The notes below the pieces were generated by a model. That model searched no databases. It worked only from the letters and a program-made list of their open reading frames with translations, and was not told the origin of the DNA. Below are positions 1 to 64,000 of a stretch of DNA of 64,000 bases, piece after piece. Made by a program: the position numbers and the translations under genes. The DNA comes from a bacterium (GTDB taxonomy: Bacteria; Joyebacterota; Joyebacteria; Joyebacterales; Joyebacteraceae), in NCBI GenBank assembly GCA_025774935.1, contig JALGZK010000005.1, forward strand, positions 248,001 through 312,000, read 5' to 3'. Every line of letters starts with the position of its first letter. Position 1 is the stretch's first letter.

Positions 1-274
1 GAGTCCCCATGTCACCGCCGATCCCACCGCCGAAGATCTCCCATTCGTCGTTGACCCAACGGACCAGGAGGAACCAGCTGCCACGGTAGACGACACCGTC
101 GTACTCATAGACGCCGTAGACGCGGTTTGTTTGGAAGTCGGGGAATGTCTCCCAACCAGGCACACAGTCCTGGGATCGAGCCTCCTGAGCGGACAGCGCG
201 AGCAGTGCAACGAGCAGGACAGCCAGAGAGACAGTGCGGAACGACGCAGGAACAGCGGAAATGGATGCCATCAT
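1..274 (-). CDS. secreted protein, N-terminal part only (runs off left edge)
   Basis: Translated by hand from the minus strand; absent from the ORF track because it is truncated. MMASISAVPASFRTVSLAVLLVALLALSAQEARSQDCVPGWETFPDFQTNRVYGVYEYDGVVYRGSWFLLVRWVNDEWEIFGGGIGG: signal peptide plus beta-propeller-like strand repeat. SD-like AGGAAGGAG upstream of ATG. Confidence 0.7.
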   Translation of the reverse strand, partial: MMASISAVPASFRTVSLAVLLVALLALSAQEARSQDCVPGWETFPDFQTNRVYGVYEYDGVVYRGSWFLLVRWVNDEWEIFGGGIGGDMGT

Positions 275-454
275 GACGACACTCCTTCCTCTTCTCTCAA
301 CCCCTATTATACCACTTCCGCCGCCTCGATGTTACGCTTCGACAGACGCACACGGGCCGCCAGGGCCACGCGGCAACGACACACTTGGTGGCTCTGTCCG
401 ACGGACTCAAACACGTAGGCGGAGGCCTGCCGTGCCCGGCACGCCGCCTAGTGC

Positions 455-500
455 TGGCGTCCCTAATGAGTGAGAGTCCGAGACACGTCGATCAATGGCT
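455..500. repeat. dispersed ~45-bp repeat, copy A
   Basis: TGGCGTCCCTAATGAGTGAGAGTCCGAGACACGTCGATCAATGGCT, alignable to copies B-D. Confidence 0.45.
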
Positions 501-632
501 TGAGGATATGGAATCGCTCAGGCAGGCGGCAATGAGCGCGGCCTGAGAATCAGCAAGGCGGCTTTCAGACCCCGATTGCAGTCCGCTCCCCGACCCCGGA
601 GGGATTCGAACCGGCCGGCTTGCGCCGGTCCG

Positions 633-1565
633 CTAGCGCCAGACGTAGTGATAGCCTAGGGTGAGCTTCTCGAAGTCACTGCCGGACTCGGTGACGATCC
701 CCGCGCTGTAACTCGCCCGGATGGCGTGATAGCGCTTGAACGGGAAGAAGACGGTCCCTCCGAGCCTCGAGTTGCGCTGCAGATCGGCCTTCGTCTCCTC
801 CCCGACGGTCGAGCGACCGCCGTGGTAGTAGTTCACATCCAGAGCCGCCCAGAAGCCGGGCCCTACCCGCTTGATCAGATGGAGCTCGGTGGAGAGGATC
901 GGCTCCTGCTCCCGCGTCGCGCCCAGGAACTCGTCGTTGTCACCGAAGAGCCACACGCCAGCCTCGAACTCCAGCATCCAGGTGGGGTGGAACGGCCAGA
1001 TGACCCCGAAGTCCGGCTTGAGGGCCCACCTGTTCGCCCCGACATTGATGAGTCTGTCTGTCTCGTAGATCCCGGTGGGCAGCCGAAGGGTGAGGCTCGT
1101 CCCTACCACTGTTCGCGGGTTCGCCACCAGCTCCTGGAACCCCGCGAAGTCGATGGTCGGGGCGCCCAGGATGTTGATGGAGGCGCTGACCTGCACGTCC
1201 CCAATCCCCGTGATCTCGCGGCTTCGCGGCTGTTCTTCATAGAAACCCTCAGACTTCCCGCTGACGAACGGAACGCCGAGCCGCGCGTTCGCGGTCCTGC
1301 CGAACAGGCTGAATGTCTGGAAGTAGGAAGGCATCAGGGCGTGGATGCTCGATTCCAGGCCGGTAATAGGCAGCGAGGGATCGGTCAGCACATCGCCGGT
1401 GGAGTACTCGTAGTTGAGAACGACCGCCTTCGTTCCGTTCGGCGCCGGCCAGTAGGCTCGCGGCCTGAGCTCCTGTGCGACGGCGGACAGGTGCAGGATG
1501 AGGACGCAGATGAAGGCCGCCGGAATCGCGACCAGCGCAGGAATGCTGCTTCTCCGCCCTCTCAT
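633..1565 (-). CDS. outer-membrane beta-barrel protein, MetA-pathway-of-phenol-degradation/transporter-like family
   Basis: Signal peptide, alternating beta-strand pattern, TSLTLRLPTGIYETDRLINVGANRWALKPDFGV. Confidence 0.6.
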   Translation of the reverse strand: MRGRRSSIPALVAIPAAFICVLILHLSAVAQELRPRAYWPAPNGTKAVVLNYEYSTGDVLTDPSLPITGLESSIHALMPSYFQTFSLFGRTANARLGVPFVSGKSEGFYEEQPRSREITGIGDVQVSASINILGAPTIDFAGFQELVANPRTVVGTSLTLRLPTGIYETDRLINVGANRWALKPDFGVIWPFHPTWMLEFEAGVWLFGDNDEFLGATREQEPILSTELHLIKRVGPGFWAALDVNYYHGGRSTVGEETKADLQRNSRLGGTVFFPFKRYHAIRASYSAGIVTESGSDFEKLTLGYHYVWR

Positions 1566-1745
1566 AGCTGCCTCTCCCGACTGCCGTCCGGTTCCCCGCT
1601 CCCCGCGCGAACTCGACCCGGTGGATCGTTGTGCTGGTGGGCGACAATGTACCTGAGCCCACGTTGCGCGTCAACCGGTACCGTCGCGCGCGGCGCGGTG
1701 GGAAGAAGCGAAGAGGAGTCCGGACTTGCGGACCCCCCTCAGGTG

Positions 1746-1791
1746 TGGCGTCCCTACCGCCTGAGATTTCGAAACACCTGGACCAGTGGCT
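1746..1791. repeat. dispersed ~45-bp repeat, copy B
   Basis: TGGCGTCCCTACCGCCTGAGATTTCGAAACACCTGGACCAGTGGCT. Confidence 0.55.
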
Positions 1792-1883
1792 GTGGCAACT
1801 TGAGGCGCTTAGGATGGTCGCAAGCGAGAGCAGGCTCTGGGCTTTGCTCACGTCCATTGGGTGAAATCGCCTCGACAACTCTC

Positions 1884-1912
1884 GTGACTGCGAGGGTGAA
1901 ATGTGCTATAAT
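1884..1912 (+). promoter_or_regulatory. putative sigma70-type promoter
   Basis: GTGACT (1884-1889), 17-nt spacer, TATAAT (1907-1912) with extended TGC; upstream of the 2180 CDS. Confidence 0.45.
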
Positions 1913-2179
1913 CATTAAAGTCATACGGTCAGGAGACAGGGTAGATGCCGTTTGTCTCTTACGTGCACTATGCCGAGGTGGATTGCCCTTCCCTTTGAAA
2001 CCATGGAGTCAGAACTTGGGCTCTTCGTGTCGTGGAAGTACACTGCTGAGTGAGTGAGTCGAGAAGCAGGAGAAAGAAGGGAATTGCAGGGGTCAGGTCA
2101 GGACCCCTGGCCGCTCAGGAAGTTGCGAATGTTCGGGAAGAGGTGCGCGTAAAACCGCACCCCAGATGGAGGTGTATGA

Positions 2180-3040
2180 ATGAAGAGCATGCAGGCTGTT
2201 GACCATCATCGCGTTGTCTTGCCAGTCGTTCTCTGTCTTTGCTTCGTCTTGCTGGGCGTTCGAACTGCGCGAGCTGTCGATTATGATCTCGAGGATCTAT
2301 TGCCCAACCTCAGCTTCGAGTCCGGTCTCACGGGATGGAGCTACACGGGCGCCGGCGTCAACCCCGACACCTACCTCACGGACGACGAGTGGAGTGTGCA
2401 GACGTGGTCTGCGTCGTCTCCGTTCTACAGCGATGCCGAGCTGGCCACCTATTACCCCGGTCAGCCGTGGGGCCTTGATCCGGACATCACCCATATCGAT
2501 CAGAGTGGCGTGGTGGGCGATCCCACCGTGACGATTACGGCTGCCGTGGGTTCGCATTTCGTAGGGTCAAGGCAGGACGGATACGAGGGCCACTACCGTC
2601 GCGACCCCAGTGAGCCCCCGCAGCCATCCGGGGGATTCTACGACACGAGTTTCCAGCTGACTACCGATTCCACCGCAGGATCGTTCCAGACTGGTGACAC
2701 TTTCACGATCAGATTGTGGGGCCTGCGCGGCCGCCTGCGTCAGGACTGGGGTGTGCCGAACGCGAATTCGCCGGGCAGCGCGTCGATCCTGAGAGCGCGG
2801 CTTACTGGCGGCACCTTCTCAGTTGGAAACATCAACTTCACCGCGTGGGACGGCATGCCTGACGGGAACTGGTACTGGCAGGACCTCACTTGGACGCTGG
2901 AGTCGGATACTGCAAGTATCAGATTGGTCATCACAGCACGGAATCAGAACCACGATCGCTTTGTCGCGGTTGACTCTGGGACTCCATCGAGCCCCGTTGA
3001 GAGCGCGACCTGGGGGACGATCAAGGCACTGTACCGATAG
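2180..3040 (+). CDS. secreted protein, probable carbohydrate-binding-type jelly-roll fold
   Basis: Signal peptide then LPNLSFESGLTGWS, a typical start of CBM-like domains. Confidence 0.5.
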   Translation: MKSMQAVDHHRVVLPVVLCLCFVLLGVRTARAVDYDLEDLLPNLSFESGLTGWSYTGAGVNPDTYLTDDEWSVQTWSASSPFYSDAELATYYPGQPWGLDPDITHIDQSGVVGDPTVTITAAVGSHFVGSRQDGYEGHYRRDPSEPPQPSGGFYDTSFQLTTDSTAGSFQTGDTFTIRLWGLRGRLRQDWGVPNANSPGSASILRARLTGGTFSVGNINFTAWDGMPDGNWYWQDLTWTLESDTASIRLVITARNQNHDRFVAVDSGTPSSPVESATWGTIKALYR

Positions 3041-3159
3041 TCTGCAGCTGCGTCTGTCAGAGACCGCTTTCTGCCCATAGACCACCCCTATGTGATCCGG
3101 TGAGAGCCTAGCTCTCAAACTGGACCAGTTCTAGGAGGTCAGGTCATACGAAGAAGGCA

Positions 3160-3188
3160 AACACCCGCCTCTTAAGGAGGCGGGTGTT
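3160..3188. terminator. perfect 12-bp hairpin, probable terminator of the 2180-3040 gene
   Basis: AACACCCGCCTC-TTAAG-GAGGCGGGTGTT. Confidence 0.6.
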
Positions 3189-3362
3189 CGCATGAGAGGC
3201 GTGCGACTGTGGCTGCCGTCTCTCGGGAACCGGCATCCGTGCTCCGGCTCAGTCGCCGCTCGAAGAGGACGAACCGGGGTTCTAGGAGACGACGAAGACG
3301 ATCGTGCTGAAGTAGCGTCACCAGCTTGCAGTCTGCAGAGCCGCAAAGACCACGGCCCCAAA

Positions 3363-3407
3363 GGAGTCCCCAATGCTGAGAAGTTGGAACCGGGTGGTGA
3401 AGTGGCT
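3363..3407. repeat. dispersed ~45-bp repeat, copy C
   Basis: GGAGTCCCCAATGCTGAGAAGTTGGAACCGGGTGGTGAAGTGGCT; near-identical core to copy D. Confidence 0.6.
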
Positions 3408-3509
3408 CAGATCCATCTCCCGACTGCCGTGAGGGGTCGTGTTCCCTGGTGGCGCCCAGAGGCTGATGTGCTACGATGGGTGCAGTCCCTCAACTGCAGG
3501 AGGTCGAGC

Positions 3510-3773
3510 ATGCACATCAGCCTCGCGCCCACGCCCCTCTTGGCCCTCCCTGTCACCTCCCCTGCCGCCACGATCCGCGTCGACCTGAGCGGCGGTGGCG
3601 ACTTCACTCATATCCAACCGGCGATCGATGCCGCCAGCGCCAGAGGCAGTCATGCCGGCGGCCTCAGCACCTGCACCCTACCTCCAGAAGTGGGACGACG
3701 ACCGAGGGTAGGTAAACGCGCTATCCGTTCTTTGGGCTGCTCCTCAGCCCGCTCCTCCCCTCGGCAGCGATGA
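3510..3773 (+). pseudogene. remnant of secreted parallel beta-helix (pectate-lyase-like) protein, N-terminus only
   Basis: SD AGGAGG, then MHISLAPTPLLALPVTSPAATIRVDLSGGGDFTHIQPAIDAASA, typical beta-helix N-terminus; the expected GDTV..PGTY continuation is lost in this frame and a stop follows. Confidence 0.45.
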
Positions 3774-3834
3774 GCTTCAGCTCCGTTCCGGTGGTCGGCA
3801 ACGCGCGCAAGCTCCGAGGCACCGAGGTGTAGAG

Positions 3835-4653
3835 ATGCGCAGAAACAGCCCGCGAGGAAAGCCAAACCTGCGCCGGGTCCTGATTGCGATCGGGATCGGG
3901 GCCGTACTGGGCGTGGTCCTTCTTCACCCAGTGACCATGGCCATCTACTGGATCGAGTTCCGAGGAAGCCTGGCAGGCAGCGAGAACACCATCTGGCACT
4001 TTGTCAGTGACCGGATGGTAGCATCTTTCACACTCGCTATGGCTCCGATGATGCTCATCTTCGCCGTGCTCGGAGCGGGCATCGGCGGAATCTACGCCGC
4101 GATCGATGCAAGGCTGCGGAGTTCCGTGCGGGCAATATCCCGCCTGGAGAAGGAGATTGCCCGTGACGTGCCCACGCTGATCCGGCTTGGCGAGAGCGAA
4201 TACGTCGAGTTCAAATCGACCGCACGATGGGATTTGTTCCAGGGGAAGGTGAACAAGACGCTCGGGGACACCGTGGCGAAGTCAATCGCCGCATTCGCCA
4301 ACCACCACGGCGGGAGCCTTCTTATCGGGGTCGGTGATGATGGTGAGATCGTCGGTCTCGACTTCGACTGCCGCACGCTCAAGAAGCCCGACGCCGACGG
4401 TTTCGAGCAGTTCATCATGACCCTTGTGCGAGAGCGCCTGGGCGGACACGTCTGTCGCCTGGTCCACCTGCTCTTCACGGATGTGGAGGGCCGGGAGGTC
4501 TGCCGAGTGATTGTCGAACCCGCCGACGGCCCCGTGTTCTTCAACGACGGGATGCAGACACGCCTGTTTGTCAGGACGGGCAACGCGAGCCGGGAGCTCG
4601 ACGCCCGCGAGACACTCAAGTACGTGGCGGCTCGCTGGAATCGGCCTGCTTGA
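3835..4653 (+). CDS. membrane-anchored Schlafen AlbA_2-domain protein
   Basis: Two N-terminal TM segments, a coiled linker, then ESEYVEFKSTARWDL...KSIAAFANHHGGSLLIGVGDDGEIVGL, the AlbA_2 signature. Confidence 0.75.
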   Translation: MRRNSPRGKPNLRRVLIAIGIGAVLGVVLLHPVTMAIYWIEFRGSLAGSENTIWHFVSDRMVASFTLAMAPMMLIFAVLGAGIGGIYAAIDARLRSSVRAISRLEKEIARDVPTLIRLGESEYVEFKSTARWDLFQGKVNKTLGDTVAKSIAAFANHHGGSLLIGVGDDGEIVGLDFDCRTLKKPDADGFEQFIMTLVRERLGGHVCRLVHLLFTDVEGREVCRVIVEPADGPVFFNDGMQTRLFVRTGNASRELDARETLKYVAARWNRPA

Positions 4654-4720
4654 GGACACCCGTGCCGTCGCAAAGGTGCCCACCTGATCGCACCGCAAGT
4701 GGAGTATATGCGGGGAACGG

Positions 4721-4756
4721 ACTACGAGAGCCACCCATCCGGGTGGCTCTCGTAGT
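4721..4756. terminator. perfect 16-bp stem, 4-nt loop hairpin between convergent genes
   Basis: ACTACGAGAGCCACCC-ATCC-GGGTGGCTCTCGTAGT. Confidence 0.65.
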
Positions 4757-4802
4757 TGGCGTCCCAAATGCTGAGAAGTTGGAACCAAGTAGTCAGGTGG
4801 CT
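4757..4802. repeat. dispersed ~45-bp repeat, copy D, abutting the hairpin
   Basis: TGGCGTCCCAAATGCTGAGAAGTTGGAACCAAGTAGTCAGGTGGCT. Confidence 0.6.
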
Positions 4803-4831
4803 CACCGAAGTGAGCCACCTGCTTCCGAGAT

Positions 4832-4860
4832 CGCGTCCATGGCGCTGAGAGGCTAGAGCC
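4832..4860. repeat. degenerate partial copy F of the dispersed repeat
   Basis: CGCGTCCATGGCGCTGAGAGGCTAGAGCC against GGCGTCCCAAATGCTGAGAAGTTGGAACC. Confidence 0.3.
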
Positions 4861-4933
4861 CCCCACAAGACCGCACCCGGGCCATCGACCCGGGTCCCAG
4901 AGAAACAGCTGGCCTGATGCCGACCACTACACT

Positions 4934-5020
4934 TCACTTGAGCAGCATCATCCGACGGGCCAGAGCCCTGTCCCGCGTCACCGAGCCGGAACTCCGGCCA
5001 GTCTCCGGGCACAGAGCCAC
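4934..5020 (-). pseudogene. possible fragment of FlgD-like/T9SS-like C-terminal tail
   Basis: Minus-strand ...GSVTRDRALARRMMLLK* resembles the ending of FlgD-Ig-like C-terminal domains; no intact upstream ORF. Confidence 0.25.
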
Positions 5021-5091
5021 AGTCAAGGCGAGGAGCAGCGCAAGAGCCCGCGACACAGTCGGTCCTCCTCCGGCAACCGCCGACGAGCGTC

Positions 5092-5919
5092 CTATCTGAC
5101 GTCGAGCGGTGAGTAGGTGTACTCGAGAGTCACGCCGTACAGCTCGTAAGTCAGCCCGTCGATGTAGTCCGCGGTCACGTCGATGAAGTAGCTGTACGCC
5201 TCGTTGTCGACCAGGGCATAATCGATGGTGTCGTCGTAGCTACTGCTCGGTTCACCCGAGTAGTTGTTCGTATAGGTGTACGCCATCGCATCGAACCATC
5301 CCGTGGACAGGACTCCCCTGTAGAGCTGGATGTGCACCCAGTCTTCCAAGCTCGACATAGACCAGTAAGAGGTCATCTTGGTAATCGTGGCGCCGTGCGG
5401 GAGGTTGACGGGCGCCACGAGCCATCGGCCGGTGACCCAGTAGCCCACGTTCACGTAATACTCCAGTGGATTATCGGGGTACCTGGATATGAACGCAGCG
5501 GGCGAGACAGTCACGTAACCCGTCCGCTCTCCTCCTCCGACGACCTCCTCTGCGATCTCCGCGCGGAACGCGTACGGCACCGAGGCCAGTTGGATGCGCG
5601 GCGTCAGCTCGGGCTCGTAGTTGACCGCGATTCCGAGCTCGTAGTGCCCGGAGAAGTCCAAGTGGATCGGCGTTCCAGACCCGAGCAGGACATCGAAGCG
5701 ACCGTCCATCGTCGTGACGATCTGCTCCTCTATCCAGCTCGGATCTCCGGACCCGACCTGGTACAGGGTGAACGTCACGTCGTAGGTCCCGTCCGGCACG
5801 ACGTTGCCGTCCGAGTCCTTGAGGACGCCCTGGAACGAGACGGTCCTGGGTACGTCGGCAGTACTCAGCGCCGCGCAGGCGACGAGGATCACCGCCACGG
5901 CAATGGCGCAACGAGGCAT
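5092..5919 (-). CDS. secreted protein with N-terminal SFQGVLKDSDGNVVPDGTYDVTFTLYQ beta-sandwich domain
   Basis: Signal peptide; ELTPRIQLASVPYAFRAEIAE typical of secreted tail-fibre/phospholipase-like domains. Confidence 0.55.
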   Translation of the reverse strand: MPRCAIAVAVILVACAALSTADVPRTVSFQGVLKDSDGNVVPDGTYDVTFTLYQVGSGDPSWIEEQIVTTMDGRFDVLLGSGTPIHLDFSGHYELGIAVNYEPELTPRIQLASVPYAFRAEIAEEVVGGGERTGYVTVSPAAFISRYPDNPLEYYVNVGYWVTGRWLVAPVNLPHGATITKMTSYWSMSSLEDWVHIQLYRGVLSTGWFDAMAYTYTNNYSGEPSSSYDDTIDYALVDNEAYSYFIDVTADYIDGLTYELYGVTLEYTYSPLDVR

Positions 5920-5985
5920 CTTACCCTCCCTTGTCGACGGAGCGCCTCGGTCAGAGGTCTCGCGGATGCAGCCGCGCGTCCGACT

Positions 5986-6290
5986 CTACTTGAGCAGCAC
6001 CACCATTCCCTCGCGGTGCTTGCCGTCTGCGTCCGCCGGGCAGAAGTAGACACCGGTGGCCAGACTCCTGGCGGCGTCCTCGCGGCCGTCCCACGACTCC
6101 GCGTGTCTCCCCGCTTCATTCGGAGAGTCGTCCAGGAGCGTCCGCACGAGAGCCCAGACGCATCGGAGATCCTGAGACTCACACGAGCGGGCTCCGGCAC
6201 GCCGAGTGCGAGCGTCGCCTTCGAGTTGAACGGGTCCGGACGCGCCGGGTAGACGTCGAGCGACGCACGGACTGAGCGTCCCAGGTGCAA
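5986..6290 (-). pseudogene. frameshifted FlgD-Ig/T9SS-like C-terminal sorting domain remnant
   Basis: LDVYPARPDPFNSKATLALGVPEPARVSLRISDASG in one frame continues as LVRTLLDDSPNEAGRHAESWDGREDAARSLATGVYFCPADADGKHREGMVVLLK* in another; 1-nt deletion near 6151. Confidence 0.65.
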
Positions 6291-6643
6291 GCCCGTCGGA
6301 TAGCTCTCCAGTCGCGCGAGGTGGACCCGCGTTGTTCGTGCGATCAGCAGCGCTTCTGGGACAACGTGCGACAGTGCCTGAGGGTGTTGGTAAGCCCCTC
6401 ATAACTTATCACATCAGGTCAAGGGAATCAACAGACGAGCGACTGGTCGGCGGGGTGGGTCAAAGCCCCAGCACGCGTGTGGCTGAGCTGTCAGACTCAC
6501 CACAGGCCAGGGAGGAAGCGCATGCGCGCCGGCGGTCTCAGAGCAGAGAGCCCGTGCTGCTCTGCCGATCTCACGCATCGGGCGGGTTCCAACCTCACGT
6601 CGGGGTACAACGAGAAAGGCACACAGAGTGGGCCCTTCCTGCC

Positions 6644-6670
6644 GGCGTCCCTAACGGAATTCGAACCGAC
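6644..6670 (-). repeat. tRNA 3'-end-like fragment / repeat copy E
   Basis: Minus strand GTCGGTTCGAATTCCGTTAGGGACGCC resembles T-loop plus acceptor 3' strand; no matching tRNA body. Confidence 0.3.
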
Positions 6671-6721
6671 TGGCCCGACGGACGCGGACTGATTCCGGCC
6701 TCACGGTCCGCTCGGGATCCG

Positions 6722-7924
6722 CTACCCCAGTTCCTTCTCGAGTCGCTTCTTGAGTGCGGGGAGCACTTCGAAGACGTCGCCGACGATCCCGAACGTCGCG
6801 GTCTTGAAGATCGGCGCGTCGGGATCCTTGTTCACGGCGACGATGCACTTGGAGGACTGCATGCCCGCGAGGTGCTGCACGGCGCCCGATATTCCGCAGG
6901 CGACGTAGAGCTTCGGCTGGACCGTTTTCCCCGTCTGACCCACCTGGTGCGAGTAAGGAATCCACCCGGCGTCGACCGCCGCGCGCGACGCGCCGACGGC
7001 CCCCCCTAAAACCTGCGCGAGGTCTTCGACCAGGTTGAAGTTCTCCGGGGCACCGAGTCCGCGGCCGCCGGACACGATGACGTCGGCCTCCGCGATGTTC
7101 ACGGTCTGCGTGAGGTCCTTCACGAACTCGACGAACTCCGTTCGGGACTCGAGGAGCCCGACCGGAGCGTCGGCCTTCACGATCTCGCCCTTCCGCGCGG
7201 GATCGGGATCGAGAGCGGTCATCACCTTGTGGCGAACAGTCGCCATTTGGGGACGGTGGTTCGGGCAGACTATCGTGGCCATGATGTTCCCGCCGAACGC
7301 CGGCCGCGTCTGCATCAGGAGTCCGTCGTCGCCGATCGCGAGACCAGTGCAGTCGGCGGTGAGACCGCTCCTGACCTTGATGGCGACACGCGGGATGAGC
7401 GACCGTCCGACCGAGGTCCCTCCGGTCAGGACGATCTCCGGCTTGTGCTCGTCTATCAGAGAGGCGACGACGTTCGAGTACGGCTCGTCGAGGTAGTGCT
7501 CGAGCGCCGGGTTGTCGACGACATAGACGGTGTCCGCGCCGTGGGCGACCAGGTCGTTCCCGAGGTCCCCGACGTTCGAGCCCATGAGGACGGCCGAGAG
7601 CGTCGTGCCGAGCGTGTCGGCGAGCTCTCTCCCCTTCCCGAGGAGCTCGTACGATACGCCGTGCATCTCGCCGTCGCGCTGCTCGGCCACGATCCAGACG
7701 CCGCGGTACCCTTCGGTCGAGGGACGTTCGGCAGCCGCGTCCTTTCGGAGGATGATCGCGTCGAACTTGCACGGCTCAACGCACGCGCCGCAGAGCGTGC
7801 AGTTGTCCTTGATGACGGCGATGCCGTCCACCATCTCGATGGCGTCGTAGAGGCAGGCCTTGATGCAGAGCTCGCAGCCTACACAGCGGTCCTCGAGTAC
7901 CTCGATGCTGCTCAACGCCTTGAC
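6722..7924 (-). CDS. etfA: electron transfer flavoprotein alpha subunit with N-terminal 2[4Fe-4S] ferredoxin domain
   Basis: DRCVGCELCIKACLYDAIEMVDGIAVIKDNCTLCGACVEPCKFDAI then ETF-alpha FAD domain (GGRGLGAPENFNLVEDLAQVLGGAVGASRAAVDAGWIPYSHQVGQTGKTV). GTG start inferred after the etfB stop. Confidence 0.9.
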   Translation of the reverse strand, partial: VKALSSIEVLEDRCVGCELCIKACLYDAIEMVDGIAVIKDNCTLCGACVEPCKFDAIILRKDAAAERPSTEGYRGVWIVAEQRDGEMHGVSYELLGKGRELADTLGTTLSAVLMGSNVGDLGNDLVAHGADTVYVVDNPALEHYLDEPYSNVVASLIDEHKPEIVLTGGTSVGRSLIPRVAIKVRSGLTADCTGLAIGDDGLLMQTRPAFGGNIMATIVCPNHRPQMATVRHKVMTALDPDPARKGEIVKADAPVGLLESRTEFVEFVKDLTQTVNIAEADVIVSGGRGLGAPENFNLVEDLAQVLGGAVGASRAAVDAGWIPYSHQVGQTGKTVQPKLYVACGISGAVQHLAGMQSSKCIVAVNKDPDAPIFKTATFGIVGDVFEVLPALKKRLEKELG

Positions 7925-7949
7925 TCCCCGGCCGGTCGGACCGGCCCCG

Positions 7950-8741
7950 TCACGCCTCGCTCCTGAGGAGCGGGACGAGCTCCTTCGCGAGTGCGTCGAC
8001 CGTCTCGTCGACCTCGCCCTCGAACACCGTGCCCGACGCCCTCGGTTCGGGCGCGAAGACCTTGATGACCCGTGTCGGCGAGCCATCGAGTCCGAGCTCG
8101 GCGGAGTCGACCTCGAGATCGTCCTCGCCCCAGACGGTGATCTCCGCCTTCTTCGCCTTCATCTTCCCTTTGAGCGAGGGAAGCCTCGGCTCGTTGATCT
8201 CCTTCACGACCGTGAAGACCGCGGGCAGCGGGACCGAGAGGACATCGTGCCCGTCCTCGAGCATCCGCTCCGCGCGCGCCGTCCCGTTCTCTACCTCGAG
8301 CTTCTTGACGTAGGTGACCTGGGGGACGTCGAGGAAGGTGGCGACCCCGGGACCCACCTGGGCCGTGTCGCCGTCGATCGCCTGCTTGCCGCAGAGGATG
8401 ACGTCCGGCACGCCGAGCTTCCGGATTCCGGCCGCGAGCGTGTAGGAGGTCGACCAGGTGTCGGACCCGGCGAAAGCGCGATCGGAGAGGAGGACGGCGT
8501 CGTCCGCGCCGAGGGCGATCGCCTCCCGGAGGGCCGTCTCGACCTGCGGCGGTCCCATCGACATGATCGTCACGGTCCCCTCCCCCGCCGACTCGCGGAT
8601 GCGGAGCCCCTCCTCGATCGCGTACATGTCGAACGGGTTCACGATCGACGGGACGCCCTCGCGAACGAGCGTGTTCGTCTCCGGGTCGATCCGGACGTCG
8701 GTCGTGTCGGGGACCTGCTTGATGAGGACGACGATCTTCAT
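7950..8741 (-). CDS. etfB: electron transfer flavoprotein beta subunit
   Basis: MKIVVLIKQVPDTTDVRIDPETNTLVREGVPSIVNPFDMYAIEEGLR; CGKQAIDGDTAQVGPGVA. Confidence 0.92.
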   Translation of the reverse strand: MKIVVLIKQVPDTTDVRIDPETNTLVREGVPSIVNPFDMYAIEEGLRIRESAGEGTVTIMSMGPPQVETALREAIALGADDAVLLSDRAFAGSDTWSTSYTLAAGIRKLGVPDVILCGKQAIDGDTAQVGPGVATFLDVPQVTYVKKLEVENGTARAERMLEDGHDVLSVPLPAVFTVVKEINEPRLPSLKGKMKAKKAEITVWGEDDLEVDSAELGLDGSPTRVIKVFAPEPRASGTVFEGEVDETVDALAKELVPLLRSEA

Positions 8742-8787
8742 GCGTTCGGGCGGCCGGTGGGCGCGGGTCGCGCCGAGACCTGCGGCC

Positions 8788-9987
8788 CTACTCCCCCCTC
8801 TTCTCCTTCGCCGCGCTCTCCTTGATGATCGACGACGCGATGATCGACCGCTGGATCTGGTTCGTGCCCTCGTAGATCTGCGTGATCTTCGCGTCCCGCA
8901 TCATCTTCTCGACCGGGTACTCCTTCATGTAGCCGTACCCGCCGAGGACCTGCACGGCGTCGGTCGTGACCTTCATGGCGACGTCGGAGGCGAACACCTT
9001 CGCCATGGCCGAGATCTTCCCGATGTCCTTCACGCCGGCGTCGACCATCCTTGCCGATGCGTAGACGAGGGCCCGCGCGGCCTCGATCTGGGTCGCCATG
9101 TCCGCAAGCATGAACTGGAGCCCCTGGAACGACGCGACGGGCTGCCCGAACTGCTCGCGGTGCCGCGCGTACTTCACGGCCTCGTCGAAGGCGCCCTGGG
9201 CTATCCCGAGAGCCTGGGCGGCGACGCCGGGGCGCGACTTGTCGAACGTGCGCATCGCGACCATGAACCCCATGCCCTCGCGCCCGAGCAGGTTCTCCTT
9301 AGGCACGCGGACGTCCTGGAAGATGAGCTCGCGCGTCGCCGAGCCGCGGATGCCCATCTTGTCTTCCTTCTTCCCGAAGTCGAAGCCGGGCGTCCCCTTC
9401 TCGACGATGAACGCGGAGATGCCCCGGATCCCGGCGCCCTTCTTCGTCCGCGCGATGACTGTGTACGTCTCGGCCTCGCCGCCGTTCGTGATCCACTGCT
9501 TCGTCCCGTTCAGGACGTACTCGTCTCCGTCGAGCTCGGCGCGCGTCTCGACCGCGCCCGCGTCGCTGCCCGCGTTGGCCTCGGTCAGGCCGAAGGCCGC
9601 GAGCTTCGTGCCGGCCGCGATCTCCGGAAGGTACTTCTTCTTCTGCTCGTCGTTCCCGAACAGGAGGATCGGGTAGGCGCCGAGCGCCGAGGCCGCGAAG
9701 GCGAGCGCGATGCCGCCGCAGACCTTCGAGAGCTCCTCGGTCGCGATGCACATCTCGAGGACGCCACCGCCGAACCCGCCGTACGCCTCCGGGATGTAGA
9801 CCCCGTAGATGTCGGAGTCGGCCATGACCTTGACGACGTCCCACGGGAACTCGCCGGTCTCGTCGTAGTGGGCGCGGACCGGGAGGATCTTCTCCCTCGC
9901 GATCTGCGCGCAGAGCTCCTTGAGCATCATCTGCTCTTCGGTGAACCCCAGGCTCACCTCCGGCTCGGTCGTGACGGTCTGGCTCAT
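8788..9987 (-). CDS. acyl-CoA dehydrogenase
   Basis: FGLTEANAGSDAGAVETRAELDGDEYVLNGTKQWITNGGEA; QVLGGYGYMKEYPVEKMMRDAKITQIYEGTNQIQRSIIA. Confidence 0.93.
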   Translation of the reverse strand: MSQTVTTEPEVSLGFTEEQMMLKELCAQIAREKILPVRAHYDETGEFPWDVVKVMADSDIYGVYIPEAYGGFGGGVLEMCIATEELSKVCGGIALAFAASALGAYPILLFGNDEQKKKYLPEIAAGTKLAAFGLTEANAGSDAGAVETRAELDGDEYVLNGTKQWITNGGEAETYTVIARTKKGAGIRGISAFIVEKGTPGFDFGKKEDKMGIRGSATRELIFQDVRVPKENLLGREGMGFMVAMRTFDKSRPGVAAQALGIAQGAFDEAVKYARHREQFGQPVASFQGLQFMLADMATQIEAARALVYASARMVDAGVKDIGKISAMAKVFASDVAMKVTTDAVQVLGGYGYMKEYPVEKMMRDAKITQIYEGTNQIQRSIIASSIIKESAAKEKRGE

Positions 9988-10841
9988 GACGATTGCTCCT
10001 TCTTCCCGCCGCGGGACCGGCGGCGCCTGCGCGACCGCGACGATCTGCGGCGGCCGCCGCCCTTCTTGCCTTTAAGCAGGCCCAGCTTCGCAAGCGCGTT
10101 CCTCGCGGCCATCTGCTCGGCCTCCTTCTTGTTCTTTCCCTCACCCCGCCCGAGCGACCGCCCTCCCAGTCTCAGTTCGACGAAGAACGTCCGGGCGTGC
10201 TCGGGGCCCTTCGCGGATACGACGCGGTATCTCGGACGCGAGCCGAGCTTCTTCTGGGCGTGCTCCTGCACCATGCTCTTGTAGTTCCTGTACTCATCGG
10301 TGGCGAGGAACTCGTCGATGCCGGAGAGGAGGTGATTCTCCACGAATCTCCGCGCCGCGTCCAGTCCGGAATCGAGGTAGATCGCCCCGATCACGGCCTC
10401 GAACGCGTCCGAGAGAATCGACGCCCTCGACGCCCCTCCCGACAGCCTCTCGTTCTCAGAAAGCAGGATGTAGTCGCCGAGACGGAGCTCCTCGGCGCGT
10501 CTGGAGAGGATCGGCTCGCTCACGACGAGCGACTTGATCTTGGTGAGACGCCCTTCCTGACGTCGTTCGTATCGGGCGTAGAGGTGCTCGTTGACCACGA
10601 GCCCGAGGACGGCGTCTCCCAGGAACTCCATCCGCTCGTTCGACTCGCCCCTGTCCAGGTCGATGTCGTGCACGTACGAACGGTGCATCAACGCCTGGTT
10701 CAGGAGGACGAGGTCGCGGAACCGGACACCGAGGATCTTACAGAGCCTCTCAAGCGCGGTCAGTCGTTCCCGACCAAGACCGTTGGTCGGGCGCCTCACG
10801 AGAGACGTGAGTCGTTCAATCAGGCTGTTGGACCTGGCCAT
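9984..10841 (-). CDS. rnc: ribonuclease III with Arg/Ser/Gly-rich C-terminal tail
   Basis: NERMEFLGDAVLGLVVNEHLY; dsRBD GRGEGKNKKEAEQMAARNALAKLG. Confidence 0.92.
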   Translation of the reverse strand: MARSNSLIERLTSLVRRPTNGLGRERLTALERLCKILGVRFRDLVLLNQALMHRSYVHDIDLDRGESNERMEFLGDAVLGLVVNEHLYARYERRQEGRLTKIKSLVVSEPILSRRAEELRLGDYILLSENERLSGGASRASILSDAFEAVIGAIYLDSGLDAARRFVENHLLSGIDEFLATDEYRNYKSMVQEHAQKKLGSRPRYRVVSAKGPEHARTFFVELRLGGRSLGRGEGKNKKEAEQMAARNALAKLGLLKGKKGGGRRRSSRSRRRRRSRGGKKEQSS

Positions 10842-10854
10842 GGACGCGTCATTT

Positions 10855-12096
10855 CTAGTCCTCGAACCGGCGTACGGCGAGCACGGCATTGTGCCCCCCG
10901 AAGCCGAACGAGTTGGTGAGCGCGTGCTGGATGGTCGCTTCCTTGGCCTGGTTGGGGACGTAGTCGAGATCGCACTCGGGATCGGGCGTCTCGTAGTTGA
11001 TCGTGGGCGGGATCAGCGAGTTCTTGACCGCGAGGGTCGTCGCGATGAACTCGAAACCTCCGGCGGCGCCGAGGAGGTGGCCGACCATCGACTTCGTCGA
11101 TGAGACGGCCAGCTTCGCAGCGTGCTCGCCGAAGACGGACTTCACTGCCGCGGTCTCGAACTTGTCGTTCAGAGGAGTCGACGTGCCGTGCGCGTTGATG
11201 TACTGGACGTCCTCGGGGGATATCCCCCCGTCGGACATCGCGAGCGCCATGGCTCGAGCGCCCCCCTCGCCTCCCGGCGCTGGAGCGGTCATGTGGTAAG
11301 CGTCGGCTGTCGCCGCGTAGCCCACGACCTCGCCCTTGATCTCCGCGCCACGCTTCCGCGCGTGTTCGAGCTCCTCGAGCACCACGATTCCGGCGCCCTC
11401 CCCGAGGACGAAGCCGTCCCGGTTCAAGTCGAACGGCCGCGACGCCTTGTCGGGCTCGTCGTTCCGGAACGTCACCGCCTTCATGTTGGCGAATCCGCCG
11501 ACCGCCATCGGGCTGATGGCCGCCTCTGTGCCGCCGGTGACTATCATCTCGGCGTCCCCGTCCCGGATCGCCCGGAACGATGTGCCGATGGCGTGCGCTC
11601 CCGAAGCGCATGCCGAGACCGTGGCGAAATTCGGACCCTTCAGACCCAGCGCTATCGACACCATACCCGACGGCATATCGGCGATCATCATCGGGATGAA
11701 GAACGGGCTGATTCTGCGCGGCCCCTTCTCCATGAGCATCGTGTGCTGGTTCTCGAAGGTCTGAATCCCTCCGACACCTGATCCTATGATCACGCCCGTC
11801 CGGTCCGGATCGTATCCTCCATCTTCCAGACCGGCGTCCTTCCAGGCCATCTGCGTGGCGGCCACCGCGTACTGGCAGCACGGGTCCATCTTCCGAGCCT
11901 CGCGCTTGTCCATGAACGCCTCGGGGTCGAAGCCCTTCAGCTCGCACGCGATCTTCACCGGAAAATCAGAGACGTCGAATGTCGTGATGGGGCCGCACGC
12001 GTTCTCCCCCGCGACGAGCGCCTTCCACGAGCTCTCAAGATCCAGTCCGAGCGGGGACAGCGTCCCCATCCCGGTGACCACCACTCTTCTCTGCAT
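10855..12096 (-). CDS. fabF: beta-ketoacyl-ACP synthase II
   Basis: MQRRVVVTGMGTLSPLG; ACASGAHAIG; NAHGTSTPLND; NSFGFGGHNAVL. Confidence 0.95.
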   Translation of the reverse strand: MQRRVVVTGMGTLSPLGLDLESSWKALVAGENACGPITTFDVSDFPVKIACELKGFDPEAFMDKREARKMDPCCQYAVAATQMAWKDAGLEDGGYDPDRTGVIIGSGVGGIQTFENQHTMLMEKGPRRISPFFIPMMIADMPSGMVSIALGLKGPNFATVSACASGAHAIGTSFRAIRDGDAEMIVTGGTEAAISPMAVGGFANMKAVTFRNDEPDKASRPFDLNRDGFVLGEGAGIVVLEELEHARKRGAEIKGEVVGYAATADAYHMTAPAPGGEGGARAMALAMSDGGISPEDVQYINAHGTSTPLNDKFETAAVKSVFGEHAAKLAVSSTKSMVGHLLGAAGGFEFIATTLAVKNSLIPPTINYETPDPECDLDYVPNQAKEATIQHALTNSFGFGGHNAVLAVRRFED

Positions 12097-12223
12097 TCCT
12101 TCCCTCTCCGCGATAATGGACCTTCCCCAGAGCCGCACCCGAGGAGTCCTCCCCCGGCGCGACGTCGAGAGGACGGCCGCGGCTCCGCGGGATGCGCGAG
12201 GCCCCGGCCGCCCGGTCGGGGAC

Positions 12224-12472
12224 CTACGAGCTTGCAGCCACCTTCTTCTCGAGGTACGCCACGATGTCGCCCACGGTCTTGAGACCCTCGGCTTCGTCCG
12301 TGTCGTCAGCGATGATGTTGAACTCGTCCTCGAGAGAGAACAGGATGTCCGCCTGCTCGAGCGAATCGGCTCCCAGATCCTCCACGATCGCGGCCTCCAT
12401 CGTCACCTGGCCGGCGTCGATCTGGAGCTTCTCCGCGATGACCGCCTTGACCTTCTCTGCCACGTCCGCCAT
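12224..12472 (-). CDS. acpP: acyl carrier protein
   Basis: EDLGADSLEQADILFSLEDEFNI. Confidence 0.95.
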   Translation of the reverse strand: MADVAEKVKAVIAEKLQIDAGQVTMEAAIVEDLGADSLEQADILFSLEDEFNIIADDTDEAEGLKTVGDIVAYLEKKVAASS

Positions 12473-12517
12473 CGACGTTCCCCCTTGACTCCGTGCGTCC
12501 AGGGACGGCCTCTCCCG

Positions 12518-13258
12518 CTACCAGACCATCCCACCGTCTACGTTGACCGTTTGACCAGTGACATAGCTTCCCTCATCGGACGCCAGGAATGCAACCACAT
12601 TCGCGACGTCGTCGGGGGAGCCCAGCCTCCGCAGCATGATCTTGGCCGCGAAGTCCTCCTTGACCTTGTCCGAGAGCGTCTCCGTCATCGCCGTCTCGAT
12701 GAAGCCCGGAGCCACGGCGTTCGCCGTGATGCCCCGGGGACCCAGCTCCCGCGCCGCGGTCTTCGTGAGCGCGATGAGACCGGCCTTCGACGCGGCGTAG
12801 TTCGCCTGTCCGATGTTCCCCACCTGCCCGATGATTGAGGAGATGTTGACGATCCTCCCGTAGCGCTGCGACATCATCGTCCGCGCGACCGCGCGGATGC
12901 AGTTGAAGGCCCCGTTCAGGTTGACGCGGATCACGCGATCCCAGTCGTCCGGCGACATCCGAATGATGAGGTTGTCGCGCGTGATCCCCGCGTTGTTCAC
13001 GAGGATGTCGATGCCCCCGAGATCGGCGACGACCTCCTTCATCACCTCGGTCGCCTCGTCGGCCTTCGAGATGTCGAGCTTGTAGGCCTTCGCCGTCCCG
13101 CCGGCGCCGGCGATCTCCCCGGCTACCGTCTCGGCTCCCTCGAGGTTGACGTCGACAACAGCGACGTGCCCCCCGAGCGAGGCGAGCTTGAGCGCGATGG
13201 ATCGCCCGATGCCCTGTCCCGCACCGGTGACGACTGCTCTCTTCCCCTCGAGACGCAT
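12518..13258 (-). CDS. fabG: 3-oxoacyl-ACP reductase
   Basis: SDR with GAGQGIGRSIA, NNAGITRDNL, YAASKAGLI. Confidence 0.95.
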   Translation of the reverse strand: MRLEGKRAVVTGAGQGIGRSIALKLASLGGHVAVVDVNLEGAETVAGEIAGAGGTAKAYKLDISKADEATEVMKEVVADLGGIDILVNNAGITRDNLIIRMSPDDWDRVIRVNLNGAFNCIRAVARTMMSQRYGRIVNISSIIGQVGNIGQANYAASKAGLIALTKTAARELGPRGITANAVAPGFIETAMTETLSDKVKEDFAAKIMLRRLGSPDDVANVVAFLASDEGSYVTGQTVNVDGGMVW

Positions 13259-13316
13259 CCCGTCACCCTCCTCTCTCTGACCCGCCACCGCCGCGCCACG
13301 TCTTCGGCCCGGCGGG

Positions 13317-14255
13317 CTAGCCCGTCGCGATCGTCGCCGGGAGCTTGTCTATGTCGGCGATCTTCCCCGCGCTCGCGCTCTTCGCCGCCGGCTCGATCTT
13401 CCGCATGAGCCCGCGGAGGACGTTGCCGGGTCCTACCTCGACGAAGAGCGACGCCTTCCTGTTCACGAGCGACTTCACGCACTCCATCCATCGGACCGGG
13501 CTCACGAGCTGCTGCGCGAGTCCGTCCCGGATCTGCTCGGGGTCCTCGACCGCCTTGCCGCTGACGTTCGCGACGAACGTGCACTGGGGCTGCTCGATCG
13601 TCGTGGTCGAGAGCGCATCAGCTAGGCCGTCACGCGCGCCGTCGAGGAGCTCGGAGTGGAAAGCCCCGCTCACGTTGAGCTGGATGACCCGCCTCGCTCC
13701 GTGTGTGGCCGCGATGTCCATGGCCTTCTTCACGGCGTCGACCTCTCCCGAGATCACGATCTGCGTCGGCGCGTTCAGGTTGGCGACCTGGACGACGCCG
13801 TCGGCCGAAGCCTCCTTGACGATCGGCTCGATCTGCTCCTCCGTGAGCCCGATCACCGCGGCCATCGTGCCCGGCCTCTCGAGCCCGGCCTCGTACATGA
13901 GCCTGCCGCGCTCCCGGACAGCGCGGACGCCGTCCTCGAGCGTGAGGCTCCTTGCCGCCACGAGCGCTGTGTACTCGCCGAGGCTGTGCCCGGCGGCGGC
14001 CCACGGTTCTATTCCGCGCTCGAGGAGGAGCGTGTGCGCGGCGATGCTCGCGGTCAGCAGAGCCGGCTGCGTGTTGATCGTCTTCCTGAGCTCCTCCTCA
14101 GGTCCTTCGAACGAGAGCGCCGCGAGGTCGACGCCTATGGCTTCCGACGCCCTCTCGTAGATCTCGCGCACGTCGCCCGAGTTCTCGAATAGGTCCTTGG
14201 CCATGCCGACAGCCTGGGAGCCCTGTCCGGGAAAGATGAACGCTATCCTGTCCAT
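13317..14255 (-). CDS. fabD: malonyl-CoA:ACP transacylase
   Basis: IAFIFPGQGSQAVGM; AAGHSLGEYTAL. Confidence 0.95.
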   Translation of the reverse strand: MDRIAFIFPGQGSQAVGMAKDLFENSGDVREIYERASEAIGVDLAALSFEGPEEELRKTINTQPALLTASIAAHTLLLERGIEPWAAAGHSLGEYTALVAARSLTLEDGVRAVRERGRLMYEAGLERPGTMAAVIGLTEEQIEPIVKEASADGVVQVANLNAPTQIVISGEVDAVKKAMDIAATHGARRVIQLNVSGAFHSELLDGARDGLADALSTTTIEQPQCTFVANVSGKAVEDPEQIRDGLAQQLVSPVRWMECVKSLVNRKASLFVEVGPGNVLRGLMRKIEPAAKSASAGKIADIDKLPATIATG

Positions 14256-14325
14256 TCGGGAGATCCTCTCGTCGGGAGTGCCTCGTCACGCCGGACGGCG
14301 CGCGGGAGCGGCCGGCGACGTCGCG

Positions 14326-15318
14326 TCACCAGCGAAGGAGCGCGGAGCCCCACGTGAAACCGGAACCGAAGGCGACGAGGGCCACGAGCATGCCCTCCTT
14401 GAGCGCGCCCTCTTCTACGGCCTCGGCGAGGGCGATCGGGATCGAGGCCGCAGACGTGTTGCCGTACTTCTGGATGTTGACGTAGACCTTCTCCATCGGC
14501 ATCCCGGCGCGTTCCGCCACGCTCTGGATGATCCTGATGTTCGCCTGGTGCGGGAAGAGGAGGTCGACGTCGTCGCCGGTAAGGCCCTGCTGCTCGAGTA
14601 CCTGCATGACGGCATCGCTCATGTTCTTCGACGCGTTGACGTAGACCTGGCGGCCCTTCATCCTGATGACGTGGTCTCCCGCGCCGACCGTCTCAGTACT
14701 CGACGGGTTTCTCGAACCGCCCGCGGGCTGCTTGATGTAGTCGGAGAGCGAACCGTCACACTTGAGGACGTAGTCGAGGAGCCCCCTCGGCGGCTCGCAG
14801 CACTTGACGACGGCCGCGCCCGCCCCGTCTCCGAACAGCACGCAGGTGTTCCTGTCTGACATGTCGGTGATCTTCGTGAGACACTCGGCGCCGATCAGGA
14901 GCACCGTGTCCACGTTTCCGGACCTGATGAAATTCTGCGCCTGGACGAGTCCGAAGATGAACCCCGAGCATGCGGCCGAGATGTCGTACGCGAACGCGTT
15001 CGTGGCACCGATCGCGTGCTGGACGAGGCACGCCGTCGACGGGAAGAGCATGTCCGGCGTCGCCGTAGCCACGACGATGGCGTCGACATCAAGCGGGTCG
15101 GTCCCCGCCCTCTCGAGAGCCACTCGCGACGCCTCGACAGCGAGGTCTGAGGTCGCGGTGTTCTCGTCGGTGTAGCGCCGTTCCTTGATCCCCGTCATCT
15201 GGGTGATCCACTCGTCCGAGGTGTCGACGATCCTCGTGAAGTCCTCGTTCGTCACCACCTTCGGAGGGACGGCCATGCCGATTCCCGCTATGTAGGCCGT
15301 TCTCTGGCTATCGGGCAT
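14326..15318 (-). CDS. fabH: beta-ketoacyl-ACP synthase III
   Basis: DTSDEWITQMTGIKERRY; DISAACSGFIFGL; LFPHQANIRII. Confidence 0.95.
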   Translation of the reverse strand: MPDSQRTAYIAGIGMAVPPKVVTNEDFTRIVDTSDEWITQMTGIKERRYTDENTATSDLAVEASRVALERAGTDPLDVDAIVVATATPDMLFPSTACLVQHAIGATNAFAYDISAACSGFIFGLVQAQNFIRSGNVDTVLLIGAECLTKITDMSDRNTCVLFGDGAGAAVVKCCEPPRGLLDYVLKCDGSLSDYIKQPAGGSRNPSSTETVGAGDHVIRMKGRQVYVNASKNMSDAVMQVLEQQGLTGDDVDLLFPHQANIRIIQSVAERAGMPMEKVYVNIQKYGNTSAASIPIALAEAVEEGALKEGMLVALVAFGSGFTWGSALLRW

Positions 15319-16306
15319 TGCCTGTCGTCGCCTCCCTGAGCCTGGTCACGATCTTGGCGTCCACGTCTGTGTCGACGAAACGGCCCGCCGCCTTCACCGC
15401 GTTCTTGATCGCCTTCGCAGACGAGCTCCCGTGGGCGATGATGACGACCCCGTTCACCCCCAGGAGCGGCGCCCCCCCGTACTCCTGGTAGTCGAGCTGG
15501 CGCTTCAGCGACCCCAGACCGGCCAGGTCGCCGTCGTCACGGAGGGCGTTCGAGATGATGTCGATCACGCCCTCGGTGAGCTTGAGCATCACGTTCCCGA
15601 CGAATCCGTCGGTGACGATCACGTCGGCCTTGCCGCGAAGGAACGTTCTCCCCTCCACGTTGCCGACGAAGTTGATCGGGCACGCGGCAAGGAGGGGGTA
15701 CGCCTGCTGGACGAGCTCGCTCCCCTTCGACTCCTCCTCGCCGATGTTCATGAGCGCCACGCGCGGTCGCTCCCGGCCCACCACGTAGCGCACGTAGGCG
15801 TCTCCCATCATCGCGAACTCGACGAGGTCGCCGGGCCTGCAGTCAACGCTCGCCCCCACGTCGAGTACGAGCGTCGGCTCGTTCACTGTCGGGAAGAGAC
15901 TTGCGATCGCGGGGCGTCGCACGCCCGGCAGCATCCCGAGACCGAGAAGCGTCGACGCCACGACGGCGCCGGTGTTGCCCGCGCTCACGAGGCCGTCGAC
16001 CTCGCCGCGCTTGTGGAGGCCGGTGGCGACGACGATCGACGATCCCCGCTTGCGCCGCACGGCGCTCGCAGGCGACTCGTCCATCCCGATGACCTCGTCG
16101 GCGTGGACAACGCTCAGCGGAAGGTCCGACCCTCCGGCGGCCTCAAGGGCTTCGCGGACCGGCTCCTCCCGCCCCACGAGGACGACCTCGATGGCCCCCT
16201 CCGACTCGCGAACCGCCTCGACGGCGCCCTCCACCTCGACCGACGGGGCGCGCTCGCCCCCCATCGCGTCGACCGCGATCCTCGCGGGTCTCCCCGAATC
16301 CCCCAT
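15308..16306 (-). CDS. plsX: phosphate acyltransferase PlsX
   Basis: RIAVDAMGGERAPSVEVEGAV; GNTGAVVASTLLGLGMLPGVRRPAIA. Start inferred from homology. Confidence 0.93.
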   Translation of the reverse strand: MGDSGRPARIAVDAMGGERAPSVEVEGAVEAVRESEGAIEVVLVGREEPVREALEAAGGSDLPLSVVHADEVIGMDESPASAVRRKRGSSIVVATGLHKRGEVDGLVSAGNTGAVVASTLLGLGMLPGVRRPAIASLFPTVNEPTLVLDVGASVDCRPGDLVEFAMMGDAYVRYVVGRERPRVALMNIGEEESKGSELVQQAYPLLAACPINFVGNVEGRTFLRGKADVIVTDGFVGNVMLKLTEGVIDIISNALRDDGDLAGLGSLKRQLDYQEYGGAPLLGVNGVVIIAHGSSSAKAIKNAVKAAGRFVDTDVDAKIVTRLREATTGNAR

Positions 16307-16343
16307 GCCACCAGTGCGGGTCTCTCCAGGAGCCTCCGGCACG

Positions 16344-16535
16344 CTACTCCTTCTCCTTCTTCTCCTCGACGACGATCTCTCGTCCATTATACGTCCCGCA
16401 GTGCGGGCAGACGCGGTGCGGCAGCTTGGACTCGCCGCACGAAGGGCACTTCGAGAAGCCCGGCCGCGCTATCTTCTTGTGCGTCCGGCGCTTACGGCCC
16501 CTCGTCTTGGAGCTCTTCCTTTTGGGTACGGCCAT
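16344..16535 (-). CDS. rpmF: 50S ribosomal protein L32
   Basis: [55 protein letters not shown]. Confidence 0.95.
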
Positions 16536-16582
16536 GGTTCCTCCGGATGTTCCTGGATGGTCCTATACACCACTCTACGTCC

Positions 16583-16607
16583 GGCAGGGACCCCTGGGGT
16601 CCCTGCC
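16583..16607. terminator. hairpin in rpmF upstream / preceding-gene downstream region
   Basis: GGCAGGGACC-CCTGG-GGTCCCTGCC inverted repeat. Confidence 0.5.
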
Positions 16608-16654
16608 CGACAATCGAAGTTAGGGAATCATGTTAGAAACGGAAGGGGGGCAAG

Positions 16655-19600
16655 TCAAGGTCGAACTCCGCGACGGGCCACAACGTGGGGCTCCAGGCCG
16701 AGTTCCGCCGCGAGGTCCGCGAAACGGACCTCCAGAGCGTCCGTCCATCTGGGGTCGAACGTGACGGCCGGAGCCGCCGTCTCCTTGATCGCGAGCTGCG
16801 CCCGTCCGCTCGGCGTGGCGAATCCGCTGGCGTAGATGCCCTCTCCGCCCCACTGTCCGCCGGACTGCTCGTGACCGCCGGCCCCGCTCCCCCCGCCGGG
16901 GAGCCCGGCGGCGCGGAGTGCCTCGCCCATCTCGTGGGCCGCCTTCGTCGGCTCGGGGTCTCCGAAGGGAAGCCCCAGTGCCTCTCCCAGCGCCGCCAGG
17001 ACAGCCAGGTTGGACCTGCCCGCCGGCGCCCCGGTCGCGACCGCGGCGGGCTGGACCCGCCTCTCGCTGTTCGTGACGCTCCCCGAGCGCTCCGTGAAGG
17101 CGGCGAGCGGCACGACGGCGTGCGCGAGCCCCGAGGTCTCGCTCGGAGCCACGTCGAGGACCCCGAGGAAATCGAGCTTCAGCAGGGCCTCGCGGACGCG
17201 GTTCGGGTCGTCGGCGCCCGACACGGGGTCCTCCCCGACGACGAGCGCCGCCCGGACCTCCCCGCGCTCCATGGCCACGAGGATCTCGGATGCGTCCCGA
17301 AGCGACGGCGCCGGAACCGGCCCGCCGTAGACCTTCTCCAGTCGACCGCGACCGTCGCTCGTGTCGGCCGCGACGTGTCCAGGAAGGAGGAGCGGATCGA
17401 GACCCGCGTCGGTCGCGCCCTGTCCGTTGGCGCGAGCCCTGACGAAGAGAATGCCCGAACCGTTCCCGCCGGCCTTCCCGGCGAGGGCGGCCAGAGCGAC
17501 CGCGACGGACGCATCGCGGCTCGAGGTGGCGGCGTCGAACGACGTCGCTGCCGCGACGAGGACCGCGCGTCCGGCGGAGGCGAACGCTTCCGCCCCTCCG
17601 CTGAGTGCTTCCGAGACCTCCGGGGAGCCGATGTCCCCGCGCGCGAGGTCGGCGATGATCGCCCGGAGTTCGTCGACACCGTCGACGCCCTGCGGGATCT
17701 TCGCGGCATCCGCGACTCCCTTCTCGAGCGCGTGCTCGAGCATGGCGGCGAGTGCGCTGCCGAACCGGTGGCGCGGCACCTGGATCCACGAGTCGGCGAT
17801 TCCGGTCATCCGCGTCTCCGAGGGCGCGATGACGATGAGCTTCGCTCCGCGCGCCACGGCCTTCCTGACAGCGATCCCGGCGACCGTGGCCTCCTCGGCA
17901 AGGTCGGAATCCAGCAGGAGCACGACGTCCGAACCGCGGACGTCGGCGTAGCTCGCGGTCGAGGCGGCGTAGCCGAACGCGCGTCCGAGCGCCCCGAAGA
18001 CGTTCGACTCGCGGGCGAGCCCGAACGAAGCGACGTTCGGAGTCCCGAGGCCGGCGCGCGCGATCTTCTGAAGCCAGTACGCCTCTTCGTTCGTCAGGCC
18101 CGGGGAGCCGAAGACCGCGACGGACCCCGGACCGTGAGCCCTCGCCGCCGATGAGAGGCCCTCGGCGATCGCGGTGGTCGCATCCTCCCACGAGGCGTCG
18201 GCCAGGTTCCCGTTCGTCCTCATGAGCGGCGATTCGATGCGGTCGCCGAGCGCCCGGAAACCGAACCTGCCCCGGACGCAGAGGTTGCCCTCGTTCACTC
18301 CCTCGGAGGGGATGGCGACGATCTCGACGAGCGTGCCGTCGACCGTCGCGAGACCGATCGCGCAACCCGTCCCGCAGAACCCGCAGGTCGAGCGCGCGGT
18401 GTCGAGCGCCCACGGCCCCGGCTTCGGGAGATCGAGCGCGGCCGACAGCGCGGCGGTCGGACAGCTCGTGACGCACTGGCCGCACGACTCGCACGTGGTC
18501 TCGGCGAGCGGCCGATCGAGCGCCGGCTTCATCTGCGCCGCGAACCCTCGCCGGTAGAAGCCGAGCGCGGACGCGCCCTCGACCTGGTCGCAGACCCTGA
18601 TGCACCGCCCGCAGAGGATGCACTTCTCTGGCTCGAGGCGGATGAACGGATGCCGCTCGTCGGGCGGGTCGCTCACGACCTCGCCCCCGAACCCGCCGAA
18701 CGAGGCGCCGTACTCAGCAGCGTACTCGCGGAGCTGGCACGTGAACGCGGCGCTGCAGCCGCACTCGAGACAGCGCGTCGCCTCCTGGCGCGCCTGCTCC
18801 TCGGTGTAGCCGAGCTCGACCTCCTCCATCGTCTTGATCCGGCTCACGACGGGGAGCTCGGGCATCTCCGCGCGCTCCTTCTTCTCGACCGCGGCGAGCT
18901 CGGCCTCGGGGAACCCGTCCCACCGCTCCTTCGTGATGTTGAAGAACGAAGGCGGAGTGAACTCGCTCTCGCCCCTGAGGTAGCTGTCGATGGCGGCCGC
19001 GGCCTTCCCGCCGTCCGCGATCGCCTCGATCGCGGTGGCGGCGCCGCGGGCGACGTCCCCGCCCGAGTAGACGCGCTCGACCGACGTCACGCCGGTCGTC
19101 TCGTCGGTGACGATCGTGCCCCAGCGCGTGAGCTCGAGCTTGGCCTCGAGCGACTCCGGGTCCTTCTCGGCCGTGTCGTGGATGGCGGAGAGGTCCGGGA
19201 CCTGTCCGATGGCCGCGATGACGTTGTCGACCTCGAGCATGGTCTCGGAGCCCTCGATCGGAACGGGACGCCTTCTACCGCTGTCGTCCGGCTCCCCGAG
19301 CTCCATCCTGATGTACTCCATGCGCTCGCACCGGCCGTCGCCCTCGATTCTCGTGGGCGCCGCGAGGAAGTGCATCTCGACGCCCTCCTCGAGCGCCGCC
19401 TCGACCTCGACGTCCCACGCGGGCATCTCGGCACGCGAGCGGCGGTAGACGATCGTGACCTTCTCGGCTCCGAGCCTGAGTGACGTGCGCGCGGCGTCGA
19501 CCGCGGTGTTGCCGCCGCCGATGATGGCGACGTGCTTGCCGATCGTCACCTCCTCGCCGAGCCCCATCTTCTTCAGGAACTCGGTTCCGGCCCAGACGCC

Positions 19601-20509
19601 CTCGAGCTCCTCCCCCGGGACCTTCATGAGCCGGCTCCCCATAGCGCCGAGCCCGAGGAAGACCGCGTCGAAGCCCTGCTCGAACAGGTCGGCGATCGTG
19701 AAGTCGCGGCCGAGCGCTTCCCCATACCTCATCTCGACGCCGAGCGTCGTGATGAGCCCGATCTCAGTGTCGAGCGTGTCCTTCGGGAGGCGGTACTCGG
19801 GAATCCCGTAGCGGAGCATGCCGCCGGGCGCGGGCAGCGCCTCGAAGACGGCCGTCGCGTGTCCCTTCTGCGCGAGGTAGTAGGCCGCGGTGAGGCTTCC
19901 CGGGCCCGCGCCGACGAGGGCGACCCGCTTCCCGGTCGGCTCAGCCGTCTCCGGCACGTACGGGTCCTCGTGGTCCGCGTCCCAGTCCGCCGCGTAGCGC
20001 TTGAGGTAATCGATCCCCACCGCGCTGTCGACGGCGTTCCGCCGGCACTCGCCCTCGCATGGCCGCGTGCACACCCGTCCGATGGAGAGCGGGAACGGGT
20101 TCACGTCCTTCACGAGAGCGGCGGCCTCGCGGTACTTCTCCTGAGCGATGAGGGCGATGTAGCCCTGGACGTCCACGCCGGCGGGGCAAGCCGCCTTGCA
20201 CGGGGCCACGCAGTCCCCGCGGTGGTTCGAGAGCAGGAGCTCGAGCGCCATCTTGCGGACGGCGTGCACGTCCTCGGAATCGGTCCAGATCTTCATCCCG
20301 GGCGCGACGTGCGTGCCGCACGCCGGGACGTATCTGGCGACCCCCTCGAGCTTGACGGCGCAAAGCCAGCACGAGGTGAACGGCGGGAGCTGGGGGTCGT
20401 CACACAGCGTCGGTATGAAGAACCCGTGCTCCCGCGCCGCGGCGAGGATCGTCGCCCCCGCCGCGACCTCTACCTCGCTACCGTTCAGGAAGACCTTGAT
20501 GCGCGCCAC
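16655..20509 (-). CDS. 1284-aa fusion: NuoG-like Fe-S N-terminus, GltD/NfnB-like NAD(P)H oxidoreductase, further Fe-S sites, NuoG/FdhA-like molybdopterin domain
   Basis: MARIKVFLNGSEVEVAAGATILAAAREHGFFIPTLCDD...; CVAPCKAACPAGVDVQGYIALI; GKRVALVGAGPGSLTAAYYLAQKGHATAVFEALPAPGGMLRYGIPEYRLP; CILCGRCIRVCDQ; STCGFCGTGCAIGL; ERSGSVTNSERRVQ. Confidence 0.85.
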   Translation of the reverse strand: MARIKVFLNGSEVEVAAGATILAAAREHGFFIPTLCDDPQLPPFTSCWLCAVKLEGVARYVPACGTHVAPGMKIWTDSEDVHAVRKMALELLLSNHRGDCVAPCKAACPAGVDVQGYIALIAQEKYREAAALVKDVNPFPLSIGRVCTRPCEGECRRNAVDSAVGIDYLKRYAADWDADHEDPYVPETAEPTGKRVALVGAGPGSLTAAYYLAQKGHATAVFEALPAPGGMLRYGIPEYRLPKDTLDTEIGLITTLGVEMRYGEALGRDFTIADLFEQGFDAVFLGLGAMGSRLMKVPGEELEGVWAGTEFLKKMGLGEEVTIGKHVAIIGGGNTAVDAARTSLRLGAEKVTIVYRRSRAEMPAWDVEVEAALEEGVEMHFLAAPTRIEGDGRCERMEYIRMELGEPDDSGRRRPVPIEGSETMLEVDNVIAAIGQVPDLSAIHDTAEKDPESLEAKLELTRWGTIVTDETTGVTSVERVYSGGDVARGAATAIEAIADGGKAAAAIDSYLRGESEFTPPSFFNITKERWDGFPEAELAAVEKKERAEMPELPVVSRIKTMEEVELGYTEEQARQEATRCLECGCSAAFTCQLREYAAEYGASFGGFGGEVVSDPPDERHPFIRLEPEKCILCGRCIRVCDQVEGASALGFYRRGFAAQMKPALDRPLAETTCESCGQCVTSCPTAALSAALDLPKPGPWALDTARSTCGFCGTGCAIGLATVDGTLVEIVAIPSEGVNEGNLCVRGRFGFRALGDRIESPLMRTNGNLADASWEDATTAIAEGLSSAARAHGPGSVAVFGSPGLTNEEAYWLQKIARAGLGTPNVASFGLARESNVFGALGRAFGYAASTASYADVRGSDVVLLLDSDLAEEATVAGIAVRKAVARGAKLIVIAPSETRMTGIADSWIQVPRHRFGSALAAMLEHALEKGVADAAKIPQGVDGVDELRAIIADLARGDIGSPEVSEALSGGAEAFASAGRAVLVAAATSFDAATSSRDASVAVALAALAGKAGGNGSGILFVRARANGQGATDAGLDPLLLPGHVAADTSDGRGRLEKVYGGPVPAPSLRDASEILVAMERGEVRAALVVGEDPVSGADDPNRVREALLKLDFLGVLDVAPSETSGLAHAVVPLAAFTERSGSVTNSERRVQPAAVATGAPAGRSNLAVLAALGEALGLPFGDPEPTKAAHEMGEALRAAGLPGGGSGAGGHEQSGGQWGGEGIYASGFATPSGRAQLAIKETAAPAVTFDPRWTDALEVRFADLAAELGLEPHVVARRGVRP

Positions 20510-20572
20510 GACTCGCTCTCTCCTGGTACGACGGGATCCGGGCCCTCGCTCGAAGGCGGCCGGAAGTGTCCT

Positions 20573-22360
20573 CTACTCCACGATGACGGCGTCGAACTTG
20601 CAGGCCGCCCGGCACGCGTCGCACTTCGTGCAGAGCTCCTGATCGATCGTGTGTATTCCCTTCCTCTCGCCGGAGACGGCCCCGACCGGACAGACCTTGT
20701 CACAGAGCGTGCAGCCCGTGCACGCTTCCGGATCGATCGTGTAGGTCAGGAGAGGCTTGCAGGCGTGCGCCGGACACCGCTTCTCGTTGATGTGCGCTTC
20801 GTACTCGTCCCGGAAGTACCTCAGCGTGGTGAGCACCGGGTTCGGCGCGCTCTGGCCCAGGCCGCAGAGCGACGACGACACGATCTTGTCGCCGAGTTCC
20901 TCGAGGAGCTCGATGTCACCCTCCCGCCCCTCACCCTCACAGATGCGCTCGAGAACCTCGAGCATCCGCTTCGTGCCCACGCGGCAGAAGGTGCACTTCC
21001 CGCAGCTCTCGTCCTGAGTGAAGTTGAGGAAGAAACGGGCGATGTCGACCATGCACGTGGTGTCGTCCATGACGACCATGCCGCCGGATCCCATGATCGC
21101 GCCGGTCTTGACGAGCGACTCGTAGTCGACGGCTATGTCGAAGTGCTCGCGAGGGATGCAGCCGCCCGACGGGCCGCCGAGCTGGACCGCCTTGAACTCG
21201 TGGTCCCCGGGCACCCCGCCGCCGACCTCGTCGATCACCTCGCGGAGTCCGATCCCCATGGGGACCTCGACCAGTCCGCCGCGCGCGATCTTGCCCGCGA
21301 GCGCGAAGACCTTCGTGCCCTTGCTCGTCTCCGTGCCGTAGGCCGCGTACGCCTCGGGCCCGTTCGCGATGATCCAGGGGACGTTCGCGTAGGTCTCGAC
21401 GTTGTTGATGTTGCTCGGCTTGCGCCAGAGCCCCTCGACGGCCGGGTACGGCGGACGGATGCGCGGCATGCCGCGCCGCCCCTCGATCGACGCCATGAGC
21501 GCGGTCTCCTCCCCGCACACGAACGCTCCCGCGCCCTCTTTGACGTGGACGTCGAACGAGAAGTCCGTTCCGAAGAGACCGTCACCGATGAATCCACGCT
21601 CACGCGCGTCGGCGATGGCGATCTCGAGCCGCTTCACCGCGAGCGGGTACTCGGCCCGGACGTAGAAGTAGCCCTCGTCCGCACCGATCGCGAAACCGGC
21701 GATCGCGAGCCCCTCGAGGACCGAGTGCGGGTCGCCCTCCAGGATGCTCCTGTCCATGAACGCCCCGGGGTCGCCCTCGTCGGCGTTGACGATGACGTAC
21801 TTCTTCTCGCCGGGCGACTTCTTCGCCAGGTCCCACTTCACGCCGGTCGGGAACCCCGCGCCCCCGCGGCCGCGGAGGCCCGACTCCTTCATGACCGCGA
21901 TGACGTCGTTGGGGGTCATCGAAGTGAGCGCCTTCTCGAGCGCCGCGTAGCCGCCGGCCTCGATGTACTCGTCGATCGACTCGGGGTCGATCGTTCCGGC
22001 GTTCCTGAGAACGAGCCTCACCTGCCTGCTGTAGTAGGCCTCGTCGGGAAGCTCCCTGTCCTCAGCGCGGACGAGCCACTCCTCCACGGGGGTCCCGCCG
22101 ACCAGATGCTCCTCCACGATCCGCCCGACCTGCTCCGCTGTGATCCCGCCGTAGGTCTGTCTTCCCTCACCCGGGAGGTCGACGTCCACGATCGGCTCGC
22201 TGTAGCACATCCCGACGCAGCCCGTGCGTCGGAGACGCACGTCGAGATTCCTCGCCGCGATCTCGCTCTCGAAGGCGCTCATGACGTCGGCTGCGCCGGC
22301 GGCGATCCCGCAGCTCGACAGACCGACCGTCACCTGGGCAAGGGTCCCGGTTTCCGCCAT
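20573..22360 (-). CDS. NuoF/HydB-like NADH-binding FMN/Fe-S subunit with N-terminal thioredoxin-like 2Fe-2S and C-terminal 2[4Fe-4S] domains
   Basis: GLRGRGGAGFPTGVKW; NADEGDPGAFMDRSILEGDPH; ESCGKCTFCRVGT; CTGCTLCDKVCPVGAV. Confidence 0.9.
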   Translation of the reverse strand: MAETGTLAQVTVGLSSCGIAAGAADVMSAFESEIAARNLDVRLRRTGCVGMCYSEPIVDVDLPGEGRQTYGGITAEQVGRIVEEHLVGGTPVEEWLVRAEDRELPDEAYYSRQVRLVLRNAGTIDPESIDEYIEAGGYAALEKALTSMTPNDVIAVMKESGLRGRGGAGFPTGVKWDLAKKSPGEKKYVIVNADEGDPGAFMDRSILEGDPHSVLEGLAIAGFAIGADEGYFYVRAEYPLAVKRLEIAIADARERGFIGDGLFGTDFSFDVHVKEGAGAFVCGEETALMASIEGRRGMPRIRPPYPAVEGLWRKPSNINNVETYANVPWIIANGPEAYAAYGTETSKGTKVFALAGKIARGGLVEVPMGIGLREVIDEVGGGVPGDHEFKAVQLGGPSGGCIPREHFDIAVDYESLVKTGAIMGSGGMVVMDDTTCMVDIARFFLNFTQDESCGKCTFCRVGTKRMLEVLERICEGEGREGDIELLEELGDKIVSSSLCGLGQSAPNPVLTTLRYFRDEYEAHINEKRCPAHACKPLLTYTIDPEACTGCTLCDKVCPVGAVSGERKGIHTIDQELCTKCDACRAACKFDAVIVE

Positions 22361-22446
22361 CTCTCCCTCTTCACGACTTGCGCCGCGCGGGTCTCTGCCC
22401 GCCCGGCGCGCCCGAGGTCCGTGCGAACGGACGGAGGCCCGCCCGC

Positions 22447-22938
22447 TTACTTCCCGTACTTCCTCACGATCCGCCGCGCCTCGTCGGGCGTGAGCCGGCC
22501 GAACGTGTCGTCTTCGATCATCATGACCGGGGCGAGGCTGCAGCAGCCGACACAGGCGACGGACTCGACGGTGAACTCACCGTCGGGCGTCGTCTCCCCG
22601 TCCTCTACGCCGAGCTCCGCGCAGAGCGCGTCGGTCAGCGCCGGCGCCCCCTGAACGTGGCAGGCGGTGCCGTGGCAGACCCTCGCGACGTGCTTCCCCG
22701 CGGGCTTCAGCCGGAACTGCGAGTAGAAGCTCGCAACTCCGAAGACCTGAGACGCGGGGACGCCGGCGCGCTCGGCGATCCGCTCCATCACGTCGGCCGG
22801 GAGGTACCCGACCCGCGCCTGCACCCTCTGAAGGATCGGGATCAACGACCCCGGCCTCCCGGCGTACTCCGCCGCGATCTCGTCCACGACGGCGAGGTTC
22901 TCGTCCGTGGCCTCTCTCGCGTGATGCGTCGCGCCCAT
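22447..22938 (-). CDS. NuoE/HydC-like 2Fe-2S subunit
   Basis: GVASFYSQFRLKPAGKHVARVCHGTACHVQGA; VACVGCCSLAPVMMI. Confidence 0.92.
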   Translation of the reverse strand: MGATHHAREATDENLAVVDEIAAEYAGRPGSLIPILQRVQARVGYLPADVMERIAERAGVPASQVFGVASFYSQFRLKPAGKHVARVCHGTACHVQGAPALTDALCAELGVEDGETTPDGEFTVESVACVGCCSLAPVMMIEDDTFGRLTPDEARRIVRKYGK

Positions 22939-22976
22939 CGGTCTCCTCAGGTGGGCCGTACCGCGGCCCCCGGCCC

Positions 22977-23399
22977 CTATGTGTCCAGCGTCCTCGCGCA
23001 GTCGCCGAAGTAGAACGACGACTCGAACTCCACCCTGTCTGGCGAGTCGGCCGCGTGGACGGCGTTCTCTCTCACGCTCGTTCCGTAGAGCGCCCGTATG
23101 GTCCCGGGGGCAGCCTCTCCAGGGTCGGTCGCGCCGACGACCTCCCTCAGGAGCGCGACAGCGCCCGGCGCCCTGAGCACGAGCCCGACCGAGAGCCCCG
23201 AGGTCATGAACTCGACGAGCCCCTCGAAGAACGGCTTCCCCTCGTGCACGCCGTAGAGCCCGGCCGCCTCGTCGCGAGTGAGCCTCCTCGAGGCTACGCC
23301 CAGGATCTCGAAGCCGGCGCGTTCGAGCTCTGTCACGATCCCGCCGACGTGTCCCTCGGCGAGCGCCCTCGGCTTGACGATGAGGAAGGTCGTCTCCAT
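22977..23399 (-). CDS. ndk: nucleoside diphosphate kinase
   Basis: METTFLIVKPRALAEGHVGGIV; ATDPGEAAPGTIRALYGTSVRENAVHAADSP. Confidence 0.9.
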   Translation of the reverse strand: METTFLIVKPRALAEGHVGGIVTELERAGFEILGVASRRLTRDEAAGLYGVHEGKPFFEGLVEFMTSGLSVGLVLRAPGAVALLREVVGATDPGEAAPGTIRALYGTSVRENAVHAADSPDRVEFESSFYFGDCARTLDT

Positions 23400-23400
23400 C

Positions 23401-23958
23401 TCACTCCCCCCCGAGGGCATCCCTGGCTGCCTCGCGTCCCACGTTCAGGGCCTTCTCGTTCGCGAGCTCGGTGCCCTTGGGTACCCTCGCGAGCACCGCC
23501 GAGCGCAGGCTGGGCCAGCTCACGGCTCCCGTGAGCTCTCCGATCGCCCCCAGCGCGACGACGTTGGCGAAGAGCTTCCGGCCGCACTGCTCGATTGCGA
23601 GCATCGTGAACGGGATCCCGATCGCCCCCGGGTGGTCGACGTTCTCGACAAGGTACGAGTCGACCACGAGCATCCCGCCGTCAGCCAGCGAGCCGACGTA
23701 CTCGTCGAGGGCCGGCTGGCTCATGGCGAGGAGGACGTTGACCTTCGTCGCCTTGGGGTAATCGATCTCCGTGTCCGAGATCACCACGTCCGTCTTGCTC
23801 TTCCCGCCGCGCGCCTCGGGACCGTAGCTCTGCGTCTGGACGGCGTTCTTCCCGTCGTAGACCGACGCGGCCTCCGCCAGCAGCTTCCCCGCCAGCATGA
23901 GACCCTGCCCCCCCGCGCCCGACAGCCTGATCTCGTACCTTCCGAGCTTCTCGCTCAT
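23401..23958 (-). CDS. korC: 2-oxoacid:ferredoxin oxidoreductase gamma subunit
   Basis: RLSGAGGQGLMLAGKLLAEAA; QSYGPEARGGKSKTDVVIS. Confidence 0.85.
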   Translation of the reverse strand: MSEKLGRYEIRLSGAGGQGLMLAGKLLAEAASVYDGKNAVQTQSYGPEARGGKSKTDVVISDTEIDYPKATKVNVLLAMSQPALDEYVGSLADGGMLVVDSYLVENVDHPGAIGIPFTMLAIEQCGRKLFANVVALGAIGELTGAVSWPSLRSAVLARVPKGTELANEKALNVGREAARDALGGE

Positions 23959-23973
23959 CGCCTCGCGGAACTC

Positions 23974-24879
23974 CTATTCTGCCTTCGCGTTCAGGCGCTC
24001 GGCCGTCTCGTCGAAAGACTTGAGGATCGACTTGACGCGCTCCACGGCCGACGGGCTCGTCGTGAGACGCTCCGCCAGATCGTCGTACGCCTCTATGAAC
24101 TCCGGAAGCTCGCGCTCGACGATGACGCCGCGCGTGAACTTCCCCTCGAGCTCCCAGGGCTCCATCGTCTCCGCCTTCCCCACCGGGACCGAGTTCTCCT
24201 TCATCCAGCGGAGCATGTCGACCGGCGAGGCGTGCTTGTTCAGGCGTCCGTAGCTCGTGTAGCAGTTGGAGACGGCCTCGACCACCGAGAACCCCTTGTG
24301 GAGGACGGCCTTCTCGATGAGCCTGTCCAGCTCCTGCGCGTGGTAGACCGACGAGCGCGCGACGAACGTCGCTCCCGCTCCCGCCGCGAGCGCCGCCACG
24401 TCGAAGTCGTGCTCGACGTTCCCGTACGGGGCGGTCGTGCCTCGCTTCCCGTGTGGGGTCGTCGGCGAGTACTGCCCGCCCGTCATTCCGTAGATGTGGT
24501 TGTTCGCGACGATGGCCGTCATGTCGATGTTGCGGCGGCACGCGTGGATGAAGTGGTTGCCCCCGATCGCGAGCGCGTCCCCGTCTCCCATGGCGGCGAT
24601 GACCGTGAGCTTCGGCCTCGCGAGCTTGACGCCGGTGGCGAAGGCGAGCCCGCGCCCGTGGGTCGTGTGGAGCGTGTTGAAGTCGACGTACGTCGGGAGG
24701 CGTCCGGTGCAGCCGATCCCCGAGACGACGGCGACGTCGTTCTTCTCGACACCGAGTCTCGCGAGCGCGCGGGTCATCGCGCTCATGAGTATGCCGAGCC
24801 CGCAACCGCCACACCAGACGGTCGGGAGCTTCTTGCTCGGGCGCAGGAAGGTGCGCGCGTTCTCGATGGCCTCGCTCAT
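23974..24879 (-). CDS. korB: 2-oxoacid:ferredoxin oxidoreductase beta subunit (TPP-binding)
   Basis: PTVWCGGCGLGILMSAMTRAL; IGCTGRLPTYVDFNTLHTTHGR; AAMGDGDALAIGGNH. Confidence 0.88.
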   Translation of the reverse strand: MSEAIENARTFLRPSKKLPTVWCGGCGLGILMSAMTRALARLGVEKNDVAVVSGIGCTGRLPTYVDFNTLHTTHGRGLAFATGVKLARPKLTVIAAMGDGDALAIGGNHFIHACRRNIDMTAIVANNHIYGMTGGQYSPTTPHGKRGTTAPYGNVEHDFDVAALAAGAGATFVARSSVYHAQELDRLIEKAVLHKGFSVVEAVSNCYTSYGRLNKHASPVDMLRWMKENSVPVGKAETMEPWELEGKFTRGVIVERELPEFIEAYDDLAERLTTSPSAVERVKSILKSFDETAERLNAKAE

Positions 24880-26033
24880 CTTCCCGCCTCCTTCAGCACG
24901 AACCCCGTGATGTCGTCCGGCTCGAAGAGGTGACCGTCGACGCGGCCGAGATGCCTGACGGGCACCTCGCCGCAGACGCCGCGCTCGACCTCGAGAACGA
25001 GCTGCCCCAGGTTCATCTCAGGCACGACGATGAGCCTGAGATCTCCCGCGAGTTCGCGCAGGCGCTTCGTGGAGAAGGGCCAGATCGTCTTCGCCCGGAG
25101 GAGACCGGCCTTGACTCCTTCGCCTCGCAGCGCACGCACGGACGACTTCGCCACGCGCGCGGTCGAGCCGTACGCGAAGAGGAGCACGTCGGCGTCCTCG
25201 GTCATGAACTCCTCGTAGTCGGCGAGGTCGTCGGCGGCGTCCTCGATCTTGTCGACGATCCGCCTGATCTTCCTGTCGACCTCGTCGGCCACCATCGTGG
25301 GGAAGCCGCGCTTGTCGTGCGTCAGTCCCGTGACGTGGAAGCGGTGCTCGCTCCCGAACGAAGCGAGCGGCGCCACCTCGTCGCAGTCGAACGGGCAGTA
25401 GTCCTCCGTGCCGGGGTCGGGCGCCCTCCGCTCGACGATCTCGTACGAGCCCGGGCGCGGCAGGACCACGGTCTCGCGCATGTGACCGATGACCTCGTCC
25501 ATGAGGAGCACCGTGGGCGTCCTGAACCTCTCGGCCAGGTTGACGCAGTCGATGGTCATGGTGAAGCACTCGAGCACGGTAGACGGCGCGAGCGCGATGA
25601 TCGAGTGGTCGCCGTGCGTCCCCCACCTGGTCTGCTGGATGTCCATCTGCGCGGGCTGGGTCGGCAGCCCGGTCGAGGGGCCGGCCCGCTGGACGTTCAC
25701 GATCGTGATGGGGATCTCGGCGATCGCGGCGAACCCGAGGTTCTCCTGCATGAGCGAGAACCCGGGGCCGCTCGTGGCCGTCATCGTCTTGGAGCCGGCC
25801 AGCGAGGCGCCGATGATCGCGGCGATCGAGGCGATCTCGTCCTCCATCTGGATGAAGCGGCCGCCCGCGAGCGGGAGGGCCTGCGACATCATCTCGGCGA
25901 TCTCGGACGAGGGCGTGATCGGGTAGCCCGCGAAGAACGTCACGCCTCCCGCGAGCCCCCCGAGCGCGCTGGCCTCGTTCCCCTGGAAGACCTGCATCTC
26001 CGTGGTGCCGCCGTCGGCCTTCGGGTCCGTCAC
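24876..26033 (-). CDS. korA: 2-oxoacid:ferredoxin oxidoreductase alpha subunit
   Basis: QGNEASALGGLAGGVTFFAGYPITPSSEIAEMM; TATSGPGFSLMQE; QRAGPSTGLPTQPAQMD. Confidence 0.9.
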   Translation of the reverse strand: MTDPKADGGTTEMQVFQGNEASALGGLAGGVTFFAGYPITPSSEIAEMMSQALPLAGGRFIQMEDEIASIAAIIGASLAGSKTMTATSGPGFSLMQENLGFAAIAEIPITIVNVQRAGPSTGLPTQPAQMDIQQTRWGTHGDHSIIALAPSTVLECFTMTIDCVNLAERFRTPTVLLMDEVIGHMRETVVLPRPGSYEIVERRAPDPGTEDYCPFDCDEVAPLASFGSEHRFHVTGLTHDKRGFPTMVADEVDRKIRRIVDKIEDAADDLADYEEFMTEDADVLLFAYGSTARVAKSSVRALRGEGVKAGLLRAKTIWPFSTKRLRELAGDLRLIVVPEMNLGQLVLEVERGVCGEVPVRHLGRVDGHLFEPDDITGFVLKEAGR

Positions 26034-26347
26034 TTCCCAGCCGCTCCCTTCTCGTCTTCGGTCGTCCCGTCCGACTCGGCCTTCTTCTTGCGTTCCTTGT
26101 AGACCGTGATGGCCATGTCGGGGCAGAGTCTCTCACACAGATAGCACGAGATGCACTTCTCCGGATGCGCGAGCACGGGACGGCCCGACTTGTCGGCCTC
26201 GAACACCCCCGTCGGACAGAGCTCGTAGCAGATCCCGCAGCACTTGCACCACTCCTGGTGGACGTAGATGTCCACGTCCGGGTGCTCGTCCCTCGACGGG
26301 TAGCGCCACTTGCGGGCGGTCCCGCTCACTTTGGCGTTCTTCGTCAC
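26030..26347 (-). CDS. korD: 2-oxoacid:ferredoxin oxidoreductase delta (ferredoxin) subunit
   Basis: [16 protein letters not shown]...[19 protein letters not shown] start overlaps the sucD stop. Confidence 0.85.
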
Positions 26348-27216
26348 GCCTTGAGCGCCTCCTTGATGAGCTCCGGGATCTCGCTTGGGCGGTCGGCCAC
26401 CGGCACGCCAGCGGCGGTCAGCGCCTCGATCTTCTCCTGCGCCGTACCCTTGCCGCCCGCGATGATGGCGCCCGCGTGTCCCATGCGCTTCCCGGGAGGA
26501 GCTGTCCTGCCTGCGATGAAGCTCACTACGGGCTTCGTCATGTTCGCCTTCACGAAGTCCGCCGCCTGCTCCTCGTCCGTGCCCCCGATCTCGCCGATCA
26601 GGACGACGGCCTCGGTCTGCGGGTCCTCCTGGTACGCCGTGAGCGAGTCGATGAAGTTCGTCCCGATGATCGGGTCCCCGCCGATGCCGATGACCGTCGA
26701 CTGCCCGAACCCGTGTCTGCCGAGCTGGTCGACGACCTCGTACGTCAGGGTGCCGCTCCGCGAGACGACGCCGATACCGCCTTCCTTGTGGATCCAGCCC
26801 GGCATGATCCCGAGCTTGCACTTCCCCGGACTGATGATGCCGGGGCAGTTCGGGCCGATCATGCGCGTGCCGAGCCTGTCGAGCTTCTGGTAGATCTTCG
26901 AGACCTCGAGCGTCGGGACGCCCTCGCTGATGGCGACGATCACGCCGACCCCGGCCTCGGCGGCCTCGGTGACGGCGCCGGCCGCGAACTTGGCTGGGAC
27001 GAAGAGGATCGAGGCGTTCGCTCCCGTCTTCTCGACGGCGTCCTTCATGGTGTCGAAGACCGGGACCCCGTCGACGTCCTGACCGCCCTTCCCCGGCGTG
27101 ACGCCCGCGACGACCTTCGTGCCGTACTCGACCATTCCCTTCGTGTGAAACGCACCGTCGCGCCCGGTTATGCCCTGCACGCAGACGCGAGTGTTTTCGT
27201 CGACGAAGATGCTCAA
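26344..27216 (-). CDS. sucD: succinyl-CoA synthetase alpha subunit
   Basis: [60 protein letters not shown]. Confidence 0.95.
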
Positions 27217-27232
27217 GCCTGCCTCCTGTCGA

Positions 27233-28372
27233 TTAAGCCGGCTGACGCGCCAGCTCGACTGCCTTCTCGACGGCCTCGTCCATCGTGTCGGCGGAGACGA
27301 ACTCGGTGCCGGCGAGGACTTCCTTCGCCTCTTCCTCGTTCGTCCCGGTGAGCCTGACCACGATCGGGAGGCTGATCGACGTCTGTGCCAGTGCCTGGGC
27401 GAGACCCCTCGCGACGTCGTCGCAGCGCGTGATGCCGCCGAAGATGTTGATGAGGATCGACTTGACGTTGGGGTCGCTCGTGATGATCTCGAGGGCGGTG
27501 ACCACCTTGTCCGGGCTCGAGCTCCCGCCTATGTCGAGGAAGTTGGCGGGCTCTCCGCCGTAGTGCGCGATGACGTCCATCGTCGTCATCGCGAGGCCTG
27601 CCCCGTTCACCACGCACCCGACGTTGCCGTCAAGCTTGACGAACGACAGCCCCATCTCGCGGGCGCGCCTGAGCTCGGGCGTCTCCGTCGAGGGATCGCG
27701 CATGGCGGCGATGTCCTCGTGCCTGTAGAGCGCGTTGTCGTCGATGTTCATCTTCGCGTCGACGGCCCAGACCTCCTCGTCGGGAGTGATGACGAGCGGG
27801 TTAATCTCCGCGAGCGATGCGTCGCTGCCGACGAACGCCTCGTAGAGCTTCGAGATGAAGTCCGCGACGCGCTCGGCGACGGCCGGGCGCGACTCGATCT
27901 TCGCCGCCAGCTCGAGGGCCTCTTCCTTCGACAGGCCCTTTTCCGGATCGACGGCGTACTTGTGGATCTTCTCGGGGGTCTTGCTGGCGACCTCCTCGAT
28001 GTCGATGCCGCCGGCCTCGCTCACCATGTAGACGGGCTTCTTCGTGGCGCGGTCGACGATCATCCCGATGTAGTACTCGCGGTCGATGTCGACGGCGTCC
28101 GAGATCATGATTTTCTCGACCGTGAGGCCCTTGATGTCCATCCCGAGGATGGCGCCCGCGTGCTTCTCGGCCTCATCGGGCGTCTTGGCGAGCTTGACGC
28201 CTCCGGCCTTCCCGCGACCGCCCACGTGGACCTGCGCCTTGACCACGACCATGCGGCCGATGTCCTCGGCGGCTGCCCTGGCCTGGGCCTGCGTCGTCGC
28301 GATCTCGAATCTCGGGATCGGGACGTCGTAGCCCCTCAGGATGTCCTTCGCCTGGTACTCGTGGATCTTCAA
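27233..28372 (-). CDS. sucC: succinyl-CoA synthetase beta subunit
   Basis: [61 protein letters not shown]. Confidence 0.95.
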
Positions 28373-28436
28373 TGACGCCTCCCTCGGTGATCGCCCGAAC
28401 GAGTCCGCCGAGGTCGCGTTCCCCGGCGCGCGCCCG

Positions 28437-29747
28437 TCAGAGCACGTCCTCGAGTACGTCCGCGAGCGTCGGGCTGCCGATGACCTTGATGTCGTAGCGG
28501 ACGCGGACGCTTGGCTTCTCTATGTCGATGACCTTCCTGAGATCGATGGGAGTTCCAATGACGACGTAGTCGCAGTCGACCGCGTTCACGGTCTTCTCGA
28601 GATCCGAGACCTGCTCGGGGCTGTACCCCGCGGCCGGGAGGAGCTTCCCGATGTGCGGGTACGTCCGGTACATGTCGGCGATCTTCCCCGTCGCGTGCTC
28701 GCGCGCGTCGACGAGAATCGCGCCCGCGGCCTCGGCCGCCACCGTCCCGGCGCCGATCTTCATTCCTCCGTGCGTGAGCGTCGGCCCGTCCTCGACGACG
28801 AGGACGCGCTTGCCCTTGAGGTCGACCTCCTCCTCGAAGACGACCGGCGACTCCGCGTGGATGATCGCAGCATCGGGGTTCACCGACGCGATGTTCGCGA
28901 GGAGCTGCTCGACGTCCTCCGGCTTCGCCGTGTCCTCCTTGTTGATGACGACGACGTCAGCCATGCGGACGTTCTGCTCGCCCGGGTAGTAGCTGAGCTC
29001 GTGCCCGACCCGGTGCGGGTCGGCCACGACGATGAGAAGGTCGGGAGCGTAGAACGACGCGTCGTTGTTGCCGCCGTCCCAGAGGATGACGTCGGCTTCC
29101 TTCTCCGCCTGCTCGAGGATGCGTTCGTAGTCGACGCCGGCGTAGAGCACGTTCCCGCGCTCGATGTGAGGTTCGTACTCCTCCATCTCCTCGATCGTGC
29201 ACTTCTCGCGGATCATGTCGTCGTACTCGGCGAACCTCTGCCAGATCTGCTCCCGGAGGTCGCCGTAGGGCATCGGGTGGCGAATGACCGCGACGCGCTT
29301 GCCGCGCTCGGTCAGGATCTCCGCGACTCGCCTGGTCGTCTGGCTCTTGCCCGCGCCCGTTCTCACCGCGCAGATCGAGACGACCGGCTTCTTCGATTTG
29401 ATCATCGTCTCGTCGGCGCCCATGAGGATGAAGTGCGGCCCGAGCGCGTTTGCGAGGGCCGCCTTGTGCATCACGTACTCGTACGGCACGTCGCTGTAGG
29501 CGAAGACGACGTCCTCGACATCGTAATCGGCGACGAGGGCTGGAAGATCGCTCTCTTCCCGGATAGGGATGCCCTTGGGATAGAGTGGTCCGGCAAGCTC
29601 GGGAGGGTAGACGCGACCGGCGATGTCGGGGATCTGCGTCGCGGTGAACGCGACGACCTCGATGTCCTCTCGCTCCCGGTAGACGAGATTGAAGTTGTGG
29701 AAGTCACGTCCAGCTGCGCCCATGATCAGAACGCGTCGCCTCTGCAT
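28437..29747 (-). CDS. cpgS: cyclic 2,3-diphosphoglycerate synthetase-like GTPase
   Basis: MQRRRVLIMGAAGRDFHNFNLVYREREDIEVVAFTATQIPDIAGRVYPPELAGPLYPKGIPI; SICAVRTGAGKSQTTR P-loop. Confidence 0.75.
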   Translation of the reverse strand: MQRRRVLIMGAAGRDFHNFNLVYREREDIEVVAFTATQIPDIAGRVYPPELAGPLYPKGIPIREESDLPALVADYDVEDVVFAYSDVPYEYVMHKAALANALGPHFILMGADETMIKSKKPVVSICAVRTGAGKSQTTRRVAEILTERGKRVAVIRHPMPYGDLREQIWQRFAEYDDMIREKCTIEEMEEYEPHIERGNVLYAGVDYERILEQAEKEADVILWDGGNNDASFYAPDLLIVVADPHRVGHELSYYPGEQNVRMADVVVINKEDTAKPEDVEQLLANIASVNPDAAIIHAESPVVFEEEVDLKGKRVLVVEDGPTLTHGGMKIGAGTVAAEAAGAILVDAREHATGKIADMYRTYPHIGKLLPAAGYSPEQVSDLEKTVNAVDCDYVVIGTPIDLRKVIDIEKPSVRVRYDIKVIGSPTLADVLEDVL

Positions 29748-29939
29748 CCCTCCTCCTTGTGAAATCCTCGTACCCGTCGAGAACGCGCGCATTCGAGCCG
29801 TAGGAGCGGACTCTCCGGTTCGACCGGGCCCTGCGCAAGAGAACCCCCGTGACTACGCCGGTCGGGGCGCTGCCGTGCAGGGATTCCCGTCAAAGAGGGC
29901 GGACGTCGAGAACCACCGCCCGAGTCAGCCAAGAGTGCA

Positions 29940-29968
29940 ATCATAACCTATCGGCTCAGATGAGTCCA
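29940..29968 (-). promoter_or_regulatory. putative sigma70-type promoter for the cpgS-sucCD-kor run
   Basis: Minus strand TGGACT-N17-TATGAT, about 190 nt upstream of the cpgS start. Confidence 0.3.
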
Positions 29969-30010
29969 GCAAAAGGGTGAGGAATCGCTCAGGAAAAGGG
30001 ACCCGCGGGC

Positions 30011-30499
30011 TCATTCCTCGGGCGCGTCCCCGGCGCTCCGGATGCGCTCGACGATCGACCGGGTCGAGCGTCCTTCGAGGGCCTCGAGGGCGACGACCTT
30101 CCCGCCGCGGGCCTCGACGATGTCGGCCCCGACGATCGTGCCGGGCGTGTATCCCGCGCCCTTCACGATGACGTCCGGCAGGCACTCGGCGACGAGCTCG
30201 TGGGGGGTGGGCTCGCCGAAGAGCGTCACGAGGTCCACCGCCGCGAGGGCCGCGACCACGTGGGCGCGGTCGTCCTCCGGCACGATGGGCCTCGTGGAGC
30301 CCTTGAGGTCCCTGACGGACTCGTCCGTGTTGACTCCCACCACCAGGAGGTCACCGAGCGCCTTCGCCTGAGTGAGGTACTGGACGTGGCCGCGGTGGAT
30401 GATGTCGAAACAGCCGTTCGTGAAGACGACCGTGAGTCCCTCCGACCTGGCGCGCTCGCAGATCCTCGCGAGCTCCTGGCGGTCGACGACCCTACCCAT
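30011..30499 (-). CDS. rfaE2: D-glycero-beta-D-manno-heptose 1-phosphate adenylyltransferase (HldE domain II)
   Basis: VVFTNGCFDIIHRGHVQYLTQAKALGDLLVVGVNTDESVR. Confidence 0.92.
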   Translation of the reverse strand: MGRVVDRQELARICERARSEGLTVVFTNGCFDIIHRGHVQYLTQAKALGDLLVVGVNTDESVRDLKGSTRPIVPEDDRAHVVAALAAVDLVTLFGEPTPHELVAECLPDVIVKGAGYTPGTIVGADIVEARGGKVVALEALEGRSTRSIVERIRSAGDAPEE

Positions 30500-31502
30500 T
30501 CTTCCCGTCCTCCACGGTCTCCCGGAACGAGCGCAGTATCTCGTCGGGTGTCACCGAAGCCGTACCGATCTCTCTGATGACGATGCCGGCGGCGTGGTTC
30601 GAGATGTTGGCGGCCTCCACCATCGTGCCCCCGGCCGCGAGGGCGACAGTGAGCGCGCTCACGACCGTGTCGCCGGCGCCCGTGACGTCGTAGACCTCGC
30701 GAGCGACCGTCGGGAGGCGGACCAGCTCCCCTCCCTTCATGAAGAGCGCCATGCCTTGCTCGCCCCTCGTGATCACGACGCACTCCGCGTCGAGCCTCCC
30801 CTGGAGCTCCCACCCGACCTTCTCGAGCGACGCTTCGTCGGTGATCCTGAGCCCCGCTGCGTTCCCGGCCTCCTTCTGGTTCGGGGTGATCGCCGTCACG
30901 CCCCCGTAGCTTCCGAAATGGGACTCCTTCGGGTCGACGCAGACCGTCTTGTCCTCCGACCGGGCCCTCGAGATCGCCGCCGTGACCGTCTCCTCGGTGA
31001 CGACCCCCTTCCCGTAGTCGGACACCACGAGCGCGTCGGACGCGTCGACCGCCCGTTCGAGCGACTCGAGCACGGCGTCGCGTTCGGCCACTGTCAGTTC
31101 GGCCGTCGCCTCGCGGTCGGCGCGGACGACCTGCTGGCTGTGAGCAATGATCCTCGTCTTCGTCGTCGTAGGCCTGTCGGCAAGCTCGACTACGCCCGAG
31201 ACGTCCACTCCCCGCTCCCGGAGGAGCGACAGCAGCTCGCGACCGGCGGCGTCTGCGCCCACCACGCCCACGACCGACGCGGACGCTCCCAGCGACGCGA
31301 CGTTCTCCGCAACGTTGGCGGCGCCGCCGAAGCGCACGGAGTCCCTCGTCACCTCGACCACGGGGACGGGCGCCTCGGGGGAGATCCTGTTGACGTCCCC
31401 CCACACGTAGCGGTCGAGCATGAGGTCGCCCAGGATGGCGACCCGCCTCGAGCCGAACCCCCGGACGATCTCTTCCAGGCGATGCGCCTCGATCGTCGTC
31501 AC
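30492..31502 (-). CDS. rfaE1: D-glycero-beta-D-manno-heptose-7-phosphate kinase (HldE domain I)
   Basis: PfkB family: GDLMLDRYVWGDVNRISPEAPVPVVEV; DVTGAGDTVVSALTVALAAG. Confidence 0.92.
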   Translation of the reverse strand: MTTIEAHRLEEIVRGFGSRRVAILGDLMLDRYVWGDVNRISPEAPVPVVEVTRDSVRFGGAANVAENVASLGASASVVGVVGADAAGRELLSLLRERGVDVSGVVELADRPTTTKTRIIAHSQQVVRADREATAELTVAERDAVLESLERAVDASDALVVSDYGKGVVTEETVTAAISRARSEDKTVCVDPKESHFGSYGGVTAITPNQKEAGNAAGLRITDEASLEKVGWELQGRLDAECVVITRGEQGMALFMKGGELVRLPTVAREVYDVTGAGDTVVSALTVALAAGGTMVEAANISNHAAGIVIREIGTASVTPDEILRSFRETVEDGKNG

Positions 31503-31676
31503 GTGAGTACCTCCGTTCGCGTGGAACTCGCGCGCCCACTTCCAGTGCCACCGCCGCGTCGGCCCTGTCGACGGTGCGCGGCGGACTGAATGCTAGAGGA
31601 AGACCCGGCGCAAGTCAAGCTCGTCGCCCGCTGCGGGGCTCGTCGCGTGCGGCACCGCCGCGCTCGCGTAAAGAAC

Positions 31677-31704
31677 CGGCCGGCCCGCGGGCGCGGGCCG
31701 GCCG
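31677..31704 (-). terminator. intrinsic terminator-like hairpin downstream of the 31733-32596 gene
   Basis: CGGCCGGCCCGC-GGGC-GCGGGCCGGCCG, followed on the minus strand by GTTCTTTA. Confidence 0.6.
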
Positions 31705-31732
31705 TCGTGAGCGCTCGATCTCTCTCGTCCCG

Positions 31733-32596
31733 CTACGCCTCGGTCAGCTTCACGGGCTCGATCGTCCTTCTCTTCCTCGGCTTCCTCTTGGGATGCTTCG
31801 GAACGATGAGGTCGGGGTAGGCGTTGTGGAGCGCCTGGATCGAGGACCCCGAGAAGCACCCGGTCAGCATGCCGCCCAGGCCGTGCTCGCGGAAGAGATG
31901 ATACGTCACGTCCTGGAACACCTTGTCCTTCGGAACCTCGAGGATGTCCTCGCAGAGCCAGCGCGTCGCGCGGCGCGCGTTCACGAGCCCCTGCTCCCCC
32001 TGCCAGAAGTTCTTCGGCACGTTGCGGAACTCCCAGGGGTGGAACCTCCCCGGGTACGCGTTCTCGATGGCGCGGAAGAACGAACCGCGGAAGCAGACCG
32101 AGAGCATCCCCCGGAGGTTGTACTTGCCGAACGTCGTCGCCGAGATGCGCTGGGGGATGTCGTCGACCGTCACCCTCTCGACGTCCTCGATCATCCAGCG
32201 CGTGGCCTCGGCCGCGAGTCTGAAGCGGTCCGGTCCCTGCCACATTCCCTTGACATTGAACTGCCACTTGTGGAATCGGCCGGGATACGCGTTGTCGATC
32301 GCTTTGTATGGAGACCAGTCGAAGCAGCTCCCGAGCATCCATGTGAGACCGTTGTCGTAGAAGAGCTTCTTGTGGATCGCGCGCGGGATGTCGTCGACCT
32401 TGATGTTCAGCTTGTCCTCGAGGAGGTAACGCGTGATCACGCCGGCGCGTGCGCGTCCGTCAGAACCCCTGAAGAAGTTGTTCGGGAACCTCCGTCGGCG
32501 ACCCGCGAATACGTCCTCGTACACCTGGATCACCGTGTCGCGACTGACCTCCGTGGTCCTATCGGGTGTGTCCAGCTTTTTCAGCTCCGTGACCAT
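31733..32596 (-). CDS. protein of three ~77-aa internal repeats (DUF4046-like), basic C-terminus
   Basis: Three units ending KAIDNAYPGRFHKWQF / RAIENAYPGRFHPWEF / QALHNAYPDLIVPK, each with R(Y/W)L.ED and G(L)..ML..CF. Confidence 0.65.
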   Translation of the reverse strand: MVTELKKLDTPDRTTEVSRDTVIQVYEDVFAGRRRRFPNNFFRGSDGRARAGVITRYLLEDKLNIKVDDIPRAIHKKLFYDNGLTWMLGSCFDWSPYKAIDNAYPGRFHKWQFNVKGMWQGPDRFRLAAEATRWMIEDVERVTVDDIPQRISATTFGKYNLRGMLSVCFRGSFFRAIENAYPGRFHPWEFRNVPKNFWQGEQGLVNARRATRWLCEDILEVPKDKVFQDVTYHLFREHGLGGMLTGCFSGSSIQALHNAYPDLIVPKHPKRKPRKRRTIEPVKLTEA

Positions 32597-32987
32597 AGCC
32601 CCTCCAGTCTACAGCTCGGACAACTGACAAAGCCGCATCAGCAAAGAAGTTCCGTGTTGTCCTAGTTCACAGTTTTTACCATGTGTCAATCTTTTAAGCC
32701 CAAGATATCATCCCAGCCGAAACCTGTCAAGCGAATACTGCACCAAAGCTGAGTCGCGCTCCTCTCCACGTCGGGGCTCGCGGTGAACGGGCCAGAGTCC
32801 GCTTGGCTGGCCGGCCCCCATGGCCGGAAGGGGCCCGCCTGGGCGCCGTGCTGGCTCCCTCACACAACCTTCGGGCGTCGTCATCCAACGTCCCTCCGCC
32901 ACAGTGCCCGGCCGTGCGAACACCGCCCCCACCTCCCTCCGTCGGCTGACACGGCCGACGGGCGGCGCCCGGCGGTGCGTCTCCGGC

Positions 32988-33003
32988 TGGCACGAGTTCT
33001 GCT
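32988..33003 (+). promoter_or_regulatory. sigma-54-like promoter (-24/-12)
   Basis: TGGCACG-AGTT-CTGCT; GG and GC elements separated by exactly 10 nt. Confidence 0.5.
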
Positions 33004-33108
33004 AAACGCCGCGCCAATATTCACTTGACAACCCTCGCGGCCCCCCCTATCGTTGCGCCGACTTGGCTGTGGCGGGTCGTCGAGGGGGTCCGTGAGGCGG
33101 AGGAGCAT

Positions 33109-33399
33109 ATGCCCGAGCAGAAGAAGATCAACATCGAGCTGAGAGACGAAGAAGCCGAGGGCATCTACTCGAACTTCGCCGTCATCACCCACTCCCCAGC
33201 GGAGTTCGTGCTGGACTTCATACGCGTGCTCCCGGGAGCCAAGAAGAGCAGGGTCCACGCCCGGATCGTCATGGCCCCCCAGAACGCCAAAGCGCTCCTG
33301 AGGGCGCTCGAGGGGAACGTCACGAAGTACGAGGACAAGCACGGCGAGATCAGCACAACCGGCGACGCCCAGCCCGGCAAGCAGATCGGGTTCCAGTAG
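33109..33399 (+). CDS. DUF3467 domain protein
   Basis: MPEQKKINIELRDEEAEGIYSNFAVITHSPAEFVLDFIRVLPGAKKSRVHARIVMAPQNAKALLRALEGNV. Confidence 0.85.
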   Translation: MPEQKKINIELRDEEAEGIYSNFAVITHSPAEFVLDFIRVLPGAKKSRVHARIVMAPQNAKALLRALEGNVTKYEDKHGEISTTGDAQPGKQIGFQ

Positions 33400-33625
33400 G
33401 GCGGGCAGCGCCTGGAGGCATAGAGGGTCGAACGAAGGGAAGGCGGGGCGCTGCCGCACAGGGCAGGCGGACCCCGGGACGAGGATTACGGCTTTCTGGG
33501 GGGACCAGGGGGCAGAGACCCTGGATGACCAGAAGGAGGTGACCAAGGGACATATCGAACCGGGTGCCCGCCGGCGCCTTGGGAACATGTGGAACCGGTC
33601 AAACTCACACAGAGGAGACAGTAAA

Positions 33626-34552
33626 ATGATGCGAGTAGTGTTGGCAGTACTCATCGCCTTTATGCTGGTCGCGACGGCCAGCGCCTACGACCCGATGTAC
33701 AGCTACCGGAACGCCGGAACGGCGCCCGCCGGCAGCTTCGGCCTTGCCGGCCGCTGGGTCTACCTGGCTGCCACCGATTACTACGACGACGAAGGCAACA
33801 AGGAGAAGATGGAGGGGTTCGGCTACGAGGAGAAGGACACCTGGCAGAGCATCACGTTCGACGCCTACTACGCCACGATGGACCAGTGGACGGCCGGTGT
33901 CTTCATCCCCTACACCTTCCTGACCTACAACTACACAGATGCGCGGGACGACTCTGAGGACGCCTCCGGAATCGGCGACATCTGGCTCTACACGAAGTAC
34001 AGGTTCACCGATGCCCCGATGTGGACAGGCCAGTTCGGCTGGAAGATCAACACGGGCGCTGCGCCGGTCTACTGGGGCCCCTCCGGCTGGCTCTGGTACG
34101 ACGAGGACGACAACCCGGCCATCGGCAGCGGCCAGATGGACCTCGACCTGTCGCTCTGGTTCGGGCTTCCGAGCGAGAGCGGGCGTTTCGACGCCGCGCT
34201 CGGATATCGGTATCGTATGGAGGGCGAACTCGACGCCATGGTCTCCCGACAGGAGAAGATCAAGTACGACCCGGGCGACGAGATTCACTACTACCTGAAC
34301 TACGTGTACTTCCTGAACGAGGCCTGGTCGCTCGGTCTTGCGAGTGACGGCTACTTCGGCCAGGACGACAAGCTCGCCGGCGAGACATGGGATGATCCGA
34401 CGACCGCGCGGAACGCGGTCTACCTCGACCCCTACGTCGGCCACAACATGATGAACGGGTGGTCGCTCGGTGCCGGCTTCCACTACCCGATCATGGGTCA
34501 GAACATCCACGCGAGCTGGGGCTTCGACGCGTACGTCGGCTGGAACTGGTAG
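33626..34552 (+). CDS. outer-membrane beta-barrel protein (paralog 1)
   Basis: Signal peptide, alternating aromatic beta strands, C-terminal ...YVGWNW. Confidence 0.65.
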   Translation: MMRVVLAVLIAFMLVATASAYDPMYSYRNAGTAPAGSFGLAGRWVYLAATDYYDDEGNKEKMEGFGYEEKDTWQSITFDAYYATMDQWTAGVFIPYTFLTYNYTDARDDSEDASGIGDIWLYTKYRFTDAPMWTGQFGWKINTGAAPVYWGPSGWLWYDEDDNPAIGSGQMDLDLSLWFGLPSESGRFDAALGYRYRMEGELDAMVSRQEKIKYDPGDEIHYYLNYVYFLNEAWSLGLASDGYFGQDDKLAGETWDDPTTARNAVYLDPYVGHNMMNGWSLGAGFHYPIMGQNIHASWGFDAYVGWNW

Positions 34553-34581
34553 ACCGACACCCAGGAGCGGTGCTGGATCAC

Positions 34582-34606
34582 GGGAGCCACCCCACGGGTG
34601 GCTCCC
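34582..34606. terminator. hairpin between the paralogous barrel genes
   Basis: GGGAGCCACCC-CAC-GGGTGGCTCCC. Confidence 0.55.
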
Positions 34607-34673
34607 ATCGCATCTGGCCTGACGGTTCGCGCGTGGCCGGCGTGGGCTCCGCGCAGGATCGAGGAGACTTCAC

Positions 34674-35564
34674 ATGAGACGAGTCATCGCGGGTGTTCTG
34701 GCCGTCGCGCTCGTTCTGTCCCTCGCGGGAAGCGCCGCAGCGTATGACGTCCTCTACACGCGCAGGACCGCAGCCACTCACGAGGCGAAGACATTCGGCC
34801 TCGACGCGTACTTCTACTACTTCACGGCGGACAGAGAGTACGACGAGAACGGGAACAGTGTGGACCTCGAGAGCGGCGAGTCGGTCGGGGTCAACACGGT
34901 CCCGGTCGACCTGTACTACAGCTTCACGGACCGGGTCGAGGTCGGCATCATCCCTCGCCTCGTCATGCCGAGGACAGAACTTCTCGACGACAGCGACGAG
35001 ATCGTGACAGAGGACGCCGTCGGCGTCGGCGACACGTGGGCCTACGCGCAGTGGATGTTCAAGACGCAGCCGGCGATCGCGGGGCTCCTCTCAGTCAAGT
35101 TCCCGACGGGAAACGACAGACCGGACCCAGGCGAACGCCCCACCGGAACGGGCCAGTACGACATCGACGCGGCGATCGCCGTCGACTGGCCGACGAGGTC
35201 GGGCCTCTTCTACGGGATCGCTGGGTACAGATGGAGGGGCAGCACGGAGGTCACGGAGGACAGCCAGACCTACAACGTGACGCCGGGCGACGAGATCCAC
35301 TTCATGCTCGGGTACACGCACTACCTGAGCGAGCGGATGCAGCTCAGGTTCGACGCCGACGGGTACTTCGGGAGCGACCACGACGTCGAGCCCGCCCGGG
35401 ACACGGTTCCGAACAGCGCGAGGAACGGCATCTGGATCAACCCCGCCTTCGAGTACGTCATGGCGAGCGGGCTCCTTCTCGGGGCCGACTTCCACTACCC
35501 CCTCACCGGCCAGAACATCTACGCGCTGTGGGGATTCGGGCTCTACGTGGGCTGGAGCAGCTAG
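34674..35564 (+). CDS. outer-membrane beta-barrel protein (paralog 2)
   Basis: Signal peptide; shares architecture and C-terminal motif (GADFHYPLTGQNIYALWGFGLYVGWSS vs GAGFHYPIMGQNIHASWGFDAYVGWNW). Confidence 0.65.
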   Translation: MRRVIAGVLAVALVLSLAGSAAAYDVLYTRRTAATHEAKTFGLDAYFYYFTADREYDENGNSVDLESGESVGVNTVPVDLYYSFTDRVEVGIIPRLVMPRTELLDDSDEIVTEDAVGVGDTWAYAQWMFKTQPAIAGLLSVKFPTGNDRPDPGERPTGTGQYDIDAAIAVDWPTRSGLFYGIAGYRWRGSTEVTEDSQTYNVTPGDEIHFMLGYTHYLSERMQLRFDADGYFGSDHDVEPARDTVPNSARNGIWINPAFEYVMASGLLLGADFHYPLTGQNIYALWGFGLYVGWSS

Positions 35565-35604
35565 GAGGCATCTCGGGGCCGATCGAAGCGCTGCGAGAAC
35601 GAGG

Positions 35605-35636
35605 AGAGGGGAACCGTCGCCTGACGACTCCCCTCT
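35605..35636 (+). terminator. probable terminator hairpin
   Basis: AGAGGGGA...GTCG-cctga-CGAC-TCCCCTCT followed by TCG. Confidence 0.4.
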
Positions 35637-35673
35637 TCGCGTCCGGTGCGTGACCCACTCCTCGCGCTTGCCG

Positions 35674-36591
35674 CTAGCCCGTCTCCGCGGGCGGCCGCGT
35701 CTTCCAACGGCGGTGCATCCAGAAGTACTGCTCGGGGTGTTCGCGGATGAACCGCTCGAAGACCGACGTATACCCCTGTGTGTAGGCCTGCGCGGCCTCG
35801 TCGTCCGACGCGCCGTCGGAAGGCCCGTCGACCGGCGCGCAGACGATGAGCTCGTGGTTTCCCTTCCCGTGCCGGAGGGCGATCCCCGGAAGCACCGGCG
35901 CTCCCGTTCTCGCCGCGAACCTGCCCGGTCCGTATGGCGTCGACGCGGGTAGACCCAGGAAGTCGACGAAGATGCCGTCCCTCCCCGCGTCCTGATCCGA
36001 GAGCATCGCGACGATCCGGTTCTTCCTGAGCGCGCGGAGGACCCCCATCAGGCTCCCGGTGACGGGAACGGTCTCCACCCCGAATCGCGCGCGGAGCCCG
36101 TTCATCAGACGGTCGACCAGGATGTTGTGCTGCTCGCCAACGAGGAAGGTGATCGGATAGCCCATCGCGGCCATCGTCGCGGCGAGCTCCCAGTTCCCGA
36201 AGTGGCCGGCCACGAGGATGGCTCCCCTGCCGCCGTCGAGCGCCGCCTTCAGGTGCTCCTCTCCCGTCAGCGTTATCGTGGACTCGATCGCGCGGTCATC
36301 CAGCCTCGAGAAGCGCCCGAACTCGAAGGTCATCCGTCCGAAGTTGCGGTAGGAATCCCGGGCGATCCTCTCGAGCTCGGCCTCCGACCGGTCGTCGCCG
36401 AAGATCCTGTCGAGATGCCCGAGGACGATCTTCTTCCTAATCCCGATCGCGTACGCGAGGCTCCCGAGGCCCGCGCCGAGCTCGCGGGCGGCGCCCGCCG
36501 GGAGCGCGCAGATGAGACTCTGCACGACCCGCACGGCGGCGTACTCCAGACGATGGACGAAAGTGATCTTCCGCTCGCGCGCCACGCTCAC
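35674..36591 (-). CDS. lysophospholipid acyltransferase, LpxL/HtrB-like
   Basis: GAILVAGHFGNWELAATMAAMGYPITFLVGEQHN; LSDQDAGRDGIFVDFLGLPASTPYGPGRFA. Confidence 0.85.
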   Translation of the reverse strand: MSVARERKITFVHRLEYAAVRVVQSLICALPAGAARELGAGLGSLAYAIGIRKKIVLGHLDRIFGDDRSEAELERIARDSYRNFGRMTFEFGRFSRLDDRAIESTITLTGEEHLKAALDGGRGAILVAGHFGNWELAATMAAMGYPITFLVGEQHNILVDRLMNGLRARFGVETVPVTGSLMGVLRALRKNRIVAMLSDQDAGRDGIFVDFLGLPASTPYGPGRFAARTGAPVLPGIALRHGKGNHELIVCAPVDGPSDGASDDEAAQAYTQGYTSVFERFIREHPEQYFWMHRRWKTRPPAETG

Positions 36592-36595
36592 CTCT

Positions 36596-37741
36596 CTAGG
36601 AGAACTTCTTCGCGAGCCAGGAGAGCCTGACCTGCACGGCGTCGTGCGGACAGACCTCGTGGCAGCAGAGACACTCGACGCAGGGCTTGCGGTCAACGTA
36701 CGGCGTCCCGTCGCGCATGCTGATGGCGCCCACGGGACAGCTCCGCACGCAAAGCGCGCAGTCGGTGCCTCGGCACCCCCGCTCCTTCGACATCTCAGGA
36801 TAGACCCAAATCCACGGACGGAGGGCGTGAATCAGGGGGGCCGGGATCAAGTTCAGGAGCCCGGCGCGGGGGAGCTTGAAGTCCGCGAGGTCGAACGACG
36901 AGGGGTCGGCGCCCACGATCTCGATCTCGCTCCGCCGCATCTCCCCGAGCCCCCTCGCGACCGCCGCCTTCGTCACCGGCGCGCGCCCCTCGCGGATCCC
37001 GATCATGCCCTCGAGGACCGAGTCGACGGCGACCGGATCGGTGCCCGCGAGAATCGCCCCGACCTTCCTGGGGCTCCCGCCCGACGGCCCGTCGCCCTCC
37101 ATCGCGAGGACCGCGTCCACGACGTGGACAGCCGGCCTCACGAGGGCGTGGACGTCCGCGATGATGCGACCGAACGGTCCCGGCCTCGGCGCGACGCTGT
37201 GGAGCCTCCCCTTCCCGAACCCGGGGACTGCCCCGTACGTGTTCTTGACGCAGCCGGTGAAGAGGACGAGGACGTGCGTCTTCATCTTGGGCACGTTCAC
37301 GATGACGTCGGCGTCGAGAACCGGACGCGCGATCATGTACGAGCCGAGCTCGCCGCGCGTCTCCACCGAGCCTGCTGCCTCGAACGACACGAGCGGGACG
37401 CCCGTCCGTTCCGACAGGTCCTGCATCCCCGTGTTCTCCCACACGCGTTCGACCCCGCGGATCGCTCCTCCGGGGCTGTCTCCGATTACCGGAGATCCGC
37501 CGGCCTCACGCACGCGCGCGGCCAGAACCTCGAGGACCGACGGATGGGTCGTGATCGCCCGCTCCGGGGCCTTCGCCGAGAGGAGGTTGGGCTTCAAGAG
37601 CACGTTCTGCCCGGGCCGGACGAAGCTGCCCATCCCGCCGAACGGCTCGAGCACCTCGTCGACGGCGCGAGCGACCCCGAGGAGGTCGTAGCTCCCGCAC
37701 CTCGCGATCGCGACCCGTGCGCGTCCGTTCGGATTCGTCAT
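36596..37741 (-). CDS. DUF362 domain 4Fe-4S protein
   Basis: VLLKPNLLSAKAPERAITTHPSVLEVL; C-terminal CRGTDCALCVRSCPVGAISM...CVECLCCHEVCPHDAV. Confidence 0.85.
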   Translation of the reverse strand: MTNPNGRARVAIARCGSYDLLGVARAVDEVLEPFGGMGSFVRPGQNVLLKPNLLSAKAPERAITTHPSVLEVLAARVREAGGSPVIGDSPGGAIRGVERVWENTGMQDLSERTGVPLVSFEAAGSVETRGELGSYMIARPVLDADVIVNVPKMKTHVLVLFTGCVKNTYGAVPGFGKGRLHSVAPRPGPFGRIIADVHALVRPAVHVVDAVLAMEGDGPSGGSPRKVGAILAGTDPVAVDSVLEGMIGIREGRAPVTKAAVARGLGEMRRSEIEIVGADPSSFDLADFKLPRAGLLNLIPAPLIHALRPWIWVYPEMSKERGCRGTDCALCVRSCPVGAISMRDGTPYVDRKPCVECLCCHEVCPHDAVQVRLSWLAKKFS

Positions 37742-38916
37742 GGCTTCTTCTCCGCCGCGGCGCCTCTCCGCCTTCCCCGAATGTAGCGTCCCCCAGGGCA
37801 CGAATCCACCCTCCCACCGAGCTCGAGTTCGAGCAGAGCCGCGAGGACCTCAGGCACGGGTGCGCCGATCCTCGTGGCGATGTCATCAGCCGTGACCGGC
37901 GTGAGCGAGAGGGCGTCGGCGACGGCTTCCGTCAGACGCCCCGCGCCCGTCGGCGGCTGCCCGTCCGCCGGCGCCCACCCGGGCGCCGTTGCCGCGCCGT
38001 CCCCGAACGGACCCCACGCACCCTCGAGCTCGTCCAGGATGTCCCCGACGTCCTCCACGAGCTTCGCTCCGGCCTTGATGAGCCCGTTCGGCCCCCTCGA
38101 TTGAGGTTCGTCGATCGGGCCGGGTACCGCGAACACCTCGCGCCCCTGCTCGAGCGCCCTGGCGGAAGTGATGAGGGCCCCGCTCCGCTCGGCGGCCTCG
38201 ACCACCACGACGCCGACCGACAGCCCAGCGATGATCCGGTTCCGCTGGGGGAAGAGCCCCGGTTTCGCCTGCTGGCCCATGGCGAACTCGGAGACCACCG
38301 CGCCCCGGCCCGCGACTCGGTCCGCGAGCTCGGCGTTCTCGGGCGGGTAGACGCGGTCGAGCCCCGAACCGAGAACGGCGACGGTCGTCCCGCCGACGTC
38401 GAGAGCGCCGCCGTGCGCCTCCGTGTCGATCCCCCGCGCGAGACCGCTCGACACGGCGATGCCGCGCCGCGCCATCTCGGCCGCGAGCTCGAAAGCCACG
38501 GCGGCGCCACGCGGCGTGGGCGAGCGAGTCCCGACGACGGCGACCATCGGTTCGAGCGACTCGAGGGGCGAGCCTCTGACAAAGAGGCCGACCGGCGCCC
38601 GCGGGATCTCGGAGAGAACGGCCGGGTAGTCGGGGTCTCCGGGAACCGCGAACCTGGCCCCGAGCCCGTCCGCGGTCTCGCGCTGCCCGCCGATGGAGCC
38701 CGGGGCCGCGCTCGCGCGCAGGGCCGACCGGACCTTCGTGGCGATCGCCCCGCCTCCCGGCGCCCGTCCGAGCGCCGCGTCGACCGCGCGCCCGTAGGAG
38801 CCGAAGACCTCAAGGAGTCTCGCCGCGGTCGCCGGGCCGACACCGCGGGCCGTCGCGACGGCGAGCGCCGCATCGCGTTCGTTCACCCTCCCCACCTCCC
38901 CCTCGGGGTCCGCCAC
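37738..38916 (-). CDS. dprA: DNA processing protein DprA
   Basis: VAVVGTRSPTPRGAAVAFELAAEMARRGIAVSSGLARGIDTEAHGGAL; FPQRNRIIAGLS. Confidence 0.93.
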   Translation of the reverse strand: MADPEGEVGRVNERDAALAVATARGVGPATAARLLEVFGSYGRAVDAALGRAPGGGAIATKVRSALRASAAPGSIGGQRETADGLGARFAVPGDPDYPAVLSEIPRAPVGLFVRGSPLESLEPMVAVVGTRSPTPRGAAVAFELAAEMARRGIAVSSGLARGIDTEAHGGALDVGGTTVAVLGSGLDRVYPPENAELADRVAGRGAVVSEFAMGQQAKPGLFPQRNRIIAGLSVGVVVVEAAERSGALITSARALEQGREVFAVPGPIDEPQSRGPNGLIKAGAKLVEDVGDILDELEGAWGPFGDGAATAPGWAPADGQPPTGAGRLTEAVADALSLTPVTADDIATRIGAPVPEVLAALLELELGGRVDSCPGGRYIRGRRRGAAAEKKP

Positions 38917-38972
38917 CCGTCATCCCGACACACAGGCGGGGCCGGCCGCGGCGGCTCGACCCGCGCACCCTC

Positions 38973-39943
<971 letters not shown>

Positions 39944-39953
<10 letters not shown>

Positions 39954-41517
39954 GGGGTGCCTTCCTCCGGTGCATCCCCTCCCTCGAGCGTCTCCCACCA
40001 GGGGTTGGCACGGTCGGACAGGATCTTGTCGGGGTTCAGGATCCCGCGTCGGTCGAGCGCCCTCTTGACGCGCTCGGTCGCCTCGATGGCCCGGTCGTCG
40101 AGCTCGAGCCTGAGGTGCTCGGCCTTCGTGATGCCGATCCCGTGCTCACCCGAGAGCGTTCCGCCCATCCGGATCGCGATCTCGAACAGCCGCCCCACTG
40201 CCTCCCGGGCTCGAGAGAGAGCCGCGCGGTCCGAACGGTCGACCATGATGTTCACGTGGAGGTTGCCGTCGCCCGCGTGGCCGAACGCGTGAATCGCAAG
40301 GTCGAGGTCGCTGGCGACCTCCCGCATTCTCTCGACGAAGTCGGGAATGGAGCTTCGCGGGACGGCGATGTCCTCGTTGATCTTCCCGCTCGCTATCCGC
40401 GCGAGCGACGGCGAGATCGAGCGCCTCACCTCCCAGATGTCGTCGCGCTCCTCGTGTGTCGTCGCCCTCCGGACGTTGGTCGCGCCGCACTCGTCCAGGA
40501 CAGCGACGAGTTTCTCCGCGCCGCCCTCGACCGCCTCGCGCGCTCCTTCCACCTCGATGAGGAGCGCGCCCTCAGACACGTGCTCGGGTCGGCTTCCGTG
40601 GAAGTACTCGAGCGCACTCGAGAGCGTCTCCCGGTCGAGGATCTCCAGGACGCTCACCGGGAGTCCGGTCGCGGTGATCGCCGCGACGCCACGCGCCGCG
40701 TCGGAGAGGGAAGGGAACTCGGCCCAGTAGGTTGCGACAGCCTCCGGAAGCTCCGAGAGTCTCAGGACGATCTTCGTGACGACCGCGAGCGTGCCCTCCG
40801 ATCCGACGAAGAGCTGGCCGGGGTCCCACCCGCTCACTTCGTGCGCGTCGGGTCCGGAGCCGCCTTCGCCCTCCGCGAGCAGGCCCGTCGCGACGATCGT
40901 CCCGTCGGCGAGGACGAGCTCGAGTCCGACGACGTAGTCGCGCGTCGTCCCGTAGAGGACCGTCCTCGGGCCGCCGGCACACTCGGCCACGTTCCCCCCG
41001 ATCGTGGAGACGAGAAGGCTCGCCGGATCGGGCGGGTAGAAGAGACCCAGCGTCTCCGCCTCGCTCCTGAGGTCGTTGTTCACGACGCCCGGCTCCACGA
41101 CGGCGACCTGCCGCCGGACGTCGATCGAGACGATCCGGTTCATCTTCTCGAGGGAGAGCGCGATGCCCCCGTCGATCGGGACGCTCCCTCCCGTGTATCC
41201 GGTGCCCGCGCCGCGCGGGACGACCGGGATCCCCTCCACGTGCGCGAGCCGAATGACCTCCGCCACCTGCTCGGTCGACCTCGGCCACACGACCACGTCC
41301 GGGAGCCCCCTGAGATCCGTCGCGTCGAAGGAGTAGCAGATGCGGTCCTCGAGCGCCGTCGAGGCCGAGCCTCCGGACGCGCGAGAGAGAGAGCGCTCGA
41401 GGCGGCGCGGGAGACGCCGCTCGACACTCGGGCGTGGAGTCCGGGCAGGATCTCGTGCCTCCTTGTGGCTCACGGATCCTCCAGGGAGAGCAGGCCGTCC
41501 GGGCCCGCTCCAAGGGG

Positions 41518-41521
<4 letters not shown>
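39944..41521 (-). CDS. FAD-linked oxidase, glycolate oxidase GlcD-like
   Basis: [56 protein letters not shown]. Confidence 0.88.
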
Positions 41522-42519
<998 letters not shown>

Positions 42520-42556
42520 CGCCCCTCTTTCTCGTGTCAGTGTACGACGGTCCGCG

Positions 42557-43039
42557 TCACCGGTTGCGGCGCTTCGTCAGGAGAGCCTCCTGCACCGGCT
42601 CCGGCACCAAGCCCTCGACATCGCCGCCGAGCATCACGACCTCCTTGACGATCGTGGAGTCGAGGTAGGTGTATCTCTCGCTCGGCATGAGGAAGACCGT
42701 CTCGATCTCGGAAGCGAGCCGCCGGTTCATGAGCGCCATCTGGAACTCGTACTCGAAGTCAGAAACCTCGCGGAGTCCCCTGATGATCGCAACCGCACCG
42801 GCGCCCCTCACCACATCGACGAGGAGCCCCTCGAAGGGGATCACCTCGACGTCGCCGATCCCCCGGACGGCCGCCCGGATGAACTCGACCCGCTCGTCGA
42901 TCGTGAACAGCGGCGCCTTGTCGCGCGCGGTCCCCACGGCGACGATGAGCCTGTCGAAGAGACGGAGCGCCCTCTTGACGAGATCGAGATGGCCGTTGGT
43001 GATGGGATCGAACGTCCCTGGATAGAGCGCCGTTCTCAC
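42557..43039 (-). CDS. coaD: phosphopantetheine adenylyltransferase
   Basis: [38 protein letters not shown] start inferred. Confidence 0.93.
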
Positions 43040-43614
43040 TCGTTCCCCCTTGAGAGAGGTTCGCCGTCCGTGCACTCGTAGAAGTCTACCATGGTGTCGC
43101 CGTAGGTCTTCGCCCGGTGCCTCACGAGCCGACCGTAGGAGTCCCCGAGGCCCCTCGCTCCGCCGTGCTCCACGATAACGCGCGCGTGAGTCGCGAGACC
43201 GGGCCAGTTCCCGAGAAGCGCCAGCGCGTCCTCCGCGAGTCCGCCGGCGTACGGAGGGTCGACGAACACGACGTCGAACGGCCCGCCGGGGATCGCCGTC
43301 TCGAGGAGCCGCACGGCGTCGCCTCTGACGATGCGGCTCCGTCCTTCGAGCCCGAGGCGTTCCACGTTCCCGCCGAGGACGCCGGCGACGCGGGCGTCGC
43401 GTTCTACGAAGGTCGCGGACGCCGCTCCGCGCGAGAGGGCCTCGATACCGAGCACTCCCGAGCCCGCGAACAGATCGAGCACGCGGGCGCCGTCGAGAAG
43501 GGGGTCGATGATGCCGAAGACCGACTCGCGCACCCGGTCGTAGGTGGGTCGGACGTCTCCCGTCCTCGGGACGACGACGCGGCGTCCCCTGAGCTCACCG
43601 GCGATCACCCGCAA
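43036..43614 (-). CDS. rsmD: 16S rRNA (guanine966-N2)-methyltransferase
   Basis: MRVIAGELRGRRVVVP; RVLDLFAGSGVLGIEALSRGA; DVVFVDPPY. Confidence 0.92.
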   Translation of the reverse strand: MRVIAGELRGRRVVVPRTGDVRPTYDRVRESVFGIIDPLLDGARVLDLFAGSGVLGIEALSRGAASATFVERDARVAGVLGGNVERLGLEGRSRIVRGDAVRLLETAIPGGPFDVVFVDPPYAGGLAEDALALLGNWPGLATHARVIVEHGGARGLGDSYGRLVRHRAKTYGDTMVDFYECTDGEPLSRGNE

Positions 43615-43633
43615 AGGCCGCGCTCCTCGGAGG

Positions 43634-45004
43634 CTACTCCTCCTCGCCCCCGTCCATGCCGTAGCGCTGGAGCTTCCGGTAGAGGGTCGACGGGTTGATG
43701 CCCAGGATCTCCGCCGCCTGCTTCTTCTTCCAGCTCGTCTCCTCCAGAGTCTGGAGGAGGTATCGCCGCTCCAGCTCGTCGAGAGTGATCCCGGAGACGC
43801 CGAGTCCGCCCTCGCCGCCGGACCTCGCCTTCTTCCGCATGCGCTCGGGGAAGATCGAGACGTTCAGACTGTCAGCCGTGATCTCGGCGCCGTCCGCGAG
43901 GATCACCGCCCTCTCGATGATGTTCTCGAGCTCGCGCACGTTGCCCGGCCAGTGGTACGCGGTGAGGATCTCCATGGCTTCCGCGCTCACGGTCTTCGCG
44001 CCGCCGGCGTAACGCCCGAGGAAGAAGTCCACGAGCCTGGGGATGTCCTCCTCCCTCTCCCTGAGAGGAGGAATCGTGATGGGGATCACGTTGAGCCTGT
44101 AGTAGAGGTCCGCACGGAACTTGTTGTCGTGGATGAGCTTGTCGAGATCGGTGTTGGTGGCCGCGATGACCCTCACGTCGACCTTGACCGGCTTCGTCCC
44201 TCCGACCGGTACCACCTCGCGCTCCTGAAGGACACGCAGGAGCTTCACCTGGATCGCGGGGGACGTCTCGCTGACCTCGTCGAGGAAGAACGTGCCGCCC
44301 TCGGCCACGACGAAGAGACCGCGCTTGTCGCGGACGGCGCCTGTGAACGATCCCTTGACGTGCCCGAAGAGCTCGCTCTCGAGCAGAGTCTCGGGGAGCG
44401 CGCCGCAGTTGATCGAGACGAACCGCTTGTCGGCCCTCGCGCTCCGGCTGTGGATCGCCCTCGCGACGAGTTCCTTCCCGGTCCCGCTCTCCCCGTAGAG
44501 GAGAACCGTGCTCGAGGTCTGCGCCACCCGGTCGATGAGATCGAAGACCGACCTGATCTCGTCGCTCTCGCCGACCATCTCGCGGTCGCCCTGCACCTGG
44601 AGCGCGCGCTCGAGATCGACGTTGTCGTCTCGCAGCCGTCTGAGCTCGAGGGCGTTCCGCACGACCTGCTTGAGCTCCTCGTTCGACACGGGCTTCAGGA
44701 GGTAGTAGAACGCGCCGAGGTTCAGGGCCTCGATCGCCGACTCCTGTGAGGCGTGCCCCGTGACGATGATGACGGGCAACGTCGGGTCGTTGTCCCGGAG
44801 GTTCCCGAGTATCTGGATCCCGCCCATGCCGGGCATCTGGATGTCGGTGATCACCGCGTCGAAGCTCTCCTGCGAGTTCAGCTTGAGAGCCTTCTTCCCG
44901 TCCCCGCTCGCTGAAACCTCGTACCCTTCCCTCTCGAGCATCATCGCGAGGTATTCGCGCGTGCTGTCCTCGTCGTCGACGATCAGAATCCTGCCGTGTG
45001 CCAT
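43634..45004 (-). CDS. sigma-54-dependent NtrC-family response regulator
   Basis: REC + AAA+ (GESGTGKELVARAIH, ESELFGHVKGSFTGAV) + Fis-type HTH (AAEILGINPSTLYRKLQRYG). Confidence 0.95.
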   Translation of the reverse strand: MAHGRILIVDDEDSTREYLAMMLEREGYEVSASGDGKKALKLNSQESFDAVITDIQMPGMGGIQILGNLRDNDPTLPVIIVTGHASQESAIEALNLGAFYYLLKPVSNEELKQVVRNALELRRLRDDNVDLERALQVQGDREMVGESDEIRSVFDLIDRVAQTSSTVLLYGESGTGKELVARAIHSRSARADKRFVSINCGALPETLLESELFGHVKGSFTGAVRDKRGLFVVAEGGTFFLDEVSETSPAIQVKLLRVLQEREVVPVGGTKPVKVDVRVIAATNTDLDKLIHDNKFRADLYYRLNVIPITIPPLREREEDIPRLVDFFLGRYAGGAKTVSAEAMEILTAYHWPGNVRELENIIERAVILADGAEITADSLNVSIFPERMRKKARSGGEGGLGVSGITLDELERRYLLQTLEETSWKKKQAAEILGINPSTLYRKLQRYGMDGGEEE

Positions 45005-45046
45005 CAGTGTCGTCCTTTCCGGGTCAGACCTCAGGTTCCGCGTGGT

Positions 45047-46681
45047 CTACGAGCGAAGGTACACGACGAACCTGCTTCCCCTGCCAGGCTCGCTCGCGAG
45101 AGAGATGCGACCGTCGTGCGACTTCACGATCTTGTCCACGATCGCGAGTCCGAGTCCGGTCCCCTCTTTCTTGGTGGTCTTGAACGGCTGGAAGTACTCC
45201 TCGCGCTTGTCGGACGGGATGCCGCATCCCGAGTCCTCAACGAGAATCGCGACCTCATACTCCGGGCCGCCCTCCAGCCCGCGCGCCCCGAAGTCGTCCT
45301 TCCCCACGACCGAGAGCCGAACGCTCCCGTCCGCGTCGATCGCCTCGAGCGCGTTGATCGTGAGATTCAGGAGGGCGCGCTTCATCTGCTCGGCGTTGAC
45401 GTTTCCGATGACCGGTCCCGGCGTCTCCACGTCCATCTCAATCCGCTGGTCGTAGCTCGGATGGCCCTTCGCTATCGCCGCCACCTCGTCGAGCAGCGAG
45501 TCGAGCCTCACACCGGCGCGATCGGTCGACTCCATCCTCCCGAACTGCAGCACGTCGTGGAGGAGCTGGTTGAGACGGTCGGCCTCGCGCTGCACGAGTT
45601 CGATGAGCTTGAGCTCGTCGTTGGACGGGTCCGAGATCTCGTTGAGGAGGTCGATCGAGCCCTTGATCGCGTTCAGAGGGTTCCTGATCTCGTGAGCGAC
45701 GCCCGCCGCGAACTCCCCGAGCGCCGCGAGCCTGTCGTCATGTCGCAGCCGCTCCTCGAGCCGGCGCGCCTCGGTCAGATCCTGGAAGATGGCGATCACG
45801 CCCCGCTCGCCGCCGGCCTCGTCCCTGAGGATCGACGTCGACAGCCCGACCGGCACGCTCGCTCCGTGCTTCCGTCGGACGAAGAACTCGACGCGGTTCT
45901 CGGGCTGTCCTGCATCGAGCGCCTTCGCGATCCTCTCGCAGAACGCCGGGACCTCCGCGAAGACGACGCGGTAGTCCTGCCGCTCGCCCTCCTCCCCTTC
46001 GGCCGCGGCCTCCAGCCCCAGGATTTCTCGCCCGGTCCTGTTGACGTGGATGAGTCTGCCCTCTCGGTCGACGAGAACGATGCCGCTCGTCACGCTCTCA
46101 GTCACGGTCGAGAAGCGGAGCTCGCTCGTCTCCAGCCGGCCCCGCGTCTCGACGAGCGCCGACTCGCTGCTTCGCGCGCGTCTCGCCAGATAGGCCGCGA
46201 TGATGGCGACGAGGCCGAGCGTGACGAGGAGGCTCGCGGTGTCGGCCACCGTCTTCGACGCCTCTTCACCCATCCACTCCTGCGGACCGAGTACAGTCAG
46301 CACGAGGTGGCCGCCACCGGACGCCGCGGCGAGAACCATGCCCGAGGCCGCGCCGAGGCGCGCGGACGCGACGAGGACCGGAAGGAAGTAGAGGATCTTG
46401 AAGTGGCTGCCAAGGCCGCCGGAGTAGTGAGCGAGTACCGTGATGAGGACGATGTCGCAGGCGAACTGAACGTGGAGGAGGACCTCCGGGAGGAGACCTG
46501 AGCGGTCCCAGAGGAGATAGACGCCGGTGAGGACAGCGACGATGACGCCGAGCCAGATGATCGGCGTGCGCTCGATGCCTGCCCCCCCGAGAATCGCGAG
46601 AACGACCACGACGACTGCGATGAGGAGTCGCGCCATGATGATCGCGCGCGTCTTCGGGAAGTCTCCGGCTCTCTCCGTCAT
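45047..46681 (-). CDS. membrane PAS sensor histidine kinase
   Basis: TM N-terminus, PAS, HisKA GVAHEIRNPLNAIKGSIDLL, HATPase EDSGCGIPSDK...GTGLGLAIVDKIVKSHDGRI. Confidence 0.95.
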   Translation of the reverse strand: MTERAGDFPKTRAIIMARLLIAVVVVVLAILGGAGIERTPIIWLGVIVAVLTGVYLLWDRSGLLPEVLLHVQFACDIVLITVLAHYSGGLGSHFKILYFLPVLVASARLGAASGMVLAAASGGGHLVLTVLGPQEWMGEEASKTVADTASLLVTLGLVAIIAAYLARRARSSESALVETRGRLETSELRFSTVTESVTSGIVLVDREGRLIHVNRTGREILGLEAAAEGEEGERQDYRVVFAEVPAFCERIAKALDAGQPENRVEFFVRRKHGASVPVGLSTSILRDEAGGERGVIAIFQDLTEARRLEERLRHDDRLAALGEFAAGVAHEIRNPLNAIKGSIDLLNEISDPSNDELKLIELVQREADRLNQLLHDVLQFGRMESTDRAGVRLDSLLDEVAAIAKGHPSYDQRIEMDVETPGPVIGNVNAEQMKRALLNLTINALEAIDADGSVRLSVVGKDDFGARGLEGGPEYEVAILVEDSGCGIPSDKREEYFQPFKTTKKEGTGLGLAIVDKIVKSHDGRISLASEPGRGSRFVVYLRS

Positions 46682-47115
46682 GGCGTGTGCTCCCCGCCCG
46701 CGGGCGGCTCCCGGGAACCGGTGTCTCGTTGCGCGTCCGCCGGTGCAGGAGGTCCGGACGCGACGGCGAAGGGGCGGAGCCCGGCGAGCGTCTTCGGGCC
46801 GATGCCCTTGACCTCCAGGAGGTCGTCGACGGATGCGAACGCTCCACGCTCGCTTCTCGCACGCACGATCGCTTCCGCCTTCACGGGACCGATGCCTGGC
46901 AGGCGAATGAGGTCGTCGACGCCGCCCGCGTTGATGTCGACCGGCCACTCCTCGACGGCCGGCTCCCACACAGTCGAGTCGGCGGTTCCGGGCCGGGCGG
47001 ACGGAACGAGCGCAGGGTCGACCCTCCTCGCCGCCAGAACCAGCGAACCGACGACCAGAGAGGCCGTGAGGAAGAACACGACTGCCCGCTCGTCCTTCGT
47101 AAGAAGTCCCCGCAT
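46678..47115 (-). CDS. ComEA-like helix-hairpin-helix protein
   Basis: TM segment then VDINAGGVDDLIRLPGIGPVKAEAIVRARSERGAFASVDDLLEVKGIGPKTLAGLRPF. Confidence 0.88.
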   Translation of the reverse strand: MRGLLTKDERAVVFFLTASLVVGSLVLAARRVDPALVPSARPGTADSTVWEPAVEEWPVDINAGGVDDLIRLPGIGPVKAEAIVRARSERGAFASVDDLLEVKGIGPKTLAGLRPFAVASGPPAPADAQRDTGSREPPAGGEHTP

Positions 47116-47147
47116 CCCTGCCTCCCCACCCAGCCGTACGAATCTAG

Positions 47148-47168
47148 TGCATTGCGTTTTGCAATGCA
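47148..47168. promoter_or_regulatory. inverted repeat upstream of comEA-like gene
   Basis: TGCATTGC-GTTTT-GCAATGCA, perfect 8-bp arms. Confidence 0.35.
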
Positions 47169-47337
47169 AACGAATCTTCACCGGCCGGAAGGCCCCTTGT
47201 TTAGGGAGCGTTCCGGGCATTGGGGCAGGTCCAGGTATCGGAGTCGATGCGGGGACCGGGGCGGGGGCCAAGATGGGCGCCGGCGTGGGAGACGCTAAGA
47301 CGCGGCCGCGCTCGGCGGGGGCGTCTCGGGACGTCCG

Positions 47338-49842
47338 CTAGTCCCAGAAATCCCAGGAGAACCCTAGCGCGAACTCACGCTCGCCGGGGGGTTGCCAGGG
47401 CACGCTGAGCCCCTCGGTCTCGAAGAGGTCGCGGACGGAGAAAAAGACGCGTGCCGGTCCTGCGCTCGCGAGTACGGCCGCGTCGACGGCCGTGGAGGTG
47501 TCCTCGACCAAGCCGTCCCACGGGCCTCGTGCGAGTCCGCCCTCGTGTCTGAGAAGTAGTTCCCATCGTGTCGCGAGGAACTCGTTGAGGATCGTCCAGG
47601 GCGCCCAAGCTGAGGCCCGGACCGAGTACGAGGGAACGGGCGCGAGAGCGTTGAGTCCCCCTTCCTCGTCCAGACCGAAGAGATCGATGGCGACGCGGCC
47701 GCCAGGCCGGGAGCTGTCGCCGAGCGCCGCCCACAGGCCCGCCGAGCCGCACGTCTCCGCGGTCCCGTTCCGTGGCGTCGCCGTCCCGTCGTCGAAGTCC
47801 GAGAGCACGATCGGCGAGGAGACGCGGGCGACCTCGGCCGTCGCGCCGAACCCGAACACGCCGTCCCGCCGTTCGTACCCGCCGTACAGCACGAGCACCT
47901 TCTCGGGATCGAGCGTGCGGTTCCCTCGAACGAACAGCTCCTCGCCCAGTCCCCCGCCCTCGATCGGCACCTCCGTCTCGAGGAGCGCCCACTCGATCGC
48001 GGTCGGATGGCGCCCGCCCATATCGAAGCCGGCCCAGCCTGTCGAGCGGCTCCCCGTGAAACTGGCCGCGATCGTCCCGGTAGGGATGACGGCGGGATCG
48101 CGGTAGTCGACGCCCGCCGCGAGCGACAGTCGCACGTCCGGCAGAAGGTCCACGGCTCCGGCGAGTTCGCATGCCAGCCCGAGCGCTTCTTCGCCCGCGA
48201 GGAGCGTCCCGCTCGCGGTTCTGTGGTCCGCCCTCCACTCGATCCGATCGAGCCAGGGCACACCGAGCGAGAGCACGCCCCGCGCGCCGTTGCGCTTGAC
48301 CTCGCCGTCGGTGCCGAAGTGCCCCGACCTGCGGTCGCCGATCCACGACGTCGTGTGGAAGAGCTCCGCATTCGTCGCGCCCCTGGTCGCTCCGAGGGCG
48401 ACCTCGCTTCGGACGTAGTGGCGGTCGACCTCGGGGACCGACGAGTCGGGGAACGGGAGGCCGCGTTCGAGTTCGGTCCTGAGCACCCTGAGCTCCGCGC
48501 TCCACCCGGCCGGAAGCGGATACGTCAGACGACCTCCGGCCGTCTTGATGTCGTAACCGCCGCCCGGTTCAGGTGCGTCTCCCTGCCGACCATCGAACCA
48601 GACGTCGAGACCCAGCTTCTCGGCGAGGAACCGCCTGCCGAATTCCGCCTCGAGCGCGTTCCAGCCGTAGCTCCCGGTCCCCAGCGAGACGCGGGCGAAC
48701 GGGCGGCTCCCCGGCGGCCGGCCCGGCGTCACGTCGAGCGCGAGACCGGGTCCGAGGAGCGACGAGCCACGCTGCCCTCGGTCGGGGCGGACCTCCACGC
48801 TCGACGCCGCGTACGTCGGCCAGAGCGAGAGGTCGGGACCGCTCGGAACGTGAGAGCCTCCGGAGGAGAGGACCGAGGCAGCCAGAAGGTCGAGCCCGCC
48901 GTCGATCCAGTCGTCGAATTGCATCCCGTGCGCGGACGTGTTCGTCAGCGCCGGAGGAAGCGCGCCGCGCGCCGCCGAGGAACGATGCCCTCTCCACGCG
49001 GAGCCCGCCCTCCTCACGCCCGGGAGCGCACCGACGAGCTGTCCGAGATCGTCCGTCCGTATCTCGCGGACGTCTCCGGCGAACCCGGGACCCGGGGTGG
49101 GCCTGAGACCGACGGCCGGCGTCTCGGGCAGCGCGTCGGCAGCCGTCGAGTCGGCGAGCGCCGAGCCGCCGGGCATCGGGTCGGGCGCCGCCGCGTCAGC
49201 CGCGGCGGCCTCTCCCGTCCCCACGAGCACGAGGGCGCAGACGAGAAGGCAGCTCAGCGCGGCGCCTATCCCCCGCCCCGCGGTCGCCCGCTTGAGACGC
49301 GGAAGCACGACGGGCGTGAGCACGGCGAAGATGACGGTGTTCGAAACGAGGTGAATGAGCGAGAAGAAGGCGTTCGCGGCGATCGCCGCCATGATGCCGG
49401 TCCTGTACTCGGGGCTCGCGACCGCGATGCCGAGGATGACGCCGGACTGGTAGACGGCTGTCAGGACGAAGCCGACTCCCCCGGCCGCGGCAACGCCGCC
49501 CGCCGCCGGCAGCCCTCGACGACTCCCGCTCCATAGCCCACCGATCGCCCCTCCGGCAAGCCCGATGAGCGCGCCTGCGAGGACCTGGGCCACGTAGAGC
49601 GGTGGGAACGCGAGGCCGGAGCCGTAGGGGTTCACACCGGAGAAGATCGCCCAGGCGAGGGCGCCCACGGTCGCGCCCCGCCAGCGGCCCAGCACGGCCC
49701 CCGACACGAAGATCGTGAACGTGATCAGTTCGACGTTCGGAACGGCCAGGAGCAGCAGGCCGAGCGCGACCGCTAGTGCAACGAGGATCGCCGTGAGGGC
49801 GATCCTCGTCGTCCAGAAGGCACGATGGTCGGTGCGCTCCAT
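47338..49842 (-). CDS. fusion of ECF-transporter S-component-like membrane domain with TonB-plug-like outer-membrane beta-barrel
   Basis: N-term TM domain ...PNVELITFTIFVSGAVLGRWRGATVGALAWAIFSGVNPYGSGLAFPPLYVAQVLAGALIGLAGGAIGG...; internal signal-like RLKRATAGRGIGAALSCLLVCALVLVGTGEAAAADA; plug-like DLGQLVGALPGVRRAG; barrel ending FALGFSWDFWD. Confidence 0.75.
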   Translation of the reverse strand: MERTDHRAFWTTRIALTAILVALAVALGLLLLAVPNVELITFTIFVSGAVLGRWRGATVGALAWAIFSGVNPYGSGLAFPPLYVAQVLAGALIGLAGGAIGGLWSGSRRGLPAAGGVAAAGGVGFVLTAVYQSGVILGIAVASPEYRTGIMAAIAANAFFSLIHLVSNTVIFAVLTPVVLPRLKRATAGRGIGAALSCLLVCALVLVGTGEAAAADAAAPDPMPGGSALADSTAADALPETPAVGLRPTPGPGFAGDVREIRTDDLGQLVGALPGVRRAGSAWRGHRSSAARGALPPALTNTSAHGMQFDDWIDGGLDLLAASVLSSGGSHVPSGPDLSLWPTYAASSVEVRPDRGQRGSSLLGPGLALDVTPGRPPGSRPFARVSLGTGSYGWNALEAEFGRRFLAEKLGLDVWFDGRQGDAPEPGGGYDIKTAGGRLTYPLPAGWSAELRVLRTELERGLPFPDSSVPEVDRHYVRSEVALGATRGATNAELFHTTSWIGDRRSGHFGTDGEVKRNGARGVLSLGVPWLDRIEWRADHRTASGTLLAGEEALGLACELAGAVDLLPDVRLSLAAGVDYRDPAVIPTGTIAASFTGSRSTGWAGFDMGGRHPTAIEWALLETEVPIEGGGLGEELFVRGNRTLDPEKVLVLYGGYERRDGVFGFGATAEVARVSSPIVLSDFDDGTATPRNGTAETCGSAGLWAALGDSSRPGGRVAIDLFGLDEEGGLNALAPVPSYSVRASAWAPWTILNEFLATRWELLLRHEGGLARGPWDGLVEDTSTAVDAAVLASAGPARVFFSVRDLFETEGLSVPWQPPGEREFALGFSWDFWD

Positions 49843-49853
49843 CGAATCCCTCT

Positions 49854-50300
49854 CTACTCGAGGCTGTCGCGGGCGTCTTCGAGACGGTCCGGCGTCACGT
49901 CGTCGAGCTGCGTGTCCGAGGTGTCTCCCTCACCGATCGGCTCGATGTACTGCGAGATCTCCTCGCGGTGCTCGGGAGTGAGCCGGTTCCAGTTGCGCTG
50001 GACCTCCATGATGAGCGGCGTGCCCGATTTCCCGGGAACGTCGCTCTCGTACTCGGGAGGCAGGCTCAGCGGATCGAACACTGCGTAGACCTTGTACAGC
50101 GTGCCGGTCGAGTAGTCCAGGTCCCCCGAGGACATGGCCAGGTTGATGAGGGCGAACGAGTCGAGCTGGCTCTCGTCGATCTCGTATCCGGCGCCGCTCG
50201 CAGTCCCTTCGTCCGGCGGCGGGGCCTCCGACGCGCACCCAAGGAGGAGCGCTGCGACAAGCAGAACAGGGACGATCTTCAGACGTTTCATGGCTCTCAC
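49854..50300 (-). CDS. small lipoprotein
   Basis: Lipobox LLLGC; DYSTGTLYKVYAVFDPLSLPPEYESDVPGKSGTPLIMEVQRNWNRLTPEHREEISQYIEP. Confidence 0.75.
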   Translation of the reverse strand: MRAMKRLKIVPVLLVAALLLGCASEAPPPDEGTASGAGYEIDESQLDSFALINLAMSSGDLDYSTGTLYKVYAVFDPLSLPPEYESDVPGKSGTPLIMEVQRNWNRLTPEHREEISQYIEPIGEGDTSDTQLDDVTPDRLEDARDSLE

Positions 50301-50348
50301 CTCACGAGGGCGGCCGCGGCCACCGCGGTCCGCGGTTCGTCGCTCGCC

Positions 50349-50975
50349 CTAGGAGACCTTCCCGAGCACGATGCCGAAGGACTCGTTCGCCCCGCGGTCC
50401 GCCTCCGCGGACATCGCCTCGAGGGCCCGGTTGGCCTTCTCGACGAACTCACCGTGCTGCTCGGCGTCGATCCAGCCGAGGTTGATCAGGACGTTGAGCC
50501 TCGCCGCGTGGGCGCCGGCCCGGCCCATGAGCGCGGCGACGCCGGCGTCGGAGACCGCGTTCTTGTTGCCCTTCTCCGCGACGACCTTCGAGAGGCGGAT
50601 GACGTCGACGCACTTCTCCATCACGGCCAGCGGGACCGTCGCGGCGTCGATGAGCGAGGCCTGCATCGCGGCCTTCCTCGCCGCCTTCTCCTCGTCGGTC
50701 TCCTTCGGGAGCTTCATCGCCGTCATCACCTTGTCGAACGCGTTTGCGTCCTCGTCGATGAGCTGTGTGAGCTCGAGTCGGAGCGCCTCCGCCTTCTCCA
50801 GTGCGTCCTTCATGTCGGCCTCGACGTCGACGTATTTCTTCTTGCCGATGGTGAGGTTCGCGACCATCGAGTTGAGCGCTGCCCCGAGCGCGCCAGCCAG
50901 CGCGGCCACGCTCCCGCCGCCGGGGGTCGGTGAGTCCGACGCGAGCCCCGCCAGGAATCCGTTCAGGTCCGCCAT
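50349..50975 (-). CDS. fchA: formiminotetrahydrofolate cyclodeaminase
   Basis: FLAGLASDSPTPGGGSVAALAGALGAALNSMVANLTIGKKKY. Confidence 0.88.
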   Translation of the reverse strand: MADLNGFLAGLASDSPTPGGGSVAALAGALGAALNSMVANLTIGKKKYVDVEADMKDALEKAEALRLELTQLIDEDANAFDKVMTAMKLPKETDEEKAARKAAMQASLIDAATVPLAVMEKCVDVIRLSKVVAEKGNKNAVSDAGVAALMGRAGAHAARLNVLINLGWIDAEQHGEFVEKANRALEAMSAEADRGANESFGIVLGKVS

Positions 50976-51883
50976 CACTCCTCCTCGTCTTCCGCAAGCA
51001 GATTCTCCAGCACCTGTTCGCTCTTGAAGTCCTCGAGCTGGAGGTAGAAGTCGGCGCACGCAACGAGAGCCTCCGCCGGCACGAGGCCGACGATCTCGCT
51101 CCCGACGACGTTCACGCCGTATCGCTGGGCCTCGCGCTTGACGGTCTCGAAGACCCGGAAGAGCGGCGACCCCTTATAGTTCACCATGTTGATCGACACC
51201 TGCACGATCCCGCGGTCCTTGATCTCGAACCCCATGGCCTTGACGTATCGGAAGCCCCCCCGCGCGTGTCTGATCGAGTTCGCGATCTTCTTCGCGATCG
51301 CGACGTCCGCCGAGTCGAGATTGATGTTGTAGGCGACGAGGAACGGCCGCGCCCCGATGGCGGTCGCGCCGGCCGTGGGGTGGATCTTCTTGGGGCCGTA
51401 GTCGGGGTCCTTCGCCGGGTTCGTTCCGATCTCGTCCCGAAGTCCCTCGAACTGACCCTTCCTGACCTTGGCGAGGTTCTCGCGCGTCGGCCGCGTCGCC
51501 GCGGCCTCGTACAGGAAGACGGGAATCTCGAGCTCACCACCCACCCGCTCGCCGAGCCTCTGCGCGAGCTCAACACAGTCGTCCATCGTCACGCCCTTGA
51601 CGGGTACGAAAGGACAGACGTCGGTCGCGCCCATGCGCGGGTGCTCCCCCTCGTGACCAGTGAGATCGACGAGCTCACTTGCCTTCTCTATCCCCCTGAA
51701 GGCGCCCTCAAGGACAGCCTCGGGCTCGCCTATGATCGTCACGACCGCGCGGTTGTGATCGGCGTCCATCTCCTTGTCGAGGAGCCTCACGCCCTCGACG
51801 GCGGTCATGGCGCCGACGATCGTGTCAAGCTTCTCGGGGTCCCTGCCTTCGCTGAAGTTCGGCACACACTCGACGAGCTTCAT
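50975..51883 (-). CDS. ftcD: glutamate formiminotransferase
   Basis: MKLVECVPNFSEGRDPEKLDTIV; DADHNRAVVTIIG; HPRMGATDVCPFVPV. Confidence 0.93.
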   Translation of the reverse strand: MKLVECVPNFSEGRDPEKLDTIVGAMTAVEGVRLLDKEMDADHNRAVVTIIGEPEAVLEGAFRGIEKASELVDLTGHEGEHPRMGATDVCPFVPVKGVTMDDCVELAQRLGERVGGELEIPVFLYEAAATRPTRENLAKVRKGQFEGLRDEIGTNPAKDPDYGPKKIHPTAGATAIGARPFLVAYNINLDSADVAIAKKIANSIRHARGGFRYVKAMGFEIKDRGIVQVSINMVNYKGSPLFRVFETVKREAQRYGVNVVGSEIVGLVPAEALVACADFYLQLEDFKSEQVLENLLAEDEEE

Positions 51884-51898
51884 CCGCTGCTCCCTTCT

Positions 51899-53155
51899 CT
51901 AGCTCACCACCCGCCCGCGCTTCACGACCGCGCGGACGAGGTTCACGCCATAGTGATACGGAATCGCACGGTGGTCGTCAACCTCCCAGATGACGAGGTC
52001 GCAGAGCTTCCCGACACCGAGGCTCCCGACCTCGTCCCCCAGGGCGACGGCGCACGCAGCGTTCACCGTCGCCGCCGTCATCGCCTCGGCGGGGGTCATG
52101 CGGAGCATCATCGACGCGAGCGAGAGGATGATCTGCATCGACTCGGTCATCGAGCTCCCGGGGTTGCAGTCGGTCGCGAGCGCGACCGCCACCCCCTCGT
52201 CAATCATCTTCCTCGCGGGGGCGAACGCGGTCTTCCCGAGCGAGAGCGTCGTCCCGGGAAGAAGGACGGCCACGACGCCCGACCGCGCGAGCGCGCGGAT
52301 CCCCTCGTCGGACGCACAGACGAGGTGGTCGGCCGACACCGCGCCGAGCTCGGCCGCGAGCTCCGCCCCGCCCGAGGCGTGAAGCTCGTCCGCGTGGAGC
52401 TTGGCCCCGAGCCCCACTCTGAGCCCGGCCTCGAGCACCGCCCTCGACTGGTCGACGGTGAACACGCCTTCCTCGCAGAAGACGTCGCAGAACCTCGCGA
52501 GACCGGCCGCTGCGACCGCTGGCATCATCGTGTCCACGACGAGCGAGACGTAGCCGTCGCGGTCGTCCCGCCACTCGTCCGGGAACTCGTGCGCTCCGAG
52601 AAACGTGGGCGCGACGTCGATCGCGTGGGTCTTCGCCAGCTCGCGGACGACCTCGAGCGTCTTCACCTCCGCCTCGAGCTCGAGACCGTAGCCGCTCTTC
52701 ACCTCGGCAGTCGTCGTCCCGTGCGCGAGCATCGCGTCGAGCGTCGCCCGGCCGCGTGCAAGCAGGTCGTCGCTGGACGCCGCCCGAAGGCTCCGAACGC
52801 TCGACCGGATGCCCCCGCCCGCCTCCGCGATCTCCTCGTAGCTCTTCCCCTCGACCCTCAACGCGAACTCACCCTCACGAGTCCGGGCGAAGACCGCGTG
52901 CGTGTGCGGGTCGACCAAGCCCGGCGTCACGACCGCGCCGGCGGCGTCGAGCACCACGGTGTCCGCCGACGGCGGGAACGCGGAGAGGACTTCGCCCTCG
53001 GGACCGGCCGCGACGATCCGCTCGCCGACCGCGGCGACGGCGCCGCCCGTGACGAGGCCTAGCTCGCGCATGCCCGCCCCGAGCCTGGGGCCCGGAGGCC
53101 CGCCCAGGGTCAGGAGCTCGCCTGCGTTCTGTACGATGAGGTCGGGTGCCGCCAC
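51899..53155 (-). CDS. hutI: imidazolonepropionase
   Basis: VTPGLVDPHTHAVFARTREGEFALRVEGKSYEEIAEAGGGI; HADELHASGGAELAAELGAVSADHL. Confidence 0.93.
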   Translation of the reverse strand: MAAPDLIVQNAGELLTLGGPPGPRLGAGMRELGLVTGGAVAAVGERIVAAGPEGEVLSAFPPSADTVVLDAAGAVVTPGLVDPHTHAVFARTREGEFALRVEGKSYEEIAEAGGGIRSSVRSLRAASSDDLLARGRATLDAMLAHGTTTAEVKSGYGLELEAEVKTLEVVRELAKTHAIDVAPTFLGAHEFPDEWRDDRDGYVSLVVDTMMPAVAAAGLARFCDVFCEEGVFTVDQSRAVLEAGLRVGLGAKLHADELHASGGAELAAELGAVSADHLVCASDEGIRALARSGVVAVLLPGTTLSLGKTAFAPARKMIDEGVAVALATDCNPGSSMTESMQIILSLASMMLRMTPAEAMTAATVNAACAVALGDEVGSLGVGKLCDLVIWEVDDHRAIPYHYGVNLVRAVVKRGRVVS

Positions 53156-53212
53156 GTTCTTCCTTCCTGTTCAGACGCCCTCGGCCGGAACCACCCGCGG
53201 GCGCGGAGTCGC

Positions 53213-54748
53213 TCAGTCCAGCATCGGTATCTTGATCCCGTGCTTCCTCGCCCACTCCTTAGCGACGTCGTAGCCCGCGTCGGCGTGCCTGGCTACCCCG
53301 GTCCCCGGGTCGGTCGTGAGCACGCGCCCGAGCCTCGCGGCGGCCTCGCGCGTGCCGTCTGCGACGATGACCATGCCGGCGTGGAGCGACTTCCCGATGC
53401 CGACGCCGCCCCCGTGGTGGTACGAGACCCACGTGGCGCCGCCGACGGCGTTCAGGAGCGCGTTCAGGACGGGCCAGTCCGCGATCGCGTCGCTTCCGTC
53501 GAGCATGCCCTCGGTCTCCCGGTAGGGCGACGCGACCGACCCGCTGTCGAGGTGGTCGCGGCCGATGACGATCGGGGCCGAGATCTCTCCGTTCGCGACG
53601 AGGTCGTTGATCGCCAGACCGAACCTCGCACGCTCGCCGTACCCGAGCCAGCAGATCCGCGACGGGAGCCCCTGGAAGTGCACCTTCTCTCGCGCCATCG
53701 TGATCCAGCGCCGGAGTGCCTCGTCCTCGGGGAAGAGCTCGAGCACGAGATCGTCGGTGCGGTAGATGTCCTCGGGGTCGCCCGAGAGAGCGACCCAGCG
53801 GAACGGCCCCTTCCCCTGGCAGAAGAGCGGACGGATGTACGCGGGGACGAACCCCGGGTAGTCGAACGCCTCGTCGACGCCCGCGTCCTTCGCCTGGCCG
53901 CGGAGGTTGAGCGTCATCCCTCCCGGGACGTACCCGTGGAGCGCGTCGTGAGCCGACGTCTGGTCGGTGACGACGTCGGGGACGACGCCGCGACGCGCGA
54001 GCTCGGGCAGAACGTCCGCGCAGTTCCCGACGAGTCCGACCGAGAGGGCAGCACCCTTCGCGACGGCGCCGTCGACAATGTCGAGCGCGGTGTCGAGATC
54101 ATCGACCATGCGGTCGCAGTACCCGGTGTCGAGACGCTTCCGGATGCGGTCGCGGTCGACCTCGACGCACAGGCAGACACCCTCGTTCATCGTGACAGCC
54201 AGCGGCTGCGCGCCGCCCATCCCACCCATGCCGCCCGTGAGAACGAGCTTGCCCCGGAGGGTCCCGCCGAAGTGCTGCCGCGCGAGCTCCGCGAGGGTCT
54301 CGTACGTGCCCTGGAGGATCCCCTGCGTCCCGATGTAGATCCAGCTCCCGGCCGTCATCTGCCCGTACATGATCAGGCCCTTCCGCTCGAGCTCGCGAAA
54401 CGCCTCCCACGTCGCCCAGTCCCCGACGAGGTTCGAGTTCGCGATGAGCACGCGAGGAGCGTCCCGATGCGTCGTGAAGACCCCCACGGGCTTCCCCGAC
54501 TGGACGAGGAGCGTCTCGTCCTCGCCGAGCTCCCTGAGCGCACGGACGATCGCGTCGAAGGCCTCCCAGCTCCTCGCGGCCTTGCCGCTCCCGCCGTAGA
54601 TGATAAGCTCGTCGGGGTTCTCGGCGACTTCGGGGTCGAGGTTGTTCATGATCATGCGGAGGGCCGCCTCCTGGAGCCATCCCTTGCAGGAGAGCTCGGT
54701 CCCCCGGGGAGCCCTGACGGCTCTTGCCTCGCCGGTCTTCCGTTCCAT
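53213..54748 (-). CDS. hutU: urocanate hydratase (apparently shortened)
   Basis: [75 protein letters not shown]. Confidence 0.92.
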
Positions 54749-54795
54749 GCGTGTGTCCTCCGGGTCGCGTCTGTCCGTGTCTCGAGGGGTCCCGG

Positions 54796-57663
54796 TCAGG
54801 CCCCCGTCTGCTCAGCGTGGACCGCCCCGATCGCGTTCAGAAGCTCGCCCTCCGACCCTGCGATGAACGCCCGCGTGGGGAGCTGCTCGAGGAGCCTCGC
54901 GCCGTAGCGCTTGGTCTCGAGCCTGCTGTCGAGGAAGACGACGACGCCCGTGTCGGTCGTCGACCGGATGAGCCGGCCGAACCCCTGCCGCAGTCGTATC
55001 GCCGTCCTCGGGACCATGTAGCGGTCGAACGACCTCTCACCGTCCATCTCGTAGCGCTCGCAGTGAGCCTCAACGACGGGGTCGCGCGGGACGGGGAACG
55101 GGAGCTTCACGATGATGAGCTGCTCGAGCGAGCGCCCGGGAACGTCGACTCCTTCCCAGAAGCTGCTCGTCGCGAGGAGGACCGAGTCGGTCTCCCGCGC
55201 GAACTGGTCGAGGAGCGCGGACGCCCCTCCCCCGTGGCCCTGCCCCAGGACGAGCTTACCTCGCGCCGTCAGTGGATCCCGCACTGTCTTGAAGACCGCG
55301 TCGAGCGCCGAACGCGCGGTGAAGAGGACGAGCGTGCCCCCCTCGGCCGGCGCCGCGAGCTTGACGACGAGGTCCGCGACGACCTGATTGAACCCCGAGG
55401 ACGAGGGCGGTGGCAGCCACGACGCGACGGCGGCGATCGACTGGCGGTCGTGGTCGTACGGGCTCCCGACGTCGAGGTCGAGCACCTGCCAGTCCGGGAG
55501 ACGGTCGAGCCCCACCCTCTCCATGAAGAACCCGAACGAATCGTCGACCGTGAGCGTCGCGGAGGTCATCACGATCGAGTCGATCCTCGAGTAGAGGAAG
55601 TCGCCCATGAGCTCGGCGACCGAGACGGGCGCGCTCCGCATCTCGCACTCGCGTCCCTCCCGATAGGTCCGGACCTCGAGCCAGAAGACGCTCTCCGGGT
55701 CCATCGCGGAGGCCACGTAGTCGAGGTCCTGGGCGAACGTCCTTGCGCGCTCCGAGTGGAACGTGAGGCCCTGGACGATCGAGTCGACGCGGGCGAGATC
55801 GGTGTCGGCGACGAGGTTCGCCAGCGCCTCGGCTCCCTCCGCCACGACCCCGAACGTCCGGACGGCCTCCTCGAGCTCACACGCCAGGAGCGTCCCGGCT
55901 GTCTCGTCGTCTTCCCTCTGTCCGTATCTGAGCTTCCCGAACTCGACCGGCTTCCCGTCGTTCAGCTCCTCGTGGCGACCGGAGAGCGCGGCGAAGAACG
56001 CCTCTGACGCGCTCTGCGCCTCGGAGACGTCGTCCACGAGCCTCCGCGCGGCCACGACGACCGTCGAGAGGATCCCGGCATCGTCGCCTGCCTCGGCCTC
56101 CTCGAGAAGCTCCGCGAGGTCGCCGCTCTCGATCCCGTCCTTCCGGTACAGGCTGTCAAGGACGGCGCGCGCGCGCCACACGCTGGCACGCCGCCCGAGG
56201 TGCTCGGTCGCGACCTGCTCGATGTTGTGCGCCTCGTCGCAGACGAGGTACGAGTACTCGCCGAGGATGCGGTTCCCCGCCTCGGTGTCGCTGAAGAGGA
56301 GCGAGTGGTTGACGATGACGACGTGCGCGGCCTGAGCGGCACGCCTCGCGTTCAGGAGGTAGCACCGATCGCTCGAGGGGCAGCGCTGCCCGAGGCACGG
56401 GCCGCCGTCCGACGAGACCCTGCTCCAGAGGTATCCGCGCCTCCGGAAGGCCGCGTTCTCGCTGATGTCGCCGGAGGTTGTCTCTTCTTCCCAGAGCGCG
56501 AGAGGCAGAAGCTCGGCCCTCTCCGACGGGGAGAGGCCGCGCTGGAGGATCCCCAGCCAGCGCTCGACGCAGATGTAGTTGCCGCGCCCTTTCAGGAGCG
56601 ACACGCTGAACTCGTCGTCCATCGTCTCCTCCAGGAACGGCACGTCCTTCATGAACAGCTGTTCCTGGAGGTTCTTCGTGTTGGTCGAGACGACGACACG
56701 CTCGCCGTTGGCGACCGCGAACGCGATCGACGGCACGAGGTACGCCAGCGACTTCCCGACTCCCGTGCCCGCCTCGACGACCAGGTGGACGCCCGCCACA
56801 AGCGCGTCCCCGACGGCCCTCATCATCTGGACCTGCTCGCGACGCTCCTCGTAGTCGGTCAGCCTCCGCGAGATGGTGCCGCCGTCCTCGAAGAGCCCCT
56901 CCAGAGCGTCCAGGTCGATGTCGATCTTCTCCTCGGTCGGGAACCGGGGGATCTCGACGCGCCGCGCGTTGTCGTATCTCAGGAGCTCGACCGCCCTGTC
57001 GCCGTGGTCGGGGAGCGCGAACGGGTCGAGCCGTCCCTCCGACCGCTCCTTCGCGGCCTCGAGGAGCTTCGCGACTTCGGGACGCGCGAGCCGGAGCATC
57101 CGCCCGACGATCGCCGAGCCGACCTGGTCCAGGACGCCAAGGAGCTCGAGGAAGAGGAACGCGACCGCCCTCGCGTCGTCTGCGGCCCTGTGAGCGCGCT
57201 CGTGAGTGATGCCGAAGAACTCCACCAGCTTGGCGAGCCGGTGGCTCGGGAGCCGCGGGAGGAGAGCTCTCGAGATCTCCAGGGTGTCGAAGACACCGCC
57301 CCGGCCGGCGAGGAGATCCGGGTCGTTGTTCGCCGCCGCCGAGAGGAAGGCGATGTCGAACCCCGCCGAGTGCGCCACGAGAGGATCGTCTCCGAGGTAC
57401 GCGATGAGATCGGGAAGGACGTCCTCTATGCGCGGCGCGCCGGACAGGTCGGCGTCCTTGATGCCGGTCAAATAGACCACGTCAGGAGGGATCGGAATCC
57501 CCGGGTCGACGAACGTCTCGAACGTGTCGACGACCTCGCCGTCGGTGATTCGTGTCGCCCCGATCTCGATGATCCGGTCGACGGACGAGTCGACGCCCGT
57601 GGTCTCCAGGTCCAGCCCGATGAACGTGCGGGGGTACTCCGCGGTCGCGGGAGCGCCGGTCAT
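54796..57663 (-). CDS. dinG: DinG-family helicase with N-terminal DnaQ-like exonuclease domain
   Basis: [67 protein letters not shown] overlaps thiC stop. Confidence 0.9.
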
Positions 57664-58949
57664 CCGCCCTCCCGTTCCCGGACCTGCGTCATCTTCCTGA
57701 TGGCGCAGAACTCGCCGCACATGGTGCACAGCTCGTCGTCCTTCGGAGGGGACGCGTCGCGGAACGCCTTCGCCTTCTCGGGGTCGAGCGAGAGCCGGAT
57801 GACCTCCTCCCAGTCGAGGGATCTCCTCGCCTGAGAGAGCCTGTCGTCCCACTCGCGCGCGCCAGGGATCCCCTTGCCGACGTCGGCCGCGTGCGCGGCG
57901 ACCCGGAGCGTGTAGACGCCCTCGCGGACGTCGTCTACGGTCGGGAGCCTGAGGTGCTCGGCGGGCGTCACGTAGCAGAGGAAATCCGCTCCCGCCATCG
58001 CGGCGATGGCGCCCCCGATCGCGGCGCCCACGTGGTCGTACCCGGGCGCGACGTCGGTCACGAGCGGACCGAGCACGTAGAACGGCGCCCCGTCGCAGAG
58101 CGACTTCTCGAGGTCGACCGACGCCTCGACGAGGTGGAGCGGCACGTGGCCGGGCCCCTCGACGATCGTCTGGACGCCACGCGCCCTGGCACGGAAGACG
58201 AGCTCCGAGATCACGGTGAGTTCGGCGACCTGCGCCGCGTCGTTCGCGTCGGCGAGCGCCCCCGGCCTCAGACCGTCCCCGAGCGAGATCGTGAGGTCGT
58301 ACTCGCGACACATGTCGAGAAGGTCGTCGTATCGCTCGTAGAGCGGGTTCTCCCGGCCGTTGTGGGCCATCCACTCCATGAGGAACGACCCGCCCCTCGA
58401 CACGACGTCGGCGATCCTGGGCGTCCGCCTGCAGTGCTCTGCCACCTCGAGGGTGACGCCGCAGTGCACGGTGACGAAGTCGACGCCGTCCTTCGCGTGG
58501 TCCTCGACGGCCCCCAGCATGTCGTCGGCCGTCATGCTGATCATGCCCCGCCCGTCCCGCCGCGCGCGGACCGCCGCCTGATAGATGGGAACCGTTCCCA
58601 CCGGCACGGGCGACCGTTCGACGATGGCCCTCCTGATCGCGTCGATGTCACCGCCGGTCGAGAGGTCCATGACAGCGTCCGCGCCCGCCTCGACGGCCGC
58701 GTCGAGCTTCGCCAGCTCAGTCTCGAGGTCCGAAGCGTCGGCCGACGTCCCGATATTCGCGTTGATCTTCGTCCGCAGGCCCTCTCCCAGCCCCACAGCC
58801 CGATGCGAACTCAGACGGTTCTTCGGGATGACGACGGTGCCTCGAGCGATCTTCTCGACAAGCTCCCGGACGTCGAGCCCCTCCTCGCTCGCGACGCTCT
58901 TCATCTCCTCGGTCGCGCGGCCCTCGCGGGCCGCATCCATCTGAAGCAT
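57660..58949 (-). CDS. thiC: phosphomethylpyrimidine synthase
   Basis: KINANIGTSADASDLETELAKLDAAVEAGADAVMDLSTGGD; VEGPGHVPLH; CTMCGEFCAIR. Confidence 0.94.
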   Translation of the reverse strand: MLQMDAAREGRATEEMKSVASEEGLDVRELVEKIARGTVVIPKNRLSSHRAVGLGEGLRTKINANIGTSADASDLETELAKLDAAVEAGADAVMDLSTGGDIDAIRRAIVERSPVPVGTVPIYQAAVRARRDGRGMISMTADDMLGAVEDHAKDGVDFVTVHCGVTLEVAEHCRRTPRIADVVSRGGSFLMEWMAHNGRENPLYERYDDLLDMCREYDLTISLGDGLRPGALADANDAAQVAELTVISELVFRARARGVQTIVEGPGHVPLHLVEASVDLEKSLCDGAPFYVLGPLVTDVAPGYDHVGAAIGGAIAAMAGADFLCYVTPAEHLRLPTVDDVREGVYTLRVAAHAADVGKGIPGAREWDDRLSQARRSLDWEEVIRLSLDPEKAKAFRDASPPKDDELCTMCGEFCAIRKMTQVREREGG

Positions 58950-58999
58950 GAGTGCCTTCCTTTGTTGTCTTCCTCCGAGTCCGGCCGATCGCTCCCCCG

Positions 59000-61075
<2,076 letters not shown>

Positions 61076-62872
61076 TCAGAACTCCCGGACCAGGCCGACG
61101 TGCAGACTCCCGTCGAGGACGCCGGCGCCTTCCCGGAGGCCGTAGTCAACGCCGATTATACCCAAGCGGGTTTCCGCCCGCAACCCGATTCCGTATCCTA
61201 ACTTAATGTCCTCAGCGGGATTAGACCCGCTGCGCCTGAACCAGGCCACGTCGACGAACGCGAGCGCGCGGGAGTAGCGCCCGAGGATGAACCGATACTC
61301 GACCTGCCCCATGGCGATCTGGTCGCCACGGATGAACTCCTCGGGATAGCCGCGGAGGCCCGATGCGCCACCGAGGACGAGAAGCTCATGGAACGGGATC
61401 GGATCCTCTGTGCTCACGATGCTCTCGAGTCTCGCCTCGAAGGCGACGACCTGCCTCGGGCGCGTACTGACGTACGTCGCTCCCCTCAGCTTCACCGTCG
61501 CCGAGGTGTACCGGTCTCCCGAGTCGCGCTCTTCCTTCGCGGCGTACTCCAGGAACCCGATCGCGGAGATTCCCCGCGTGGGGTTCGCAGGGACGTCGGC
61601 CGTGTCGTACTCCGTCGTGAGCGCCGTCCTGTAGCTCACGGACGTCGACTCATCGGCCGCTCCGGGGACGTAGCGCAACGCCCCGACCGACCACGTGACG
61701 CGCGTCGCGTCCCCCATGCGCGCCATGACGTATATGTCGCCCTCGGTCGTCGTGTAGATCGTGTCGCGGATCGACTGACTCCCCCAGAGGCCGACGTCGA
61801 TCGGCGCGCCCAGCAGCCACGGCTCGCGGTACGAGAACGAGATGCGCGTCTCGAACGGATTCGGCCTGACCCACTCGGCGGTCGCCTGACGGCCCGTTCC
61901 GGCGATGTTCATGAGCGCGATGTCCAACCTGCCGGTGAGCTCCCCCTCGTCCTGACCCGGAACTGCGATGTACCCGAGCACGCCGGAGATCCTGTTCGAC
62001 GTGCCCTCCTCGACCTCGATCCCGACCGTCGCCGCGCCCGTGGCCGGATCGACTGCGACGACCGGCTCGGACACGTGCCTGAAGAGCTCGAGCCGCTCGA
62101 GCCGGGGCCTCACTCCCTCGATCGTCGAGGCGCTGTAGAGCTCTCCCGTCTTGATACCGGACTCGCGCTCGATCACGTAGGGCTTCGTCACGTCATTCCC
62201 GCTGACCACGATGTCGGCGAACGTCGTCTCGATCCCCTCGTCGACGCTGATCCCGAGCCTGAGGCGTCCGTCCTCGCCGAGATTGGCGGAGGCTGGCGTC
62301 ACGGTGGCAAAGGGGCGACCGCTGTCGGCGTACTCCCGGACGAGGGTCTCGATGTCCCTCGCGAGGGCGTCCGCCGTGACGACGTCACCGGGCGAGAGGT
62401 CGACGTGCGCGGCGACCCGCTCGAGGGCGATCGACTCGACTCCTTCGAGATCGACCGACCCCAGCCTGACCTCGGGCCCCTCGTCGACGGTGACGAGCAC
62501 TGACACGCCGTCGTCGGCCTCGCTCCACTCGATCCCGACGCGTGCGAAGGGCCGCCCGACCTCGGCGAGACGCGACACGAGCGAGTCGGCGCCGGCTGAG
62601 AGCGCCACCTCGTCGAACGGGAGGTCCAGGTCCGGGACGACGATCCCCGCGACCTCGCGGGAGCTCAGGCTCTCGTGGCCCTCGACCTCGACGCGGGCGA
62701 CGGGTGGACGGACGTCCGGCGACGCGTCCTGCGAGGCGTCCGGTCCCGAGCCCGGTCCCGTGCCCTGGTCGGCCGCGAGCGCAGGCAGCGCGGGGAGCGC
62801 GACAGCGAGGACGAGCAGCGCCAGGGCGCGGCTCGCTGTCCTCCTGTTCCGCCTCTTGTTCCGCTCTGCCAT
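61076..62872 (-). CDS. BamA/TamA-like outer-membrane protein with POTRA domains
   Basis: Signal peptide; POTRA-like repeats; LVLGGASGLRGYPEEFIRGDQIAMGQVEYRF; C-terminal LHVGLVREF. Confidence 0.85.
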   Translation of the reverse strand: MAERNKRRNRRTASRALALLVLAVALPALPALAADQGTGPGSGPDASQDASPDVRPPVARVEVEGHESLSSREVAGIVVPDLDLPFDEVALSAGADSLVSRLAEVGRPFARVGIEWSEADDGVSVLVTVDEGPEVRLGSVDLEGVESIALERVAAHVDLSPGDVVTADALARDIETLVREYADSGRPFATVTPASANLGEDGRLRLGISVDEGIETTFADIVVSGNDVTKPYVIERESGIKTGELYSASTIEGVRPRLERLELFRHVSEPVVAVDPATGAATVGIEVEEGTSNRISGVLGYIAVPGQDEGELTGRLDIALMNIAGTGRQATAEWVRPNPFETRISFSYREPWLLGAPIDVGLWGSQSIRDTIYTTTEGDIYVMARMGDATRVTWSVGALRYVPGAADESTSVSYRTALTTEYDTADVPANPTRGISAIGFLEYAAKEERDSGDRYTSATVKLRGATYVSTRPRQVVAFEARLESIVSTEDPIPFHELLVLGGASGLRGYPEEFIRGDQIAMGQVEYRFILGRYSRALAFVDVAWFRRSGSNPAEDIKLGYGIGLRAETRLGIIGVDYGLREGAGVLDGSLHVGLVREF

Positions 62873-62946
62873 CGTCTCCCGTCCTCTCCCGGGTCGCGCT
62901 CGCGCCCGGCAACGGCCAGCCCGCTGGAGCCTGCGGGAAGAACGCG

Positions 62947-64000
62947 CTAGAAGAACGCGTTGACCTTCATGTCGACGGTGTGCTGCGTCACGCTCTCGGG
63001 ACGCAGCTCCCCTCCGTAGGTGAGCGATCCCGTGAGCCATCGATTGAACCGGTAGTCCCCGATCACGCGCCACTCCGTCGTGACGCCGGGCTGCTTGCCT
63101 TCCGCCAGGTAGAGCGGGAGCGTCGACTCCGCCGTGTCGATGTCGGTCCGCGTGAGGTTCGCGGTGAGCGTGCCCCGGCCCTTGAGCCGGTAGGTGACGC
63201 TCGGCGTGATCCTGGTCAGAGTGACGTCTATGTCCTCGACTTCCTCCGTCTGACGGCCGATCGACGCGGTGAGCCTCGCGTCGATTCCGTCGGCCCGGCG
63301 CGTCGTCACCTCGCCCGTGAGAGCCTGCTCGTCGATTTCGTAGTTGTCACCGAGTCCGTCGGAGCGCCGGTCGCTCCGCCCCAGGTCCCCCTGGACCCTG
63401 TACGTGATGCCGCCCGAGCGCGAGAGCTTGACGTCGAGTGTCCCGTGCCTCTCCTTCCTCTCCTCCTTGGCATTCACGTAGGTCCGGTCGAGGTCGTCGC
63501 GCGTCGAGAACGTCGCCCTCACGGAGAGCGTGCCGTTCGGCCGGAGGTAGCGGAGGACGTGCCTCCCTGTGATCTCCCCCCGCACCGTGTCTTCGCCCTG
63601 GATCACGGCGGGGTCGAGCAGGTAGAGCGCGCGCTTGTCGGACGTCGCGGTGAGTTCCCGGAGCTTGATGTCGCTCTCGAACGCGAGCGCGGCCAGGAAG
63701 CGCTTCCACGCCGTCGGCTCCGGAAGCTCGCGGCGACCGGCGGCGCCGCTGAACTTGAGATCCCAGCGCATGCTCGTGGAGAGATCGATGACGGGAAGGT
63801 AGCGTCCCGTCGAGATGACCTGCGTGATCTCGACGCCGTCCTCCTCGAAGACGCGCTTCTCCTTCTCCTCGACCTCGCTCGTCGTGACGGAGTACCGGAA
63901 CTCGCCCCTGAGCCCACCGTCGAACGACCGGTGGTTGAGCCGGACCGTGGCGAGATCGTAGCGGGTCCCGGGCTGCGTCAGCCCCTGCGCGATGTCGATC
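62947..64000 (-). CDS. large outer-membrane beta-barrel-type protein, C-terminal part (runs off right edge)
   Basis: Frame open to window end by hand translation (IDIAQGLTQPGTRYDLATVRLNHRSFDGGLRGEFRYSVTTSE...); repeated beta strands; C-terminal ...VDMKVNAFF. Confidence 0.7.
   Translation of the reverse strand, partial: IDIAQGLTQPGTRYDLATVRLNHRSFDGGLRGEFRYSVTTSEVEEKEKRVFEEDGVEITQVISTGRYLPVIDLSTSMRWDLKFSGAAGRRELPEPTAWKRFLAALAFESDIKLRELTATSDKRALYLLDPAVIQGEDTVRGEITGRHVLRYLRPNGTLSVRATFSTRDDLDRTYVNAKEERKERHGTLDVKLSRSGGITYRVQGDLGRSDRRSDGLGDNYEIDEQALTGEVTTRRADGIDARLTASIGRQTEEVEDIDVTLTRITPSVTYRLKGRGTLTANLTRTDIDTAESTLPLYLAEGKQPGVTTEWRVIGDYRFNRWLTGSLTYGGELRPESVTQHTVDMKVNAFF

Follow-up and report, generated by a model that had tools for sequence, protein, structure and literature searches.

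A single 834-codon open reading frame (ORF) in a 64,000-nucleotide stretch of bacterial DNA, which we call the window, joins a predicted ECF S-component in frame to a predicted TonB-dependent receptor. The fused ORF is real and reflects neither chance nor assembly error. We favor the explanation, to which we assign a probability of about 0.74, that it encodes a polyprotein serving the import of vitamin B12 or a similar corrinoid, and that this polyprotein would be cut by signal peptidase I into the S-component and the receptor. If this is correct, then B12 uptake would have its two membrane steps, outer and inner, linked both genetically and in amount, and a complete signal peptide would be usable midway along a multi-spanning protein, an arrangement that would have evolved repeatedly.

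Bacterial polyproteins are rare, and we know of none whose products are found in both of the different envelope membranes. FbcH, the cytochrome b/c1 polyprotein of Bradyrhizobium, contains an internal signal sequence that is cut by signal peptidase. Like the window protein, it joins an inner-membrane protein to an exported protein through that sequence, but neither FbcH product leaves the inner membrane, whereas one product should reach the outer membrane here. A literature search, whose coverage left out most subscription papers, returned no earlier fusion of an S-component with a TonB receptor, and this absence is no proof.

Parts of the fused protein

The first-pass annotation had divided the ORF into an S-component, a signal peptide and a TonB-type plug with a barrel, and this three-part reading was borne out by the relatives (Table 1). 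Genes at the locus are ordered helicase, urocanase, hutI, formiminotransferase, cyclodeaminase, small lipoprotein, fused ORF, histidine kinase, NtrC-type regulator, rsmD and coaD. The order around the fused ORF is conserved throughout the small phylum to which the window belongs (20 genomes), and the orthologues can therefore be compared in equivalent positions. The lipoprotein gene, which had no Pfam match, is kept in at least 11 loci of the phylum and could belong to the same uptake system. A gene for a ComEA-like helix-hairpin-helix protein lies between the fused ORF and the histidine kinase gene.

Table 1. Features of the fused locus, in window coordinates.
Feature	Position	Strand	Remarks
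Fused ORF, 834 aa: S-component, internal signal peptide and TonB-receptor-like barrel	47338..49842	-	Single open frame with ATG start; 81% identical ORF in G002
Predicted ECF S-component domain, residues 1-183, cobalamin type, CbrT-like	49294..49842	-	Profile matches; PNVE and NP motifs conserved in alignments
Predicted internal signal peptide, residues 184-215; n-region KRATAGRG, core LSCLLVCALVLV	49198..49293	-	Read from the sequence; aligned with split relatives
Predicted mature outer-membrane receptor, residues 216-834; C-terminus GFSWDFWD, beta-signal-like	47341..49197	-	
Plug-like part of the receptor, about residues 262-376	48715..49059	-	Profile alignment; Plug matches in relatives
Shine-Dalgarno-like AGAGAGGG, 5 nt upstream of the S ATG	49843..49853	-	Only strong ribosome site found for the fused ORF
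GTG (Val179), candidate hidden receptor start	49306..49308	-	Weak Shine-Dalgarno pairing, -1.8 kcal/mol
Small lipoprotein gene directly upstream of S	49854..50300	-	Conserved in the phylum
ComEA-like helix-hairpin-helix protein gene	46678..47271	-	

Pfam and NCBIfam searches with the window protein alone returned almost nothing (E=0.009 against PF07155, which misses the Pfam cut-off), and the case rests on family profiles. The best PDB match of the S-family profile was CbrT (6fnp_A), with E=8.8e-11 when 36 sequences were used and E=4e-4 with 21. This structure is that of ECF-CbrT, the cobalamin ECF transporter of Lactobacillus delbrueckii (PMC5997447). PF07155 was matched by 14 of the 21 S-family members (best 1.5e-6); many of the Pfam ECF matches were weak, and S-component family matches above the cut-off were obtained at two loci (L242 and L243). 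Hydropathy analysis of the window S-component revealed five clear helices and a weaker third one, followed by a strong helix at residues 191-209; the tail is rich in K/R. AlphaFold, run with two sequences only, gave pLDDT values of 52 for the S half and 27 for the barrel half, and the models were unusable. The separate family search, which matched ECF families as well as CbrT, confirmed the earlier assignment of the N-terminal half as a putative ECF S-component. Its homology with CbrT extends across the whole domain and makes cobalamin the likely substrate, but CbrT is a stand-alone protein from a bacterium without an outer membrane, whereas the window S-component is fused to a predicted outer-membrane receptor.

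The barrel half by itself had no Pfam match and did not reach the Plug cut-off. Direct HMM searches with the window barrel profile found no link to receptors of other phyla; profile-profile comparison alone gave one. With hhalign, the window receptor family matched neighbouring receptors of other phyla over 526 columns (probability 98.6, E=1.2e-15), and these other receptors directly follow the same S gene, several of them passing the Pfam cut-offs for Plug and TonB barrel. Relatives of the window receptor also gave weak Plug matches. Together, the profile comparison and the Plug matches support the plug and barrel of the first-pass annotation and confirm this half as a probable divergent TonB-dependent receptor. 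Between the two halves, reading by eye identified PRLKRATAGR (4 K/R), a hydrophobic core and EAAAADA. This reading confirms residues 184-215 as a predicted internal signal peptide.

Fused and split genes

The S and receptor genes could be read in 17 of the 20 genomes of the phylum, where they are fused in four (the window genome, G002, G014 and G006) and split in 13. In the split genomes, the S stop codon overlaps or shortly precedes the receptor start, typically as ATGA or GTGA, with GGAGG upstream. G014 is fused because of a 47-nt deletion relative to its split sisters, and the receptor ATG and Shine-Dalgarno sequence are still present. The window genome and G002 belong to the same genus, share the fusion, have lost the overlap and have no well-placed start; G006 has GTG alone, with moderate pairing. 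The alignment for the window's own lineage is small. Given relatives that are split with overlapping ATGA or GTGA, the loss of a stop codon, which the first-pass annotation listed among its options, is the best account of how the fusion originated. The stop would have been lost between two genes that already overlapped and were translationally coupled.

Two further observations were made in the phylum. A near-identical TTTGCATTGCGTTTTGCAAT element lies just past the stop of the fused gene in G014 and G006 (L033, about 5994-6090, and the same place in L034), and may be an operator or promoter of the next gene. G018 has two complete S-receptor loci (L037 and L038, on contigs C177 and C168), which its 6% contamination may explain.

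A scan of 386 genomes with the S profile gave 47 positives from many families. In the positives that were read, the receptor gene usually comes directly after the S gene, often with a 4-base ATGA or GTGA overlap. The search was then extended to two further phyla and returned many more fusions. Among 117 loci read in all, 38 have one continuous frame in which S leads, by way of a segment resembling a signal peptide, to the receptor. With G190, counted from two contigs that overlap by 141 identical bases within the gene, the fusion occurs in 39 genomes. The assemblies are draft and metagenome-derived, and a few of the fused frames reach the end of a contig inside the receptor. G414 was rejected as a fusion, because its apparent join came from a second match to S lying in one frame with the first.

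One family, f158, is fused in all 28 genomes in which the gene was found, spanning nine genera. Thus the prospect, raised in the first-pass annotation, that homologues would be consistently split fits most readable genomes of the window's phylum (13 of 17) but not f158, and the same fusion was found, as that annotation had proposed to check, both in G002 and in the wider set. Two genomes combine Pfam matches above cut-off within one ORF (ECF_trnsprt, ECF-ribofla_trS and Plug in G525; ECF-ribofla_trS and Plug in G526); these are separate genomes that share a single origin on the S tree. On this tree the fused state needs eight changes, at least seven of which are forced by supported branches, and none of 500 shuffles gave a number as low. 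These sequence comparisons suggest that different lineages of bacteria acquired the join on seven or more occasions, which argues for a recurring design and not an error.

Translation and processing at the junction

Group II S-components have their C-terminus in the cytoplasm, and the K/R-rich tail of the window S-component is in keeping with this. In the polyprotein model, residues 1-183 would fold into an inner-membrane ECF S-component of six helices, likewise with a cytoplasmic C-terminus, and therefore the seventh helix would be oriented like a signal peptide and pose no topological problem. The short positive stretch and this seventh hydrophobic helix would constitute the internal signal peptide and thread the remaining chain through the Sec pathway. 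Signal peptidase I would cut after an AxA-type site near residue 214-215, so that the S-component keeps a short seventh helix and stays in the inner membrane, while the freed TonB-dependent receptor is inserted into the outer membrane. We infer the topology, the cleavage and the outer-membrane insertion, as well as B12 transport by the window protein and equal production of its two parts.

The junction was compared across 27 aligned f158 genes, in which the end of helix 6 is followed by a short stretch closing in LxGR, a hydrophobic core and AxAQ. The motif [AVSTGILC]x[AGS]Q occurs past the hydrophobic core in 23 of the 27, as against 8.4 expected from a composition-preserving shuffle that leaves shared ancestry uncorrected. 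The cut predicted for the window falls near A214/A215, between EAAA and ADA, and has no Q, which counts against the polyprotein model. As a separate observation, the f158 sites (L212-L235) mostly carry Q at +1 after AxA and resemble the "Q-rule" of Bacteroidetes, a rule that is reported to be limited to Bacteroidetes and to exclude related phyla (PMC5837995).

The receptor could instead be made by internal initiation. The S stop would be gone, ribosomes would still start before the signal peptide, and the fusion would mostly be a harmless read-through. The ancestral arrangement of coupled, overlapping genes is consistent with this explanation, and it is a strong rival in G014, G339, G482 and G483, which keep the receptor ATG with Shine-Dalgarno pairing of -9.4 to -11.2; in G014, the deletion left this start intact. 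A separate start may therefore make most of the receptor in these four genomes. The window does contain the GTG that the first-pass annotation had proposed as a hidden start, but its internal candidates pair weakly (-1.8 and -0.1), and no internal start is conserved in f158, where a start codon is present in at most 8 of 27 genes at any alignment column, yet the fused frame is kept in all. After exclusion of the four genes that retain the receptor ATG and ribosome site, the best in-frame internal start had a median pairing of -2.8 kcal/mol in 34 fused genes compared to -5.6 kcal/mol for the receptor start in 56 split genes (p=2e-4). Shine-Dalgarno strength by itself gave no clean separation of the cases.

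Selection on the junction also bears on internal initiation. The junction dN/dS was 0.37 when pooled over seven pairs and 0.48 for the window compared to G002, with 0.18 for S and 0.15 for the barrel. By these ratios the junction is under purifying selection, which counts against internal initiation. Internal initiation is therefore weaker for the window and f158 than for the four genomes that keep the receptor start, and we consider it unlikely as the general explanation. A conserved cut site, the lack of a conserved internal start and purifying selection favor translation of the whole chain followed by cutting by signal peptidase I, and of the options in the first-pass annotation, internal cleavage of a polyprotein is the best supported for how the protein works at present.

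Alternatively, the chain might remain uncut and tie the two uptake steps together physically; S would sit in the inner membrane and the receptor in the outer one, and a linker rich in Ala/Pro would cross the periplasm between them. The topology would permit such a tether, given a periplasmic receptor N-terminus, an in-to-out helix 7 and a linker of ~45 residues (217-262) before the plug. However, AxA-type cut sites are conserved clearly more often than expected by chance, the linker varies and is scarcely long enough to cross a periplasm, and the same signal-peptide-like segment is an ordinary N-terminal signal in split relatives. Such a tether is thus quite improbable, and there is an equally slight chance that the chain stays uncut in some lineages, where it would covalently bridge an inner-membrane B12 carrier and an outer-membrane receptor and channel the substrate through the periplasm with no need of a separate binding protein. 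Finally, a missed stop or frameshift in the window, which comes from a draft genome in a phylum where 13 of 17 readable genomes are split, is refuted in practice by its congener G002, fused at 81% identity, by the recurrence of fusions in independent genomes and throughout one family, and by a junction dN/dS below 1.

Link to cobalamin

Searches for a cobalamin riboswitch near the window gene and in the window's genus found none, which counts against the polyprotein model as a B12 system. The riboswitch (RF00174) is located directly upstream of S in eight loci, of which three are fused (G339, G482 and G483) and five are split (G020, G026, G076, G154 and G173). The window genome encodes EcfT and proteins with B12-binding domains and has no FecCD match. 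More generally, the genomes checked contain B12-binding-domain proteins, and their matches to the BtuC-type permease family are weak or absent. Of the features that the first-pass annotation proposed for mapping the substrate, riboswitches occur at the eight orthologous loci and not near the window gene, and EcfT occurs in the window genome. Homology with CbrT, the riboswitches upstream of orthologous S genes, and B12-binding proteins with little BtuC-type match argue that cobalamin or a close relative is most likely the substrate, as the first-pass annotation had guessed; for the window gene itself, the assignment would follow from homology. A cobalamin riboswitch ahead of an S-component that has a TonB receptor behind it or fused to it could thus serve as a simple genomic rule for assigning B12 uptake, and it would be useful for the many uncultured phyla that lack a good BtuC/FecCD permease match.

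EcfT is present in 20 of 20 genomes of the phylum, but several f158 genomes and G477 gave a weak EcfT match or none, which makes the energy coupling of S less certain and also counts against the preferred explanation. The S-components of those f158 genomes may therefore work alone, as proposed for BtuM. BtuM is likewise a B12 S-component-like inner-membrane protein, found in Gram-negative bacteria and predicted partly from co-localisation with btuB (PMC6072759), but its gene is separate from btuB, and we saw no sequence match to BtuM. The predicted receptor resembles BtuB and BtuB-BtuG in being a TonB-dependent outer-membrane protein for B12 (PMC6977713), but it is strongly diverged and in frame with an inner-membrane S-component. 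In G020 and G026, a second receptor gene and a beta-propeller gene follow the S-receptor pair. Those of G020 have homologues in the phylum of the window, where the receptor and propeller genes concerned sit behind a cobalamin riboswitch. Such cobalamin-riboswitch-linked genes for a TonB receptor and a beta-propeller, which are BtuB/BtuG-like, were observed in relatives of the window at L120 (4684-8361) and L122 (6069-9655).
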